A stretch of DNA of 64,000 nucleotides, taken from positions 806,001 through 870,000 of the forward strand of contig VFIW01000005.1 in assembly GCA_006386115.1 (NCBI GenBank). The letters run 5' to 3'. Shown here piece after piece: positions 1-64,000 of the stretch. Positions within the stretch are counted from its first letter, which is position 1; every line of letters starts with the position of its first letter. Source of the stretch: Globisporangium splendens. Lineage: Eukaryota > Oomycota > Peronosporomycetes > Pythiales > Pythiaceae. The translations under genes were made by a program, and so were the position numbers. The notes under the pieces were generated by a model that did not search any database, had not been told where the DNA came from, and saw only the letters and a program-made list of their open reading frames with translations.

Positions 1-56
1 AGACTGATGTTCCTGTCTGCCTTGCTTTCATTTCATTTCGCGTTCATTCGTTCGTA

Positions 57-1207
57 TTATACCGGAGTCGACATGCTGTTGGTGCTTGCCGCAATCTCAT
101 CGTCTTCGCTCGATGGTGGCGACGGCACACGCTGTCGCAGATCGTGGTTCATGGGTGCGTTCGCGAGTTTCTTGTTGTTGAGTTTCTCGTCGACATCGTC
201 GAGTTGCTGGTCGTTCAGGAGCTCGTCGTCCACGCCGTCGGCGGCGCCACTCGTGTCCATGTTGCGGAACTTGTACGCGACGACGGCGACCGCAGCGACG
301 GCCATAGCAGCCGCGGCCACGCTGCCCACGACGGCGATGTACGCGCTCCAGTCCAATTTCGAAATCTGGTAGTCGCCGCTGTTGAAAAACTGCACGGAAG
401 TGTCGTACTGGATGTAGATACCGTCGCACGAGCCGTTCTTGTGGTTGCGCGTCTGCAGCGCGTAGCACTCCTCGATCTTGGTCTCACTGATCAGCGTGGT
501 CTTAATCTGCGCGCTGCTGTCGAACGGAACCTGGTAGTGGAACACGCCTGCAGCCATGTCACTCGCGCGCGAGCCATCGACGATGAAGTGGTAGAGCGTG
601 TCGCTGTCCTTCCACGCCACGACCAGGTAGCCGCACTGCACGACACCGCTCGAGTGGAATTGGTGCACGGCCACACAGTCCTTCGAGACACACTGCGCCG
701 TGTCCTTGAAGAGCACCCAGTCCGCGTTCAAATTGGTCTGGTTGAGCGCTACGTATGGACAGAGAAAACAAAACGATTAGCCTCGAATGCTTACGACGGT
801 GTGCTAACAGCACACGTACTCGTGAGTTTCTGCGCGATGGCGCACTTCTGGAAGCGGCTCTGGATCGCGTCGTTGCCGATGCAGCGCTTGCGGCTCCGCG
901 CCTGGAAGATGTTGGAGCACCCGACGACGAGACTCGCGCAGCGCTTGCCGTCGGCGCAGCCGCACTCGTCGCTGTCGCAAAACACGTCGTCGATCTGGAT
1001 CTTGCCCTCGGCATCACACACAGACAGCGTGCTCGTCGTAGCCGTGGCTGTTGCTGCTGTTGCTCCAGAGGAAGACGACGAGGACGACAGCGTCGTGCAG
1101 TTCCGCGCCGTGTACTGGCACGCGCTGCACTCGAACGCGTGCACAGGGGCGAGAGCGGCGACCGCCAGCAGCAGCGCCGCCAGCATGTACGAGCGCTTAG
1201 GAGTCAT
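57..1207 (-). CDS. Cysteine-rich type I membrane protein of unknown function
   Basis: Two exons (1207-820 and 748-57) joined across a 71-nt intron with a GTACGT donor give 359 aa with matching phase. I chose the ATG at 1207 because it opens directly on a signal peptide (MTPKRSYMLAALLLAVAALA, cleavage near residue 24 at VHA). The extracellular part (about 25-264) is rich in cysteines, including a cluster around residues 70-100, and has a Ser/Ala/Thr low-complexity patch. One hydrophobic Ala/Val helix at about 265-288 is followed by a charged cytosolic tail of about 70 aa. This is the layout of a surface protein or receptor. I recognise no named domain and infer no function. Confidence 0.72.
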
Positions 1208-1591
1208 AGTGTGTGGACTTGTTCTGCTTCTTCGCTCTGCTTGTTTCTGCTGCTGTGGCGCTATGAGGGCGGTCGTAGTGGCGCAATCGGATGGGAACGG
1301 CACGCAGCTCGCTTGACTCGTGCGCCTTCGCATATTGGACAAGAGTCATACACTCGCATTAGAGACAGAGAGCGACAAACGACATGAAAAGCACGGTACA
1401 TTTCATAAGTTTTCAGAAAACAGACAGTGTGCGAACTTAGGCGAACAATGCTTCTCAAATAGAGCGCTGTACGCGAACTTGAATGTTTGAAAAAATTGCG
1501 AACCTGGACTGGTTGGCGAACTTAACGATTTGAAAGGTTTCCCTTTGCAGAACCGATAGACAGGAAAAAAAAGAAAAGAAAACGGAGCCAC
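1208..1591. promoter_or_regulatory. Divergent intergenic region with repeated GCGAAC motifs
   Basis: This 384-bp region separates the divergently transcribed membrane-protein gene and the ENKD1-like gene. Between 1431 and 1526 the hexamer GCGAAC occurs five times (about 1431, 1441, 1473, 1498 and 1516), three of them extended to GCGAACTT and one to GCGAACCT. A regulatory role is inferred only from the clustering and position. Confidence 0.35.
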
Positions 1592-2922
1592 ATGAGCGCG
1601 AATTACTGTAGCATCCGCCGCCGCGACGGCAACGCGTCGGACGCGATCGCGGCGATTCTCCACCCAAACGAAGGGTACCGGTACGCTCTCCATGTGCGCT
1701 GCTGTGTGTAGAATGCTGCCCTCGTTTGTGCGACTCTCTAGGCGAGCGTATGCTGCGCACGCCGCGAAGCTACAAGCATCCATTCCACACGACACTGACT
1801 AAATTTTGCATGTGCATGGCGATTTGGATAGTGAAAAGCTCAAGAAGAAAGGCATTACGCCCAAGGACTACGAGCGCGAAAACAAAATGCGAATAAAGCA
1901 GATGCAGCAGAAAAACCGCGAGCAGCGGCTTCGTGAGGTACATTATGCCTGTTCGCATTGGCTAATGTGATGCCATTCTGATACACATTCGATTGGTGCT
2001 TTCTTCTGCAACTGCACAGGAGGCAGCAAAGCGCGAGGCGTTCAAATTGGCACGATTTAAAGGCGTGCGGCCGCGTGTGTACAAGCACGAGCAAGAGAAC
2101 CATGAGAGCAATGGCGGACACCCCTTTCTGCGTCGAGGCAATTCCGCACCGTCACTGCATTCCGAACGAACGACTTCAGAGCAGCAACAGCAGCAGTCGA
2201 GTCTACCACCTGCGTTCCATCGACCAGAAAAAGCTCCAGCTCGGGTTCCGCTGAAAGAGCCTGTGCCTTCGCTGGAAGAGCTTGAGGAGCGCAATCGGGA
2301 GCTCGTCGCGAAAATGGTGCGTGCGGGTTGCTAGATTATGTTGTCTCCCTGTATAAACTGCTTCTATGGCGAGCAAATGATCTAAAGGCGTCCAACTGTG
2401 CGCATGACCGTTTATTAGTCTTTGAAGGAGCGAACGGACTTTGTCAACTCGAATGCGTGGGAAGTCATCAAGAAGTCTCCAGCCACGCCAGCACGCGATG
2501 CGGGTCACAAGCCTGTGCAGTACAATCGAAACTTTGGTCGCATCCCAAAGTACCTCCTCGATCGCAAAGAGCAGTGGGCGCGCGAGGAAGAAGAGCGACG
2601 ACGGAACGCGCCGGACCCGGATTGTCCGTCGGGCATGATGCTGCTTGATGAGGACGAGCGTCTGCGCACGCTCCACGTTCTGCGCAAATCGCTCGACGAA
2701 GCGCGCTTGCAGATCAATCACTTACCGCTGCGCATTGAGACGCCGAGCCAGATCCGACGCAAGAATGCGCTCGAAGCCAAGTTGCAGGAGATCGAGGACG
2801 CGATCAAAGTGTTTGATCGCGCTAAAGTGTACGTAGCCACTCCGCTGGAGGACAACGACGACGTGCGCTCGAAAACATCCGAGAGTTCTCACAGTCGAGT
2901 GTTGAACGGCGCCGCAGCCTAA
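1592..2922 (+). CDS. ENKD1: Enkurin domain protein, ENKD1-like
   Basis: Four exons (1592-1674, 1832-1937, 2020-2316, 2419-2922) join in phase to 329 aa. An early segment, KDYERENKMRIKQMQQKNRE, resembles the conserved KDHEKEN-type helix of animal ENKD1. The last ~120 residues form an enkurin domain: the GRIPKYLLDRKEQW motif, a PDP.CP.GM.L loop, then two helices ending in EDAIKVFDRAKVYV. Enkurin-family proteins are microtubule-associated and found in cilia and flagella, so this is probably an axonemal or basal-body protein of zoospores. The first exon and its 157-nt intron are the least certain part (acceptor at 1831 chosen for phase); the other junctions are well supported. Confidence 0.82.
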
Positions 2923-3012
2923 GGCAGGACAACGCTAGAGAGTCGTCATGGTACAGTAGCCTCACACATTTATTAGCTGCTCTCCTACAAGGTGTTACTG
3001 AAGCTCTTTGTT

Positions 3013-4295
3013 TTACGTGGTCATGGATGCAAACGTGGCTTTGACGTCTTCTGGGTCGAGTGCGTTGAACGCGTCTTCGCTCACGACGTCCATCTTTTTC
3101 GCCTTCATCTTGAGGTTGTAACGATGCCATTCCGAGCGAAAGTGTTCGCGGTATCGCTGCATGTCGGCGCCAAAGTCGCCACCGCACGTACTGCATTGGC
3201 GCGACTTCTTCTCGCCGTCAGCAGCTTGCACAGCAGCAGCAGTGGCTCCCTGTGGTTGCGCCGTCGGCACAGGCAGCGTCGCTGGCGCCACGGACCGCTT
3301 GTCCGACAACACGAGGCGATCGGTCTTCTGACTGATCTCGTCGTCGATGTTGTCTTCGCCTTCCTTGTGGTTGTTCAGCTCAATCACTTCCAACGAGCCG
3401 GCACCAGCGCTGTGTTCTTCGACAAGCGCATCGACGACACGGTACGAGCCGGGGTTGATCAGCAGCACCATGCGCGTCGGCTCGCTCCACTTCTCCTCCA
3501 GGATCTCGGCGCCTTCCTTGAGCAGCGCCGGTTTGATCTGCTTTGCGCCTGCAAGCGGCGCCGTGACCTGGATCTTCATCTTGGCGCGTGCGATCGGGAT
3601 GTGACCCTGCAGCTTCTTGATCACTTCGAGCGCCTGCTGCTTCGCCGTGCGGTTCGGCACGACGGCGTAGTGGATCTCCTTCATGAGCCGCTCGATCACG
3701 CTGAACGGATACGGGCGATTCGAGTTCGGGTTCACGCATTTATCCGCAACGATCGTCGCGATATCTCGGTACAAACTGCAAACAATGGGAAAAGCAGGAA
3801 GAATCGCACACATGCGTGAGCTACTGATTGACTGACACAAAACGCGTGCAAAATAGGCTTCTTCCTATGCGAAAAAGAATGCACCACGTACTTTTCCACT
3901 TGCGCTTTGCGCTCGCCCTCGGACACCTGCAACTCGCCCTGCTCCAGAATGATGCGGCACACTTCTTCGTCGTCCTGCACCCCAAACGCTTGCACCCAAT
4001 CGTGCTTCTTCGCGAATTTACCCTATCATATACACGTACGCAGATCATATGAACCCTCTCTCGCTCCAAACCTCTTCCAAGTAGAGAAATGCGCGCATAC
4101 CTTGGAGACATTCTCGTAGACGCGCGTGATCTGCAGCACTTCGTCGATGTCGGTCTCGACGCCGTTGCGCCAGTTGAACACCTTGTTCTTGTAGCACGCG
4201 ATCTCGAAGCGCTTGCCGTTCTTCTTGAGGCGCACGACCGCGACGTTGGTCATGAGCACCTTGCCCACGGGCTGCCCGATGCGCGCGTTGCTCAT
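3013..4295 (-). CDS. SBDS: Ribosome maturation protein SBDS with zinc-finger tail
   Basis: Three exons (4295-4101, 4022-3892, 3775-3013) give 362 aa. Residues 1 to about 240 match SBDS end to end: N-terminal domain with [15 protein letters not shown], central helical domain with the near-invariant [14 protein letters not shown], and the C-terminal ferredoxin-like domain. SBDS acts with the GTPase EFL1 to release eIF6 from nascent 60S subunits. After an Ala/Thr/Pro-rich linker the protein carries an extra C-terminal C2H2-type finger (C-x2-C-x13-H-x5-H), absent from animal and yeast SBDS but known in plant and some protist forms. Both introns interrupt conserved sequence, so the splice sites are fixed by homology. 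Confidence 0.95.
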
Positions 4296-4664
4296 CTTGA
4301 CGCGTCTTTAGTTGTCTTCTTGCGCAGAGTGCACACGCAGGTAATTGCGTCTGCACACTTGATCGAGACGATAATGAGCATGTCTTCCCAGTTTTTGCTT
4401 GGTGATGGTGTGGAAATCGATTTTTAGCCAATTGGAGACACGAAAACCAGAAACACCAAAAAGCCTATTCGCCGATTGTTCTGGACGGTCGACCTTCGTG
4501 CAACATGCCAAAGCGGGTACACATTTTTCAGTGCTGTTTATTACTGCTGCCATCAGTGGGTCAATAATGTCACAGAAAAGTGGCGGGTTAAGTCGCCAAT
4601 ATGGGCAACTTGTGCGCTTGCGGCTAAATGCAGCAGGAGATTGCGCATAGAATGCAGTTGTTGG

Positions 4665-4880
4665 GGCCGTGTTCGACAGTGAGCCATACTACGCGAAAAG
4701 CATACTGAAGCTACTCATGCACATTTACCTTAAGGTGCTTTATCTCAGAACAGCAAATTGCCAATCTGACATAATGTGCATTATCCTCCGACAATTTACA
4801 TTGCCATGGAGTCGTGTTCGATTGGGCAATGCACATTATCACCTGAGATAATGCATGTCACCTCGCCAACGAACACGGTC
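4665..4880. repeat. Inverted-repeat cluster, possible MITE or foldback remnant
   Basis: The 11-mer GGCCGTGTTCG at 4665-4675 is mirrored by CGAACACGGTC at 4870-4880 (10 of 11 positions). A third copy, GTCGTGTTCG at 4811-4820, makes an imperfect ~70-bp palindrome with the right arm, the inner arms containing CACATTATC and GATAATGCATG around a short loop. Another near-palindrome, ATAATGTGCATTAT, lies near 4772. I found no clear target-site duplication and no transposase, so a non-autonomous DNA element is only an inference. Confidence 0.35.
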
Positions 4881-5703
4881 TGGTTCTTTATTTTTCTGTT
4901 GCTCTCACCATAGAACCTACGCACAGTCTTGACAGATGAATTGTATTTCTATGTGCTTTGCAGCCTGCAACTTGCAGTATCTTTGTTACCGTGGCCAGCG
5001 CAAAATTGCAAATTGAACGCGCAAATGCTGAAACAGGCATTTTAGGAACCACTTCGGTGGTCATCCGTAAAAATTGGAGCATTTTCTTATTCAGCGCTTG
5101 ACAGAGGAAACAAATGCCCTGCTTAACCGACATTTGGCGCGTCGATATTCCGATTGCAGAGCAGAATCTGCGTATTTCGTGACACCCATGCAAGTGAAGT
5201 TTGCGTTGTGCATTTCTGTGCTGTCTTCCCTTCCAGTGCGCACCTGCGTCAATAATAACAGTTTAACACGCAAATGTCTCCATCGCAACTGCTTTTTAGC
5301 AAAGATGCTCACGCACCAGCAGCGTGGCGTGTCAAGCGGCATGTACAGTTCTGTTTTGCATTTGCTTTCTGTTACGCCCGCCTCCGTATCTGGTTTAATC
5401 GAATGACAAGAGCTGCTGCAACAACAACATGCGCAAATTGTTTTCGTTCCGACTGGCATCGAGCAAGAAATCCATTTCCCGTCAAGTTGTCAGGTTACAC
5501 ACACACACAATTTGCTATGTCGACGAAGTTCCCCGCAATCAGGCTGTCGCAGCATGCCGAGTGCCGCTTTCGCGTATTCCTGCTGTGTCATGACTGCGCA
5601 CAATCACCAAACCAGTGGTGTATGCGCTCATGAGGAGCAAATAAACAACCGATCGTGTGAGCCATGCGCGCTGTCTGCCCATCATGTCAACCCGCCAAGT
5701 GGT

Positions 5704-5750
5704 TTGTGAGCCATGTGCGTTGTGAGCCATGTGCGTTGTGAGCCATGTGA
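5704..5750. repeat. 16-bp tandem repeat, about 2.8 copies
   Basis: The unit TGTGAGCCATGTGCGT is repeated head to tail almost three times, and a diverged TGTGAGCCATGCGCG copy lies just upstream near 5656. No gene is recognisable here and no function is inferred. Confidence 0.7.
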
Positions 5751-7089
5751 ACGATCTGCGAAGCCAACGCTTTCGCGCGACAACTGGCGTCACAACTCGA
5801 CAGCAATGCCGCACGCCAGAGATAGCGAGACCAGAGGGTTAGTTTACAGTACAAATTGCAATTTGCTGCAGTATTACGATCCGACGCTATTCTGCAGTAT
5901 GATTGACAGTGCGCACATGTGTGAACAGCAACATTTCTCAGCTTGGAAGATTTGTTTCGAGCATCCAGCGGCGACTTAGTCGGCGGTTGCATTTTGCGAT
6001 ACAGAAAGCAGGTGCTTTCGGTGTCGTCTGATCGTGTTGATCTTTTGGGCTTAGGATTATGACTCAGGTTTCAAGGGAATAACCTTCAACACAGCCAATG
6101 CTCACAGTTATTCTTTGTTTTACCATTACGACGAGCTTCATTTGTTGAATCTTTCATGTTGTTGTTGCAAATGCTTGGCAGAACTGGACTCCGTGCCATG
6201 CTCGTGATAGTAAATAATCACCAAACATGCGTGCGTGTTGCTCTCTTTTGCGCTTGTCCGGATATCCGACAATTGAAGTTGAGCAAGAAGGACGTGCCGA
6301 TACGTACTGCAGTACATATTTTTCAGTTGTAAAAGGAACGAGAGGATGGATGTTCGACCAGATTTTATACGTGCGTATTGCTGGTTGTGACCGACTTGAA
6401 GCTCACGTTTGACGGCTCTAATGCGCATTCTGGGCGTCCAAAAAGCTGGAGCTTCTTTCCTTCTTCTTTGGCGCAAATTCTATCACTTCAATGATGATCC
6501 ATCCTTTCATTGCAACACAAACAAGCAGATCATGCACAGCGTGATTATTTGTGCACCTGGCTTTTTGAGAGAAAACACGCGCGTTCGAAGATTCGATTCT
6601 GGAAGGAATAGAACCCAAACAACCGACCAGAACTCATATCGTATGCGAAAGCCAGGTCACCACACACCGTCTGGTTGAATTTAATATCACTTGATCTTGT
6701 GTGCATTCCTTCCTGTTTGGATATGCATGCTGTGTTTGCGATTTTTGCGCATTGAAGCTGACTGAACTTCAAGCCTGTAACAGCCGGAAGAGAATATAAA
6801 AGCACCGGTGCAGATTTCTGTTCTGTGACGTTCGGCGTCGTCGCTTTCGATTAAGCCCGCTCGACACCAGTCATTCTGCTGATTGGCACTGGACCAAATT
6901 GCCCCCATATAATTGGTGGCCAAGCTGTCCCCGCCTCATAAATCCAGTTATGAATTACTTGCATATCCGGATAATCTGTCAAGCGCGTGTCCTGAATTTC
7001 TAGTTACCGTACGCGATATCAAAGTAATTTTTCGCACACATAAACGCACTTGTGTGAGAAAAAAAGAAAGAAAAGCGCAGCAAGAATGC

Positions 7090-7359
7090 ATGTGGGTGGT
7101 GGTGGGTATGCTGTTGTTGGCTTGTGTTTCAGCTTGTGGGAAAAACAAGCAGAGACAAGCAGCCAATCACAGCGCGAGAAGCGGGACATGCAATGCGTGG
7201 GGGAAGGGCTTTGCTTGTTGCTCGCCCAACGAAACGTGCGCGCCAACCGCTGAGGCGCGCGATGATTGGCTGAAAGCTGCCTGTGACGAGTGGATGGAAG
7301 GATGCAGCAGTCGTCGGCCGCAAGAACCAACAGAAACTGGTCACAAGTGCACGTTTTGA
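7090..7359 (+). CDS. Possible small secreted Cys-rich protein (uncertain)
   Basis: The ATG at 7090 opens an 89-aa frame with a short hydrophobic N-terminus (MWVVVGMLLLACVSACG), a possible signal peptide, followed by a tail with eight or nine cysteines including an ACCSPNETC segment. It lies less than 300 bp upstream of the next gene and its 5' end is a purine-rich stretch. It resembles no family I know and may be a chance ORF inside a promoter or 5' UTR. Size, signal-like start and cysteine content are the only reasons to keep it. Confidence 0.2.
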   Translation: MWVVVGMLLLACVSACGKNKQRQAANHSARSGTCNAWGKGFACCSPNETCAPTAEARDDWLKAACDEWMEGCSSRRPQEPTETGHKCTF

Positions 7360-7638
7360 AGCGTCGTCCCACCGCCAACAACAGCAACAGCACCCCTAAT
7401 AGTGAGTGAGGGTGCCGCAGTTCGCTGTTCACCACTTGAGCAAGGTTCGGTGTGTCGGCCTGTTTGCGCCACTCACACGACACAGAGCCCTAGCCCTGCG
7501 TAGCCAGCTCCCCCCTCCACTCTTGCTCGCCCACTGTTGTCGCACACAAACGCTCATAACGCAGAACAACTCGCTGTCGCCTGTTTAATCCATTCGCGAA
7601 TCCGCCGGCTGCCGCCAATAACGAATACAATATCATAA

Positions 7639-8280
7639 ATGAGCTCTTCGTGCCTGTTGCCGATGGTGCCACCACCCGCGCCCATGCGCCTGCTCAAGCG
7701 TCCGCGCAGCTCCAGTAACGACCGCATGAGCATGGAGCAGATCCTCAAGGCGTGCAAGCGCTCCGACCCAGCGTCCCCGCACTCGCCTGTGGGCTCCGCG
7801 CCAGTCACTATCGAAGAACCCCCAGCTGCTGCGCCTACGACCGAGGCAAGCGCGTCGCCTTTGCTGCAAGCGTGCTCGAGCATGAAGTCGGCGATCCCGT
7901 TCCTGCAGAACTCTCGCCGCCACGCGCTGAGTCTGCTGCTGCAAAACCAGTGCGAGCGTGCGCTCATGGTGCTCGAGAAGATCGAGCGCGCCAATGACAT
8001 GATCTCGCGCCAGCGCCGCCGCGTCGTGCTGCAGCAGGCCAACGCCATCCACAAGCTCAACACCGAGCGTGAAGCCAATGCTGCTGAGGTTGGTGAAGAA
8101 GACCAGAAGATCAAGAAGGCTGCGCGCAAAGTGTGCTTCAGTGAGGACGTGACGGTGGTGGATGTGGAGACCATGGATCGTTCGCCCGTGCCCATGCCGC
8201 CGCTCATCCGCGAGGAGATCCTCGTGCTGCGCGCGTCGCGACCGATCCCCATTGGCAACTTTTCCGAACTCTGGCACTAA
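7639..8280 (+). CDS. Small protein with PP1-docking-like motif, function unknown
   Basis: A single-exon 213-aa protein. The N-terminal third is low-complexity, rich in Pro, Ser and Ala. Residues ~88-150 form a charged alpha-helical or coiled-coil segment (SLLLQNQCERALMVLEKIER onward). The tail holds KKAARKVCFSEDV, a good match to the RVxF docking motif (K-V-C-F preceded by basic and followed by acidic residues) that binds protein phosphatase 1. I recognise no catalytic domain. It is tail-to-tail with the tRNase Z gene, 226 bp apart. A PP1 regulatory role is inferred from the motif alone; no family name can be given. Confidence 0.75.
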   Translation: MSSSCLLPMVPPPAPMRLLKRPRSSSNDRMSMEQILKACKRSDPASPHSPVGSAPVTIEEPPAAAPTTEASASPLLQACSSMKSAIPFLQNSRRHALSLLLQNQCERALMVLEKIERANDMISRQRRRVVLQQANAIHKLNTEREANAAEVGEEDQKIKKAARKVCFSEDVTVVDVETMDRSPVPMPPLIREEILVLRASRPIPIGNFSELWH

Positions 8281-8506
8281 AATCCGACACTATTCCGCTC
8301 AATAAGATAGAAGACGCAGCATGTAGTAAAATGAATCTCTAATATCACTAATATTTATTTATCGGATCTCGTTCAACTCTGTCTTCTTCATGAGCATTTA
8401 ATGGGCTTTAGTCACCATATTCGAAACTCCAGACGCAAAATGACTGGCGCTGACACCTTCTCCACTCATGCAATGCTCCACCGTCTCTGCATTTATAACT
8501 TCTTGA

Positions 8507-9589
8507 TCATCTGCCGCTGTTTTTATTTTGTTCATGGCCGATTATGAGCTTGGAGCGGAGCGCCGCGGGAATCTTCCGGTCCAAGATCGCACTGAGGAGC
8601 TTCGGGTCGTATCGCGCAGAGAAATGCACCAAAATGATCGACTGCACGCGCTCAAAACGGTCGGCCAGGTCAATAAGCTACGCGTAAAATAATCCATATA
8701 GTTTCATGCGCCAAGGTTGAGTGAGTTAGATCAGTACAATTAACATAGCAGTGATTAAGAAAATACCTGGTCCAAATGGATATGGCCGCGCGACGTCGCA
8801 TGCGCAGCGCTCTTGGCGTCATCCACGAATGTCGCCTACCATCATTTTGCAGAAGTCACAACATAATCAGCATAGGGCTGCACACACAGCATTACGACAA
8901 CTCATTATTCCACATACAGCACTCGCTATCAAAAGGAGAGCTTGACGCACCTCTGTGATGAGCACTTTGACGTTAAGAAAGTCGTTCGGCTGCTCCTCCA
9001 TATCGCCGCTCCTGAAAGTGAGACTCTCAAAAATCTGCGCCGTCGTGTCTCCCGTGTACGCGATCTCGGGGCTTAAGGTCGTGGCCGTCACGTCAATCCC
9101 CGTTCTCTTCAGCGCCGCGATCTCGTCCCTAGGGAGTCCCACGTATTCCTCCTTCAGCTTATTGTGCTTGCGGTAGACGATGTACCCGAAGCTGGGCACG
9201 CGGTGCACCGTCGGGACGGCTTTGACCAACCACTGCGCCGAGATGTGGATCTCCTCAAACGCGCGGATCGGCACAATGTTCGCCTTGATCTCGTCTCCTT
9301 GCATCGCAGAGATGTTCTCCATTATGCTCTGCATGTGGTCCACCAAGTGCGCCGGTACGTAGTAATTTGCAGGCGCCATGCCGAGCAGGTTGCGGTGCGC
9401 AGCGTGGGTGGAGAATGCGCCGATGTGGTCGACGTGACCGTGCGTGATGAACACGTGGGACTTGCGCACGGCCCTGGAGAAGCAGCAGCCCATATCGAAC
9501 GCCACATCGACAGACTCGACCGCGCAGCAGGACTCGACGCCCGCGACCGCGCGGATGTGGAAGGCGTACCCGCCCGCATCCACCTGCAT
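8507..9589 (-). CDS. TRZ2: Short-form tRNase Z (plant TRZ1/2 type)
   Basis: Three exons (9589-8951, 8835-8767, 8677-8507) give 292 aa. The metallo-beta-lactamase motif HGHVDHIG (the HxHxDH zinc ligands), the later AYTGDTT aspartate motif and the C-terminal GHIH and HFSARY motifs are present, and the order and spacing follow plant short tRNase Z rather than bacterial RNase BN. The enzyme cuts the 3' trailer from pre-tRNAs so that CCA can be added. The ATG at 9589 is used because it starts at the family's usual N-terminus and a stop lies upstream in frame. The last two exons are fixed by the conserved VLITE-TFVDDAKSAAHA block crossing the first intron. The organellar long form is not in this window. 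Confidence 0.9.
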
Positions 9590-10223
9590 CAACGCCACGC
9601 TCCAATTTGGAAATGGGATGCAATTTGCGTCAACTCCGTTCGAGCGACCTTCGAGCAACGCTGTGACTGGAGTGGGTTATTGCGGGACATAATGGGACAG
9701 ACTGAGCTCAATTGGCCCAGCACCAACAACAGAAATGACCCAGTATATCCCTCGACTTAGTGACATCTTTGTAGCACAATGTGGGACGAGGAAAAGACAT
9801 GTGACGCAACATTGTGCTGATATCGATTTTCCACCAATCATATCTCTGTGTCGAACATCCCGACCAATCAGAAGAGGCTTTACTCATCATGCTCCACGCA
9901 ACAACAAGGAGATGCACCTCGTCAATGCACGCATTAACCAAACAGTCAAATTGGTTTCTTCCAAAAACCTCTACACAACCAGCAACTCTCTATAGTTCAT
10001 CTACCGAAACTAAAATGCATATCGAACTCGTACAAATAAACGCCGATACCAATCAGAACACGTTATCCAAGGTCGATCAGTGCATGGTTCGTCTAGAAAC
10101 GAGTGTCAAATCCCTCCTCACATTCACGCGCTTCCTGAAGCACACGCAGCAGCTCCGTCCACTGGTGGTGTGCGCTCACTCGCGCTTCTTCCCCACGCTC
10201 CACGCATCGATTTATTAGCACAA
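9590..10223. promoter_or_regulatory. Divergent promoter region, tRNase Z / SLC43-like transporter
   Basis: A 634-bp region between two head-to-head genes. It contains ATTGG or CCAAT pentamers near 9712, 9833 and 9864, which are common promoter elements in oomycetes. I see no coding capacity or repeat. Confidence 0.35.
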
Positions 10224-11834
10224 ATGGGCACCGCACTGCCTCCGTCTCCGCATGCGGAGCGCATCGCGCCGAAGCGCATTGCGCTCGTCGTCGCCGTGTT
10301 CCTCTCGGACCTGCTGCTCACGGGGCTCGTCTTCGGCTGGGCGCCGCTGCTGCTCATGCTGCAGGACGAGCAGCAGTACGTCGAGCTCTGCGACTTCGAC
10401 AGCGCCGAGTTTGAAGATGACAGCGTCGCACACACGTGCGTGGCGCAGGAGAACAAGCTCAACCTCATGTTCGCTGTGGCGTCCGTCACGATGAACGCTG
10501 GCGCGCTGCCCATCGGCTTCTTCCTCGACTACGCGGGACCGAAGATCGCGATCACGGTCGCCGCTGTGATTGAAGTGTCGGGGCTTGTGCTGCTTGCGAT
10601 GGCTGACTCGCAGGGCTTCGATGTGTTCCTGCCGGCGTACACGCTGGTGGCGTTTGGAGGCAGCATGACGATGATGTCGTCGTTCCCCGCGAGCTTCTTG
10701 ATTCTGCAGTACCAGACCGCGATCCTCGCGGCGATCAGCTGTCTCTTTGACGGCAGCAGCGTCGTGTTCCTCGTACTCTACGCGATGAGATCGACCTTCG
10801 ATCTGACGCGGCAGCAACTGCTGCTGGCACTGGCTGCGATCGCCACGAGCATTTACGTGGCACTGATCGCGTTGTGGCACGTGAACGAACACGCACTCGC
10901 GGGCGACGACAGCGAGACCGACAGTCTGAGTGGCAACGAGCGCGACGCGTTATTGCAGCCCGCAGACCCGGAAAGCGAGCACTACCCGAGCAACAACGAT
11001 GTGAACAATGCGTCGTCGTCCATGCTGCTGATCGAGAGCGGCCACTACGGAAGCGTCGAGCGAATGAGTGACGATGCGTCGGAGCTCGTCGATGTGCCGA
11101 TCCCCAAGCAGATGCAGAGCGTCGAGTTCGTGTATGTGGTGGTGTTTGCGGCCGTGCAAGTGCTGCGCGCGACGATCTACATCGGCACGACCAACAAGCT
11201 GCTCGACAATTACGGCGACCACGCGTACGGGTATTTCTTCACCAAGGTGTTCAGCTTTGTGCTGCCGCTCGGGTTCCTCTTTGTGCCGTTTATCGACCAC
11301 ATCGTCGAGCAGAAGGGACTCGCGCGCTCGCTCGTGTTCACGAACTTGCTGGGCGTACTCTACAACATGCTCGTGCTCGTACCAAGTCTCCACGTGCAGT
11401 GCCTCACGTTCTTCGTGTTTGCCGGGTACCGCGCGTTCCTGTACGCCGTCATGTCGGCGTTCACAGCGAAAACGTTTGGCCTCAAGAACATGGGCTCGCT
11501 TATGGGCATCATCTTCTCGATTGGCTCTGTCGTGAGTCTCGCCGAGTACCCAGCCGTGTACATCTCGAATGCGTACCTGGACGGCGACTTGACCGTCATG
11601 TACTGCGTCTCGCTGGTGCTGTGCGGTCTGCTGTTCCCGTACACGGCGTACCTGAGCAAACACGAGGAAAAGCGCGAGCGCATGCACCAAGAGTATCTGC
11701 AGAAGCACCACAAGGCAAGCGCAAGTGCGTTCCTGACGACGCCCACGCACGGTCTCACGTACTTGCGCTCACCCATGGTGGGCAAATCGCCAGCGAGAAA
11801 GTCCCGATTCTCGTCACAAGCGCAGTTAGTTTGA
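10224..11834 (+). CDS. SLC43-like MFS transporter, copy A
   Basis: An intronless 536-aa protein with twelve predicted membrane segments in two sixes separated by a long hydrophilic loop of about 90 aa (ending near DVPIPKQMQSVEF). Typical of the SLC43 (LAT3/LAT4/EEG1) and fungal Fmp42 group are FGWAPLLLMLQ in the first helix, a cysteine-bearing loop, CVAQENKLNLMFAVAS, and the motif GFFLDYAGPKI after helix 2. Relatives carry neutral amino acids by facilitated diffusion; the substrate here is unknown. The ATG at 10224 is chosen because an upstream in-frame extension has no family similarity. It is tail-to-tail with copy B and appears intact. Confidence 0.87.
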   Translation: MGTALPPSPHAERIAPKRIALVVAVFLSDLLLTGLVFGWAPLLLMLQDEQQYVELCDFDSAEFEDDSVAHTCVAQENKLNLMFAVASVTMNAGALPIGFFLDYAGPKIAITVAAVIEVSGLVLLAMADSQGFDVFLPAYTLVAFGGSMTMMSSFPASFLILQYQTAILAAISCLFDGSSVVFLVLYAMRSTFDLTRQQLLLALAAIATSIYVALIALWHVNEHALAGDDSETDSLSGNERDALLQPADPESEHYPSNNDVNNASSSMLLIESGHYGSVERMSDDASELVDVPIPKQMQSVEFVYVVVFAAVQVLRATIYIGTTNKLLDNYGDHAYGYFFTKVFSFVLPLGFLFVPFIDHIVEQKGLARSLVFTNLLGVLYNMLVLVPSLHVQCLTFFVFAGYRAFLYAVMSAFTAKTFGLKNMGSLMGIIFSIGSVVSLAEYPAVYISNAYLDGDLTVMYCVSLVLCGLLFPYTAYLSKHEEKRERMHQEYLQKHHKASASAFLTTPTHGLTYLRSPMVGKSPARKSRFSSQAQLV

Positions 11835-12512
11835 ATTGAGTGTCACCGCCAGCAGCAGTATTAGCAGTAGCACGTTGCCGAAAAGCGCAAACTACTGGCA
11901 AGCAACCACAGGAGACAGCGGATATAGGCGAGTAGAAACACCAGGCAGGACGGTTTTTTGTTTGCAGACCAGATGTAAGCAATATGAAGCATCAATATTG
12001 TAGTATTTGATATAAAGAAGACACAGAACCGATTAGCGCACTGGGATTGTAGGAGTGTTTACAATGCATGGTTCACTTCAACATAGCGAGGTGGATGGGT
12101 GAATGAATGGAGCTGCTGGCCGCAACCGCTGAGAGCCAACCATATTGTGGTACCTTCGAGCAGCATGACGCTCGAGATGGGTACAGCCCACAGTCTCAAC
12201 ACCGGAATGAAGCATGCACCCATTCCATCAATGCGCTTTTCTGCTGAGATAGGAATTTGCCATGCGGATTGAGCATATATGGAGGAGAAAATGGACGCGA
12301 AGAAAGCAATTCACTAGTGGTTCTGCTAGATTTTCCTGACATCCATCAAGCAGCTTTGATGAGATGCAGGTGGTTTAGATTTGTGCCATCCAGCAAATCT
12401 GTTTCACTAAGTGCCACTTGATGTGGACCTGACCACAAAAAATAAACGCTACCGCTACGCACAAAGCAAACGAACAAGCAGTGGGTGTATTACCCCTACT
12501 ACTCGCACCACA
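11835..12512. other. Intergenic region between convergent transporters A and B
   Basis: The region holds the 3' ends of two convergent genes. I found no ORF, repeat or RNA gene that can be supported. Confidence 0.5.
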
Positions 12513-14087
12513 TCACACTCTGGTGGCTGCGGAGAACGACCCTATAGTGAGGCGGTGCGGCTGCTGCTGCAGCTTCTGGTCCCGGTCCTGCCAGTGGCGG
12601 CGCAGATACTCGGTCAGCGGGATTAGCAGAGCGCAGAGCAGCAGCGTGAGACCGTAGACAAGCGACAGATCGCCGTTGAAGTACGCGTTCGAGACGTACA
12701 CGGCTGGGTACTCGAGCAGGTTCACGATGGCGCCGATGGAGAAGATGATGCCCATGAGCGAGCCCATCGTCGCGAGACCAAACGTCTTGGCCGTGAAGCA
12801 CGAGAGCACAGTGAAGAGCAGCACGCGGAAGCCGGCGAAGAGGAAGAACGTCACGCACTGCACGTACAGATTGCGCACGAGCGCGAGCGCATTGTACACA
12901 ATCCCCAGTCCGCTTGTGAAGAAGAGCGAGAAGAGCAGCCCTTTGTGCTCCACGATGTGGTCGACTGCCGGTACGAATATGAATCCGAGCGGCAGCACGA
13001 TGCTGAAGATCTTGGTGAAGAGCGAGTTGTGGTGCTCGCGGTCGCCGTAGTTCTCAAGCAGCTTGTTGGTCGTGCCAATGTACAGCGTCGTGCGCAGTCC
13101 GTGGACCGCAGCGAACGCGATGATGTACGCAAACTCAAACGTGCGCAGTTGCTGGCGGATCGGGACGTCCATCAGGCTCGGGGTCGCGGTGGCGTCAATT
13201 GCTGACTGGGGAGGTCCTTGTCGTGCAAGAGTAGACGCCTCCACGTCGCGCTCGCAATACGTAGGAGTGATAGGAAGAACCGAAGGCGCTTCCACGACGC
13301 CCGTGTAGTGCTCTTCATAGTTCTCAGACGTCGTGGACTCTTGTGTCGAGACGGCGTTTCCTCCCCCTGCGGGTTTACGCAACGCGGACTCGTTCGTGTG
13401 CCACAACGCGACGAGTGCGATGTAGTTCGCCGTCGCGAGCACCGCAAGCCCGCCAATCAGTTGCTGCCGCGTGAGGCTCGTGTGGTTCTTGATGGTGTAT
13501 AACACGAGGAACACGACGCTGCTGCCGTCCATGAGGCAGTTGATCGCAGCGAGGATCATCGTCTGGTGCGACATGATCAGGAAACTCGCCGGGAACGACG
13601 CCATGAGCGTCATGATGCCGCCGATCGCGATCAGCGAGTACGCCGGGATAAACACATCAAAGGTCTGCGAATCGGCGAGCGCGAGAAGCACCAGCCCGGG
13701 GACTTCAAAGCATCCAGCGATCGCGACCGAGCACTTGGGGCCGACGCGGTCCAGGAGGAACCCCACGGGCAGCGCCACGGCGTTGATCACGACCGACGCG
13801 ATCGCGTACACGAGGTTGAGCTTGTTCTCCTGCGCATCACACGTCGGCGCCGATGAGTCGTTACTGTGGATGCTGCTGTCACTGTCGTCTGTGTCGCTGG
13901 TGCATAACTCGAAGTACTGCTTCTCGTCCTGCAGCATGAGCAGCAGTGGCGCCCAGCCCCAGACGATGCCTGCCAGCAGCAGATCCGACGCGAGCACGGC
14001 CACCACGAGAGCCACGCGCTTGGGCTCCGCGCGCGCCGCCGTCCGCCCGCCGTCGTGTAGCGCATGGTACACGTCGTCCCCACTCAT
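12513..14087 (-). CDS. SLC43-like MFS transporter, copy B
   Basis: An intronless 524-aa paralogue of copy A, with the same landmarks: GIVWGWAPLLLMLQDEKQYF in helix 1 and the following loop, CDAQENKLNLVYAIAS, GFLLDRVGPK after helix 2, and LYIGTTNKLLENYGDRE in the second half. The central loop is diverged in sequence and length, while the membrane segments are well conserved, the pattern expected of functional paralogues under selection. The first true ATG is at 14087. All twelve segments are present, so it is presumably functional. Together with copy A and pseudogene C it forms a local tandem or inverted array. Confidence 0.87.
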   Translation of the reverse strand: MSGDDVYHALHDGGRTAARAEPKRVALVVAVLASDLLLAGIVWGWAPLLLMLQDEKQYFELCTSDTDDSDSSIHSNDSSAPTCDAQENKLNLVYAIASVVINAVALPVGFLLDRVGPKCSVAIAGCFEVPGLVLLALADSQTFDVFIPAYSLIAIGGIMTLMASFPASFLIMSHQTMILAAINCLMDGSSVVFLVLYTIKNHTSLTRQQLIGGLAVLATANYIALVALWHTNESALRKPAGGGNAVSTQESTTSENYEEHYTGVVEAPSVLPITPTYCERDVEASTLARQGPPQSAIDATATPSLMDVPIRQQLRTFEFAYIIAFAAVHGLRTTLYIGTTNKLLENYGDREHHNSLFTKIFSIVLPLGFIFVPAVDHIVEHKGLLFSLFFTSGLGIVYNALALVRNLYVQCVTFFLFAGFRVLLFTVLSCFTAKTFGLATMGSLMGIIFSIGAIVNLLEYPAVYVSNAYFNGDLSLVYGLTLLLCALLIPLTEYLRRHWQDRDQKLQQQPHRLTIGSFSAATRV

Positions 14088-14511
14088 CTGCACAAAGCGA
14101 GGAGGTCAAGAGCAAGAGCGCAAATGGAGAGAGAGCGCACGCGCGGCGAGAGGAGAGCAGTTAGCAGCTCGACAGTTTGTGGCGCCGTTTCGCCACGCGA
14201 ACGATAACGTGATATGCTGTGCTGCAATGTTACAAAGCTGTCAAGTGCGGATCGTATTGATAAAATCCTTATATCCGCGATCGAGCACACACAAACTACA
14301 CTAATCTATCACTCTACAAACGACGCATAGTTTGTAGAATCCGCACTTCTGCGGCATGACATTGAGTGGTTAGTCGCACACCCAAAACAGAAGGTTTTTT
14401 TTGTTGGTTCATTGATGTGAGGAGTGTTTGTCATCTGGTTTTCGATTTAAAAAAATGCGTTATGCGTCGCCTCAAGATCTTTCTTCAAATGGATGCGAGA
14501 TCAACGAATCT
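14088..14511. other. Intergenic region upstream of transporter B
   Basis: Presumed promoter of copy B on the minus strand, followed by an AT-rich stretch leading into pseudogene C. No other feature is supported. Confidence 0.4.
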
Positions 14512-15648
14512 TCTCCTGCCTTCTTCTTCCACCACGTTCCATGGGTGACGCCATTGCGCATATGCGCTCGTGCTGCTGACAGATCTGGCCGCTGCTGCTG
14601 CTGCAAGTCGAGCACCAATGCCAAGAGCTCTGCCACGCGTCCACATCGCACCAGTCGATCATAACGATACTCGGATCAGCAGTAGCACCTGTGAGGCTCA
14701 GCAGAACCGGTTCAATTTGACGCTCGCGGTCGCGTCCGTCATGGTGAATGCCTTGTCGCTCCCGATTGGCGTCTTCCTGGACGTCGCTGGCCACAAGTGC
14801 ACAACTGCAGTCGCGGCTGTCGTCCAAGCGCTCGCGTTGCTGCTGCTTGCGTACGCGAACTCGCGGTGCTTTGACGTGTTCCTGCCAGCGCGCGAGCTGC
14901 TGGCGCTTGGAAGCAGCGTGACGACGATGGCGTCGTATCCCGCGAGTTTCGTGATTCTCAGATACCGAGCTGGGATCCTCACAGCGATCAGTTGCATGTA
15001 CAACGGCAGCAGTGCCGTATTTGTCGTCGTCTACGCGATGAAGACGCAGTTTGGTTCGCGAGGCAGCAGCTGCTGTGTGTACTTGCTGGACTCACTGCAG
15101 TGATTTACATTGCGCTCATTGTACTGTGGCACATGAACGAACAGGAGCTCGCTCGCGGATATGTCAATGCGCCAGCAGCTGCAGACGCTCAAGAACTGCG
15201 GCGACCGCGACCATGTGGATTGGTTCACGAAGGCGTTTAGATCGCACAACCGCTCGTACCGATCATTGACTGCATCGTGATACAATCGTCGACAGATCTC
15301 ACCTACGCGCTCGTGATCACAAACGCGCTCGGTGCTGTGTATAATATTCTGGCACTTGTGCGCAATCTCCAAGTCCAGTGCGGGATGTTCGTCGCGTTTA
15401 CGGATTTCCGCGTGTGCGTGTCCACCGTTGCGACTGTGTTTACGGCGCAAAAGTTTGGCCAAAGGAGCCTCGGCACGCTCGTCGGCACGATCTTCACTGT
15501 GAGCACCGTCGCGAGTCTCGCCGAGTACCCGGCAGTGCACTGGGCGAGCAAGTCCTTGGGCGGCGACCTGGCGGTGGTGAACGGCATCTCGCTCGTCTTC
15601 GGCGCGCTGCTGGTCCCGTGCACCGAGTGGCTGCAGCAGCACGACTAA
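14512..15648 (+). pseudogene. SLC43-like transporter pseudogene, copy C
   Basis: Fragments of the transporter appear in order but in different frames. A remnant of helix 1 (LVLLTDL near 14560) is joined by a deletion to the loop after it; then one frame runs CEAQQNRFNLTLAVASVMVN through helix 5 (14690-15050). Near 15055 the frame shifts and the next piece, RQQLLCVLAGLTAVIYIALI, continues in another frame. A large deletion removes the central loop and helix 7, leaving a TLKNCGDRDHVDWFTKAF remnant in the third frame. The last segment (15316-15648) covers helices 9-12 and ends like the intact copies. At least two frameshifts, two deletions and several stops make it non-functional. Confidence 0.88.
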
Positions 15649-16107
15649 GGACGAGAGCCCACGCAATGGCACATCGTGAAAGAGTCATTTGTGAAATACA
15701 ATCAATATATTGCATACGATCAAGTCCAATTATTACGGCATCATGCATTGACAATTGCCGACCAGTGTTCAACAGATTGTGCTGTGCTCAATAATTGTGC
15801 ATCTCCTTTGATCAAGAAAACGCAATGACAATGGCGTGAAGCAGTTCTGGTCTGGTACCACCTTCGCCACCGTGCGTGGCCGGCCACGATGTCCCGCTTC
15901 TGAATATTTGGGCACTCAAGGACCACTGCATCCACCTCGGTACCTTGACCATTTCGTAAAAACCAGCACGTGTGGGATACCCACAACTGTAATGGGTGCA
16001 TCTTACATGGCTCTGACATCGACTAAAGCACTCTTCGAAGGCTCCATTACGCAATTTCCCTCATCTTATCATCGACACCTCACTCAGCACCAGTTGCACC
16101 AGAAACA
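15649..16107. other. Intergenic region before the LURP-one-related gene
   Basis: About 460 bp with no supported coding sequence, RNA gene or repeat. It presumably contains the promoter of the gene starting at 16108. Confidence 0.4.
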
Positions 16108-16854
16108 ATGGGTGGCACACACTCTTCCGAACCGCGCATTGCCCCCGCCGACGTGGTGCTCGTCTCGCCACCACAGGAGACCATCAAGCCATGGCACCAC
16201 GCGTTTCCAGCGGCCATCCCTGCCACGACAACGAAGCTTCACTACGAGCGCGTCAACGGTGAGAACAAGATATTTGACCACGCCACGGGTGCGCCGCTCT
16301 TCCAAGTGCTGAAGCATACCCAGGACATCCGCGTGATCGACGCGACCACAAAGGCGCTTATCGCGACGCTGCGGAAAACCAGCGGCACGTTCACTGTCAT
16401 TCCCCCGCAATCATCGCCCGAGCACACGACGGCCATTGCGATCCGTGCCATTCTGCTCGTGTCCGACGTCCACATGCATTGCACGTTGTCAGACCCAGCA
16501 CCAGTCGCGGGCTCTGGTCCCGCCGCGACACTGAAGTTCGAAATGAGCGGCAATTGGGATTTGGACAAAGCGATGGTCGTGTGGCGGACGTGCCGCGGCT
16601 CGGAGACGCAGCGAAAAGCTGCTCAGAAACGTGAACCGATCTGCAAGATCCAAATGGCTGACAAGGGCTACGACATTGACCTCGTATCTGGCGTCGACAT
16701 AGCGCTCATGGGGGTCTTTTGCATTGTGCTAAACGAGATCGTCCAGCATATCGCAATCCAGACGCTGGGGAGTGACTGGAAGGTCACGACTGCACGCAGT
16801 GCCCAGGTGGCATGGCAAGAAGTCCAACCGATGAGCCAGCAAACGTTTTTATGA
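16108..16854 (+). CDS. LURP-one-related (LOR, tubby-like fold) protein
   Basis: An intronless 248-aa protein. It starts MGGTHS, a fit to the N-myristoylation consensus (Gly2, Ser6), suggesting membrane attachment. From about residue 45 it shows the LURP-one pattern of alternating beta strands: KIFDHATGAPLFQVLK (the D..G..LF.V motif), then IRVIDATTKALIATLRK, and later WDLDKAMVVW and YDIDLVSGVDIALMGVFCIV near the end, the usual D(I/V)A..L..C(I/V)..D/E pattern. LOR proteins have a tubby or phospholipid-scramblase fold; in plants some act in defence against oomycetes, and biochemical roles are mostly unknown. The family is expanded in oomycetes as I understand it. The assignment is from motif pattern only. 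Confidence 0.72.
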   Translation: MGGTHSSEPRIAPADVVLVSPPQETIKPWHHAFPAAIPATTTKLHYERVNGENKIFDHATGAPLFQVLKHTQDIRVIDATTKALIATLRKTSGTFTVIPPQSSPEHTTAIAIRAILLVSDVHMHCTLSDPAPVAGSGPAATLKFEMSGNWDLDKAMVVWRTCRGSETQRKAAQKREPICKIQMADKGYDIDLVSGVDIALMGVFCIVLNEIVQHIAIQTLGSDWKVTTARSAQVAWQEVQPMSQQTFL

Positions 16855-17179
16855 ACGGACTCTTCCCTGACGACCTCTGAGTTGAGCTGCACGGAAGACC
16901 GTCCAACCCTGTGGGCACCAACGAGATTCGTTAAGTGAATGTCATTTATGCGAGCAAACGTGCGCTATGCTTTTGATACGAATTGGCTTCTCATATTTAC
17001 TCGAGGCATTTTCCATTTCCATCATCAGTCATCAGCCCCAGCTGATCTTGGGTCACGGGAAGGGGTCGTATTCATTGATATCCCTTATATAAAACATTCA
17101 CTCTTGGAGTCATTCTTAATTGGAGGTTATATTTTTCATGCAGTTATAGAGGTCTCAATCTCATCGATTCACTTTGAAA
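16855..17179. other. Intergenic region upstream of CDK11
   Basis: AT-rich 325-bp region containing a TATATAAAA-like stretch near 17085-17094 and an initiator-like motif listed separately. No gene seen. Confidence 0.4.
17160..17176 (+). promoter_or_regulatory. Oomycete initiator-like element upstream of CDK11
   Basis: CTCATCGATTCACTTTG resembles the oomycete core promoter (initiator TCATTYY followed by CAWTTT), with mismatches in the middle. It ends just before the ATG at 17180, which would give a very short leader. Confidence 0.35.
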
Positions 17180-18436
17180 ATGGCGAAGCGCAATCGCTGG
17201 GACTCGGACTCGGACTCGGATGCGGGCGGCTCCGCGCGGCGCAGAGAGCAGGAGAAGCGAGCGCACACAAAGAAGGAGGCGAGGACGGCAGCGCGCGATG
17301 ACGTAGTGTCCAGCGGCAGCGCATCACGGCCGTACAGCGTGCGAGACAAGTCTGAACGCGTCTCCAAGGAAACGACACCTCCTGACGTCACGTATTCCCC
17401 AGAGCAAGCGAAAGCACAAAAAAAGCCAACAGCATCAGTGCCACAGCAGCACAATTTCTATCTGCATGGCTGCCGCAGCGTGGACAACTATGCGCGGATC
17501 GGGAAGATCGACGAAGGCACGTACGGCGTGGTGTCCAAGGCGCGCGACAAAGTCACAGGCGACATCGTCGCGCTCAAACAGGTCAAGATGAGCGCTGACG
17601 TGTGCCACGAGGGCTTTCCTGTGACGGCATTGCGCGAGACGAACGTGCTTCTTGCGCTCGACCACCCGAACATCGTCAAAGTGCGCGAAATGGTTGTGGG
17701 GTCGACACCCGACAAGATCTTCATGGTGATGGACTATGCCGAGAATGATCTGAAGAACGTCATGGAGAACAAGATGAAGCAGCCGTTCCTGCAGTCTGAG
17801 GTGAAAAACTTGATGCAGGCGCTGCTCAGCGCGATCGCGTACATGCACGAGCGCTGGTACATCCATCGCGACCTCAAGACGAGCAACTTGCTGTACGACA
17901 ACCAAGGGATTTTGAAGGTGTGCGACTTCGGATTGGCGCGGAAGTACGGCTCACCGATCCGCGGGTACACGCAGCTGGTGGTCACGCTCTGGTATCGCGC
18001 ACCGGAGCTTCTGCTGGGAGCGACGACGTACTCGACAGCGGTGGACATGTGGTCTGTCGGGTGTATCTTCGCCGAGATCTTGCTCATGAAGCCATTGTTT
18101 CCTGGACGAGGCGAGATCGACCAAATGGACCAGATCTTCAAACTGCTGGGGTCCCCGACCGAGGAGAACTGGCCGGGACTGCTTGATTATCCAAATGCGC
18201 AGGGGATTCGCTGGAAATGGCAGAAGCAGAGCAAACTGAGGGAGAAGTTCCCCGTCGCGGCCGCGTTTTCCGGTGGCGGGTGTGCATTGTCGAACGCTGG
18301 CTTCGATCTGCTGCGCCGCATGCTCGCGTACGACCCAAAGCAACGGATATCTGCGAAAGAGGCACTCGCGCACGACTATTTCAAAGAAGCACCAGCGCCA
18401 AAACAGCACGAGATGATGCCAACGTTCCCAGCATAG
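17180..18436 (+). CDS. CDK11: Cyclin-dependent kinase 11 (PITSLRE-type)
   Basis: An intronless 418-aa protein. The first ~95 residues are hydrophilic, Arg/Asp/Ser-rich and disordered. The kinase domain covers about 98-405: glycine loop IDEGTYGVV, ATP-binding lysine in VALKQVK, cyclin-binding helix PVTALRE (PITSLRE in animals), catalytic HRDLKTSN, DFGLAR, and the CDK11/CDK10-type activation loop YTQLVVTLWYRAPELLLG. The VREMVVGS segment is also typical of CDK11. CDK11 with cyclin L regulates pre-mRNA splicing and transcription. It is shorter than animal CDK11 because the long N-terminal RE-rich extension is reduced. CDK10 is the nearest alternative, but MKQPFLQSEVKNLM favours CDK11. Confidence 0.92.
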   Translation: MAKRNRWDSDSDSDAGGSARRREQEKRAHTKKEARTAARDDVVSSGSASRPYSVRDKSERVSKETTPPDVTYSPEQAKAQKKPTASVPQQHNFYLHGCRSVDNYARIGKIDEGTYGVVSKARDKVTGDIVALKQVKMSADVCHEGFPVTALRETNVLLALDHPNIVKVREMVVGSTPDKIFMVMDYAENDLKNVMENKMKQPFLQSEVKNLMQALLSAIAYMHERWYIHRDLKTSNLLYDNQGILKVCDFGLARKYGSPIRGYTQLVVTLWYRAPELLLGATTYSTAVDMWSVGCIFAEILLMKPLFPGRGEIDQMDQIFKLLGSPTEENWPGLLDYPNAQGIRWKWQKQSKLREKFPVAAAFSGGGCALSNAGFDLLRRMLAYDPKQRISAKEALAHDYFKEAPAPKQHEMMPTFPA

Positions 18437-18648
18437 AAAGATTGCATGCGGATTCAGAACGCTGATGCAGCACTCACCAAATGAACTAGTTAGAAGACAA
18501 AAGCACCACCCCAACACCAAAAATACAGGTATGTTAGAAAGACTGTATTAACAGTATTCATTCCCGAGTTTGAACAGCATGGAGCTGGAAGATCAGGAAT
18601 CGCTCACTCTTTTCACAAAAATGTGTTCGAACACACTGCTCCAATCCA

Positions 18649-20610
18649 CTACACTTGGCCCATGCGGCTTCGGTTACCAGCCAGCGACGCGACATATTGT
18701 TTGTCTTCGAAACGACTCGGGAGGAATGCATGCGCGTACTTTGCAAGACGCTCTGCTTTTGGTTGTTCGCCCATCACATGGGCCGCCAACAGTTGTCCGG
18801 ATGCCCCGCTTGACCTATACGAGATGTTATTGTAGTCGGAAACACAGCACGCCATTGTTAGAAAGAGCACAAAGCAGAAATTGATCTTCACATGCATAAA
18901 AATCTTCAGCTCTTACATGAGTCCGACGCCAGACATGGCCGATTGCAAGAACACGCCGTCAACCGTACTCGGCGCTGGTCCGATCAATGGCATGTTGTCC
19001 ATCGTTTTGCAATAGTATCCTCCATTCACTGTGAAAGAACTGCGGACCAAGTCGTCCGTCACGTACGATTTCAGCTGAGGGAAGAGCTTCGTTAGCCCAC
19101 GTAAGCAAGTCTCTGGGAATCTACACAAGGGAACGAAGACAAAGACACTTCAGTATGCACAGCCTCCGAGACTAGGGCATCAACTGTGAAGGAAAAGAAA
19201 CGTACTTTGGGTCCAGGAGCTCTTCGACAGGGTATTTGGCAGGCACCGCTTCGATGTCGTAGGTCCACACGCACATCATCTTGTTTGCCAAATATGGTCG
19301 TACGTGGACACCTACAAGAAAAGCCACGGTCAAGATTAAGGATTGGTGCACTATTGCGGCAAGGATTGAGCTGAAAAATCGCACCAGATGGATACTCTTT
19401 GAGCATTCGTGCCGTCGCTGGGTCTTTCGCATATTCGAGTCGCTCTTCTTCAGAAAACTGGTACAAAAACATACAGAGCACGAACGTCAATACCAGTGCA
19501 TCTGTTTGCTACCAATACCGCCTCTCGTACCTCTAGGTGGCCAATCGGGTCGGAGTCAAACGTCAGCGGCATCGTAGACGTGATCGTCTGGTTGATGTCG
19601 TCAAACACGGCACGACAGTGCAATTCGTTCACAATCGGGATATCAAAGTTCGACAGATCTTTTTTCTTCAGCAACCCGAGCGTTTCCTCAAAGAGCGGTC
19701 CCGTTGCAAACACGACATTCGGAGTTGAAATGTGCTGCGTACCCTCTTCTTCAGACTCGACCTTCAGCCCACTGATGCGCCCTCCTTCGGCAAAGATGTC
19801 GGTCACTTTGCCATGCACAATTTGCGCACCGGGACAGTATTCGAGTGCTTTCGTAAGCTCGAAATTGCCCTAGGCATACAACACAAACAACAAAAGTGTT
19901 AGAACAGCAAACGCATAGGGTGAAACACTCTAAGGTCGCAGAACAAAAGGAGCGAGCGGCAACGAACCAGTTTGAATGGATTCATGGATCCGCATCGTCG
20001 AACGTGGAGCGCACCAATCGCATTCGAGTCTTTCAGCGACGGGAACACTTGTTTGATATTGTCAATACCCAGCAGCAGATCCGACCCATCGAGATCATAA
20101 TCGATTGTCTCTCGCGAGAACCTGTATCCGCTCAAATCAGATCCCACACCATGCACGCGCAGCTCACCCCCACCATTCTGACCCAACTTGCGCCCCAATC
20201 GCTCAAACTCTTCGAGTTTCTTTGGGTCGCGCGTGACAAACAGGTAACCATTGCGGTTGAGCTCGATCATGTTGTTCGTCTTTTTCGAGATCTCATCGAG
20301 CTCGTCGATCGACTGCGTCACCAGTTCGCGCATCGGTGCTTCATCGTCGCTCGGGAACCAGTTGCGGTAGCTGAACGAACCATTCGCACTACAGTACTCA
20401 CCAACGGTCCTTAGACACACACATCGATGCAGCAAATGCATCCACTTATTGAGCTCTTTACCTTGTAAGCGACAATGGCGGCAGCGCATCCACCAGGATG
20501 GGCTTGAACGCGCGGTTGAAGCGGTTGAGTTTGGCCAAGTGGTAGAACGCGGAGCAGCCGGCGACGCCCGCGCCCACGACCACCACGTCGCCTGCAGCCT
20601 TCTTCAGCAT
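18649..20610 (-). CDS. FAD-dependent oxidoreductase of the DAO family
   Basis: Seven exons (20610-20462, 20409-19968, 19869-19531, 19457-19385, 19311-19206, 19120-18917, 18814-18649) give 492 aa with consistent phase throughout. The N-terminus carries a Rossmann FAD-binding motif (VVVVGAGVAGCSAFYHLAKL, GxGxxG); a middle segment includes FATGPLFEE, and the C-terminal YYCKTMDNMPLIGPAP plus SGVGLM-SSGASG is the second FAD-contact region of glycine/D-amino-acid oxidase family proteins. It probably oxidises an amine or N-methyl amino acid, but the substrate cannot be told. No mitochondrial presequence is evident. It is head-to-head with the HutF-M20 fusion gene (488 bp between starts), so co-regulation with histidine catabolism is possible but unproven. 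Confidence 0.85.
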
Positions 20611-21097
20611 CTTGAGCTCTCAAGTTCCGCCAGTACGTACGAAAATGCGGATCCATTTGGCAAGAAGAACAGGAGATGTGCTTCAGCCTGAGTGAAAGGA
20701 CGTAATTACGAGACGGCTTTTCGTAAAAAAAAAAAAAGGTGGAAGCAGTAAAAACCCTCCTTTTAACGACCATGGCGGAAACTTCAACCTGTCCCATGAC
20801 TGTCTGCAGTGTTGCAGGACGACAAGCTCTTCAAGTGAAGCAGAGACTAACGACTACCTTCAATAGATATAGCATCTTCAAGGATAGATTATTTGCAGTA
20901 TCAATAATGTACTCTGATTACATAGATGACTACATAATTCGAATCTTGTCATAATGATTACAGTACTTTGAAAGCATCAGTGTCACCGCATCTAATCACC
21001 AACACATCCAATCCCAATGTCGCCCAACGAGTGCAACATCTACGTGCGCATGCTCACTTGCGAATCCTCCTACTCGAGTGCGTACGTCGCGTAGTGA
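20611..21097. promoter_or_regulatory. Bidirectional promoter of FAD oxidoreductase and HutF-M20
   Basis: A 487-bp AT-rich gap between divergent starts, with a run of 13 A near 20724-20736. No ORF of interest is seen; it is the only place for both promoters. Confidence 0.45.
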
Positions 21098-24000
21098 ATG
21101 CTCCGCGGCCTCCGACACTCCATCGCCACCTTCGCAGGAGCACGAGCGAAAGCGCCATCCGTCGCCGCATTCTCCCAACGTCGTTTCGTCTGCAGCCACC
21201 ACCGCCACCATCTCAACGCCAACATGGACAAACTACTGCAACAGCACGGCCGCGACACCAAAGCGACTAACGGCAAGGCGTACACGCTCCTACCTGAGCT
21301 CACGTGGACCGGTGAGCGATTCGAAACGGATGTGCGCGTGCACGTCGGTAGCGACGGACTCATCGAGTCTGTGACCAAGGCGGATAAGACAGCGACACAA
21401 GAAGGCGACGCCATTGCGCTGCCTGGCCATGCGTTGATCCCAGGTATGGTGAATGCGCACTCGCACGCGTTCCAACGAGGACTGCGCGGTCTCGGCGAGA
21501 CGTACCCGAAGGACACGCAGGGGAAGAGCAGTTTCTGGACGTGGCGCGAGGAAATGTACAAGCTGGTCGGCGGTATGACCCAGGACCAGATCTATGCGCT
21601 CACGAAGCAGTGTTTTACGGAAATGCTCGACGCTGGGATCACCAGTGTCGGCGAATTCCACTATTTCCACCACGGACGCCCCGAGGAAGCCGAGAATGGT
21701 GCAAGCAGCCGCTTTGCGTACGATGAGCAGATCCTAAAAGCTGCCAAGGATGTCGGTATCCGTATCGTGTTGTTGAATGCATTCTACGAGCACGGTGGAT
21801 TCCGCCAAGCGCCAATGTCGGAGCCCCAAAAGCGCTTTAAAGTGTCCTCTCATGATGAGTACTGGCGCCAGATGGATGCGCTCAAGCCGAAGCTGGACGC
21901 GTCCACCCAAACACTCGGTGTCGTTGCCCACTCCATGCGCGCAGTGGAACTTAAGGACATTGTCGAACTCCACGAAGAGAGTGTGCGGCGCGAGCTTGTG
22001 TTCCATATCCACCTTGAAGAGCAGGTATGAAGATGATGGTTCTTGTGAGCGTGATGTTGGTCTCATTGAATTCGTGTTTGTACGTGGCAAATAGACAAAA
22101 GAAGTCGATGACTGCAAGGAAGCACACGATGGCGAGACGCCCATGGCGATCCTCTTGAAGAACCTGAAGATCGACAATAAGTTCACTGCCGTTCACTGTA
22201 CCTGGACGGAGGCGGACCTGCTGAAGCAGTTCGTGGACAAGAAGGGCAACGTGTGCATTTGCCCACTCACTGAGGTACAGCATATTCGTATGTGTGCTCC
22301 TAAGTATTGTGACTCGCCAATGTCTAATGAGTTTTATTGTATCATAGGGAAACTTGGGCGATGGCTTTCCAGTGATTGCGAGCTGCTTAGACAGAGTCTG
22401 TCTTGGTACCGACTGCAATGCGAGAATTGATATGTGTGAAGAGATGCGCTGGTTGGAATACGGTCATAGACTCCACCAAAGCCGACGAGGTGTATGCACC
22501 GAGGCAACCGACGAGACCGATCTTGCAAAGTTACTCTTCCGTTATGCTACAAAGAACGGCGCCGAGTCATTGAATCTGAAAGTGGTGCGTGCGCAGACAA
22601 TTTTGCTGCGCGAAATCGATTTTTGCTTACTAATTGTTTATGTGCTACGCTGCCCTGAATAGGGGGAGATCAAGGATGGGTTCGGTGCAGATTTCGCGTT
22701 GATCGACATCAACGAAGACCAGCTGAGGTTCTCTAACCCAACCTCGCTGCTTGGTGCCTTCATCTTTGGTGCGAACGGAAGCAGCGTGGTGAAAGCAACT
22801 TGCGTGAATGGCAAGTGGCGGCAAGCGTCGTCTTCCACTTCGAAGGCTATCAGTTCGGACGATAATGCTTCGGTGCCTCAACAGTCGAAGGAGTATGTTG
22901 CCCAATTGTCTGCTGCAGCCAAATTGGCAAACACAGACAGTGATGACGTGTTGGAACTCTCCTGCGGTTTGATGAACATCGAGTCAACTTCAGGCAATGA
23001 AGAAGCAGTCGGCAAGGCACTTGAGAACTGGTTTACCACTCGAGGATGGAAAGTGGAGTTGCAAAAGGTCGCTCCACAAGGAGATGCTGCCGTGAAAGCA
23101 GATCGGTACGAGTTTGTTTTGCAGCGCTGTCGGTTGCCATCGATCAACTTGCCTTCTCACCTGTCGTCTTTGTTTTTGCAATGGCAGGTATAACGTGTAT
23201 GCTAGCCGCACTGGCAACAAGAGCCCAAGTCTGCTGTTCAACTCGCATATGGATACTGTTCCTCCTTTCCTGCCAGCTCGAACCGACGGGAAAACGTTGT
23301 ATGGACGTGGATCCTGTGACGCCAAGAGTTTGGTCGCTGCTCAAATGATCGCGTCTCAAAAGCTTGTCGAAGCTGGTTTTGCTGAAGATGTGGGACTCCT
23401 GTATGTGGTCTCCGAAGAAACCGACCATAGCGGTATGAAGAAAGCGAACGAGTTGGGCTTGAAACCTGAGCACATGGTGGTCGGTGAGCCAACAGACATG
23501 AAGATGATCCGACTGCAAAAAGGAATTCTCAAAATTCGTCTTTCTCGCCAAGGTGCTGCAGCTCATAGTGGTGAGTGACCTGCTGTCATTTTGTCGCGCT
23601 TGAATGCACCGTGATTCGAGATAACTCACGTATCTGCGTGCACTATTATTTCCAATAGGCTACCCTCATCTAGGCGATTCTGCAATCGATCCACTGATTG
23701 ACGTGCTCCATGACCTGAAGCACGAAGAATGGCCAAACTCTGAGGAGCTTGGTGCCACGACGCTCAACATTGGTATCATCAATGGCGGCCAAGCAGCGAA
23801 CGCTATCCCCGAGTACGCATCTGCAATGCTTATGTTCCGACTGACAACCAACCCAGAAGAGATCATGAATCGCGTGAAGGTACCTGCTGCTGCTGTTGAT
23901 ATTGCTGATATGTGCGTGGTTTCTTTTCTCATATTATGACTCCCTGTTGTGTGTAGGAAATCGTATCGGGACGTGTCGACATTGAGCTGTACACTTCCAA

Positions 24001-24220
24001 CTCTCCTGTTCACCTGACAGTTGTGGAAGGCTACGAGACCGACGTTGCTTCGTTCAACACGGATATCCCCTACTTCCAGTTCGACGGCAATGCGTACCTT
24101 GTTGGTGCCGGAAACATCACGGACGCGCATTGCGCGCGCGAATTCATCGAAATCGAAGACCTGCGCAACCTTGTCGACTTTTACTTCACGTTGGGAAAGA
24201 CGCTGATCGAGAAAAAGTAA
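21098..24220 (+). CDS. hutF: Formimidoylglutamate deiminase fused to M20 metallohydrolase
   Basis: Seven exons (21098-22024, 22095-22274, 22348-22584, 22663-23105, 23188-23570, 23659-23879, 23957-24220) give 884 aa in one frame. Residues ~60-500 are an amidohydrolase of the HutF type: metal site HSHAFQR (H121, H123), HIHLEEQ (H303), VHCTWT (H343) and catalytic aspartate in LGTD (D391). After a ~40-residue Ser/Asn/Gln-rich linker, residues ~541-884 are an M20 peptidase/deacylase domain: NSHMDTVPPF (H616, D618), GRGSCDAKS (D640), SEETDHSG (E672, E673), GEPTD and AAAHSG. Exon 4 encodes the end of HutF, the linker and the start of M20 without a stop. Residues 1-42 are Arg/Ser/Ala-rich and presequence-like; a second ATG at 21224 would omit them. 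HutF turns formiminoglutamate into N-formylglutamate; the M20 half may deformylate it. Confidence 0.88.
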
Positions 24221-24372
24221 GTGAGGAGGTCCCCTTCGAGGCAAGAGAAATCTAGATGTTCGATAAGAAACCCTTGAATACTTCTTGGCATAAACCACTT
24301 GTGTATTCCAAACCTCAAAATTGCTCAAAGCCCTCAAACCGCCAGCAAGCGAACACAAGGTGGGTAGGTAAT

Positions 24373-26711
24373 CTAGGCTGGCGCATGAACGCCAGCAGAT
24401 TTGGTGTTGAGTTCAAATTGGATCGGGTCCAGATTGCCCCATCCTGCTCCCCACTGAATCTCCTGCTTTGCAAAGTTGACCCCAATGCGTTGCTGATAGG
24501 CTTCCAGACTTCGTTCGCTTCCAAGAGAATAAGTACCAGCAGATCTGCTGCCAGTCGGCTCCTGATTGTTATCACCACCCAGAAGCAAGCTCTTCACATA
24601 GCGCTGCGACGCTGTTCTCCATGCCGTGGTCTCGCTGACTTCGATCTCCTGGAACACACGGCGATACGAGCGTGTCCACAAATGGTAAATGATCGATTCC
24701 CCGGGCGTGAAGAAATCCCAACCGGACGTCCACAGACGCGCGCTCATCGACACTTCTTCACCGAAAAACAAAAACCGCAGCGAATCATCGTAGGGGACTT
24801 CACTGATCACTTTGGACGACGAAAACGCAAACCCGGCAGCCCAGAAGCTCGAAGGAAGCGGACTGAGAGAAGGCATAAACACACACCATCAGTAAGAGCA
24901 AGAGCGTTGTAGTTTCAAAAGATACGTACACTGGTGAGATCGCGGCGAGTGTTTTACTGGCTTGGCGAAGTATCCCATTCTCATCGAATGCTGACGCGCA
25001 TAACAGCGTTGGGCGACGGTCTGATGATACGTTGTTCGGTAGCGCGTACCCAAGCGGGTACGTCGTCAGGATCGGCTTTGACGATGCGCAGAGTTGCAGC
25101 TGATCGAGAAGAAACACGTCCCAACCTGCGCGGAATCGCATATGGCTGTCGATTTGCAGGTAGAAGTCCTCCCCATTCCACAACTTTTGCACCCCTGCGC
25201 GAGCCACACACGGACCGGCGGCACTACGGTAGTCCACAAACTGCATGCGTACTTGAGAGCGTGGGTACGTCTCTTCAAAGTGGCGGAGCGTGTCGTCATT
25301 TTCATTCTCTTGCAAGTAAATGCCGATGTGAATGCGGTCGGGAAACGTTGCTTTCTGCAGCAAATCCGCGACGGTGTGTCTGCATTCCGGGTCACGATAG
25401 CTTGGGATGCCAACGAAAATGGTACGCGCATCCCCTGCTTCCTTCGAGGATAAGTTGCTGTTTTGGCTTAAAGATGGCAATGGCTTTGAACTCGTCTGTG
25501 ATTGTTGCTTCAGGAGTCCGCTTCTAGAAGCAGGATCTGGCTGCTCCTTTGCTGCGCGTCCATAGTACCACACTGTTATCGCCATGCGCTCGTGGAAAGT
25601 CGGAAGCACCTCATGCTCCACATCCAGACTTCGAAACACGACCAGCGTGTCCAGCTTTGGGGCAACATCCCAGTGCTGCATTGGAAGAGTCGAGGTTCCC
25701 TTCACGTACACACGCAGTTGGCCTTCGTGCTCGGGTACCCAATCTTGGTTCAGATAATACACACACGTGAGAATGCGCACGAGTCCATCCGAAGATGACG
25801 AAATGCCGCTTTCGTCCTGGTGCGCTGTCGAATACGTGTCCGTGTGCTTCACAAATCGACTTCCATCGCCTGGCTACATACGCAAAAAACAAGCACAAAG
25901 TCAAGGAGCACACGTCTGATAGCATCACGCGCAGTATCCGTGATCCCAACGATGCAACATGTAAGAAGAAGCAAAAGGATACAAAAATGGCGAATTGCGT
26001 TGATGTGACGTTCCGAAGATCCAGGTCGGGATTCGCCTTTTTGAAGCCGTACGCCACACTCTCGACTTGCTTCATCAGGTACAGAATCGCAGGATGCAGC
26101 ACATCTGACCGGTTCAGGTCACTGGGACGCTTGACCCAGTGGATGCGATCTCCGCGCACGGTACGCTCGTTGCGAAGGTGATCGCCGTGTCCGACCTTGG
26201 CTTCATGGAACAATTCGGTCTTGGTGAGCGCGAGCAATGCGTCACGCACGGCGACAGCATGGTCCGACCCGAGAAATGCGTCTTTCACGACAAAGCCTGG
26301 CGACTCGGGATGCTTCAGAACTGGCAGTATGCATGCACATCGCGAAGTTAAAGCATCGTGCTATTTGATACGCGTGATGGGAGATTGGTTCAGGTACGTA
26401 CCAAACAATTCGGAAGGGTTCAGCTTCGCATTCGCACTAGCTGCTTTGCTTGGACGACTCACGTTCGTAGCTACTGCCGGGTACGAAGCTGAAGCCGCGA
26501 GTGCATCGCCACTCCCACCCGTCCGCTGATCTGCCACAGCAGCTTCTATCGCTTCGTCAGCAGCTTTGTCCACTTTCCCGTTGCTCTCTGGTTTGACTGG
26601 AGGCGCACTCGACTGTGCTAGAGCGTTCGCTTGCAGTGGCGTCCCCAGAGAGGCCTCCACGAGCGCCTGCAGTTGCGGCGAAAGCACACTCAGCAGCGAT
26701 TTCTTGTCCAT
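24373..26711 (-). CDS. Prolyl 4-hydroxylase/GlcNAc-transferase fusion (PhyA-Gnt1 type)
   Basis: Four exons (26711-26402, 26320-25983, 25873-24930, 24862-24373) give 693 aa. After a ~100-aa Ala/Ser-rich leader comes a 2-oxoglutarate/Fe(II) dioxygenase of the PHD2/PhyA group: PGDGSRFVKHTD (H226, D228), CVYYLNQDW, the distal histidine in DVEHEVLP (H303), the 2OG-binding arginine in HERMAITVWYYG (R312). From ~369 follows a GT60 glycosyltransferase: FVGIPSYRDPECRHTV, VDYRSAAGPCVAR, QIDSHMRFRAGWD, FWAAGFAF and FFGEEVSMSARLWT, as in Dictyostelium Gnt1. There PhyA hydroxylates a Skp1 proline and Gnt1 adds the first GlcNAc; here both steps sit in one chain. No signal peptide or membrane segment, fitting a cytosolic enzyme. 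It is tail-to-tail with HutF-M20, only 152 bp apart. Confidence 0.88.
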
Positions 26712-27141
26712 CGGCGCTCTTCTGCTGCGCGTGGCTTCAATTGTTCGTGTGCAAATCGAATCCAATCGCGATGGTATCAGATCCAGCAGCAGACACCTGA
26801 TCCGATCAGGTACTTTGATAAGGCAGAGTACTGTATGCATAGCTGAGTCTGAGACCGTGACGAGCCTCAAGCGCAACTTCAATAGAAACAACCAATATCC
26901 CTTTCATAATGAGCATTCATGATACAGAAAACAATATTCTAAAGTCACAGATAAAGTTTCTGTTTATAAGAAGGATCGTTATTATAGAGAGGCATTTAAT
27001 GTACCGTGATTACCTGTGTGGAAGAGCTGATGAGCAGCCACAATGGAGACCAAATGCGCGCCTGCATCCTTTGATCAGCAGCATCCTACTATTTCTCCAT
27101 TCAAGCAGCCGCGACACACACAAGACGAAAGACCCAGCGCC
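26712..27141. promoter_or_regulatory. Divergent intergenic region, PhyA-Gnt1 / HutI
   Basis: A 430-bp AT-rich region between two divergent starts. The stretch CTACTATTTCTCCATTC at about 27087-27103 loosely resembles the oomycete initiator about 40 nt before the HutI ATG. An in-frame upstream ATG at 27043 could extend HutI by 33 residues with no family similarity. Confidence 0.35.
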
Positions 27142-28589
27142 ATGAGCTCCTTCCGCCTCCGCATCACCAACGCGCGCCAGATCGTGCAGGTGTGCGCCAA
27201 CCGCGAAAAGTTCAAAGCCGGCAAGGCGCAGGACGAACTCGCGGTGATCGCGCACGGCGCGCTCGTGGTCGACCACGACGGTAAGATCGCGGCCGTTGGC
27301 ACGGACGAATACGTGGCGCAGTGGCTGCAGACGCAGCCGCAACCCGTGCACTTTGACAAAGAGATCGACGGCAGCGAGTTTTGTATCCTGCCCGGGTTTG
27401 TCGACGGTCACACGCACCCTGTGTGGAGCGGCAACCGCGTCGGCGAATTCGCGATGAAGCTCGCTGGCGCGACGTACATGGAGGTTGGATTTTTTGTATT
27501 GTTGTGTGTTTTATGTTGGTTGAGCACCGCAACACTCATGGTTTTATGTGTGGCTTCACTGTACGCAGGTCCATGAAAGCGGCGGTGGCATCAACTGCTC
27601 CGTGCGCGCGACGCGGAACAGCAGCGAAGAGGAGCTCTCGCAGTTGCTCACGGCTCGTCTCGACCGCATGCTGCGCAGCGGCACGACGCTGATCGAGGCC
27701 AAGAGCGGCTACGGACTAGAGACTGCGACCGAATTGAAGATGCTGCGTGTGCTGCACAACGCCAAGCACCCAGTCGAGATCGTGTCGAACTACCTGGGCG
27801 GCCACTCGGTTCCCGAGGGCATGACCGCGGCCGCAGCGACCGACGACATCGTCAACAACCAGATCCCCGCCGTCGCCCAGGCCATTAAGGACGGCACCAT
27901 CTCGCCTGAATTCATGTAGGTCCCTACCTAAAATCATTTGTTCCTTGAGGTACATGCAGTAGGCTAATCAGTTGTACTTTACCAGTGACGTGTTTTGCGA
28001 GAAGGGCGTGTTCGAGCACGACGATACGCGCCGCATCCTCGAAGCTGGCGCGAACGCCGGGCTCAAGATCAACTTCCACGGCGACGAGATGTGCGCGATG
28101 CAGTCCGGCACGCTCGCGTCGGATCTCCATGCGCGTGCCGTTTCCCACTGCGAGATGCTCACGGCCAAAGACCTCGAGGCGATGGCGAACCATACGCCAG
28201 ACCCAGTGTTCGCGGTGCTGCTGCCGACCACCAAGTACATCCTCAAGTTGCCGAGTCCACCGGCGCGCGACATGCTCACCGCGGGCGTGCCGATCGCGCT
28301 CGGTAGTGACTTCAACCCAAACGCGCACTGCATGTCAATGCCTATGACCATGAACATGGCGTGCGTGCTCTTCGGCATGACCATGAAGGAGGCGCTCGTT
28401 GGCGCGACGATCAACGCGGCCGCCTCGATCGACCGTTCGGCCACCCACGGCAGCATCGAAGTCGGGAAGCAAGCCGATCTCGTGATCTTGCGCGCGACGC
28501 AGTGGGAGCAGGTGATCTACGAAATGGTGGACCCGCCTATCGAGTTTGTCGTGAAGAAGGGCGTCTTCTACCCATCCAACAAGCAGTAA
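27142..28589 (+). CDS. hutI: Imidazolonepropionase (HutI, AMDHD1-like)
   Basis: Three exons (27142-27483, 27569-27915, 27986-28589) give 430 aa, the usual family length, with high similarity to animal AMDHD1 along its whole length. Landmarks: CILPGFVDGHTHPVW (metal ligands H90, H92), FAMKLAGATYMEVHESGGGI, LIEAKSGYGL, EFIDVFCEKGVF across the second intron, NFHGDE and ALGSDFNPNAHC. The enzyme opens 4-imidazolone-5-propanoate to N-formimino-L-glutamate, the third step of histidine degradation. Its product is the substrate of the HutF half of the fusion protein 3 kb away. The start at 27142 matches the AMDHD1 N-terminus. Histidase and urocanase are not in this window. Confidence 0.95.
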
Positions 28590-29092
28590 GAAACATCGTA
28601 AGAAAAGAAAATACATGTGTGCTCATTCTGTTTTCTACCTTTACGGTGATAGACTGAGTAGGATATTATTGCAAGGGGCATGCACATGACGGAACTTGAC
28701 ACCCTCAAGTATTGACACATGAGAATTTCCTCTGTGCCTCTGGGTCTCTTTTCCTAGAGCGCACTCTCCTGCTGAGCCTCGCGCTTTACGTAGAGAGTTT
28801 GCAACCATTTCCTTTAGCAAAGAGTGCGCTCACCTCGAATGGGATGCTTTGCTGTGTTCAGCCAGCAGTAAGAGCGACGGACCGCAGGCGCGGTGGATCT
28901 GAAAGCGAGAGCTGAAAAACAATTGATACGATCTCAGCGAGGATAACACGCTATGGATAAACCACAAACCCAGAATACAAATTTGAAGAACGGTTCATGT
29001 ACGCCACAAATCTTGCTTCATTTTCTCCCAAATACAAAGCGTTAGAATTACTTTGTTTGGAGAGGACACCGTGAAATTCGTAAGCTGAGCGC
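28590..29092. other. Intergenic region between convergent HutI and TFB5
   Basis: About 500 bp holding the 3' ends of two convergent genes. No supported ORF, repeat or RNA gene. Confidence 0.5.
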
Positions 29093-29537
29093 TTATCCGG
29101 TGGGTGGCTGGTATGTGTTCTTCTCGTTCCACTCGTCCATTTTCTTTTCGATGAACGCGATGACCTTCGGATCTGGGACGATGAACAGGTGCGTCTCGTC
29201 AAGATCTTCAATCACAAACCGATGCTATCAACACAACAAATAACAACAGCGATACAAAACGCGTCCAGCACGAACGTAGCGGCACTGGGTAAGTCTCGAT
29301 ACTGCATAAAAGCGAAGAAGCATCGCGCGCATTACCTGCACGGCCGTCTCGTTGAGATGCAGCAAATACTGCTTTGTCGCTGGATCGCTGCGTTATTAAG
29401 ACAGAGAAAAGAGAGATACGCAGAGAGCGCACATGAGCACACGCATACATAGCAGAGAACGCACCAATCGCTAGATAGCATCAGACATAGACGCGCACGT
29501 ACCATTTGACCAGGACGCCCTTGTTCACGATCGGCAT
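29093..29537 (-). CDS. TFB5: TFIIH subunit Tfb5 / GTF2H5 (TTDA)
   Basis: Three very small exons (29537-29503, 29387-29336, 29224-29093) give 72 aa, against 71 in the human protein. The sequence begins MPIVNKGVLVKCDPATKQYL, matching the GVL-CDPA-KQFLLYL start of TTDA, and continues RFVIEDLDETHLFIVPD, matching FIIQDIDDTHVFV. Tfb5 binds and stabilises the p52/Tfb2 subunit of TFIIH for transcription initiation and nucleotide excision repair. The gene is head-to-head with the base-excision-repair gene NTH1 (starts about 290 bp apart), pairing two DNA-repair genes on one intergenic region. It is easily missed by ORF scanning because the exons are 35, 52 and 132 nt. Confidence 0.93.
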
Positions 29538-29559
29538 TGCAGCAGGTGCGCTGCTGCCC

Positions 29560-29592
29560 AACAACAATAACAACAACAACAACAACAGCAAA
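29560..29592. repeat. AAC trinucleotide microsatellite
   Basis: A CAA/AAC run with one interruption lies in the short divergent interval between TFB5 and NTH1, just upstream of the TFB5 start codon. Confidence 0.7.
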
Positions 29593-29828
29593 GCGCCAGC
29601 TGCACTGCTTTTCCGCACCTAAGTAGACTAAGTACGATTGCATATTCAAACTTAGCACAATTGAATAAGTTCGAGTGCGGTTCGAACCTACTGTCACCAA
29701 AGTTCGCTTGTTTGGATTTGCGCAATACAGGGTCCAATGGTCGTAGTTCTTTTTACGAATGAGGTGCCACGAAGCTTGAATGAGGACACTCTTGAATTCC
29801 GGAGGTGCCCCATTTTCGGCTCTCGTGG

Positions 29829-31364
29829 ATGATCAACAGCTTCGGTCGCAGCGGCGTCCGACTGCATCGCTATCCTCTACGCACAGCCGCATCACCTCGC
29901 TCTGCGCTCGCGCTGTTTGTCTGGACTGCTGTGCTCCCAACACCCACGATGCAGCTCCGCAGCCAAGCCGCCAGCACCGCCGCAGTGGGCATCGTCGCAG
30001 CAGAGAGCACGGACACCAAGGTTCCGCGTCGAAGATCGGCGCCTGCTATTGCAAGAGGCGCTGCACGTGGTGGTGATGCCACGGTGAAGGTTGAGATCAA
30101 GGAGGAGCCCGTGGAGGCTGCGCTCTTTTCGTCGTCAGCACGATCCTCACGTCGCGCGAAGCGCACGTCAATGCTTCCACATGCCATGAAGCAGGAGCTT
30201 GACGAAGCGATCGATGCTGTGAAAGGAGAGGACGATGGGAAAGCGGAGTTGCTCACGAGCCCTGCAACAAAGAAGAAAAAGGCGAAGCGAGCGAGCGCAA
30301 CGGACGATCCGCTGCGCGTCAAGCGAGAGGAGCCGAAGCAGTGGAAGGACATGCTGCTGGGCATCCAGGAGATGCGTGCCAAGCGCGACGCCGAAGTCGA
30401 TACCATGGGCTGCGAGGTAAGTTTCGCATAGTGGGATAGCGTGCCTTAATGGGTATATGGATCTTGGTGCTCACGTGCGTCCTATTTGCTTTGTAGACAC
30501 ACGTGAACGACAAGGTTGCTCCCCATGTGTGGCGGTTCCACACGTTGGTGTCGGCGATGCTGAGCAGCCAGACGAAGGATCCTATCAACGCCGCCGCCAT
30601 GGAGCGCCTCATTGGGCGGAAAGGAGGTATATTTGCTGCAAATTGCCAGGTGTGAATGTGGTATGCGCCTTAACTCTTGCCTTACTTAGGACTCACGGTC
30701 CAAGCCATGCTGGACATTGACGAGAACGAACTGGCGCAGATCATCCATCCCGTGGGTTTCTACCGCAACAAGGCAAAGTACATCAAACAGGTTGCGGAGA
30801 TTCTCACGGAAGAGGCCGCAGGTTCAGACGTGGTGGATATCCCCAACACTTTTGAAGGCTTACTGGCGCTGCCTGGTGTCGGTCCCAAGATGGCGTACCT
30901 CGTGATGGATTGCGCATGGAACAAGTACGAACGCCATGCCATGAATATATTGCCGCACTCTAGGACGCAACGTACTAATACGTGCGGACTTGCTGTCACC
31001 TGTAGCGTCGTTGGCATTTGCGTGGATACGCATGTGCACCGCATCTCGAATCGACTCGGATGGGTGAATACGTGGAACAAGAAGAACCCAAAAGCCCAGG
31101 ATCCCGAGAAAACGCGCGCTGTACGTGAGATAAACGAATGCACTGCCATTTTGATTAGCGGGGAGATTTCCTAACAACGTGGGGCTTTCCTTTCTTTTTC
31201 GTGGAACGTAGGAGCTTCAAGACTGGTTGCCGCATGAGCACTGGGGTCCCATCAACGTCCTCTTGGTCGGATTCGGGCAAACGATCTGCCAGCCGCGCAA
31301 TCCGAAATGCACGGAATGCAAGATCAGCCACCTCTGTCCATCAGCCAACAAGTCGACCATATAA
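29829..31364 (+). CDS. NTH1: Endonuclease III homologue, DNA glycosylase/AP lyase (NTH1)
   Basis: Five exons (29829-30416, 30497-30626, 30690-30924, 31006-31120, 31212-31364) give 406 aa, or 366 aa if the ATG at 29949 is used. The catalytic core has [11 protein letters not shown], the helix-hairpin-helix [13 protein letters not shown] with the lysine nucleophile just before DP-type positions in the family, [12 protein letters not shown] with the catalytic aspartate, and the iron-sulphur ligands [17 protein letters not shown] (C-x6-C-x2-C-x5-C). It removes oxidised pyrimidines and nicks the abasic site. The 156-residue N-terminal region is basic and disordered with NLS-like KKKKAKR. The upstream start adds an Arg-rich, acid-free stretch ([20 protein letters not shown]) that looks like a mitochondrial presequence. 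Confidence 0.92.
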
Positions 31365-31868
31365 GACCAAAGTCAAGACAAATACATTCCCAGTGGTTGT
31401 GCTCCATTTTGCCACCAGAGCAACGCATACCGCGGCTTGGCGAAAGCTATTACAGACAGACCACCGGATTGATCATGAACAGGATTCAAATCCCACTGCA
31501 CTTCAGCGACGTCTTTGGGTGGGGAGAGGCAACTGATTTATTGTTTCGGGTTGCGAGCTCACGCACCCACATTACACTTTAGGAGGCTGACTGCAATCTG
31601 CGCCAAGACGCCGATATCTGAGTCACCAGCCCCGCTTACGTCCACGATTTGACTTCGTGGCCCGTATGTGTGTGTTTTTGAAAACACCAACGCACTTGCG
31701 CATCACGTATCGCACTAATGAGTATCACAGATGCACGGCAGAGCAGCAGTCTGCAGTGAGGTGAACTCTGTTGACGGAGGTATCCATTGACTTTGACAGG
31801 AGTATTCACTTTTAAACTTCCTTGTGAGCACAACAAGCGCTTGCCATATTCCAAATACCAGTGGCTGT
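31365..31868. other. Intergenic region before transporter copy D
   Basis: About 500 bp without supported ORF, repeat or RNA gene. Confidence 0.45.
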
Positions 31869-32794
31869 ATGGGTATGTGCGAGGAGTACAGCGCGCACAG
31901 CGATGCCGCCGACAATCGCATCGAGCAGAAACAGGTCGCACTCGTTGCCGTCGTGCTGCTCTCGGGAATCGTCTATGGTTGGGCTCCACTACTGCTCATG
32001 CTGCAAGAGGAACAGCAATACATCGAGCTCTGCGACCACAACAATGCGCTCGCGCCGCGTAACGATGCAAGCGCTCGCTCAAGCTGCGATGCCCAGGAGA
32101 ACAAGCTCAGCCTCGTGTTCGCCGTCGCGGTGATCGTAATGAATGTCGTTGCCCTGCCTTTAGGCTTCTTCTTGGATTACGCGGATCCGAAGATCGCGGT
32201 TGCAGCTGCAGGTGTTTTGGAAGTCACAAACCTAGTGCTACTCGCGTTTTCTCAGTCGCAGCACTTTGATGTGTTCGTAGTCGCGTACACGGCGATCGCG
32301 GTCGGCGGGATCCTGACGTTGATGGCGTCGTTTCCGACGAGTTTCCTGGTGACAAAGTACCAGACCGTGATTCTCGCCGCAGCAAATTGTCTCTTTGATG
32401 GCAGCAGCGTCGTGTTTCTTGGGTTGTTCTCCAACAAGAACCGCTTTGGCATCTCCAGACAGCACCTCCTGTGCATATTAGCTGCGATCGCTGCTGTCAC
32501 CTATGCGGTGCTCGTCGCCTTGCGGCACGTGAATGAGCATGCACTTGGAGGCAAAGGCGCAAAAAGAGCACGGTTGGGGCCACGATGAACTTGCTCGAGC
32601 ACCCTGCCGTCTTGCTCTCGAACGCGTACTTTGGCGGCGAGTTGTACGTCGTCCAGGACATTTGTCTAGGACTGGGCGTCCTGCTGGTGCCGTTCGCCGC
32701 GTTGTTTTGCCGATGCTTGAAGAAAGAACAGCAGGAGATCCATTTCCCGCACTTCACGACGCAGTCCATGCGCGCATTCACGTTTACAGACTGA
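31869..32794 (+). pseudogene. SLC43-like transporter pseudogene, copy D (truncated)
   Basis: The first 240 codons (31869-32588) are open and match helices 1-6 of copies A and B: YGWAPLLLMLQEEQQYI, CDAQENKLSLVFAVAV, GFFLDYADPKIA, and TYAVLVALRHVNEHAL. The frame then ends at 32588 in unrelated residues. A second fragment in another frame (32585-32794) starts MNLLEHPAVLLSNAYFGGEL and equals only the last helix and tail. Everything between, including the central loop and helices 7-11, is deleted. A six-helix product could in principle be translated, but the break and missing half argue for a pseudogene. Confidence 0.82.
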
Positions 32795-32995
32795 TTATCG
32801 CATCAGGTAGCTCTGCACAAAGGTACATATTCGCAACAGCAACAGAGCTCTCGAGGCATTGAAACCTGGGCTTCAATCCAGTGGCAGTGCGGTGGCGTGA
32901 CGATTTGACCCAAAGGAAGAAAAAAAGTATCTTTCGGAGATCCAAGCGGATCCGAAAGGACGCCAGCTCTTGCGTTGGGACGAGCTCAAATACAA

Positions 32996-34390
32996 ATGGC
33001 TGGACCCAAGTGCAAGTGGATAGGAATGGACGGAGCTGCGGCGGTGCGTTGCCGCGACCAGGAGGTTACCGGTGGGTGTACTGAGGCGAAGCGCATTGCA
33101 CTCGTCGCGGCGGTGCTTCTCTCGGATCTGCTGTTCGCAGGCATCACCTGGGGATGGGCGCCGTTCTTGCTGCTGCTGCAGGACGAACGGCAGTACGTCG
33201 AGTTGTGCGACTTTGACGGCGACGCGCAGCCTACGCGCACGTGTGTCGCCCAAGAGAACCGACTGAACCTGATGTTTGCGGTCACCGTGGCCGTCATGTG
33301 CGGCATGTCGCTCCCCATTGGCATGTTTCTGGATTCTGCTGGACCCAAGATCGTGAGTGCATTTGCCGGCGTCATTGTCGTAGCTGGGTTACTATTGCTC
33401 GCATTCGCAGATTCGCAAAGTTTTGATGTCTTTCATCCAGCGTACGCTATGCTGGGGTTCGGAGGCAGCATGACGCTGCTGTCGTCGTTTCCTGTAAGCT
33501 TCGTGCTCGTCGAGCACCAGACCGCGATCCTCGCGACCGTGAATTGCTTGTTTGATGGCAGCTGCGCTGTCTTCCTCGTGTTGTACGCGATCAAGTCGCA
33601 CTTTGGCGCCACGCGACAGCAACTTCTGTGTGCGCTCGCAGCTATCGCCGTGGTGAATTACGTGGTGCTCGTTGTCATGTGGCACATGAACGAGCGTGGG
33701 CTCCGAGGCTCCGCTGAAACAGATTCTTGCGCCGCCGAGCACGAACCGCTGCATGCGTCGAGCCTTACGACTGCGCGTACCTCGGAGAGCGAACGAAGTT
33801 CAAAGGACACGAGTGGACTGATCGTTGAGGCTACGGTCGTCTCTGTTGACTATGGAAGCACGATAACAGAGGACTCGGAAGATTCGCAGGTTCTGCTGGC
33901 GAATCAAAAGAAACAGAGCTCCGTGCGTGCATCACTCGTGGATATACCGATATGCGAGCAGATCCAATCGCCCGAGTTCACGTACATCGTCGTGTTTGGT
34001 GGCGTACAGATGCTGCGCGCGAGCGTGTACATCGGCACGACCAACATCTTGCTGGAGAACTATGGCGACCGGGTCCACGATTCCGTGTTCACCAAGGTCT
34101 TCAGCGTGATCCTGCCCATGGGATTCGTGTTCGTGCCAGTTGTCGACCACATCGTGCGGCACAGAGGACTCGCGTTCACGCTGTTCCTGACGAATGTGCT
34201 CGGCGCAGTGTACAATCTCGTGGCACTCGTGCGCAACCTGTACGCGCAGTGCGTGACCTCGAACGCGTACTTTGGCGGCGACCTCACCGTCGTGTACGGC
34301 GCCACACTAGCGCTGTGTGGACTGCTGTTCCCGTACACCGAATGGGTGCGGCAGCGCGAGGAAGCCCGCAGCCACAAGCCCATCAGATAA
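32996..34390 (+). CDS. SLC43-like MFS transporter, copy E, with internal deletion
   Basis: An intronless 464-aa frame that follows copies A and B closely (ITWGWAPFLLLLQDERQYVE, CVAQENRLNLMFAV, GMFLDSAGPKI, VYIGTTNILLENYGDRV) until LVRNLYAQCVT. There it jumps directly to SNAYFGGDLTVVYG, skipping about 52 residues that in copy A run from FFVFAGYRAFL to LAEYPAVYI. The jump keeps the frame, so the ORF is open but lacks roughly two transmembrane helices. A loss of two helices keeps tail topology but would probably ruin the transport fold. No splice signals are needed or seen at the junction. It is either a very recent pseudogene or a shortened protein. ATG at 33026 is an alternative start. Confidence 0.75.
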   Translation: MAGPKCKWIGMDGAAAVRCRDQEVTGGCTEAKRIALVAAVLLSDLLFAGITWGWAPFLLLLQDERQYVELCDFDGDAQPTRTCVAQENRLNLMFAVTVAVMCGMSLPIGMFLDSAGPKIVSAFAGVIVVAGLLLLAFADSQSFDVFHPAYAMLGFGGSMTLLSSFPVSFVLVEHQTAILATVNCLFDGSCAVFLVLYAIKSHFGATRQQLLCALAAIAVVNYVVLVVMWHMNERGLRGSAETDSCAAEHEPLHASSLTTARTSESERSSKDTSGLIVEATVVSVDYGSTITEDSEDSQVLLANQKKQSSVRASLVDIPICEQIQSPEFTYIVVFGGVQMLRASVYIGTTNILLENYGDRVHDSVFTKVFSVILPMGFVFVPVVDHIVRHRGLAFTLFLTNVLGAVYNLVALVRNLYAQCVTSNAYFGGDLTVVYGATLALCGLLFPYTEWVRQREEARSHKPIR

Positions 34391-34657
34391 GTGGCTGAGG
34401 TGATCGGCTGCAGCCGTACTTAGTGAGAAGTGTACCCATTTGCATTCGTAAAGTTGGCTTTTTTTTTTGCCTTCGACAAAGTGGTTATCCCGAATCCCTC
34501 GTATAATACTCTCTCATACTTTATATTCGGGAGATCCCCTCGCTCATCTGTTCTCCACCAGTTATTGTAGGGGTCTTCCATCTCTCCCCATTCTGCCGCG
34601 TGCACCTCCACCACAGACTTTTTGCGAGCCCCAAGCCACACTAGCAGCAGGAGAAAG
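34391..34657. promoter_or_regulatory. eIF3c upstream region with initiator-like element
   Basis: The stretch CCATCTCTCCCCATTCTG at about 34578-34595, some 63 nt before the ATG, resembles the oomycete initiator plus flanking element (TCA-T-YY, then CAWTTT). No ORF or repeat of note is seen. Confidence 0.35.
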
Positions 34658-37600
34658 ATGGCGAGTCGTTTCTGGGCCGGCGGGTCCTCGTCGGAGGAAG
34701 AGAGCGATCGCTCGAGCGATTCGGAGATCGAGACGTCGCAGCAGCAGCAGCAGCGCGCGGCGTCGCGATGGGCCGTGCAGTCGGACTCGGACTCGGAGGA
34801 AGAAGTGCGCGTGGTGAAGAGCAACAAGGACAAGGCGCTCGAGAACATCGAGAAGGCGTGCACGGCGATCAAGAACCACATCAAGATCAATGACTGGACC
34901 AAGATTCTGAGCGAGTTCGACGCGCTCGAGAAGCACCTCGTCAAGAACAAGACGATCCTCAGCGCGCAGGGCAACCCGAAGTTCTACATCCGTGCCATGG
35001 TCGCGTTGGAGGATTTCTTGAACGAAAAGGTCAAGAACAAGGCTGACCAGAAGAAGATGAGCAAGGAGAACAGCAAGGCGCTCATCCGTATGAAGGGCAA
35101 GATCAAGAAACACTTTGAGGGCATCCAGTCGGAGATCGACGCGTTCCGCGCCAACCCGGAGAGCAGCAGCGAGGAGGAATCCGAATCCGAAGAGGAAAGC
35201 AGCGAAGAAGAGAGCAGTGACGAAGAGTCCGAAGAGGAGTCTGAAGAGGAATCTGAAAAGTCCGAGTCGGAAGAAGAAGCTTCGGTCGACGATGAGGCGT
35301 CCGATGACGCCTCAGACGATGACTCGGATGAGGACTCGTGGCCAAGCGAGTCGGAATCGTCGTCGGATTCCTCGGACGATGACAACGGAGAGCTCAAGGG
35401 TCGTGCCAAGTGGTTGAAGCAAACGCCAGCCACGGTCACCAAGGTCAAGGGTCCAAAGGTGCCAAAGGCGGCTCGTGACAAGGTGCGCCGTGCGTCCGTG
35501 GACTTGCAAGCCAAGCCAGTGGAAGAAGAACTCAAATTGTCGGTGAGCCAATTCGACCGCCGCATCAAGGAAGTCGTGGCCATGCGTGGTAAGAAGGGTA
35601 CCGAGTTGTCGGAACAGCTCAGCATGCTGCGCAAGCTTGCGAACTACGCGCGCCGTCTCGGCCCAGCGCGTCAACTTGTGGCGACCATGTACTTGTTGGG
35701 CACGGAGATGTTCGACTCGTCGTCCAAGATTGACCGCGTCATGTCGGCTCGTCAATGGAAGTCTGCGCACAGCGACTTGACGGCGATCTTGAAGATCTTG
35801 GAGAAGAACCCAGGTTTTAGTCTTGCGCCATTGACGTCGGAAGACCAAGCCGACATCTTGCAAGCTGGTCGTGACGCCGCTTCACTCGACAAGGAGGAAG
35901 ATGATTCGACCTACGTCGACACGTTGCCAAAGGCTGGTGAGAAGGGCAAGATTAAGGTCTCGGGCGATTTGGCGTCGTTCGTCGAACGTCTCTCGGATGA
36001 GTACACCAAGGCTTTGCAGCAGACAGATCCTCACACGAGCGAGTACATTGGTCGTCTCTTCGACGAGGGTTTGCTCATTGAGGTCGCTCACCGCGTGCAG
36101 AACTATTACGAGCGCAAGAACGATACCAGCCGCGCGTCGACAGTCGCGTTGATCCGTGCCGAGCTCATCTACTACAAGCACGAATCCATCGCCAACGCTT
36201 TGCACGAATCTCAGACCAAGCGTGCCATGTACGGCGACCCAGTGCACTTGCACCCAGCGTGCAACGGATCTGCTGCCAAGAAGGTCCCAATCGCGTCGTT
36301 CGATGCGTCGAGCGTTCACCCAGCGTCGATCTTGGGCCAGCCGACGGTGGATGTCCCAGCGCTCGACACTGAGAAGGAACTCCGTGAAGTGTGCATGTTC
36401 GTGTTCAAGCACGCTGACATCCGTGCCAAGACGCGCGCGATGCTCTGTCGCATCTACCACCACGCGCTCCACGACCGCTTCCACGAAGCTCGTGACTTGC
36501 TGTTGATGTCGCACATCCAGGACAACATCACGGACGCCGATATCGCGACGCAGATCTTGTTCAACCGCATGATGGCGCAACTTGGTCTTGCTGCGTTCCG
36601 CTCGGGACTCATCTGGGAAGCCCACGCGTGCTTGTCGGAGATCTGCACGGGCTCTCGCACCAAGGAGCTTCTTGCGCAGGGTATGCAGTCGTTCCGTTTC
36701 CAAGAGCGTGATTTGGAGCAGGAGCGCTTGGAACGTCGTCGCCAAGTGCCATACCACATGCACATCAACTTGGACTTGCTCGAAACGTGCCACTTGGTGA
36801 GCGCGATGCTGTTGGAAGTGCCAAACATGGTCAACTCGCGCGTCTCGGAGCGCAAGCGCATGGTATCCAAGGCGTTCCGCAAGTTGTTGGAGTTCCACGA
36901 GCGCCTCGTGTTTGAAGGTCCACCAGAGAACCCACGTGACCACGTCGTCGCGGCTGCGAAGCTTCTCGCGCAGGGCTCGTGGAAGAAGAGCACGGAGCTC
37001 TTGTTGAGCCTGTCGGTGTGGGACTTGGTGCCAGGCGCCAACGCCAGCCAACGCGTGAAGGAGATGGTGCAGCACAAGCTTCAGGTCGAAGCCCTGCGTA
37101 CGTACCTGTTGGCTTTCAGCGAAGAGTACGACTCTGTGAGCTTGGAGCGTCTGACTGAGATGTTCGAACTCGATGAAAAGACCGTGCACAGCGTCGTGTC
37201 GAAGATGATGATCAACGAAGAGTTGCAGGGTGCGTGGGACCAATCGTCGCAATCGATTGTGTTGCACAAGAACGAGCGCTCGAACTTGCAGAACCTCGCG
37301 TTGCAGTACTCGGAGAAGCTTGCGCAGATTGTCGAGAACAACGAGCGCATGATGGACTTGCGCACGGGGACGTCGAAGGACGACTGGAGCAGCCGTCGTG
37401 GCGATGGCGGTCGCCGCAACCAATCGGGCGTCGATGGCCGTGGACCTCGCACCCAGGGCGGTGGCGACCGCAGCCGCTCGCAGAACCAGGGAGCTCGTGG
37501 CAGCTTCCGTCCACACGGTGGCCGTGGAGGCGGTGGTCGCGGCGGTGGTCGTGGTGGTGGTCGTGGCGGAGGCCGTGGTGGCGACAGACAACAACGTTAG
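34658..37600 (+). CDS. EIF3C: Translation initiation factor eIF3 subunit c
   Basis: A single-exon 980-aa protein starting MASRFWAGGSSSEEESDRSS, the typical eIF3c N-terminus (MSRFF.GSSSEEES) that binds eIF1 and eIF5. Residues ~165-260 are a long Glu/Ser/Asp-rich stretch. The middle is helical, and the PCI/winged-helix module lies near 640-880 (for example LLAFSEEYDSVSLERLTEMF and VVSKMMINEELQGAWDQSS). The tail is an RGG box (GGRGGGGRGGGRGGG). eIF3c is a core subunit joining eIF3 to the 40S ribosome. Codon use shifts to TTG, CCA and GTC in the 3' two thirds compared with GC-rich neighbours. No intron is needed. Confidence 0.96.
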   Translation: MASRFWAGGSSSEEESDRSSDSEIETSQQQQQRAASRWAVQSDSDSEEEVRVVKSNKDKALENIEKACTAIKNHIKINDWTKILSEFDALEKHLVKNKTILSAQGNPKFYIRAMVALEDFLNEKVKNKADQKKMSKENSKALIRMKGKIKKHFEGIQSEIDAFRANPESSSEEESESEEESSEEESSDEESEEESEEESEKSESEEEASVDDEASDDASDDDSDEDSWPSESESSSDSSDDDNGELKGRAKWLKQTPATVTKVKGPKVPKAARDKVRRASVDLQAKPVEEELKLSVSQFDRRIKEVVAMRGKKGTELSEQLSMLRKLANYARRLGPARQLVATMYLLGTEMFDSSSKIDRVMSARQWKSAHSDLTAILKILEKNPGFSLAPLTSEDQADILQAGRDAASLDKEEDDSTYVDTLPKAGEKGKIKVSGDLASFVERLSDEYTKALQQTDPHTSEYIGRLFDEGLLIEVAHRVQNYYERKNDTSRASTVALIRAELIYYKHESIANALHESQTKRAMYGDPVHLHPACNGSAAKKVPIASFDASSVHPASILGQPTVDVPALDTEKELREVCMFVFKHADIRAKTRAMLCRIYHHALHDRFHEARDLLLMSHIQDNITDADIATQILFNRMMAQLGLAAFRSGLIWEAHACLSEICTGSRTKELLAQGMQSFRFQERDLEQERLERRRQVPYHMHINLDLLETCHLVSAMLLEVPNMVNSRVSERKRMVSKAFRKLLEFHERLVFEGPPENPRDHVVAAAKLLAQGSWKKSTELLLSLSVWDLVPGANASQRVKEMVQHKLQVEALRTYLLAFSEEYDSVSLERLTEMFELDEKTVHSVVSKMMINEELQGAWDQSSQSIVLHKNERSNLQNLALQYSEKLAQIVENNERMMDLRTGTSKDDWSSRRGDGGRRNQSGVDGRGPRTQGGGDRSRSQNQGARGSFRPHGGRGGGGRGGGRGGGRGGGRGGDRQQR

Positions 37601-38026
37601 AAGTTAGTCCCGTTGGAGTAGCCTGGATGTAGTGAGCTTCGTGTTGTCTCGACCGGCCTGCGTTTGATGAGGCGTGCCTCGCCCAGTTCAAAAAAGAAAA
37701 GAGCTCAAGTCTCAATTATATAAAGCCTCTGTTTTGATAGTTTTGATTTTGAGACGGACTTACTTTGACGCTTGCTTCCACGTTGCTTCTTTGTGTGTCG
37801 TTGATGCAAAAGCACGTTTTGGGGATCTTTGGGCTCTTGTCAGTTTGGAGGTTATTGTTTATTTATCTTTTGTGTATTACGATACCAGTGTTGCCCTTGT
37901 TTTTATAGTCTTTGCACTATGATAACATCGACTCGCCCATGCGGCTGCAGCATCTCGCCTAGCTGCGAGGCGAGTACAAACAAATAGACGCAAACGAAAT
38001 AATGACACAATTCAAACGCTTACATC
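37601..38026. other. Intergenic region between convergent eIF3c and Alba genes
   Basis: AT-rich 426-bp region with the two 3' flanks. No further feature supported. Confidence 0.5.
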
Positions 38027-39186
38027 TCATTCGGCGACAGCCACAGCGGGAGCAGCCTCCTCCGCTCCTTCACCACGCCCGCGACCTCGACCGCGTCCAC
38101 GACCTCGCCCACGGCCACGTCCTCTACCTCGGCTGCTGGATCTACTATTTTCACGAGCTGCACCATCGCCATCTTCTGCAGTGCCACTCTTCTTTGCGTC
38201 CGTGTCATCTCCCTTGCTACTTGCTCCAGTGTCTGGTGCTGCATTTTCGTCATTATTCTTTCGTGGCTTGCGAGAGCGCGCTGGCTTCTTCGTCGTACCA
38301 TCTACCTCTGGAGTAGATGACGATGCAGGCTTCGCTACCTCGGGGTTCCCATCTTCAGCAGACGTATCTTCACGTGGCTTTCTACCTGCACCTCGTCCGC
38401 CAGTACGTCCACCGCGACCTCTGCTACGCTTACTATCACCTCGGGTTGGCTTCTCTTCCTTTCCAGAGGACTCTTCATTTTCGGGAGTCGTTTCTACTTC
38501 ATTTGCGCGGTCCTTGGCATTCTCCTGGTCCTCTTCGCCATCGCCTTCTCCCGCTGCCGCATTAACTTTGCTCTTTTTCGTCGTTTTCTGCTTCGCTGCC
38601 TTTTTGAACGGTTTTCGTGGCTCATCAAATGGTCCAGACGCCGACACCAACTCCACTGGAATCGGCTGTTGGTACCCTGGGTCGTTTTTATTCAACTCAT
38701 CCAATGACAACTGAATCGAAATACTCGGGATGTGACGCTTCTGCTCAATGCGGTCCAGTCCTTCTTCCAACGGCTCGTACACGTCAACCGTCTCAATCGA
38801 CGAGATCTGCGTGATCTGATGCAGATTCTCCACGCGATGCTTCAAAATCTCGGCAACTGTCACAGCCTTACTGATCGCATTGCCCATGGCCTTGAGCACC
38901 ACACTGCGCTCACTGCCCTACACCATCGCCAAACAAACAAAACACGGTGTATATACCGCGACGTCATAAGCACACCTTCACCCTTTCAGCTGCCTTTCAC
39001 AGATGGCCATGCAGCATTTAAATTGCATATTCAGGTAGAAGGTGGTGCTGGCCGTACCGCAAAGAGCCCATTCGCGTAGGAGATGTAGCTGCGCACTTTG
39101 CCCTGCTGCGTGATGCGGATCTCGTTCGCCTGCACAGGCGCCTCGTCCTGCGTCTTGGGCTTCTCCACGCGGCGGTATTTGTCCAT
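38027..39186 (-). CDS. Alba-domain nucleic-acid-binding protein with RGG tail
   Basis: Two exons (39186-39058 and 38917-38027) give 339 aa. Residues 1 to ~125 are an Alba domain of the eukaryotic Rpp25/Mdp2-like type: MDKYRRVEKPK, NEIRITQQGKVRSYISYAN, then VVLKAMGNAISKAVTVAEIL and DVYEPLEEGLDRIEQKRHIP, very close to plant Alba proteins. The rest is a low-complexity tail rich in Lys/Glu/Ser ending in RGRGRGRGRGRGRG and a short acidic end. Such proteins bind RNA and sometimes DNA:RNA hybrids, acting in mRNA storage or translation; in Plasmodium and trypanosomes they regulate life-cycle stages. The intron falls inside the Alba fold, so the junction is fixed by homology. Confidence 0.92.
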
Positions 39187-39387
39187 GCTGACGCTCTCTA
39201 TCGAAGCGCTTCCTTTCTCTTGCTCTTGGCTTCAAATGCGGAATGGAGAAAAAGGAAAAGCACCCACATCAACTTTACAAAGAAGTTTACAAAGAAGATC
39301 TGCATCAAAAGTAACGCTATAAAGTGTCATTCCACCAAAAAAAGACGAGAACTTCTAGATTTCGACTTCATATCGTTACTTTAGAAG

Positions 39388-40251
39388 TCAATGCTGGTGT
39401 GGTCCACATTGCTGTTGAGACCGGAAAAATACTGCTGCTGCGACCTTTCGCAATGGCGACTTGGACTTGGGCGGCGACGTTGAAGCTGATGACGATGGTG
39501 ACGCTGCTGGCGACGTGTCTACAGCAATCGCTGTGCTACTACCAGCAGTAGTAGCAGCACTGGGACTTCCAAGCGTAGGAGACGGGGACGAGAGCGTCGA
39601 CTCCATGTCCTGTGCCTTGGACGGCGACCCCGACTGCGCGGCCGTGCTCTCGATCGTCTTCTGCAGAAACAGTGACAGCCGCTCGAGCTTGACGTCGGTC
39701 TCCTGCTTGCCTCTCATCGCCGCGTTGTACTCCTGCTGCAGTTTGACGCTCGCGGTTCGGCTCTTGTGGAGAATCGCGTGGAGCTGCACGAGTTCTTGGT
39801 GCAGTTTCTTTTCTTCGCTCGTGATGTACACTTTTTCATCTAGTGAGTTGTATGGAGAACGGTCGTGGTTTAGCACGCAGCACCGTTATAAAAGCATGCG
39901 CCGGCAATTGTACTTACTCTTTGTGTTCTGCATCTTCTGTCTGGCATCCCGCAATGCCTTTTGCTGCATGCGCACCGCACGTTCGTATCCTCCGACCTCC
40001 ATCAGTTTCTTCTCGGCGCGCAGTTTTTCCACGATTGCAGCTTCTTCAGATCGTTTCAGGAGCTCTTCGTCAAACTCGAGCTCTTCGATGCGCACTTTGA
40101 GCGTACACGCGCCGATCGTGAGGTTCTCCGACTCATTGAGCGCCGCTGCGATATCCCGATGCTGCGCCTGCAGTTGCTGCTCAAAGTCGTGGATGTCGTC
40201 GCGGATGCTTTCAATGTGCAGATGGTGCTGGTTCCTTTCTGCCATGTCCAT
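39388..40251 (-). CDS. Coiled-coil protein of unknown function
   Basis: Two exons (40251-39918 and 39839-39388, GTAAGT donor) give 261 aa with correct phase. Residues ~10-190 are almost entirely charged alpha-helix with heptad-like spacing (ESIRDDIHDFEQQLQAQHRD, later EEKKLHQELVQLHAILHKS), interrupted by a non-helical NLTIGACTLKVRIEELEF patch. The C-terminal ~70 residues are Ser/Pro/Ala low-complexity ending with a basic segment. It may be a structural or ciliary coiled-coil protein, but I recognise no family. The first in-frame ATG is at 40251. Confidence 0.7.
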
Positions 40252-40774
40252 AGCTACTGATCTCCGCGCTCGCAATGTGGACCAGGGTACTCAATGGCGC
40301 ACTCCATACACATTGCAGGCGACGTGTATTCATAGCCGATGAGTTGCTATTTCGATCTACAGTCGTAACCAGAGCAACCAGGTTCAAGGTGTTCATGCTG
40401 CATAGGGTACTGCGACAGGGAGTTACACTTTGATTGCGCATTGCGTCTGCGAAAGGCGTCGAACTGAAACGTATCCTTCAATGCTATTCGCAATCCACCC
40501 CTGGGATGCAACGGTTCGTGCAAATTGAAACCACCAAACCAGAAAGCGCAACGCACCTTTTCTCAGAAGCGACTTGTACGGTCTTTGGGTGGATGGCGTG
40601 AATGAGCGGGCCGTGCTGGTGGTGCAGTCCTTTCTCGTCGCTTGAACGAGGCACGAGCGCTGCACTGCAGTTCGTGAGCTCAGTTCGCAATTTTCTTGCG
40701 ACAGCGGAGACCCTCCAGACGGCCACCCCCAGCGCTCCCATCCCAGACGACGACCCACTCTTCCTGCATCCACC
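40252..40774. promoter_or_regulatory. Divergent intergenic region, coiled-coil gene / cathepsin
   Basis: A 523-bp region between divergent starts. ORFs through it (for example on the minus strand at 40484-40741) show no domain and look like chance frames. No repeat seen. Confidence 0.4.
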
Positions 40775-42121
40775 ATGTTCCAGAAGGTCGCTGTGACTGC
40801 GCTGGTCGCGTTGTTGGCCCTCGCTTCACCTGCGGATGCCGATCTTGGGTGCCGGTGCAAACGCACGATGGAAGGACGCGAGCATTTGCATCCGAAAGTG
40901 CGCGAGCTCCCTGCGCTGACGCTCAGTGAACGGAAAGAGCTCGACGAGAAATACCCCAAGCACTTTGACTGGTGCGAAGAAGGCTACTGCGTGCCATCGT
41001 GGAACCAGCACATCCCGCAGTACTGCGGGTCGTGCTACGCCCATGGCGCGATGTCCAGTGCGCAAGACCGGATCAAGATCATGAACAAGAAGCGCCACTT
41101 CAAGGGCGCCGATGTGATGCTTGGCCGACAAAGTTTCCTCAATTGCGCTCCTGGACATGGCATTTCTGCCGGTTGCGACGGAGGTGAAGCCAAGGATGTG
41201 TACGAGTTTATGGAGAAGTACGGTCTCCCTGATGAATCGTGCTTGCCGTACAATGCGACGGACCACACCAAGTTCAAGGACACGAACGGCACTTGCCCTC
41301 CACACGGCTACTGCATGAAGTAAGTGATACTGTGATGGTGGTGATATAGCTCTTGAAAATCTGGGCTTACGCTTTATGAACTTTGTTGTGATTTTTGTAG
41401 CTGCATGTACACTCCTGAGAGCCCGACGCAGGCGAGCTGCTTCCCTGTCACCAAGATGGTGCGCTACCGAGCGAAGCGCTATGGCCATATCTCGGGAGAA
41501 CTTGCGATGATCAAGGAGCTCGCGAACGGTCCGATCACATGCGGCATTGCCTGCAGCGACGGGTTCACGTACGACTACAAGGCTGGCATTTATGAAGACA
41601 AGACTGGCTTCATGGACATTGACCATGACGTTGAAGTCGTCGGCTGGGGCGAGGAAGATGGCGTCAAGTATTGGCACGTGCGCAACTCGTGGGGCACGTA
41701 CTGGGGCATGAATGGCTTCTTCAAGATTGTTCGTGGCATCAACAACCTCGGAATTGAAGCCGACTGCGCGTTCGTGGAGCCTGATATCAGCGAAGAAGAG
41801 CTCGTGTGGGAGGAAAACCCGGTGTATGGCGGTTCGATCTTTGGTATCGTCCCATTCAAAGACCCTGCGAAGGATCATCCGATTGAAGACACACAGGATG
41901 TTACACGCAAGGACGATGACGAGTCCGCGATTGAGAAGAACACGATTGCTGCCATGCGGGCTCCTGACACAATCACGATGCAAGAGTCAGCAACTGACGA
42001 CAGCTTCGTTGCTGCGCATGCCTTGTCCTTCTTTTTCGCTGGTTCCGTGTGCACCGCGCTTGCTGCCTTTGTGGTCCTGAAGACACAAGTGCGCCGATAC
42101 GTGTATCGCTCAATTGAGTAG
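40775..42121 (+). CDS. Cathepsin X/Z-like cysteine protease, membrane-anchored
   Basis: Two exons (40775-41319, 41401-42121) give 421 aa. A signal peptide (MFQKVAVTALVALLALASPA) is followed by only ~40 residues before the mature-type domain starting FDWCEEG. The active-site region NQHIPQYCGSCYAHGAM has the HIP mini-loop insertion that marks cathepsin X among papain-family (C1A) enzymes; the catalytic histidine is in IDHDVEVVGWG and the asparagine in VRNSWGTYWG. Cathepsin X is a carboxypeptidase. Unlike animal cathepsin X, this protein has ~110 extra C-terminal residues: an acidic linker and a hydrophobic helix near the end (HALSFFFAGSVCTALAAFVV) followed by a short basic tail, as in a membrane anchor. 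Confidence 0.92.
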
Positions 42122-42618
42122 AGAGATTCGACGAGGAAAGTGATGGGTCTGATCAGAAATCGATCGCGTTCGCGCTGCTTCTGTGTGTGTTTGCATTTCC
42201 CAGGCATATGACAAAGAGGATCCGCCATTCATATGAAAGCAAGGAGCAGGTATAAAGAAAAATATGCAGCGTCTGCCGAAATTTGCAACTGTGCAAATGT
42301 GACGTTCTCGTTCTTCGAGGTACTTTTGGCATGCATTCTGTCAGACGTCAACATTTTCGGAATGATGGTAATTTTGATTACTGCCGTTTTCAAGTCAATC
42401 ACAGCCAATAGAATTGCGTCAAGTTGCACTTTTAGCCAATCCAATTGATTTGGAGCTGTTGGTTTACAGTTCTGAGAGGTGCATCACGACGGTGGAATTC
42501 TTGAGGGTGAGCCCTCCGAGATGGCTCCAGAAGGAACTCGACAATTCGCACGCAGCGGAGCGTCATAACGCATTTGGAAGATAGCTTCGCACACACACAT
42601 CACGCCCAAAGAGCAGCC
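42122..42618. promoter_or_regulatory. Upstream region of alpha/beta hydrolase 1 with CCAAT boxes
   Basis: A 497-bp region. CCAAT-type motifs occur at about 42402, 42436 and 42441. The stretch GCGTCATAACGCATTTGG at about 42562-42579 resembles the oomycete initiator (TCA, then CATTT) roughly 55 nt before the ATG. Confidence 0.4.
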
Positions 42619-43611
42619 ATGGTTCTCGCGTCCGTCGTGCACTCGGTCATGCTCCAGACGCTCAGCTTTCTCGGATTCTGCGCCGGGTACAGCAGCAAGA
42701 ACGTTGTCGTCGGCGAGTTCGACTGGAGTTACTTGGAACGCCACGGCAAAGAAGAAGATACGAACGACACGGTCGTGGTTCTGCACGGCTTCAGCGCCAT
42801 CAAAGAGACGTGCATCAACACTGCGAGAGACATCAACAATAAGTTCAAGGTAATCATTCCAGACCTTCCTGGTCATGGCCGCACAACTCCCATCAATCCT
42901 CTGTTCAACTACAGTGTCGACCACCAAGCTCGTCGTCTCCACGAGTTCTTCGACTCGGCAATCGCTCCTGAAAAGAAGATCCACCTCGTAGGCATTTCCA
43001 TGGGCGGCATGATCGCCGGCGTGTATGCAGCGACGTACCCGGAACGCGTCAGTTCGCTGACATTGGTGTGCCCTGCGGGGATCACCATGAAAAACAAAAG
43101 CACTGGACTCAAGATTCTGGAGGAGACAGGTGAGAACCTGCTGCTTGCCCACAAAGCAGACGATATTGTGCGAATGAGCAAGCTGATCAGCGAAGGACGC
43201 GAGATTCCGCGTTTCATTGCGTCGATCATCGCGGGTGAGCGGGTATGTCTTGGAATAATTGAATTTCTATCATTTCTGTTCAGCCAAACTAACACTTTTT
43301 GGGCTTCTTTGCAGGAGAAGCAGCTACCTGTGCTGAAGAAAATTGTGAGCGATTGTTTCCCTCAGCAGACGATCTTAGACGAGTACATCCCGCGAATTCG
43401 AGCCAAGACGCTGGTCATGTGGGGCAAGCAAGATCAGGTCTTGGATGTCTCTTGCGTCGAAACGCTAGAGGAAAAACTGGCCGTCGATCAAAAGCATGTG
43501 ATCGTATTTGACGGCTGCGGCCACACTGTCCACCACGAGCGCCACGAAGAGTGCGCGAATGCGATCAGCGAATTCATCACGGGCAACATGCCGACACTCT
43601 GCGCGGCGTAG
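42619..43611 (+). CDS. Alpha/beta hydrolase, ABHD6-like, copy 1
   Basis: Two exons (42619-43242 and 43315-43611) give 306 aa. The intron is placed by comparison with copy 2: it sits at the same point (after ...ER), starts GTATGT and ends GCAG. It is 72 nt long and has no stop in frame, so the ORF runs straight through it. The fold is clear: VVLHGFSAIKE (oxyanion loop), nucleophile elbow LVGISMGGMIAG, acid VMWGKQDQVLD and catalytic histidine in DGCGHTVHH. The hydrophobic N-terminus may insert in a membrane. Similarity is to monoacylglycerol lipase/ABHD6-type lipid hydrolases; the substrate is not known. A LINE element begins 107 bp after its stop. Confidence 0.87.
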   Translation: MVLASVVHSVMLQTLSFLGFCAGYSSKNVVVGEFDWSYLERHGKEEDTNDTVVVLHGFSAIKETCINTARDINNKFKVIIPDLPGHGRTTPINPLFNYSVDHQARRLHEFFDSAIAPEKKIHLVGISMGGMIAGVYAATYPERVSSLTLVCPAGITMKNKSTGLKILEETGENLLLAHKADDIVRMSKLISEGREIPRFIASIIAGERVCLGIIEFLSFLFSQTNTFWASLQEKQLPVLKKIVSDCFPQQTILDEYIPRIRAKTLVMWGKQDQVLDVSCVETLEEKLAVDQKHVIVFDGCGHTVHHERHEECANAISEFITGNMPTLCAA

Positions 43612-43707
43612 AGGCGGCTGTCGCTCAATATACTTTATTGCATAATGAGATCCATATTATTGCATCAAGACGATATGTGTGCGTCACATGCATGACGGGG
43701 CAATGCT

Positions 43708-43718
43708 GAAAAGATCCC
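43708..43718. repeat. Target-site duplication, left copy (LINE 1)
   Basis: GAAAAGATCCC is repeated exactly at 50084-50094, flanking the first LINE. Confidence 0.85.
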
Positions 43719-44630
43719 ATCTCAGAACTTGCGTCCTCAGTTTTAAAAGCAGCAGCTTCAACGACACCAGGTCAATCCGAGGCCAGTCAAGAGTCAACCT
43801 TTTCCAATGACAGTGAAAGCGGCGAATTCGAGACGCCTCCTTCCTCACCGTCTCACTCTGTCCAGGACGATGGGCAAGTACGCAAGTCTCTGGTTGGACG
43901 ATTGGTTGGATCGAAAGAGGAGCTCGAACAATTGACGGGTGCTGAACAAGCCCTTCGAAGACAGCATTTTCGTGCAAACAACAAAGCCATGCACGACTGG
44001 ACCACGGCGACTCGACAAAATCGGAGATTCTGCTTGCCTTCAGTTGATCCAAGCGACGTCTCCAAATTGACTGGATGGATTCCCAGTCACGTGGATGCTC
44101 TAAGTGCGCTCATTTGTGCACTGCCTTTTCCACTGGAGGTCTTACGCATGTTCCCAGTGAAAAAGCTCCTTGATTTTGGGCACAGCATAAACAGTCAAGC
44201 TCAACGCGCATTAATCCGGCATCACTCAGCTGACGATGCAGTTAGTGCGCAAGTGCGAGCCTTTTGTAAGAGATGGGCCACGGCTGTTGACGCCTGTCCG
44301 CAAGGCTCCGCTCGTTGGTCCATGACTGACAACATCAAGCAGTGGAACAGAGTTGAAAAGCTAGATGATAGCCTATTGATCGCGACCGTCTCGCGACCCA
44401 TTGACCCAGATAAATGGGCAATTCTCAATGTGATATGTCTTCTACTGCCCAGCATGTTCCCCAAGCACGAAGCCGTTGGTCACGTTATGCCTGAAACCCG
44501 AGCTGAAGAATATTGGCGTTCGTCTTCTCTTCAATCAGCAATTGATGTGATTGTGGGCACGACGACGTCATGGTCGCTATTGGCGCACCAGCATGAGCTG
44601 GAGGTCCAACGGCGGCACAATCAGAACTAA
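43719..44630 (+). CDS. LINE ORF1 (5' incomplete)
   Basis: A frame open from the first base of the element to 44630, about 303 codons, with no ATG near its start. The N-terminal part is Ser/Thr/Glu-rich; the rest (GRLVGSKEELEQLTG to TSWSLLAHQHELEVQRRHN) is helical. I see no CCHC knuckle or RRM that would assign a class, so the ORF1 label comes from its position before the endonuclease ORF, which it overlaps in a different frame. Such proteins usually bind the element RNA. The missing start codon probably reflects 5' truncation on insertion. Confidence 0.65.
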   Translation: MSELASSVLKAAASTTPGQSEASQESTFSNDSESGEFETPPSSPSHSVQDDGQVRKSLVGRLVGSKEELEQLTGAEQALRRQHFRANNKAMHDWTTATRQNRRFCLPSVDPSDVSKLTGWIPSHVDALSALICALPFPLEVLRMFPVKKLLDFGHSINSQAQRALIRHHSADDAVSAQVRAFCKRWATAVDACPQGSARWSMTDNIKQWNRVEKLDDSLLIATVSRPIDPDKWAILNVICLLLPSMFPKHEAVGHVMPETRAEEYWRSSSLQSAIDVIVGTTTSWSLLAHQHELEVQRRHNQN

Positions 44631-47600
44631 AGGCACCCATGGTGCCTCAACTCGCACTGTACTTGGTGGCAGTTCAGTGCGAGCAGGGGGAGATGGCTCA
44701 ACTGTCTCTCCGGCGGAAGTACAGCGTGGAATACAAGGCATATCAACGTATTCCGGCGATGGACTACCGTTGCAACCATACCAACCCACAACCCAAGCTC
44801 GTCGTGACAACCACCGACCCAGAAGGCGCAGTGCGACAGTCAATGCTCGCCATGAGCTAACTGTTGGATTCCACACACAGAATGTGATGGGGTTCTCCAA
44901 ATCCGACACCAATCTGAACGCGTGGTTTTCACATTTTCGACAGACTGATGACTCGGGATCATTGGACATTGTCTTTCTCCAAGAAACGCACGTCCTGGAG
45001 ACCGAAGTGACATCAATGCAATCCAGATTTCGTCGAAGTTGGGGTTTTCAGGAACCATCAGAAGAGTCGGATCCCAGACTCTCTCTCTGGTCAGCTTCCA
45101 CCGAGCGCAAAGGAGGAGTGGCGATCTTGTTGAATCCCTATTCGTGCATCCCTACACTGGCTCCATATAAGCAGGATCAGTGGAATGCGCACTGGATGGC
45201 AGCTACGGTGACGTTGCGTGGTGAAACGGTATTACTTCTCAACATCTACGCTCCTTCTACCGTATTTGCAAGGGAAGCTTTCTACAGAGCACTATCAGGT
45301 CTCCTCTCGTCACATGATGGACCCATTCTGTGCGGTGGAGACTTTAATTGCACTCTCAACCAGACGGCAGACAGGTCTCACAACACCCACAACAAAGTGC
45401 ACGATTCCAGGGAATTGAAGAAACTGCTCCAGAAATTGGATCTTGTTGACACCCTCGAGGATGATGCTCTTCGCGCCACGGACACACGAGACGTCAAAGC
45501 ATTCCATCGACAGCATCACACCTACTACTATACACTGCCGCCTGAAGGCAGTGCCAGCAGTAGGCTCGACCGATGGTACTGCAGCAACGACCATCTCGAC
45601 TGGGTTCGCAGCATCTACCAAAGCGTAGCTGGTCCATTCTCCGATCACAATGGAGTCACGATCCGGGTAGCTGCTCCTGACAAGGTGATCCAAAGCAAGA
45701 AGCCTCGTGTTGTCTATCCACTTCCGAAGAATGCAGCGGCGCATGCGGCGAGTATTGGAAAAGATTTCTTCGAAAAAGCTCATGATCAACTTGATGAATT
45801 ACGTGGACGTTACTCTTCGCCTCGCGATTGTGCTCTGGCCACAGCAAATTGGTGGGATGAAGCCAAGATCGCGCTCAGGATCGGGTACCTTGAAGCTAAA
45901 AAATCGTACTTCGCCAGATTGAATCAAGGATACAAGAAAATCCAGAGGTTGCAACGACGCCTCTCAGAATCGGAAGTGCAGATGCTCGATCACTCTGGTG
46001 GAGCGGTGGGTGATCATAACGTGGAGTTGTCGCAAGAGTTTCTTACTACCGCCACGAGTATCCGTCGTGCCATTGCAGAATGCAAATCTAAGTGGCAGGC
46101 TTCAAAACGGGACCGCATTTTTCGGGAGCACATGCATCATGAACGAAAAACGAGCAAATCCTTCTACAAGCGCATCCCGACCAAGTTCCTTGACAACACT
46201 ATCTTCACGCTCGGTGGCACAGCTACTTACGGACCCATGCGTTCACGAGAACTTGCTGACGACATGGGAGAAGGATGGAAATCAATCATGCAACAGGCGC
46301 CCACTCTGCAAACTGACATCGATCAAATCCTTGATCCAGGAACAGCTATTCCTCCGTCGGGCAGATTAGGCTTCCTGCTCAAACCGATCAATTCGAGTGA
46401 AATTAAACAGGCTGTGAAGAAATGCAAGAGAGGCAAAGCTCACGGTCCTGACGAACTCGGCAATGACTGGTACAGAGACCACTGTGACGAGATTACCGGC
46501 CTATTCGAGCGACTTTTCAACTTGTGGATACCCGAATGCGTTCTACCAAGTTCGTTCAGTGAAGCTCATATTCACTGCATAAAAAAGTCTGTCTCTGCTG
46601 CATCGCCGCTGGACTACAGACCAATTGCACTCCTCAACTCTGATTACAAAATATTCACACGAATATTTGCAACCAGATTACGAACTGTGCTCCCTTGGCT
46701 TATCCATCACATGCAAGCTGGTTTCGTTCCAGGGCGAACAATCCCGACTACGATTGATGTGTTATTGGCTGCGCAACAGCGGGCCACGAGCGACCCCGCC
46801 ATGTCCAGAGCGATCGCGTTGCTCCTTGATTTTGCTAAAGCCTATGACTCACTCGATCGCAGCTTTCTGGCACAAGCGCTCCAGCATCTTGGATTCCCAT
46901 TGAAGTTCGTACGCTTAGTGAAGGTGTTACACTCTCAAACCACTTACAAGTTCATTGTCAACGGTTTCCTGTCGAGAAAGTACAACGTAACATCCGGAAT
47001 TCGTCAAGGATGTCCGCTGCCCCCTCTTCTCTTCATCTTGGCGTTAGAGGTTCTTTATCGGAAAATCGAAGCGAGTGACGAAATGCACGGCGTTGAACTC
47101 CAGGCAGCAGGATGCGCAACTGAGGTCAGACTTGGAGGATACGCAGACGACACTACCATTTATCTTAGCGATCCCAAGGATATTAACGCCGTGTTTGCAA
47201 TCCTGGACAAATATGGAGCAGCTTCTGGGCTTCGAGTCAATCGGCACAAATCTGCAGTATTACCGCTGAACAAGGAATAAAGCTCCACCGAAGAGTCAGT
47301 CAGTGACATTCATGTGCTACAACGTGAGGAACATTGCCGCTACCTCGGCATCCAAGTCGGACAAACGCCTTCGAATGCAAGTAACTGGTCCAAGTGCATC
47401 CAATCCTTACGTGTCAGACTTCGACTTGCGCGTCTCAAAACTCACTCTGTCGCCCAACGCGCAGCAATTGCCAGTGCCGTCATCATACCCAAAGTGCTTT
47501 ATGTGGCCAGGCACTCCTGGCCCTCTACGGCTATTTTCAATCAGCTACACGACCTAGTGAAACAATTTGTCTGGGGCTCAAGGAATGGTAAGCCTGCGAA

Positions 47601-50022
47601 ACCGTGGATGAAGGAAGAACAAGCTGAACTCAAAAAATGAATGGAGGCTTGTCAGTACCCAACATCAGAACTGAGCTGATGACGATGAGTGCCACAGCAG
47701 TCTCCAGATGGGCAATCACTACCTCTCACATCGATCAGGTCATCGGAGAAATCTTGCTGCACAACACAAGGGCTTCTTCGACGTACATCACGCCGCTCGA
47801 TGCAATTCCAAGGCGGTCACCCCAGCTTCGTGATAACATGTGGACAACTGGCGCAGCATTATGTGCGTCGCTCCATTCTCGACCCTATGAGCCCAGAGAA
47901 CGTGATAATATACGTTGGTGTTACGAGCACTTCAAGTCGACAATTGTGCAGACTCAATGGGACGGCGGTGTGTTCCAGATCGACCTCAGCTCTAAAATAT
48001 CTGACAGGCTTCCAGGTATCATCGCTGAAGGACGAAAGCTACGTGGGACATTCTGTGTAGAATGGCTGCCATACATGACCTCGACTGCAGATGGGTGGCT
48101 TCTTGATTCCAACGGCTCCCCTCACAAGCTTGCTCACTCGCACTTATCAGTTGGAACAGCACAACTGGGCGACATACTTCGATGGGAGTGGATAAGACCA
48201 GGAGTGCTTAACTTCATCCCAACATGTGGAATCTCCGGATTCTCCCGGCCGTCTATTCGAGCGCTCGAGCGGTTATGTGCTACGTTGGTATCCAACTTCC
48301 CACAGCTTCTGTATCGACCACAGCAAACAAATGTGCTTCGGCTGTACAACGGGCAACGTCATTACAACCACGAATGGCATCTGCACACCAGTGAAGCAAC
48401 TCTGACCCACGTCGACACGACCCTAGTCAAAGCTACGCATACAGTTCACTCCGCAACGGACTGTGACATCATGGCAACAAGAGACTTGAACGGGCAGAAG
48501 GTGTCGTTCCACGCACATCCACGTTTCACAAGAATCATGCAACTATGGGGTGGCAACGGACGATACAATACGACCAGATCTTTCTATCGGCAACAAGTTG
48601 CAGCAACGAGGACACAAATTGGCAAAGATACTCGAGATGCAGCAGTCAACAAAGCTGTCCAAACAGCAGGATCTTTGTGGCCAGGACTGCAATTAATCCA
48701 GTGGAGCGAATTACACAACATCCCAGGGATTACAGTTTATACGGCCAGACTCTTCTCCGGCTGAAAGCCAACCGAATCTCCATGTGGAACTAGGAGAAAG
48801 CTGATCTATCCTGCTCGAATCCCGAATGCTCCCAAGTTGTCCAATCTTCTGTTCAACATCTCTTCTGGGAGTGTCCGAAAGCCAAACTCGTGTGGAACTA
48901 CTTTTATGCGCTATGGGCGAAGATCGGAATCACTCCTGGTCACGACCCCGCAATCTGGATCTTCAGTCTGGATCTACCAGATACTCCAAGGCATGCATGG
49001 ACCACGATCAAGAGACACATTATCGGACACAAGTGCTCCAATGAACATCTCCAAGATCATCTCTATCCCGTCGCACACATGCTGTGGCGATATATGAGCG
49101 CGTCGCTCATACAGACCATTTGGTGTGCGCATCTGCGACGCATGGATTCGGATCCAATCAAATCGACTGCTGAGATGGCGATCATGATGACCAGATTAGA
49201 GGCAGGAATGCGAAACCTCACACGACTCGCTGAAGCGCAAGCTGGAGACTCGGACGGCCACACGGTTGCGGCAGTTCTCAAGGCATATGTCGACTGCTTT
49301 CTCAGCCAAACCGACGCCATCCCCTTGACTCCAAGTGATACTCGCGGCGTTTACCTGTTGTTTTCGATGGTGGATCACGCGGCAATCCAGGACCAGGAGG
49401 GACTGGATCCATTATCGTGCGTGTCCATAAGGACTCGCACACAGCCAGTTTAATTTTGGCCGCAAGCATGTCCTATACCAGGAAGGACACGACCAACAAC
49501 TTTGCCGAGTACTGGGGTCTCATACACGGACTCCGAGAAGCCCAACACAGTCACTTCGAACCGTTGTACGTGATTGGAGACAGTGCACTCATTATCTCCC
49601 AACAGCGAATGCATCGGTACCCTCGACAGCACCGATTGGCACGTTTATACCAGACAAGTCGACGACTCGCGGATTGCATCGACATCCTAGGATGGTACCA
49701 TCACTACCGTGCCTTCAACAAGATGGCGGACTCAGCCGCCAACCTAGCCATGGACACCAGAACCTCAACGCAGGTTCACTTCCCAACTCATCGAGCTGCT
49801 TTCAACAATCTCACCCAGGATCTTGACAATGACGTCATGCATTGGCTTGTGCGAAGTTCGGAAGACCCAAGGTCATTGGACAACACAAGGCAGCCTCACA
49901 TAGGACCAAGAGAACATACCATCCTGGTCAAAGATTATTTAGCATTCAGAAGCGATCTATTGCAATCCGCGCTGAAGACACATTTACACTCCGATATGAA
50001 ATTCGCAATGAAGATTAGGTAG
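44593..50022 (+). pseudogene. LINE ORF2 (endonuclease, reverse transcriptase, RNase H), broken
   Basis: The endonuclease (44860-45680) begins VGFHTQNVMGF and keeps VFLQETH, CGGDFNC and the terminal SDHNGV. The reverse transcriptase (about 46400-47270) shows KAHGPDELGNDWY, YRPIALLNSDYK, LLLDFAKAYDSL and GGYADDTTIY. A TAA at 47278 stops the frame although the same frame continues into HCRYLGIQVGQ. An A-run slip near 47635, a one-base loss near 48745, a TAG at 48793 (also in LINE copy 2) and one T missing near 49365 follow. The last interrupts RNase H, whose remainder (NNFAEYWGLIHGL, VIGDSAL, MADSAANLA) lies in another frame to 50022. It cannot make an active protein. Confidence 0.9.
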
Positions 50023-50083
50023 GAGAATGGATATTGTAGGTCACGACGATGAACCTAAATATACCTCACCTTATAAAGATAAA

Positions 50084-50094
50084 GAAAAGATCCC
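50084..50094. repeat. Target-site duplication, right copy (LINE 1)
   Basis: GAAAAGATCCC, identical to 43708-43718; it follows the A-rich 3' end of the element, as expected from target-primed reverse transcription. Confidence 0.85.
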
Positions 50095-50416
50095 TTCGCA
50101 ATTGCAGTGCAACGTGAGACAAGACGAGGAAAGAAGTCAGAACCACCGTCCTCAACAGGTAACGGCATCAACACAGAATGTTGGTTGTGAGATCACGCTA
50201 CAGCAACACAATCAACACTTTTTGTCCAATCATAGTACTCTATTTCCATCTTTTCGGCCAATCGTTGATTTTGTAAGGTAGCAGTTGGCTCAATGTGTGA
50301 GGGAGAACAAGTGCATCGTCTCCGCGCTTGTTCTCGTCCTGCACGCAGCCATTTAGCAAGCAGACGCCTGCATCGAGAAGCTGCACACGCATTTGCACAC
50401 ACATCAGGTCTTCAGC
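50095..50416. promoter_or_regulatory. Upstream region of alpha/beta hydrolase 2
   Basis: A 322-bp region between the LINE insertion and the ATG at 50417, with CCAAT-type motifs at about 50227 and 50260. The LINE insertion thus sits about 330 bp before the start codon and may have displaced distal promoter sequence. Confidence 0.4.
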
Positions 50417-51444
50417 ATGGCGTTTGGCTCGGTCGTGAGCGGTCTCGTGCTGCAGACGATCGGGTTCATCGGCTACTGCAAGGGCTTTGGCGGCAAGAGC
50501 GTCACTGTGGACGAGTTCAACTGGAGCTACGTCGAGCGCGAGGGCAAAGAGGAGGACAAGACCGACACCATCGTGTTCCTGCATGGCTTCAGCTCCATGA
50601 AGGAGTCGTGGGTGCGCGTCGCGAGCGGCGTCGACCGCAGGTTCAAGATCATCATTCCGGACCTGCCCGGTCAGGGTCGCACGACGCCCGCAGACGCGCT
50701 CTTCAACTACACCGTGGACGACCAAGCCACGCGACTGCATCAATTCCTCGACACCGCGGTGTTGCCTGACAAGAAGATCCACTTGGTCGGATGCTCCATG
50801 GGCGGCATGATCGCGGGCGTGTACGCCGCCAAGTACCCCGAGCGGGTACGTTCGCTCACGATGGTGTGTCCGGCGGGCATTTCGATGAAGAACAAGAGCG
50901 ACGCGCTCAAGGCGCTCGAGACCTCGGGCGAGAATTTGCTGCTCGCGCACACGGCCGAGGATATCAACAAGATGAATAAGCTCATCAGCCACAAGGCGCG
51001 CGACATCCCACACTTTTTCGCATCGGCGGTCGCCAAGGAGCGGGTACGTTTCTGTTCTTCTTTTCGGCTTTACATACACGATGCCTGGGCTCATGACTGT
51101 TGTTTGAATGGCTCGTTTGTTTTTAGGCCAAGCAACTGCCAGTGCTACGGAAGATCGTGGACGATTGCCTCACGCAGCCGACGATCCTCGAAGAGTATTT
51201 ACCGAACATTCGCGCCAAGACGCTCGTGCTCTGGGGGAAACAGGACCGCATCCTGGACGTCTCATGCGTCGAGACCCTCGACAAGAAGCTCACTCCCGAG
51301 AAGAAGCACGTGCTGCTGTTCGACGACTGCGGCCACATCCTGCAGCACGAAAAGCACGAAGAGCTCACGAACGCGCTCAACCAGTTTCTCGCTGACAAAG
51401 TGCCGACGACGGTTGTCAAGAGTCGCAAGTCCATGTTTTGGTAA
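50417..51444 (+). CDS. Alpha/beta hydrolase, ABHD6-like, copy 2
   Basis: Two exons (50417-51043 and 51127-51444) give 314 aa. It is a close paralogue of copy 1 with the intron at the same position, here not readable through. Catalytic features: FLHGFSSMKESW, nucleophile elbow LVGCSMGGMIAG, acid LWGKQDRILD and histidine in DDCGHILQH. The N-terminal hydrophobic helix (VVSGLVLQTIGFIGYC) suggests membrane association. The sequence is more GC-rich at third positions than copy 1. The two genes are a tandem duplication now separated by the LINE. Substrate unknown; the family includes lipid and ester hydrolases. Confidence 0.88.
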
Positions 51445-51638
51445 GATAGAGTTAAAAATGTAGATAGAGGAAAACAAGTATGAAGATTGACAAACACAAC
51501 CTGGATGGTAAAAAAGAAAAATAGAAAAAAATCCAATTGAAAAAAAAAAAGCATGCAAAGCTGGCTACATATGAAGCTGGAATGGGGGGAATGGAAAGGG
51601 GAAAACAAAAACAAATGCTTTCGCTGCGGATGTTTCGC

Positions 51639-54213
51639 TTACTCAGCGAGCAGCGAGGTCACCGCGGTGGTGACATCGCCTTCCGCAGCTTCCAAGTGGC
51701 GGCGGTTCTTCTCTTCGTCGGCGAAGCCCATGGACGCGAGAGTCTCAAGAGCCTCGGGGTAGAGGAATGGGGTCACAGTGCATTCAGCGACATGGGCAGC
51801 TACAATCTCGATGTCATCATCTTCGTTGTCGTCGTTGTCGCCGGCTTCCGATGGGGTCTTCTCGCTCTCGCTGTCAGATTCACTGCTGTCACTTCCACTT
51901 TCGGATTTGCTGTCGTCGTCGTCCTTGTTGGCAACAACATCAACAGCCTCCACATCGCAGCACATGGCGTCAGGCTCACTGAAGATGTTCTCAGCTTCCA
52001 TCGGCACGTACAGCGTCGCGTGCGGAATGATCTCGTCATCGTCGTTGGCGACAATGATATCCATCCAGAAGCGGTGGCCGAAACGGGTGCCCGAAGGATC
52101 GCACACACGCCAGTAGCTCGTGTAGCGGCCAGGCACAGACGGCGCAACCACGCTCACTTCAGCCACAAATTGCTCACCAGGTTGCAGCGGTGGCAGCGTG
52201 ATCTCGCTGGTCTCGACACCAAGCGCCGGGTTGCCGTCTTGAATCACCATGAAGCATCCTGCTGGCCACGCTTCGTCGCCGCTGTTCTCCAACTTCCACG
52301 ACTTGCGCAACTTCGCCGATGGGCTCACAACGCAACCATCAGGGATCGTAATGTCTTCAATGAAGCGCGCTTGTAATTGCACATTCTCGCGACAACCACG
52401 GTAGAATGTAAACGCCGCAGGAGGAGCCCAATCAAAGCCACGATGGTCGTGGAGACGACGGTGGTGACGATGAGGCGAGTGTGGGTGAGGATGCGGGTGT
52501 GGATGCGGGTGTGGATGCGGGTGAGGATGCGGGTGAGATGCAATGCGGGTGCGGATGCGCGGGTGCGGATGCGGGTGTGGATGCGGATGCGGGTGATGCG
52601 GATGCGAGATGCGGGTGTGGATGTGGGTGTGGATGCGGGTGAGGATGCGGTGGAACCTCGCTTTCACTCTCCTCGTGGTGGCCATGGCGCCCGTGACGAC
52701 CATGACGACCATGGTGTCCATGATGACCGTGCTTGCCATGATGCTCATGGTGGCCGTGGTGACCATGACGTCCATGGTGTCCACGGTGACCATGACCGTG
52801 TTTGAACTTGCCTTCTCCGCGGAACCAACGCTTCCCGCCACGGAAGTCTCCTGGAATCTCAATCTTCGTGAACGGCGCATGAGTCTCGGCCCACGCTCCA
52901 CTGGCTTCACATGACTCACACAAGTCAAAGTTGCGCACACTCATCGACTTGAAACGAGGACCCACAATTGGACTCATCTCACACCCATCGCATGTCACAA
53001 ACGGGTGCACCAAAATGTCGTCGCAACGCTTCTGCTTTGGCGCACGCGACGGATTCGTAATCTTCACAAATGGCTCATGGTCTTCCCACTTGCCGCTGGC
53101 TTCACAGGCTTCGCACAGGTCAAAATCCTTCAAGTTCAGCGCCTTGTAGCGCACACCAACAATCGGTGCCATGTTGCAGCCATCACAGATCACGCCAAAG
53201 TGCAGCGCTTGTTCGCGCACCACTTCGGCAAATGGTCCGTTCTCTTCTTCGTGCTCACCCGAGTCGTGGCAGGCAGAGCAAAGATCCATGTTCGGGTTGC
53301 GGGTGGAACGGTAGCGTGGACCAACAATAGGCACCACACTGCAGCCATCACACATGAAGTTCTCGTGGACGAGTTCATTGGAAGCAGCAGCAGATCCAAC
53401 GTCCGACGCATCCGCGACGGAAACAGTCTCCACCGTACGCGTTTCTTCACCCTGCTGCACCAATTGCTCCGCATTGTAACGCAAGAAGAAAGCAGCGCAG
53501 CGCTTCACCACGCGGATTAGTACATGCTTAAGCTGTGGGCATTCCACAAGAACACGTTGAGCAAATGCCATCAACACGTCGAAGCGGGCAGTCAACAACT
53601 CTTCAATCACAGCTTCCTCTTTCTTGTAGATCGCGTTCAAAAGCTCGTCCATGACGTCCTTGAACTCGCTCGATGCACTCAGCGCCTCCACGACATTGCG
53701 GAAGTCCGCATCCGCAAGCACTTTCAGAACATCTTCACGAATCACCGAGAGCTCCGTCGCGCCAGCCGCGACTTCCCACGCAGTCACACTGGTCGCGATC
53801 CACGTCAGCGCTTCACCAACGGTCGGCTTCTTCTCCTTGATCTCCAACTGCTGGGTCAGCCTCGTCATCGCCGTCACGAGTCCCTTCAACTGGGTCTGCA
53901 CCAGCCCACCACGAATCGGTTTCACACACACAATCACATGCTCCACACTCTCATCGTTCATGTACTGCAGTAATTCGCGGAGGTCGCGGTCGCTCGCGAT
54001 CGTCACGTAGTCGCCATCCGAGTCCAAATACGTCAACGACACGCCCGCGACAGCATCGGCACTCTCGGTATTCTCATCAAGCAGAGTGCGCGCATGGGTG
54101 CGCAACTCGTCGATCGTGACGCCAACGGTCGTCGCGTCTTCGGTGGACGTCAACTGCACTTTCCGTGGCGCAGTCTCGTACTCCAACAGCGTCAGCTTCA
54201 GATAGCGCGCCAT
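51639..54213 (-). CDS. NBR1: NBR1-like autophagy receptor (PB1, three ZZ, FW, UBA) with frame break
   Basis: The first frame (54213-52432, 593 codons) holds a PB1 domain (1-98, acidic motif YLDSDGDYVTIASDRDL), a helical middle, and three ZZ zinc fingers (about 285-320, 341-376, 406-441; CDGC and CEAC/CESC pairs). It then enters His-Gly and His-Pro repeats and ends at 52432. A second frame, offset by one net base, runs from the same repeats to 51639 and encodes an FW (NBR1) domain (WKLENSGDEAWPAGC, YTSYWRVCDPSGTRFG), an acidic linker and a UBA (LETLASMGFADEEKNRRHLE). Joined, the architecture is that of NBR1, which links ubiquitinated cargo to ATG8. I see no good donor in the repeat to splice the frames, so this is either an indel in the minisatellite or a sequence error. 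Confidence 0.82.
52489..52665. repeat. 12-bp minisatellite encoding His-Pro repeats
   Basis: Degenerate head-to-tail copies of GATGCGGGTGTG (minus strand CAC-CCG-CAT-CC, His-Pro) with unit lengths of 12, 10, 9 and 6 bp. Units not divisible by three shift the frame inside the NBR1-like gene. Confidence 0.88.
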
Positions 54214-55153
54214 TCTTCTGGTCTCGAATTCTTCTTCTTCTTCTTGGGTCTTCTTCTACTAGGAAATGCGCTTGCGTCCGAGGCGAGAAGTTGAATTCTG
54301 AGGAAGAGATGAGAATGCACCACCACGCCGTGAGCAAAACAACTACTTTAAGAGCGATGACAGTTGAAGAGTGTGGGAGGTCATCCCTCCTTTCACTCGA
54401 CTTTAATGACCGCAATTTATTGACATAGGATATTTACAATATGCAGTGTTTTCATGAAGAGGGAGAAGCAGATGGGTGGAAACGGTAAAATCGGGGTGTT
54501 TCTTTGGAGGGTCGAGATCTTTAGAGGATGGGGGTGGACCAGAGCGGAATGATGGTGAAACAGAAAACCTCACAAGGAATGAGTGAAGTTCTCTGCTTGC
54601 AGATTACGGCCAATCGGATCTGTTCGAGAAGCTCTGGAACAAAATGAGCAAATCACGATTTGTACACCACCAACAAGCAGAAACGCGGCTTCAACTCGTA
54701 AATACGATCAGCATTCCTGCTTGTGAGGATGTTGGTTTTCTGTTTTGCGTTCTGGTTCAGAGTGTGTGACTCGTTCTTTTACGATCGTAATTGAGTTTTG
54801 ATTGTTCCATATCGGTTTTGACAGGGAAAGGACAAAGTGACGAGAGCGAGAGTGGCACGAGCAACTTAAAGTGGTCAGTTACGGTACGGTACCATATTTT
54901 AAATGACGAAACATCGAAGTAATTTACTGACCACTGAATGCTGCAATCGTTGCTGACCTGTTAACAGACACTGGAGGCTTGTGGAATTGAACAAGTTGAA
55001 CCACTCAATCAGAGCTTTGTCTCTGTTGGTTTTGGCCGATTGGTTCCTGATATTCTCTATCGGCTTTCAGTCCGGCCGATAAAGAAAGTGAAAACTAGTG
55101 CTTCGTGTAGACCGGGGGATAGCTCAGCGTATTTTCATTCGTCAAACACAGTT
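54214..55153. other. Intergenic region upstream of the NBR1-like gene
   Basis: A 940-bp stretch from the NBR1-like start codon to the second LINE. The first part should be the promoter. No supported ORF, tRNA or other repeat is seen; a local inverted pair of GGCCGAT/ATCGGC words lies near 55035-55080. Confidence 0.45.
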
Positions 55154-55165
55154 GATGCTCCACAG
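55154..55165. repeat. Target-site duplication, left copy (LINE 2)
   Basis: GATGCTCCACAG, repeated exactly at 56834-56845 around the truncated LINE. Confidence 0.88.
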
Positions 55166-56833
55166 TTCTAGTCAAAGCTACGCATACAGTTCACTCCGCA
55201 ACGGACTGTGACATCATGGCAACAAGAGACTTGAACGGGCAGAAGGTGTCGTTCCATGCACATCCACGTTTCACAAGAATCGTGCAACTATGGGGTGGCA
55301 ACGGACGATACAATACCACCAGATCTTTCTATCGGCAACAAGTTGCAGCAACGAGGACACAAATTGGCAAAGATACTCGAGATGCAGCAGTCAACAAAGC
55401 TGTCCAAACAGCAGGATCTCTGTGGCCAGGACTGCAATTAATCCAGTGGAGCGAATTACACAACATCCCAGGGATTACAGTTTATACGGCTCAGACTCTT
55501 CTCCGGCTGAAAGCCAACCGAATCTCCATGTGGAACTAGGAGAAAGCTGATCTATCCTGCTCGAATCCCGAATGCTCCCAAGTTGTCCAATCTTCTGTTC
55601 AACATCTATTCTGGGAGTGTCCGAAAGCCAAACTCGTGTGGAACTACTTTTATGCGCTATGGGCGAAGATCGGAATCACTCCTGGTCACGACCCCGCAAT
55701 CTGGATCTTCAGTCTGGATCTACCAGATACTCCAAGGCATGCATGGACCACGATCAAGAGACGCATTATCGGACACAAGTTCTCCAATGAACATCTCCAA
55801 GATCATCTCTATCCCGTCGCACACATGCTGTGGCGATATATGAGCGCGTCGCTCATACAGCCATTTGGTGTGCGCATCTGCGACGCATGGATTCGGATCC
55901 AATCAAATCGACTGCTGAGATGGCGATCATGATGACCAGATTAGAGGCAGGAATGCGAAACCTCACACGACTCGCTGAAGCGCAAGCTGGAGACTCGGAC
56001 GGTCACACGGTTGCAGCAGTTCTCAAGGCATATGTCGACTGCTTTCTCAGCCAAACCGACGCCATCCCCTTGACTCCAAGTGATACTCGCGGCGTTTACC
56101 TGTTGTTTTTCGATGGTGGATCACGCGGCAATCCAGGACCAGGAGGGACTGGATCCATTATCGTGCGTGTCCATAAGGACTCGCACACAGCCAGTTTAAT
56201 TTGGGCCGCGAGCATGGCGTATAGCAGGAAGGACACGACCAACAACTTTGCCGAGTACTGGGGTCTCATACACGGACTCCGAGAAGCCCAACGCAGTCAC
56301 TTCGAACCGTTGTACGTGATTGGAGACAGTGCACTGATTATCTCCCAACAGCGAATGCATCGGTCCCCTCGACAGCACCGATTGGCACGTTTATACCAGA
56401 CAAGTCGACGACTCGCGGATTGCATCGACATCCGAGGATGGTACCATCACTACCGTGCCTTCAACAAGATGGCGGACTCAGCCGCCAACCTAGCCATGGA
56501 CACCAGAACCTCAACGCAGGTTCACTTCCCAACTCATCGAGCTGCTTTCAACAATCTCACCCAGGATCTTGACAATGACGTCATGCATTGGCTAATGAGA
56601 AGTTCGGAAGACCCAAGGTCATTGGACAACACAAGGCAGCCTCACATAGGACCAAGAGAACATACCATCCTGGTCAAAGATTATTTAGCAGTTAGAAGTG
56701 ATCTATTGCAATCCGCGCTAAAGACAGATTTACACTCCGATATGAAATTCGCAATGAAGATTAGGTAGGAGAATGGATATTGTAGGTCACGACGATGAAC
56801 CTAAATATACCTCACCTTATAAACATAAAAAAA
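55166..56833 (+). mobile_element. 5'-truncated LINE, same family as the element at 43.7 kb
   Basis: A 1,668-bp fragment nearly identical to 48423-50083 of the first element, starting inside ORF2 and ending at the same 3' terminus with an A-rich tail. The 12-bp target-site duplication (55154-55165 and 56834-56845) shows it is an independent insertion, truncated at its 5' end as is usual for LINEs. It lies between the full NBR1-like gene and its split relatives. Confidence 0.93.
55831..56768 (+). pseudogene. LINE ORF2 C-terminal fragment with intact RNase H domain
   Basis: A frame encoding the RNase H domain: LLFFDGGSRGNPGPGGTG (first aspartate), NNFAEYWGLIHGL (glutamate), VIGDSALI (aspartate) and NKMADSAANLAMD (last aspartate). 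Unlike copy 1, the T-run before FDGG is complete, so the domain is unbroken. Upstream, the TAG at about 55538 is shared with copy 1 and a one-base loss near 55860 breaks the frame. As a 5'-truncated fragment without its own promoter it is not a functional gene. Confidence 0.85.
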
Positions 56834-56845
56834 GATGCTCCACAG
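56834..56845. repeat. Target-site duplication, right copy (LINE 2)
   Basis: GATGCTCCACAG, identical to 55154-55165, directly after the A-rich 3' end of the element. Confidence 0.88.
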
Positions 56846-57195
56846 CTCAGCATGCAATTGTAAAGCAGACAGTGAACTTGCTTTGCCCTATGTTTGAAAT
56901 ACTGCTGGGAACAGTGTAGTGTGTGATCGCCAGGGCTGAACACTGGATTTTGTGCAGTAAAACTTCATACATGTACTTAGCATGACACACACATACACAC
57001 ACCAAATTGATCCGATTTAGGCTGCTATCCCAGAATTAATCTGTCCAAGTCATGGAGCAACAAGCGGCTGATTACGAGTGCGAATGTGTAATTCAATGTT
57101 CAGGTGTACAAAACTGATTATTGCTTTGATTAGCAGAGGAGAATTTCTTATGGTGCTGACGTTGAGAACACACGACAAACCCATACGCACAGCCC
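56846..57195. other. Intergenic region downstream of the second LINE
   Basis: About 350 bp of AT-rich sequence with a CACACA-type run near 56985-57000. No supported feature. Confidence 0.45.
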
Positions 57196-57696
57196 TTAGA
57201 TCAATGAAAAGACCGGGTGGGGGCGCACCAGCACCTCCATCTGGGTCGGGGCACTGGGTGTCGCTGGCATTCCGCGCGACGGGTGGCGGATCTTCACAAA
57301 GGGCTCGAGCGCTTCCCACTTTTCGCTGGCTTCACAGGTTTCGCACAAGTCGAAATTCGCCACACGCAATGCCGAATAACGCGCTCCGATTATTGGGAAC
57401 GTTTTGCACCCGTCGCACACAGCTTCGGAGTGCACGACTTGCTTCTTGAAGGGACCGAGCTTGTCAGTAAAGTGGCCCGACACGAAGCACGCATGGCAGA
57501 CGCCCTTGTCCGGATACGTCAGCGATCCGTAGCGCGCATCGACAATCTGGGTCACGCAGCATCCGTCGCACATGTAGATGTTGAAGCCTGCTTCGGGAGT
57601 GAACTCGTGCGCCATTTTCACGTGACGTGGTGCTCGCCGCGAAATCGATTGTGTGTGCTTTTGCACCCAACTTCCATGTTCCGAGTATGGTTCCAT
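57196..57696 (-). CDS. Small protein made of two ZZ zinc fingers, NBR1-related
   Basis: A single-exon frame of 166 aa; a second ATG at 57615 gives 139 aa and may be the true start, since the first 27 residues are not conserved. It contains two ZZ fingers closely related to those of the NBR1-like gene: MCDGCCVTQIVDARYGS with CHAC, and VCDGCKTFPIIGARYSAL with CETC, each followed by the same F.K.(V/I) spacer. There is no PB1, FW or UBA. ZZ domains bind N-terminal residues or partner proteins. It is head-to-head with the PB1-FW-UBA gene at 58054, with starts 357-438 bp apart, suggesting a shared promoter. Confidence 0.82.
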   Translation of the reverse strand: MEPYSEHGSWVQKHTQSISRRAPRHVKMAHEFTPEAGFNIYMCDGCCVTQIVDARYGSLTYPDKGVCHACFVSGHFTDKLGPFKKQVVHSEAVCDGCKTFPIIGARYSALRVANFDLCETCEASEKWEALEPFVKIRHPSRGMPATPSAPTQMEVLVRPHPVFSLI

Positions 57697-58053
57697 CCAT
57701 CACTTCTTGGTTCCATATTTTCTATTAAAATCTACCTGAGTATAACAGCATTATTTTCAGAAGTATTGCTACGAGTAACAACATTCTCCTTTGTCCGTAG
57801 TTTATCGCACTGGATCGCTCGAAGGTCACTACTGAGTTGCCTTTAAAACCAGGCAGATAACATTTATACCGGTTCGCTTCTTCAACGCCTGAAGTGTTTC
57901 AAAATAATAAATAACTTCGCCTGACAGCGAACATTGCACTCTTTATCCGGTTTTAAGAAGACACTCCTGACAAGGTTTTATTAACTTGAAGAGACTTTTC
58001 TCCTGAGAATCTCCTTTTTATCAGCAAACAGTCAGAACAAGAACTGGAAGAAG
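57697..58053. promoter_or_regulatory. Bidirectional promoter of the split NBR1-like pair
   Basis: A 357-bp AT-rich interval between the ZZ-only gene (minus) and the PB1-FW-UBA gene (plus). No ORF of note; it must hold both promoters. Confidence 0.45.
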
Positions 58054-59749
58054 ATGGCGACGCTCAAGATCCTCTGGGCGGCCAAGCAGGACATGCGCCG
58101 CGTGCAGGTCGTGGCCGTCAACCAGACGCTCGTGGCGCTCGACAACCGCGCGGTGGCCAACTGGAATGAGCTGCGCTTCCGCGACCTGCTCGATTACGTG
58201 CTGCTGGTGTTCCCCGAGATCGACACGGAGACAGAAGAAGTGCTGCTCTACTACACGGACGACGACGAGGAGCTCGTGCGCATCACGAACGATGTGGAGC
58301 TCACGGAGGGCTTCCGTCTGATGAAGGAGATCGCGGTCGCCATGGGCCGCGGCGAGAACAACGCGGTCTGCAAGATCACGCTCGTGACGCGACCTCTCGC
58401 ACACGAGACGGCGACGCCTGCTGGCAACAATCCCGAAGAGCTACGCTCGGAGTTGGTGTCGCAGGCGCTGGAAGCCGACCAGCAGAAGCGCATGATGGCG
58501 CTCTTTGTGGATCTCAGCAAAGTGGTCGAGAAGTGGGAGCCCAGCTGGGAGCATGAAGAGTTGAAGCGCGATGTCGTCTCGCTCTTGCACGAACCAGGCT
58601 GCCAGGAGGCACTGCTCGAGATCATGTCGAACCAAAAGGTATCGTACTTGATGGGCATTGTAGGCTTGGTGGGTGTTTCTATGCTAGCTGTTGTGTATGT
58701 GTGGTATTTATTGTTTGGTGCTGCTTTCTAGTACGCGTCCATTTTCCAGAAGGTGTCGGAAGAATTCCACAAGGTTGGCTCTTTGGTCGACTATAAACCT
58801 TATTGACGTTGACAGATTGATTCATTTGGCTATTACTTTTGTTTCAAACTATAGGGCGGCGACTTCTCGTCGTGCCTTGTGAACGTGGCTGGCGCTGATG
58901 ATTTGGATGAGATCGCCAAGATCCTGCTGATGAAATGCCCGCAGGCGCGGCTCCAGATCGAGCGCGTGCTGCAGCAGTTGCAGCACAACCACAACTTGCA
59001 GCGCATGACGGCCAGCGACTATTTTGAAGCAATCTCGTCCGAAGACACCAAGGAAGACCAGGGACCGATCGTCGCCGTGTTTGAAGGCGATGTGACGTGC
59101 CCTGATGGCATTGTGCTCAAGCCATCGGAGCCATTTGACAAAGTGTGGAAGATCCGCAATGCCGGACCAACGGTGCGTCCTATCCTATACCCAGCCATGT
59201 GGTGCGACATTCATTAACCTGCTTTGCTGTGCTGACGCATTTTTTTAATAGAAATGGCCAAGTGGCACGAAGCTCTTGTGTGTGGGTGGAGACAAGATGC
59301 AAGCGCCGGAGAGCGTCCTCATTCCGTCGGTCTTGCCTGGCAGCTCCATTGATGTGTCTCTGCGCATGGTGACTCCAGCGACAGCCGGTCGCTACACGGG
59401 CTACTGGCGCCTCTGCACTCCAAATGGCACGCGCTTTGGCCAACGCCTTTGGGTCGACATCAACATTTTGGCGCCTGGCGATGCCGAGAACGTTGCTGCG
59501 GGTACTGCCCCACACCGTGTGGCTGCACCTGCACCTGTTGTGACGCAAAACGTGGCGTCTCGTGTGCAGGTTCCAGCGCCAGCCGCTGTGGTCGTCCCTG
59601 CGCCGAAGAAGCCCACTGAAGAGGAACTGCGTTGGGCGGCCGAATTGCAGTCGCTCGCGGACATGGGCTTCACCGACAAGGACCGCAACATACTGCTCCT
59701 CGCCCAGCACAACGGCGACTTGAACGCGGTGATCAGCTCGCTCTTGTAA
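58054..59749 (+). CDS. NBR1-like protein lacking ZZ (PB1, FW, UBA)
   Basis: Four exons (58054-58638, 58732-58773, 58855-59172, 59252-59749) give 480 aa. An N-terminal PB1 domain (residues ~1-110, with YYTDDDEELVRITNDVELTE in the acidic OPCA position), a helical middle, an FW/NBR1 domain (about 275-380: KVWKIRNAGPTKWPSGTKLL across the last intron, then YTGYWRLCTPNGTRFGQRLW), a Pro/Val/Ala linker, and a C-terminal UBA (LQSLADMGFTDKDRNILLLA). The order equals the NBR1-like gene at 51.6-54.2 kb except that no ZZ fingers are present; ZZ fingers are encoded by the divergent neighbour. Exon 2 is only 42 nt. It may act as a selective-autophagy adaptor; that is inferred from architecture. Confidence 0.9.
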
Positions 59750-60010
59750 GCCAAGCCTGCAGTCAATCCTGTGCTTTGACTTGGGGACATGACGATATTG
59801 CTCAGTCAGCTTAACGAAGCCTCACTCGAGTTGCATATGTGTGCTGCTTCCTTGTATATCGGCATCGCAGCCCTCTTTCGTTTATTTACATAAGAAAAAC
59901 AACAAACAACAAACAAAAAAGCAAACAAACCCACGTGATGCCCAGCAATTACATAAAATCTATCGTACCATGCAATTCTTCTGTTTTATCGACATCTTTG
60001 CATTTTGTTT

Positions 60011-62173
60011 TCACGACTTACTGAGCGAATCGCCGATTGTTGCCTTCGTCATTTTCACAAACTCCTCGACGAGGGACTCGCTCGCATCGCTGCTCGTGCG
60101 CACGGTGACGCCCAAGTTGCTCGTCGCGAGCGTGATGTCCACGACCAGAAAGAAGAACCAGTCGCTCCTGCTGTCGTGCTGCTTCGCGTAAAACACGTAC
60201 TTCTCGACACCATTCACCGTGCCACTCGCCATGCACGTGACCCCACGCGCTTGCATTTTCTCAACGAGCGCCGTGGAGTCCACACGACCGGCTTGGATTT
60301 CGTTGCTTTGATACCTGAGAGAAACGCACAACCAAATTGACATTTTTGCTTGTCTCAGCAAAACCATAATAGAAATAGCGCCTTACAGTGATACTCCAAT
60401 GAACTCACCGTTGATGGTACTCCTCCCACATGTTCTCGAAACGCTTTGGATCCAGACGTGCTGTTCCATCCAAATCGAGGGGTTTCCAGAATGTACCCGA
60501 CGTGGACCGAGGCGGCGTCCGCTGCATTTGAATCGCTGACATTCTACAGTAGAGAGAGAAACGCATTGCCATAAATTACTCGCTTCCATTGAGACTTTCT
60601 CTGAGACGGTGAGGAAAAGAGCAATTTTGGTCGCACCTCTCTCGAGTCGTCGATTGGCGTGGCTTCTTCACTTGGCTAGCGGTGGATGGAGGTGGTGATG
60701 TCATCAACCTATGAGGGGGAAAACAAGCAAGCAATGCGCAAATACACTTGTCAACATCAGTGTACCTCACAAATACAGCATATATACAAACAGCAGCATG
60801 ACAACGGTACCGTTCACTTTCCAATTCGTCCAGCTCTCGGTCGGAAAGTGTATGGTCCTCACTGAGACCAACATCGGATTTCTTGCTTTTCTTCCATCCA
60901 CTGGCATTTTTCATCTTGATAGATTTGGGGCTGCTGCCTGTGGAGGAGGATGCGCTGCGTGCCGGCTTCAACGAACGCTGGAGACACGCAGAAATGCGGC
61001 GCGGCCACTTTCGTCGGATGTACATCGTCGCAGCTACGCCCACGACGACCACGATACCCACTGAAAATACTAACATACACAACAATTAGTGAGACGTCAT
61101 TTTTCCAGTCATGGTACATTTCACATACCTTGCCAGCTTCCGTACGGGAACGACGTCATCATCGGATCGAGTTTCGACGCGTGCGAGACGATGCCGCCAA
61201 AGAAATCGTCGGTCTTCTCAGTACTGCCGACCACTACGTTCGTCGTCTTCAGGATCTCCCCATCCAAGGTGCCATCAAAGCGATGCGACCGAAAGCCGCT
61301 GTGTGAGACGTAGATCGCGTAGCTCTTCGACGACACCAGGGTCGTCAGGCTGGACGTTGCGCTGGATGTAAACTCGATCGAGGCTGACTTGCCAGCGACC
61401 ACCATCGCTGGAGACGGAAGCAATGCGAGCGTCGCAGGCGATACCAACTTCGTGGTTCCTTGTTCCTCATCCAGGAGCTCCGTCAGCGTGACTCGGTACA
61501 GGTGGAGTGGCACTTTCCCAACGTTCCGGACGCTCACGTCGGCCTTCGTGGATCCGTCGGCGTCGTGCCGCAACTTCGCGCCTTGGAACTCGAAACGCGG
61601 CATGCCTTTCCCATCGGGCAATGTATACGAAGGCGACACGAGCACCTGACGAACTTGCACGGCGACGTTCTCCCCAGTGTCGATAACCACCTTATCATGG
61701 TTGCCCTCTGCACCGACCACCTGCTCCAATTGAGCGCGAACGTCTGTGTCCCATACATTCACGTCGTTTGTCTGGTGCTGAATATTCGAGCGCGAGCAAA
61801 GCGAGAGCACCGCGAAGAACGCCGCTCCGTCCTCTGACACGGCTTCGTGCACGCAATCCACTGCGCTGAGCGCGAACGCGGGCATTTTCGCAGCCAAGTG
61901 ACCCATCGCCGCCATCATCACCGGGTGGCGCAGGCAGCTTGTCGCCACGGCGTCCTTCTCGTCGGTCTCCTTTGGCCTGGAATTGCGCCGCTGGACTCCG
62001 AAATCGATCCCGACGTCTGTACAGAACACGGCATTGCTCTTCCCATTGGCAGTAGCCGCTGCAGCGCCACGCGCCATCGCCGCCACCGCCAATACGTACA
62101 GGACCATCGCATGGAGCGTGCGGCGGCGTGATGGCGTCATGATGAAGGCACGCGCGCAGCACTCGTTCGCCAT
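60011..62173 (-). CDS. Type I membrane protein with beta-adaptin-appendage-like tail
   Basis: Five exons (62173-61129, 61069-60811, 60708-60637, 60543-60409, 60314-60011) join in phase to 604 aa. An N-terminal signal segment (LHAMVLYVLAVAAMARGAAA; ATG at 62140 is an alternative start) is followed by a ~330-residue lumenal domain with few cysteines and beta-rich character, and then one membrane helix (VFSVGIVVVVGVAATMY) in exon 2. The cytosolic part is basic and Ser-rich (GSSPKSIKMKNASGWKKSKK), and ends in ~130 residues, FWKPLDLDGTARLDPKRF to TKATIGDSLSKS, with the FE.MW...(H).R and MASG..N...KYVFYAKQ pattern of the beta-adaptin appendage C-subdomain. The appendage call is tentative. Such a subdomain on a membrane receptor would be unusual; two adjacent genes are the alternative. 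Confidence 0.72.
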
Positions 62174-62388
62174 CTAATAACGGGTTTTGCTATGTGCTGA
62201 TCTGATGCTCGAGACCTGGAAGGAATCCAAAAGAAACTTTCAAAAAGCAAGTTTCATCCTTGCATACAGCATACCTGGACGTTTACATATTTCGATAACA
62301 GTAAAGCATTTGACTTCAGTGTCAAGTACTGGGGGTATTCTGAATAGTGGACTGTAGGGTATCTCGAGAGTGCCTCTATGAGAAGAAG

Positions 62389-64000
62389 ATGGAGAAAGCT
62401 GACGAAGCAGCAGCGATGTCGGCGGCGCATGCTGCGGGGGAACGCGACGCAGGCGCTGGTCCTGATGGGAATGGTGACGAGAACCAGGCCAACGCGTATG
62501 AGACCATAGAAGTCGGCGATGACGAGGACGAGGAGGATGCCGAGGACGGCGCGCAGAACGATGATGACGCAGACGAAGACGCCACGGTGGATGATGTCGA
62601 AGTCGATGCAGTAAGTGGTCAGCTTTTCATAAATAATGCACGCAGCTCATGCAATACTAACCCATATGTTCTTTCTTTTCTGTAAACTGCAGTGCTGTAT
62701 TTGTCAGGATATTGTCGAGTTACTGGCGCAAGGGTTTCTTCCGAGCTGCGAGCATAAATTCCACTTCGAGTGCATCGTGACGTGGTCGAAAGTGACGAAT
62801 TTGTGCCCGCTCTGCAAGCAGAAATTCAACACTGTCGCGCGTGTGGATGCCAATGGCAGTGTTATACACACTGAGGAGATTGAGGATGCCAAGCAAGTGT
62901 TCCGTCCGGACCCCCAGGATCACGATATTGCGGCGCAGTTGCGACTCGTGAACGAAGCGCGGTGTGAGACCTGCGGGCGAGGTGACGATGAGCACGTGCT
63001 GCTAATGTGTGAGGCCCGCGGATGCCCGGTATCGAACCACACGTACTGCATTGGATTGAGCGAAGTACCAGCCAGCTCGTGGTACTGCTCGCGACACACA
63101 GATATGCTGCGAGCAAGTGATCTCATTGAGCGTCCAGCGATGACGGTCTCCTCGCGTCGCACCACGAGACGACTAGCATCTTTGATGTCCAATGTTCTGA
63201 GAGGCAGTAGTCGATCATCTTCTGGTACGGTCACTCGTCGCGGACGAGGCAGTTCGACCAGCAGTAGTACGGCGAGAGGAGGTCGAGACCGAAGAGCTAC
63301 AGCTCGAGTTACGTTAGAATCTGAAAGCGGTCGCCCCATTCGAGGCGTTGCCGCAGCGTATGCGCTGCGAATGTCCCGAGAGCTCCAGCAAATCCAGCAA
63401 CGCGCCGAAGTCATGTACGCCAGAGGAGATCATTACCAGCATGCGCCTTCCAATAGACAGATCGCACTCTCGCGCTCTACCGTCCCGGCTCCTTCCAGTG
63501 TGGACTTAATGTGGCAGGATCACGATTCCAGTCGCCAGGCAATGGCTGCTAGGTCTTCAAGCGCACTGATCAGTTCCATGAGCTCCCCCCAAACAAGCAC
63601 CACCAACCGGGTATCGAGAACTCTGGCACCAGAGTATCGTGAGCTCGCTCAGCTCATGGTCGACGCTGTCGCAAGCGACAACTACGCGTCGACAGTCTCC
63701 CTTGTTATCCCAAAAACCGCGAAGCTGAGGCTCGTCTCCAAGGTGAAAACCTTCTTTGCACGTCTCAACGACCGCGAGAAACTCGCGGTGCTCGATATGG
63801 AGTGTCTTCCAGTGTTGTACAAGTGGATCCAGAAAGCGGATGCTGCTGCTTCGCCTCATCCTCAAGTGCTGGACGCCGTGCTCACTGTCGTGGGATCCCT
63901 TCCGATTCGGAAAAGCGATCTCATCGAGGTTCCTGACTTCCGCAGCGCATTGGACGAGATCGCGACATTTCCCGACATCAGTGTCGAGTTGCGAGAGCGT
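62389..64000 (+). CDS. RING-PHD protein with TFIIS-N-like region (3' end outside window)
   Basis: Two exons are visible (62389-62610 and 62693 to the window edge), at least 510 codons. After an acidic N-terminus comes a RING finger starting at the exon junction (CCICQD, SCEHKFHFEC, CPLC), then a PHD finger (CETCGRGDDEHVLLMCEARG, HTYC, WYCSRH). A long Arg/Ser-rich region follows, then residues near the edge (VLYKWIQKADAAASPHPQVL) that resemble the TFIIS N-terminal/IWS1 helical domain. RING-PHD proteins of this layout (PHRF1-like) are ubiquitin ligases linked to chromatin and RNA polymerase II; the TFIIS-N match supports a transcription role. The end of the protein is not in the window. Confidence 0.82.

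Follow-up and report, generated by a model that had tools for sequence, protein, structure and literature searches.

Structure of the fused gene and its neighbours

The window, by which we mean the whole 64-kb stretch of Globisporangium splendens DNA that was analysed, carries at 21098–24220 on the forward strand a gene of seven exons and 2655 coding nt. The encoded 884 aa protein displays a HutF-like amidohydrolase/deiminase domain in its N-terminal half (approximately aa 62–515), while the C-terminal half (approximately aa 540–884) is an M20 deacylase, dimerisation domain included. An earlier note on this DNA had described the two as one continuous reading frame; HutF and M20 do lie in a single frame, but only after removal of six GT-AG introns. 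Exon 1 (21098–22024) encodes an N-terminal extension and the first portion of the HutF domain, which continues through exon 2 (22095–22274, with the HCTW motif and H343) and exon 3 (22348–22584, with TDCNARID and D391). The end of HutF, the linker (approximately 22828–22938) and the start of M20 all fall within exon 4 (22663–23105), so that the fusion junction lies in a single exon, as had been claimed. Exon 5 (23188–23570) carries the M20 catalytic core (H616, D618, D640, E672, E673, E696 and H722), exon 6 (23659–23879) the dimerisation domain with N771 and R784, and exon 7 (23957–24220) the C-terminal portion with H855 and the stop codon; all seven are on the plus strand.

Alignment of the 884 aa model with P0001, an annotated protein of Globisporangium ultimum, covers 842/842 residues without a gap and at 96.6% identity. 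The model shares 94.4% identity with the G. splendens protein P0002, with 37 gap positions that represent a gene-model difference, and the M20 portions are 98% identical. The N-terminal 42 residues, missing in the P0001 model, resemble a presequence by eye. The fused protein scores 138.8 bits against Pfam Amidohydro_1 (cut-off 25) and, in the test of its M20 half with PF01546 and PF07687, exceeds both gathering scores (Peptidase_M20, 66.4 bits against 24.6; M20_dimer, 74.1 against 21); PF05013, the HutG family, is absent among the four Pfam families that it matches. The profile bounds leave 24 aa for the linker, and AlphaFold gives pLDDT values below 50 to residues 462–498 of P0001, which correspond to approximately aa 504–540 of the 884 aa protein. 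The linker is thus predicted to be disordered, and the direct transfer of the intermediate from HutF to M20 (channelling) that the earlier note proposed finds no support.

Two other frames near the fusion are on the opposite strand. Upstream, 19902–20489 encodes a fragment of an FAD-dependent oxidoreductase (DAO; 28.8 bits, cut-off 27.9), while 24803–25852 combines a 2OG-Fe(II) oxygenase domain and a GlcNAc glycosyltransferase in one frame, which we take to resemble the Skp1 prolyl hydroxylase-GlcNAc transferase pair.

The HutF half

The best family for the N-terminal half is hutF TIGR02022 (372 bits over aa 64–501, below the curated cut-off of 413.05), and the second HutF model, NF006681, gives 348.7 bits for a cut-off of 362. 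Both are NCBI models for bacterial and archaeal genomes, and our claim for the fusion is that this half works like HutF. Residues H121, H123, H278, R281, H305, H343 and D391 correspond to H56, H58, H206, R209, H232, H269 and D320 of Pseudomonas aeruginosa HutF, which we take to be its metal and substrate residues; for H232, R209 and D320 the counterpart was read off the alignment by counting residues, while motif order served to assign the remaining ones. All are invariant in 16/16 aligned fusions, as are all 19 active-site positions inspected along the protein.

The two intact catalytic domains of the earlier note are confirmed at H121, H123, H343, D391, H616, D618, D640, E672, E673 and H855, each placed as described and conserved in 16/16 fusions. 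Its list of HutF metal ligands stands for H121, H123, H343 and D391 but not for H303, as it is H305 that aligns with H232 of the P. aeruginosa enzyme, presumably a metal ligand; H303 and H305 are both invariant in the 16 fusions. Compared with P. aeruginosa HutF (3mdu, 3mdw, 4rdv), the fusion differs by its M20 half and by scores below the curated NCBIfam cut-offs. Judged from its sequence, we infer that the HutF half has deiminase activity, and it would convert N-formimidoyl-L-glutamate to N-formyl-L-glutamate and ammonia.

The M20 half

In the M20 half H616/D618, D640, E672/E673, E696 and H855 are invariant in 16/16 fusions. We assign them, by assumption, to the H-x-D motif (H616, D618), the bridging aspartate (D640), the glutamate pair (E672/E673), the third-ligand glutamate (E696) and the distal histidine (H855). 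This conservation argues against the M20 half being catalytically idle, a dimerisation or regulatory scaffold, which we hold to be extremely improbable. With the ArgE/DapE M20 deacylases (7rsf, 8uw6, 8f8o, 5xoy) the M20 half has in common the fold, the metal-site residues, the catalytic Glu pair and the dimerisation domain; the fusion differs in being joined to HutF and in reaching none of the ArgE, DapE and ArgE/DapE cut-offs considered. Likewise, no substrate-specific M20 model is at its cut-off among the best 25 of 66 and of 44 families.

The M20 half could be an ArgE (N-acetylornithine deacetylase), in which case the fusion would link histidine and arginine metabolism. Its nearest solved relative by sequence is indeed E. 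coli ArgE (7rsf, E 7.8e-20) and some of its relatives carry the label 'acetylornithine deacetylase'. However, it scores 129 bits against the 297.7 of the ArgE model TIGR01892, and the host genome contains ArgJ, so that ArgE is unneeded for ornithine; we consider this identity improbable.

A DapE-like desuccinylase, or another lysine-pathway enzyme, is suggested by the lid motif HSGYPHLG, similar to that of DapE by eye, and by the company of the fusions in the M20 tree. P0036, P0038, P0039 and P0040 are aspartate kinases fused to M20, three of the four in a clade neighbouring the fusions, and they are perhaps a lysine-pathway fusion with DapE function; an M20 protein on contig C66 of the bacterial genome G001 clusters with them and precedes DapB. 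Against this, the M20 half remains far below the DapE models NF009557 (98.2 bits against 284) and TIGR01900 (95.7 against 304.2), and the succinyl-diaminopimelate desuccinylase models give 91–121 bits for cut-offs of 284–381. Oomycete lysine synthesis is moreover reported by Morris et al. 2009 to run via a fused dihydrodipicolinate reductase-diaminopimelate aminotransferase and without the DapE step (PMC2705460), so that DapE is not expected in oomycetes. We regard a lysine-pathway role as very improbable.

Given its grouping with the aspartate kinase-M20 proteins and its DapB neighbour, the C66 protein was not counted as a HutG substitute. A DapE-scoring M20 does occur in the host assembly (G000:C89 3228-4157, L003; 572 bits). 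This locus has a GC content of 0.62 compared with 0.53 for the window, a GC3 of 0.89 and, by eye, a DapD-like frame upstream, and it was dropped as the host's dedicated DapE for its bacterial character, being a likely contaminant.

Histidine catabolism in the host genome

The host assembly of 53.3 Mb, possibly incomplete, was searched exon by exon. HutH (histidine ammonia-lyase) is over cut-off on contig C119, and urocanase is present. HutI (imidazolonepropionase), the step preceding HutF, lies in the window 2.8 kb from the fusion on the plus strand, where two exon frames at 27043–27573 and 28140–28562 score 61.3 and 139.1 bits with TIGR01224; the resulting span of 27043–28562 is that of the frames tested rather than the gene limits. 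Apart from the HutH of C119, two open frames of 1002 and 1005 aa at G000:C162 805435-806070 and C26 33055-33702 align with a portion of the aromatic amino acid lyase family, at E values of about 1e-28 to 1e-27.

The earlier note had named a standard HutG elsewhere in the genome, in combination with an M20 half specific for N-acetylornithine, as an argument against its reading. The exon-by-exon profile search of the host genome, the one eukaryote covered for HutG, gave no PF05013 match (the control matched in 1/14 genomes), and the same holds in this genome for the formiminotransferase FTCD, again with a control matched in 1/14 genomes. The two arginase-fold genes of the host are true arginases by score. 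HutG, the N-formylglutamate amidohydrolase of PF05013, catalyses the reaction that we propose for the M20 half and belongs to an unrelated family.

Distribution of the fusion

A database search with the M20 half, limited to fusion-length proteins, gave 43 matches, 34 of which also have HutF, always first. Overall, both halves, complete or partial, were found in 43/280 database proteins and in the query, with HutF N-terminal every time; for one of these, P0022, the outer bound is inflated by a spurious second stretch. The same domain order, which the earlier note had proposed to look for in other proteomes, is present in the oomycetes Globisporangium, Pythium, Lagenidium, Phytophthora, Hyaloperonospora and Peronospora and, outside oomycetes, in Perkinsus, Amoebophrya and Sphaeroforma arctica. 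Databases already hold the domain pair, and some name the fusion 'formiminoglutamate deiminase'.

Neighbouring genes could have been joined by assembly or gene modelling, and Nothophytophthora does have two pairs of adjacent separate gene models for HutF and M20. However, the HutF models P0163 and P0164 terminate with the last residues of exon 4, while P0047 and P0045 open with the methionine of HMDT and lack the first metal ligand; as this puts the break where intron 4 lies, the pairs are probably gene-model errors. The separate genes in a related species that the earlier note had listed against itself are therefore annotated as such in Nothophytophthora, but look like an annotation error. 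In addition, the fusion is found in proteins of many species, including P0035, an Amoebophrya sp. entry of MMETSP. As we take MMETSP to be a transcriptome project, this entry argues for a single mRNA. We practically discount an artefact: the HutF-M20 fusion is real and conserved in distant eukaryotes.

Origin of the fusion

The main group of fusions in the tree of M20 halves comprises oomycetes, alveolates and Sphaeroforma, and a second group, formed by P0022, P0023, P0025 and P0026, is separated from it by unfused bacterial, algal and nematode proteins. A single clade of fusion M20 halves was rejected by the AU test (p 0.0121, 20 rows versus 26). For the HutF halves one clade was not rejected, either with these numbers of rows (p 0.221, 20 versus 26) or with the 16 main rows versus 30 (p 0.297). 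The fusions formed one clade in 0% of 200 bootstrap trees for either half. The AU trees omit long-branched or partial fusions (P0024 from both, P0031 and P0048 from M20, P0042 from HutF). Also left out are the unfused P0108, P0109 and P0132, which sit among fusions, together with own_DapE, the bacterial loci and additional unfused rows; a larger M20 tree including the omitted rows has five label changes, the reduced set three. Two histories fit these trees: a twofold joining of HutF and M20, or an old fusion followed by fission in several lineages.

A further partner is seen in P0176 (659 aa), a protein resting on a single 2.1-kb contig, where the N terminus of HutF is joined to a peptide deformylase that retains all three of its motifs; the nearest tree relative of this HutF is P0186, a protein of a eukaryote collection. 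This raises a broader proposal, to which we give slightly less than an even chance, that fusions of HutF with potential deformylating enzymes arose several times among eukaryotes, twice with M20 and once with peptide deformylase. Such proteins would be non-homologous replacements of HutG, bifunctional deiminase-deformylases completing histidine catabolism in oomycetes, perkinsids, syndinian dinoflagellates and ichthyosporeans, and they may hand on N-formylglutamate locally.

Free-standing relatives and bacterial gene neighbourhoods

Unfused M20 relatives are found in brown algae and nematodes, and the M20 family also occurs in genomes without HutF over cut-off (G342, G002, G003); members that are unfused or without HutF indicate that the family has other roles. 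There was no HutF relative in six bacterial neighbourhoods of about 13 kb around free-standing M20 genes (L024, L025, L063, L064, L065, L066). A screen of Acidobacteriota with P0072 as query (E 1e-85, at most five candidates scored per genome) was passed by 3/396 genomes. Among six genomes checked, G001, G201 and G375 exceed the HutF cut-off and lack a HutG match; G002 shows the opposite, a HutG match with HutF below its cut-off or absent, and G342 and G003 have neither. This HutF-without-HutG pattern represents a small sample, and the FTCD search covered the host genome rather than G201, G375 and G001. Of the 396 genomes, G201 and G375 carry the best free-standing M20, which is not adjacent to HutF in either of them. 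In G001 hutF is followed, about 0.7 kb downstream and on its own strand, by an ArgE-class M20; an open frame of 153 aa is located between the two (G001:C33 60186-60644, L073 8187-8645).

M20 'allantoate amidohydrolase' genes may occur in actinobacterial hut clusters; this was confirmed neither by a literature search nor by the one Streptomyces plasmid analysed, whose HutH-HutU-HutI-HutF genes are followed by a transposase and accompanied by no HutG or M20 in the seven frames scanned of a 17-kb stretch, so that the plasmid tells little either way. A canonical hut cluster of a Croceicoccus plasmid, the one cluster examined, encodes HutF and HutG together, and a Paracoccus plasmid carries HutG according to its description (PMC4447125).

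The relatives without HutF over cut-off, along with the substrate-specific cut-offs that the M20 half does not reach in the families considered above, would also suit a broad, aminoacylase-like N-acyl-amino-acid hydrolase with deformylation as one of several activities, for example in the recycling of N-acetyl- or N-formyl-amino acids. Aminoacylase-1 and ArgE accept N-formyl amino acids, which counts in the same direction. Such an enzyme would leave the fusion to HutF in distant lineages unexplained, though, and the host already has an aminoacylase-1-like exon (TIGR01880, 171.5 bits for one exon, the cut-off of 338.6 being for the whole protein). We consider a broad hydrolase unlikely, while granting it some weight.

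Discussion

In the exon-by-exon search of the host genome an enzyme for the product of HutF is missing, and the partner of HutF comes from a family of N-acyl-amino-acid hydrolases; from this we infer that the M20 half substitutes for HutG. The fusion would be a bifunctional histidine-catabolism enzyme whose halves act in sequence, the di-metal M20 half hydrolysing the N-formyl-L-glutamate released by HutF to L-glutamate and formate. Based on the pathway gap, the conserved fusion and its recurrence, we regard it as probable that the protein is such a bifunctional enzyme, with M20 hydrolysing N-formylglutamate instead of HutG.

The idea has a precedent. We assume that COG0624 is the ArgE/DapE-like M20 group, and that the plant protein At5g43600 is a ureidoglycolate amidohydrolase from a different M20 branch. 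Gerdes et al. 2011 predict that a COG0624 family acts as an alternative N-formylglutamate deformylase and give At5g43600 as its plant homologue, while in their Table 3 deformylase activity is undetected for the Streptomyces avermitilis protein (PMC3223725). This negative test shows that the guess of an M20 enzyme as deformylase can fail. Since At5g43600 is placed on another M20 branch, the result may not touch the M20 clade of the fusions. The two proposals have in common an M20-group enzyme in place of HutG; theirs was free-standing and inactive in the test. The replacement of HutG by M20, to the earlier note the simplest reading, is the best-supported one, given the missing HutG match, the conserved fusion and its recurrence, with the negative outcome for the earlier M20-group candidate standing against it (PMC3223725).

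Metabolic domain fusions such as HutF-M20 are typical of oomycetes, and Morris et al. 2009 report 273 multifunctional fusion proteins for P. sojae (PMC2705460). The terms amidohydrolase, M20, formimino, peptidase and deacetylase are all absent from the main text of that paper, while its supplementary list may contain the gene (PMC2705460). Among the literature matches listed there was no description of a HutF-M20 fusion, with the same proviso for the supplementary 273-protein list of P. sojae.

Should the M20 half prove to hydrolyse N-formylglutamate, it would supply the final step of histidine breakdown that is missing from eukaryotes with HutF and without HutG. It would also provide a function for an M20 clade whose members, if labelled at all, currently go by 'acetylornithine deacetylase' or simply M20, and would revive a prediction abandoned when a single test of another M20-group protein was negative. 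Amino-acid catabolism in oomycetes and Perkinsus also has practical relevance, given the crop and shellfish parasites among them.
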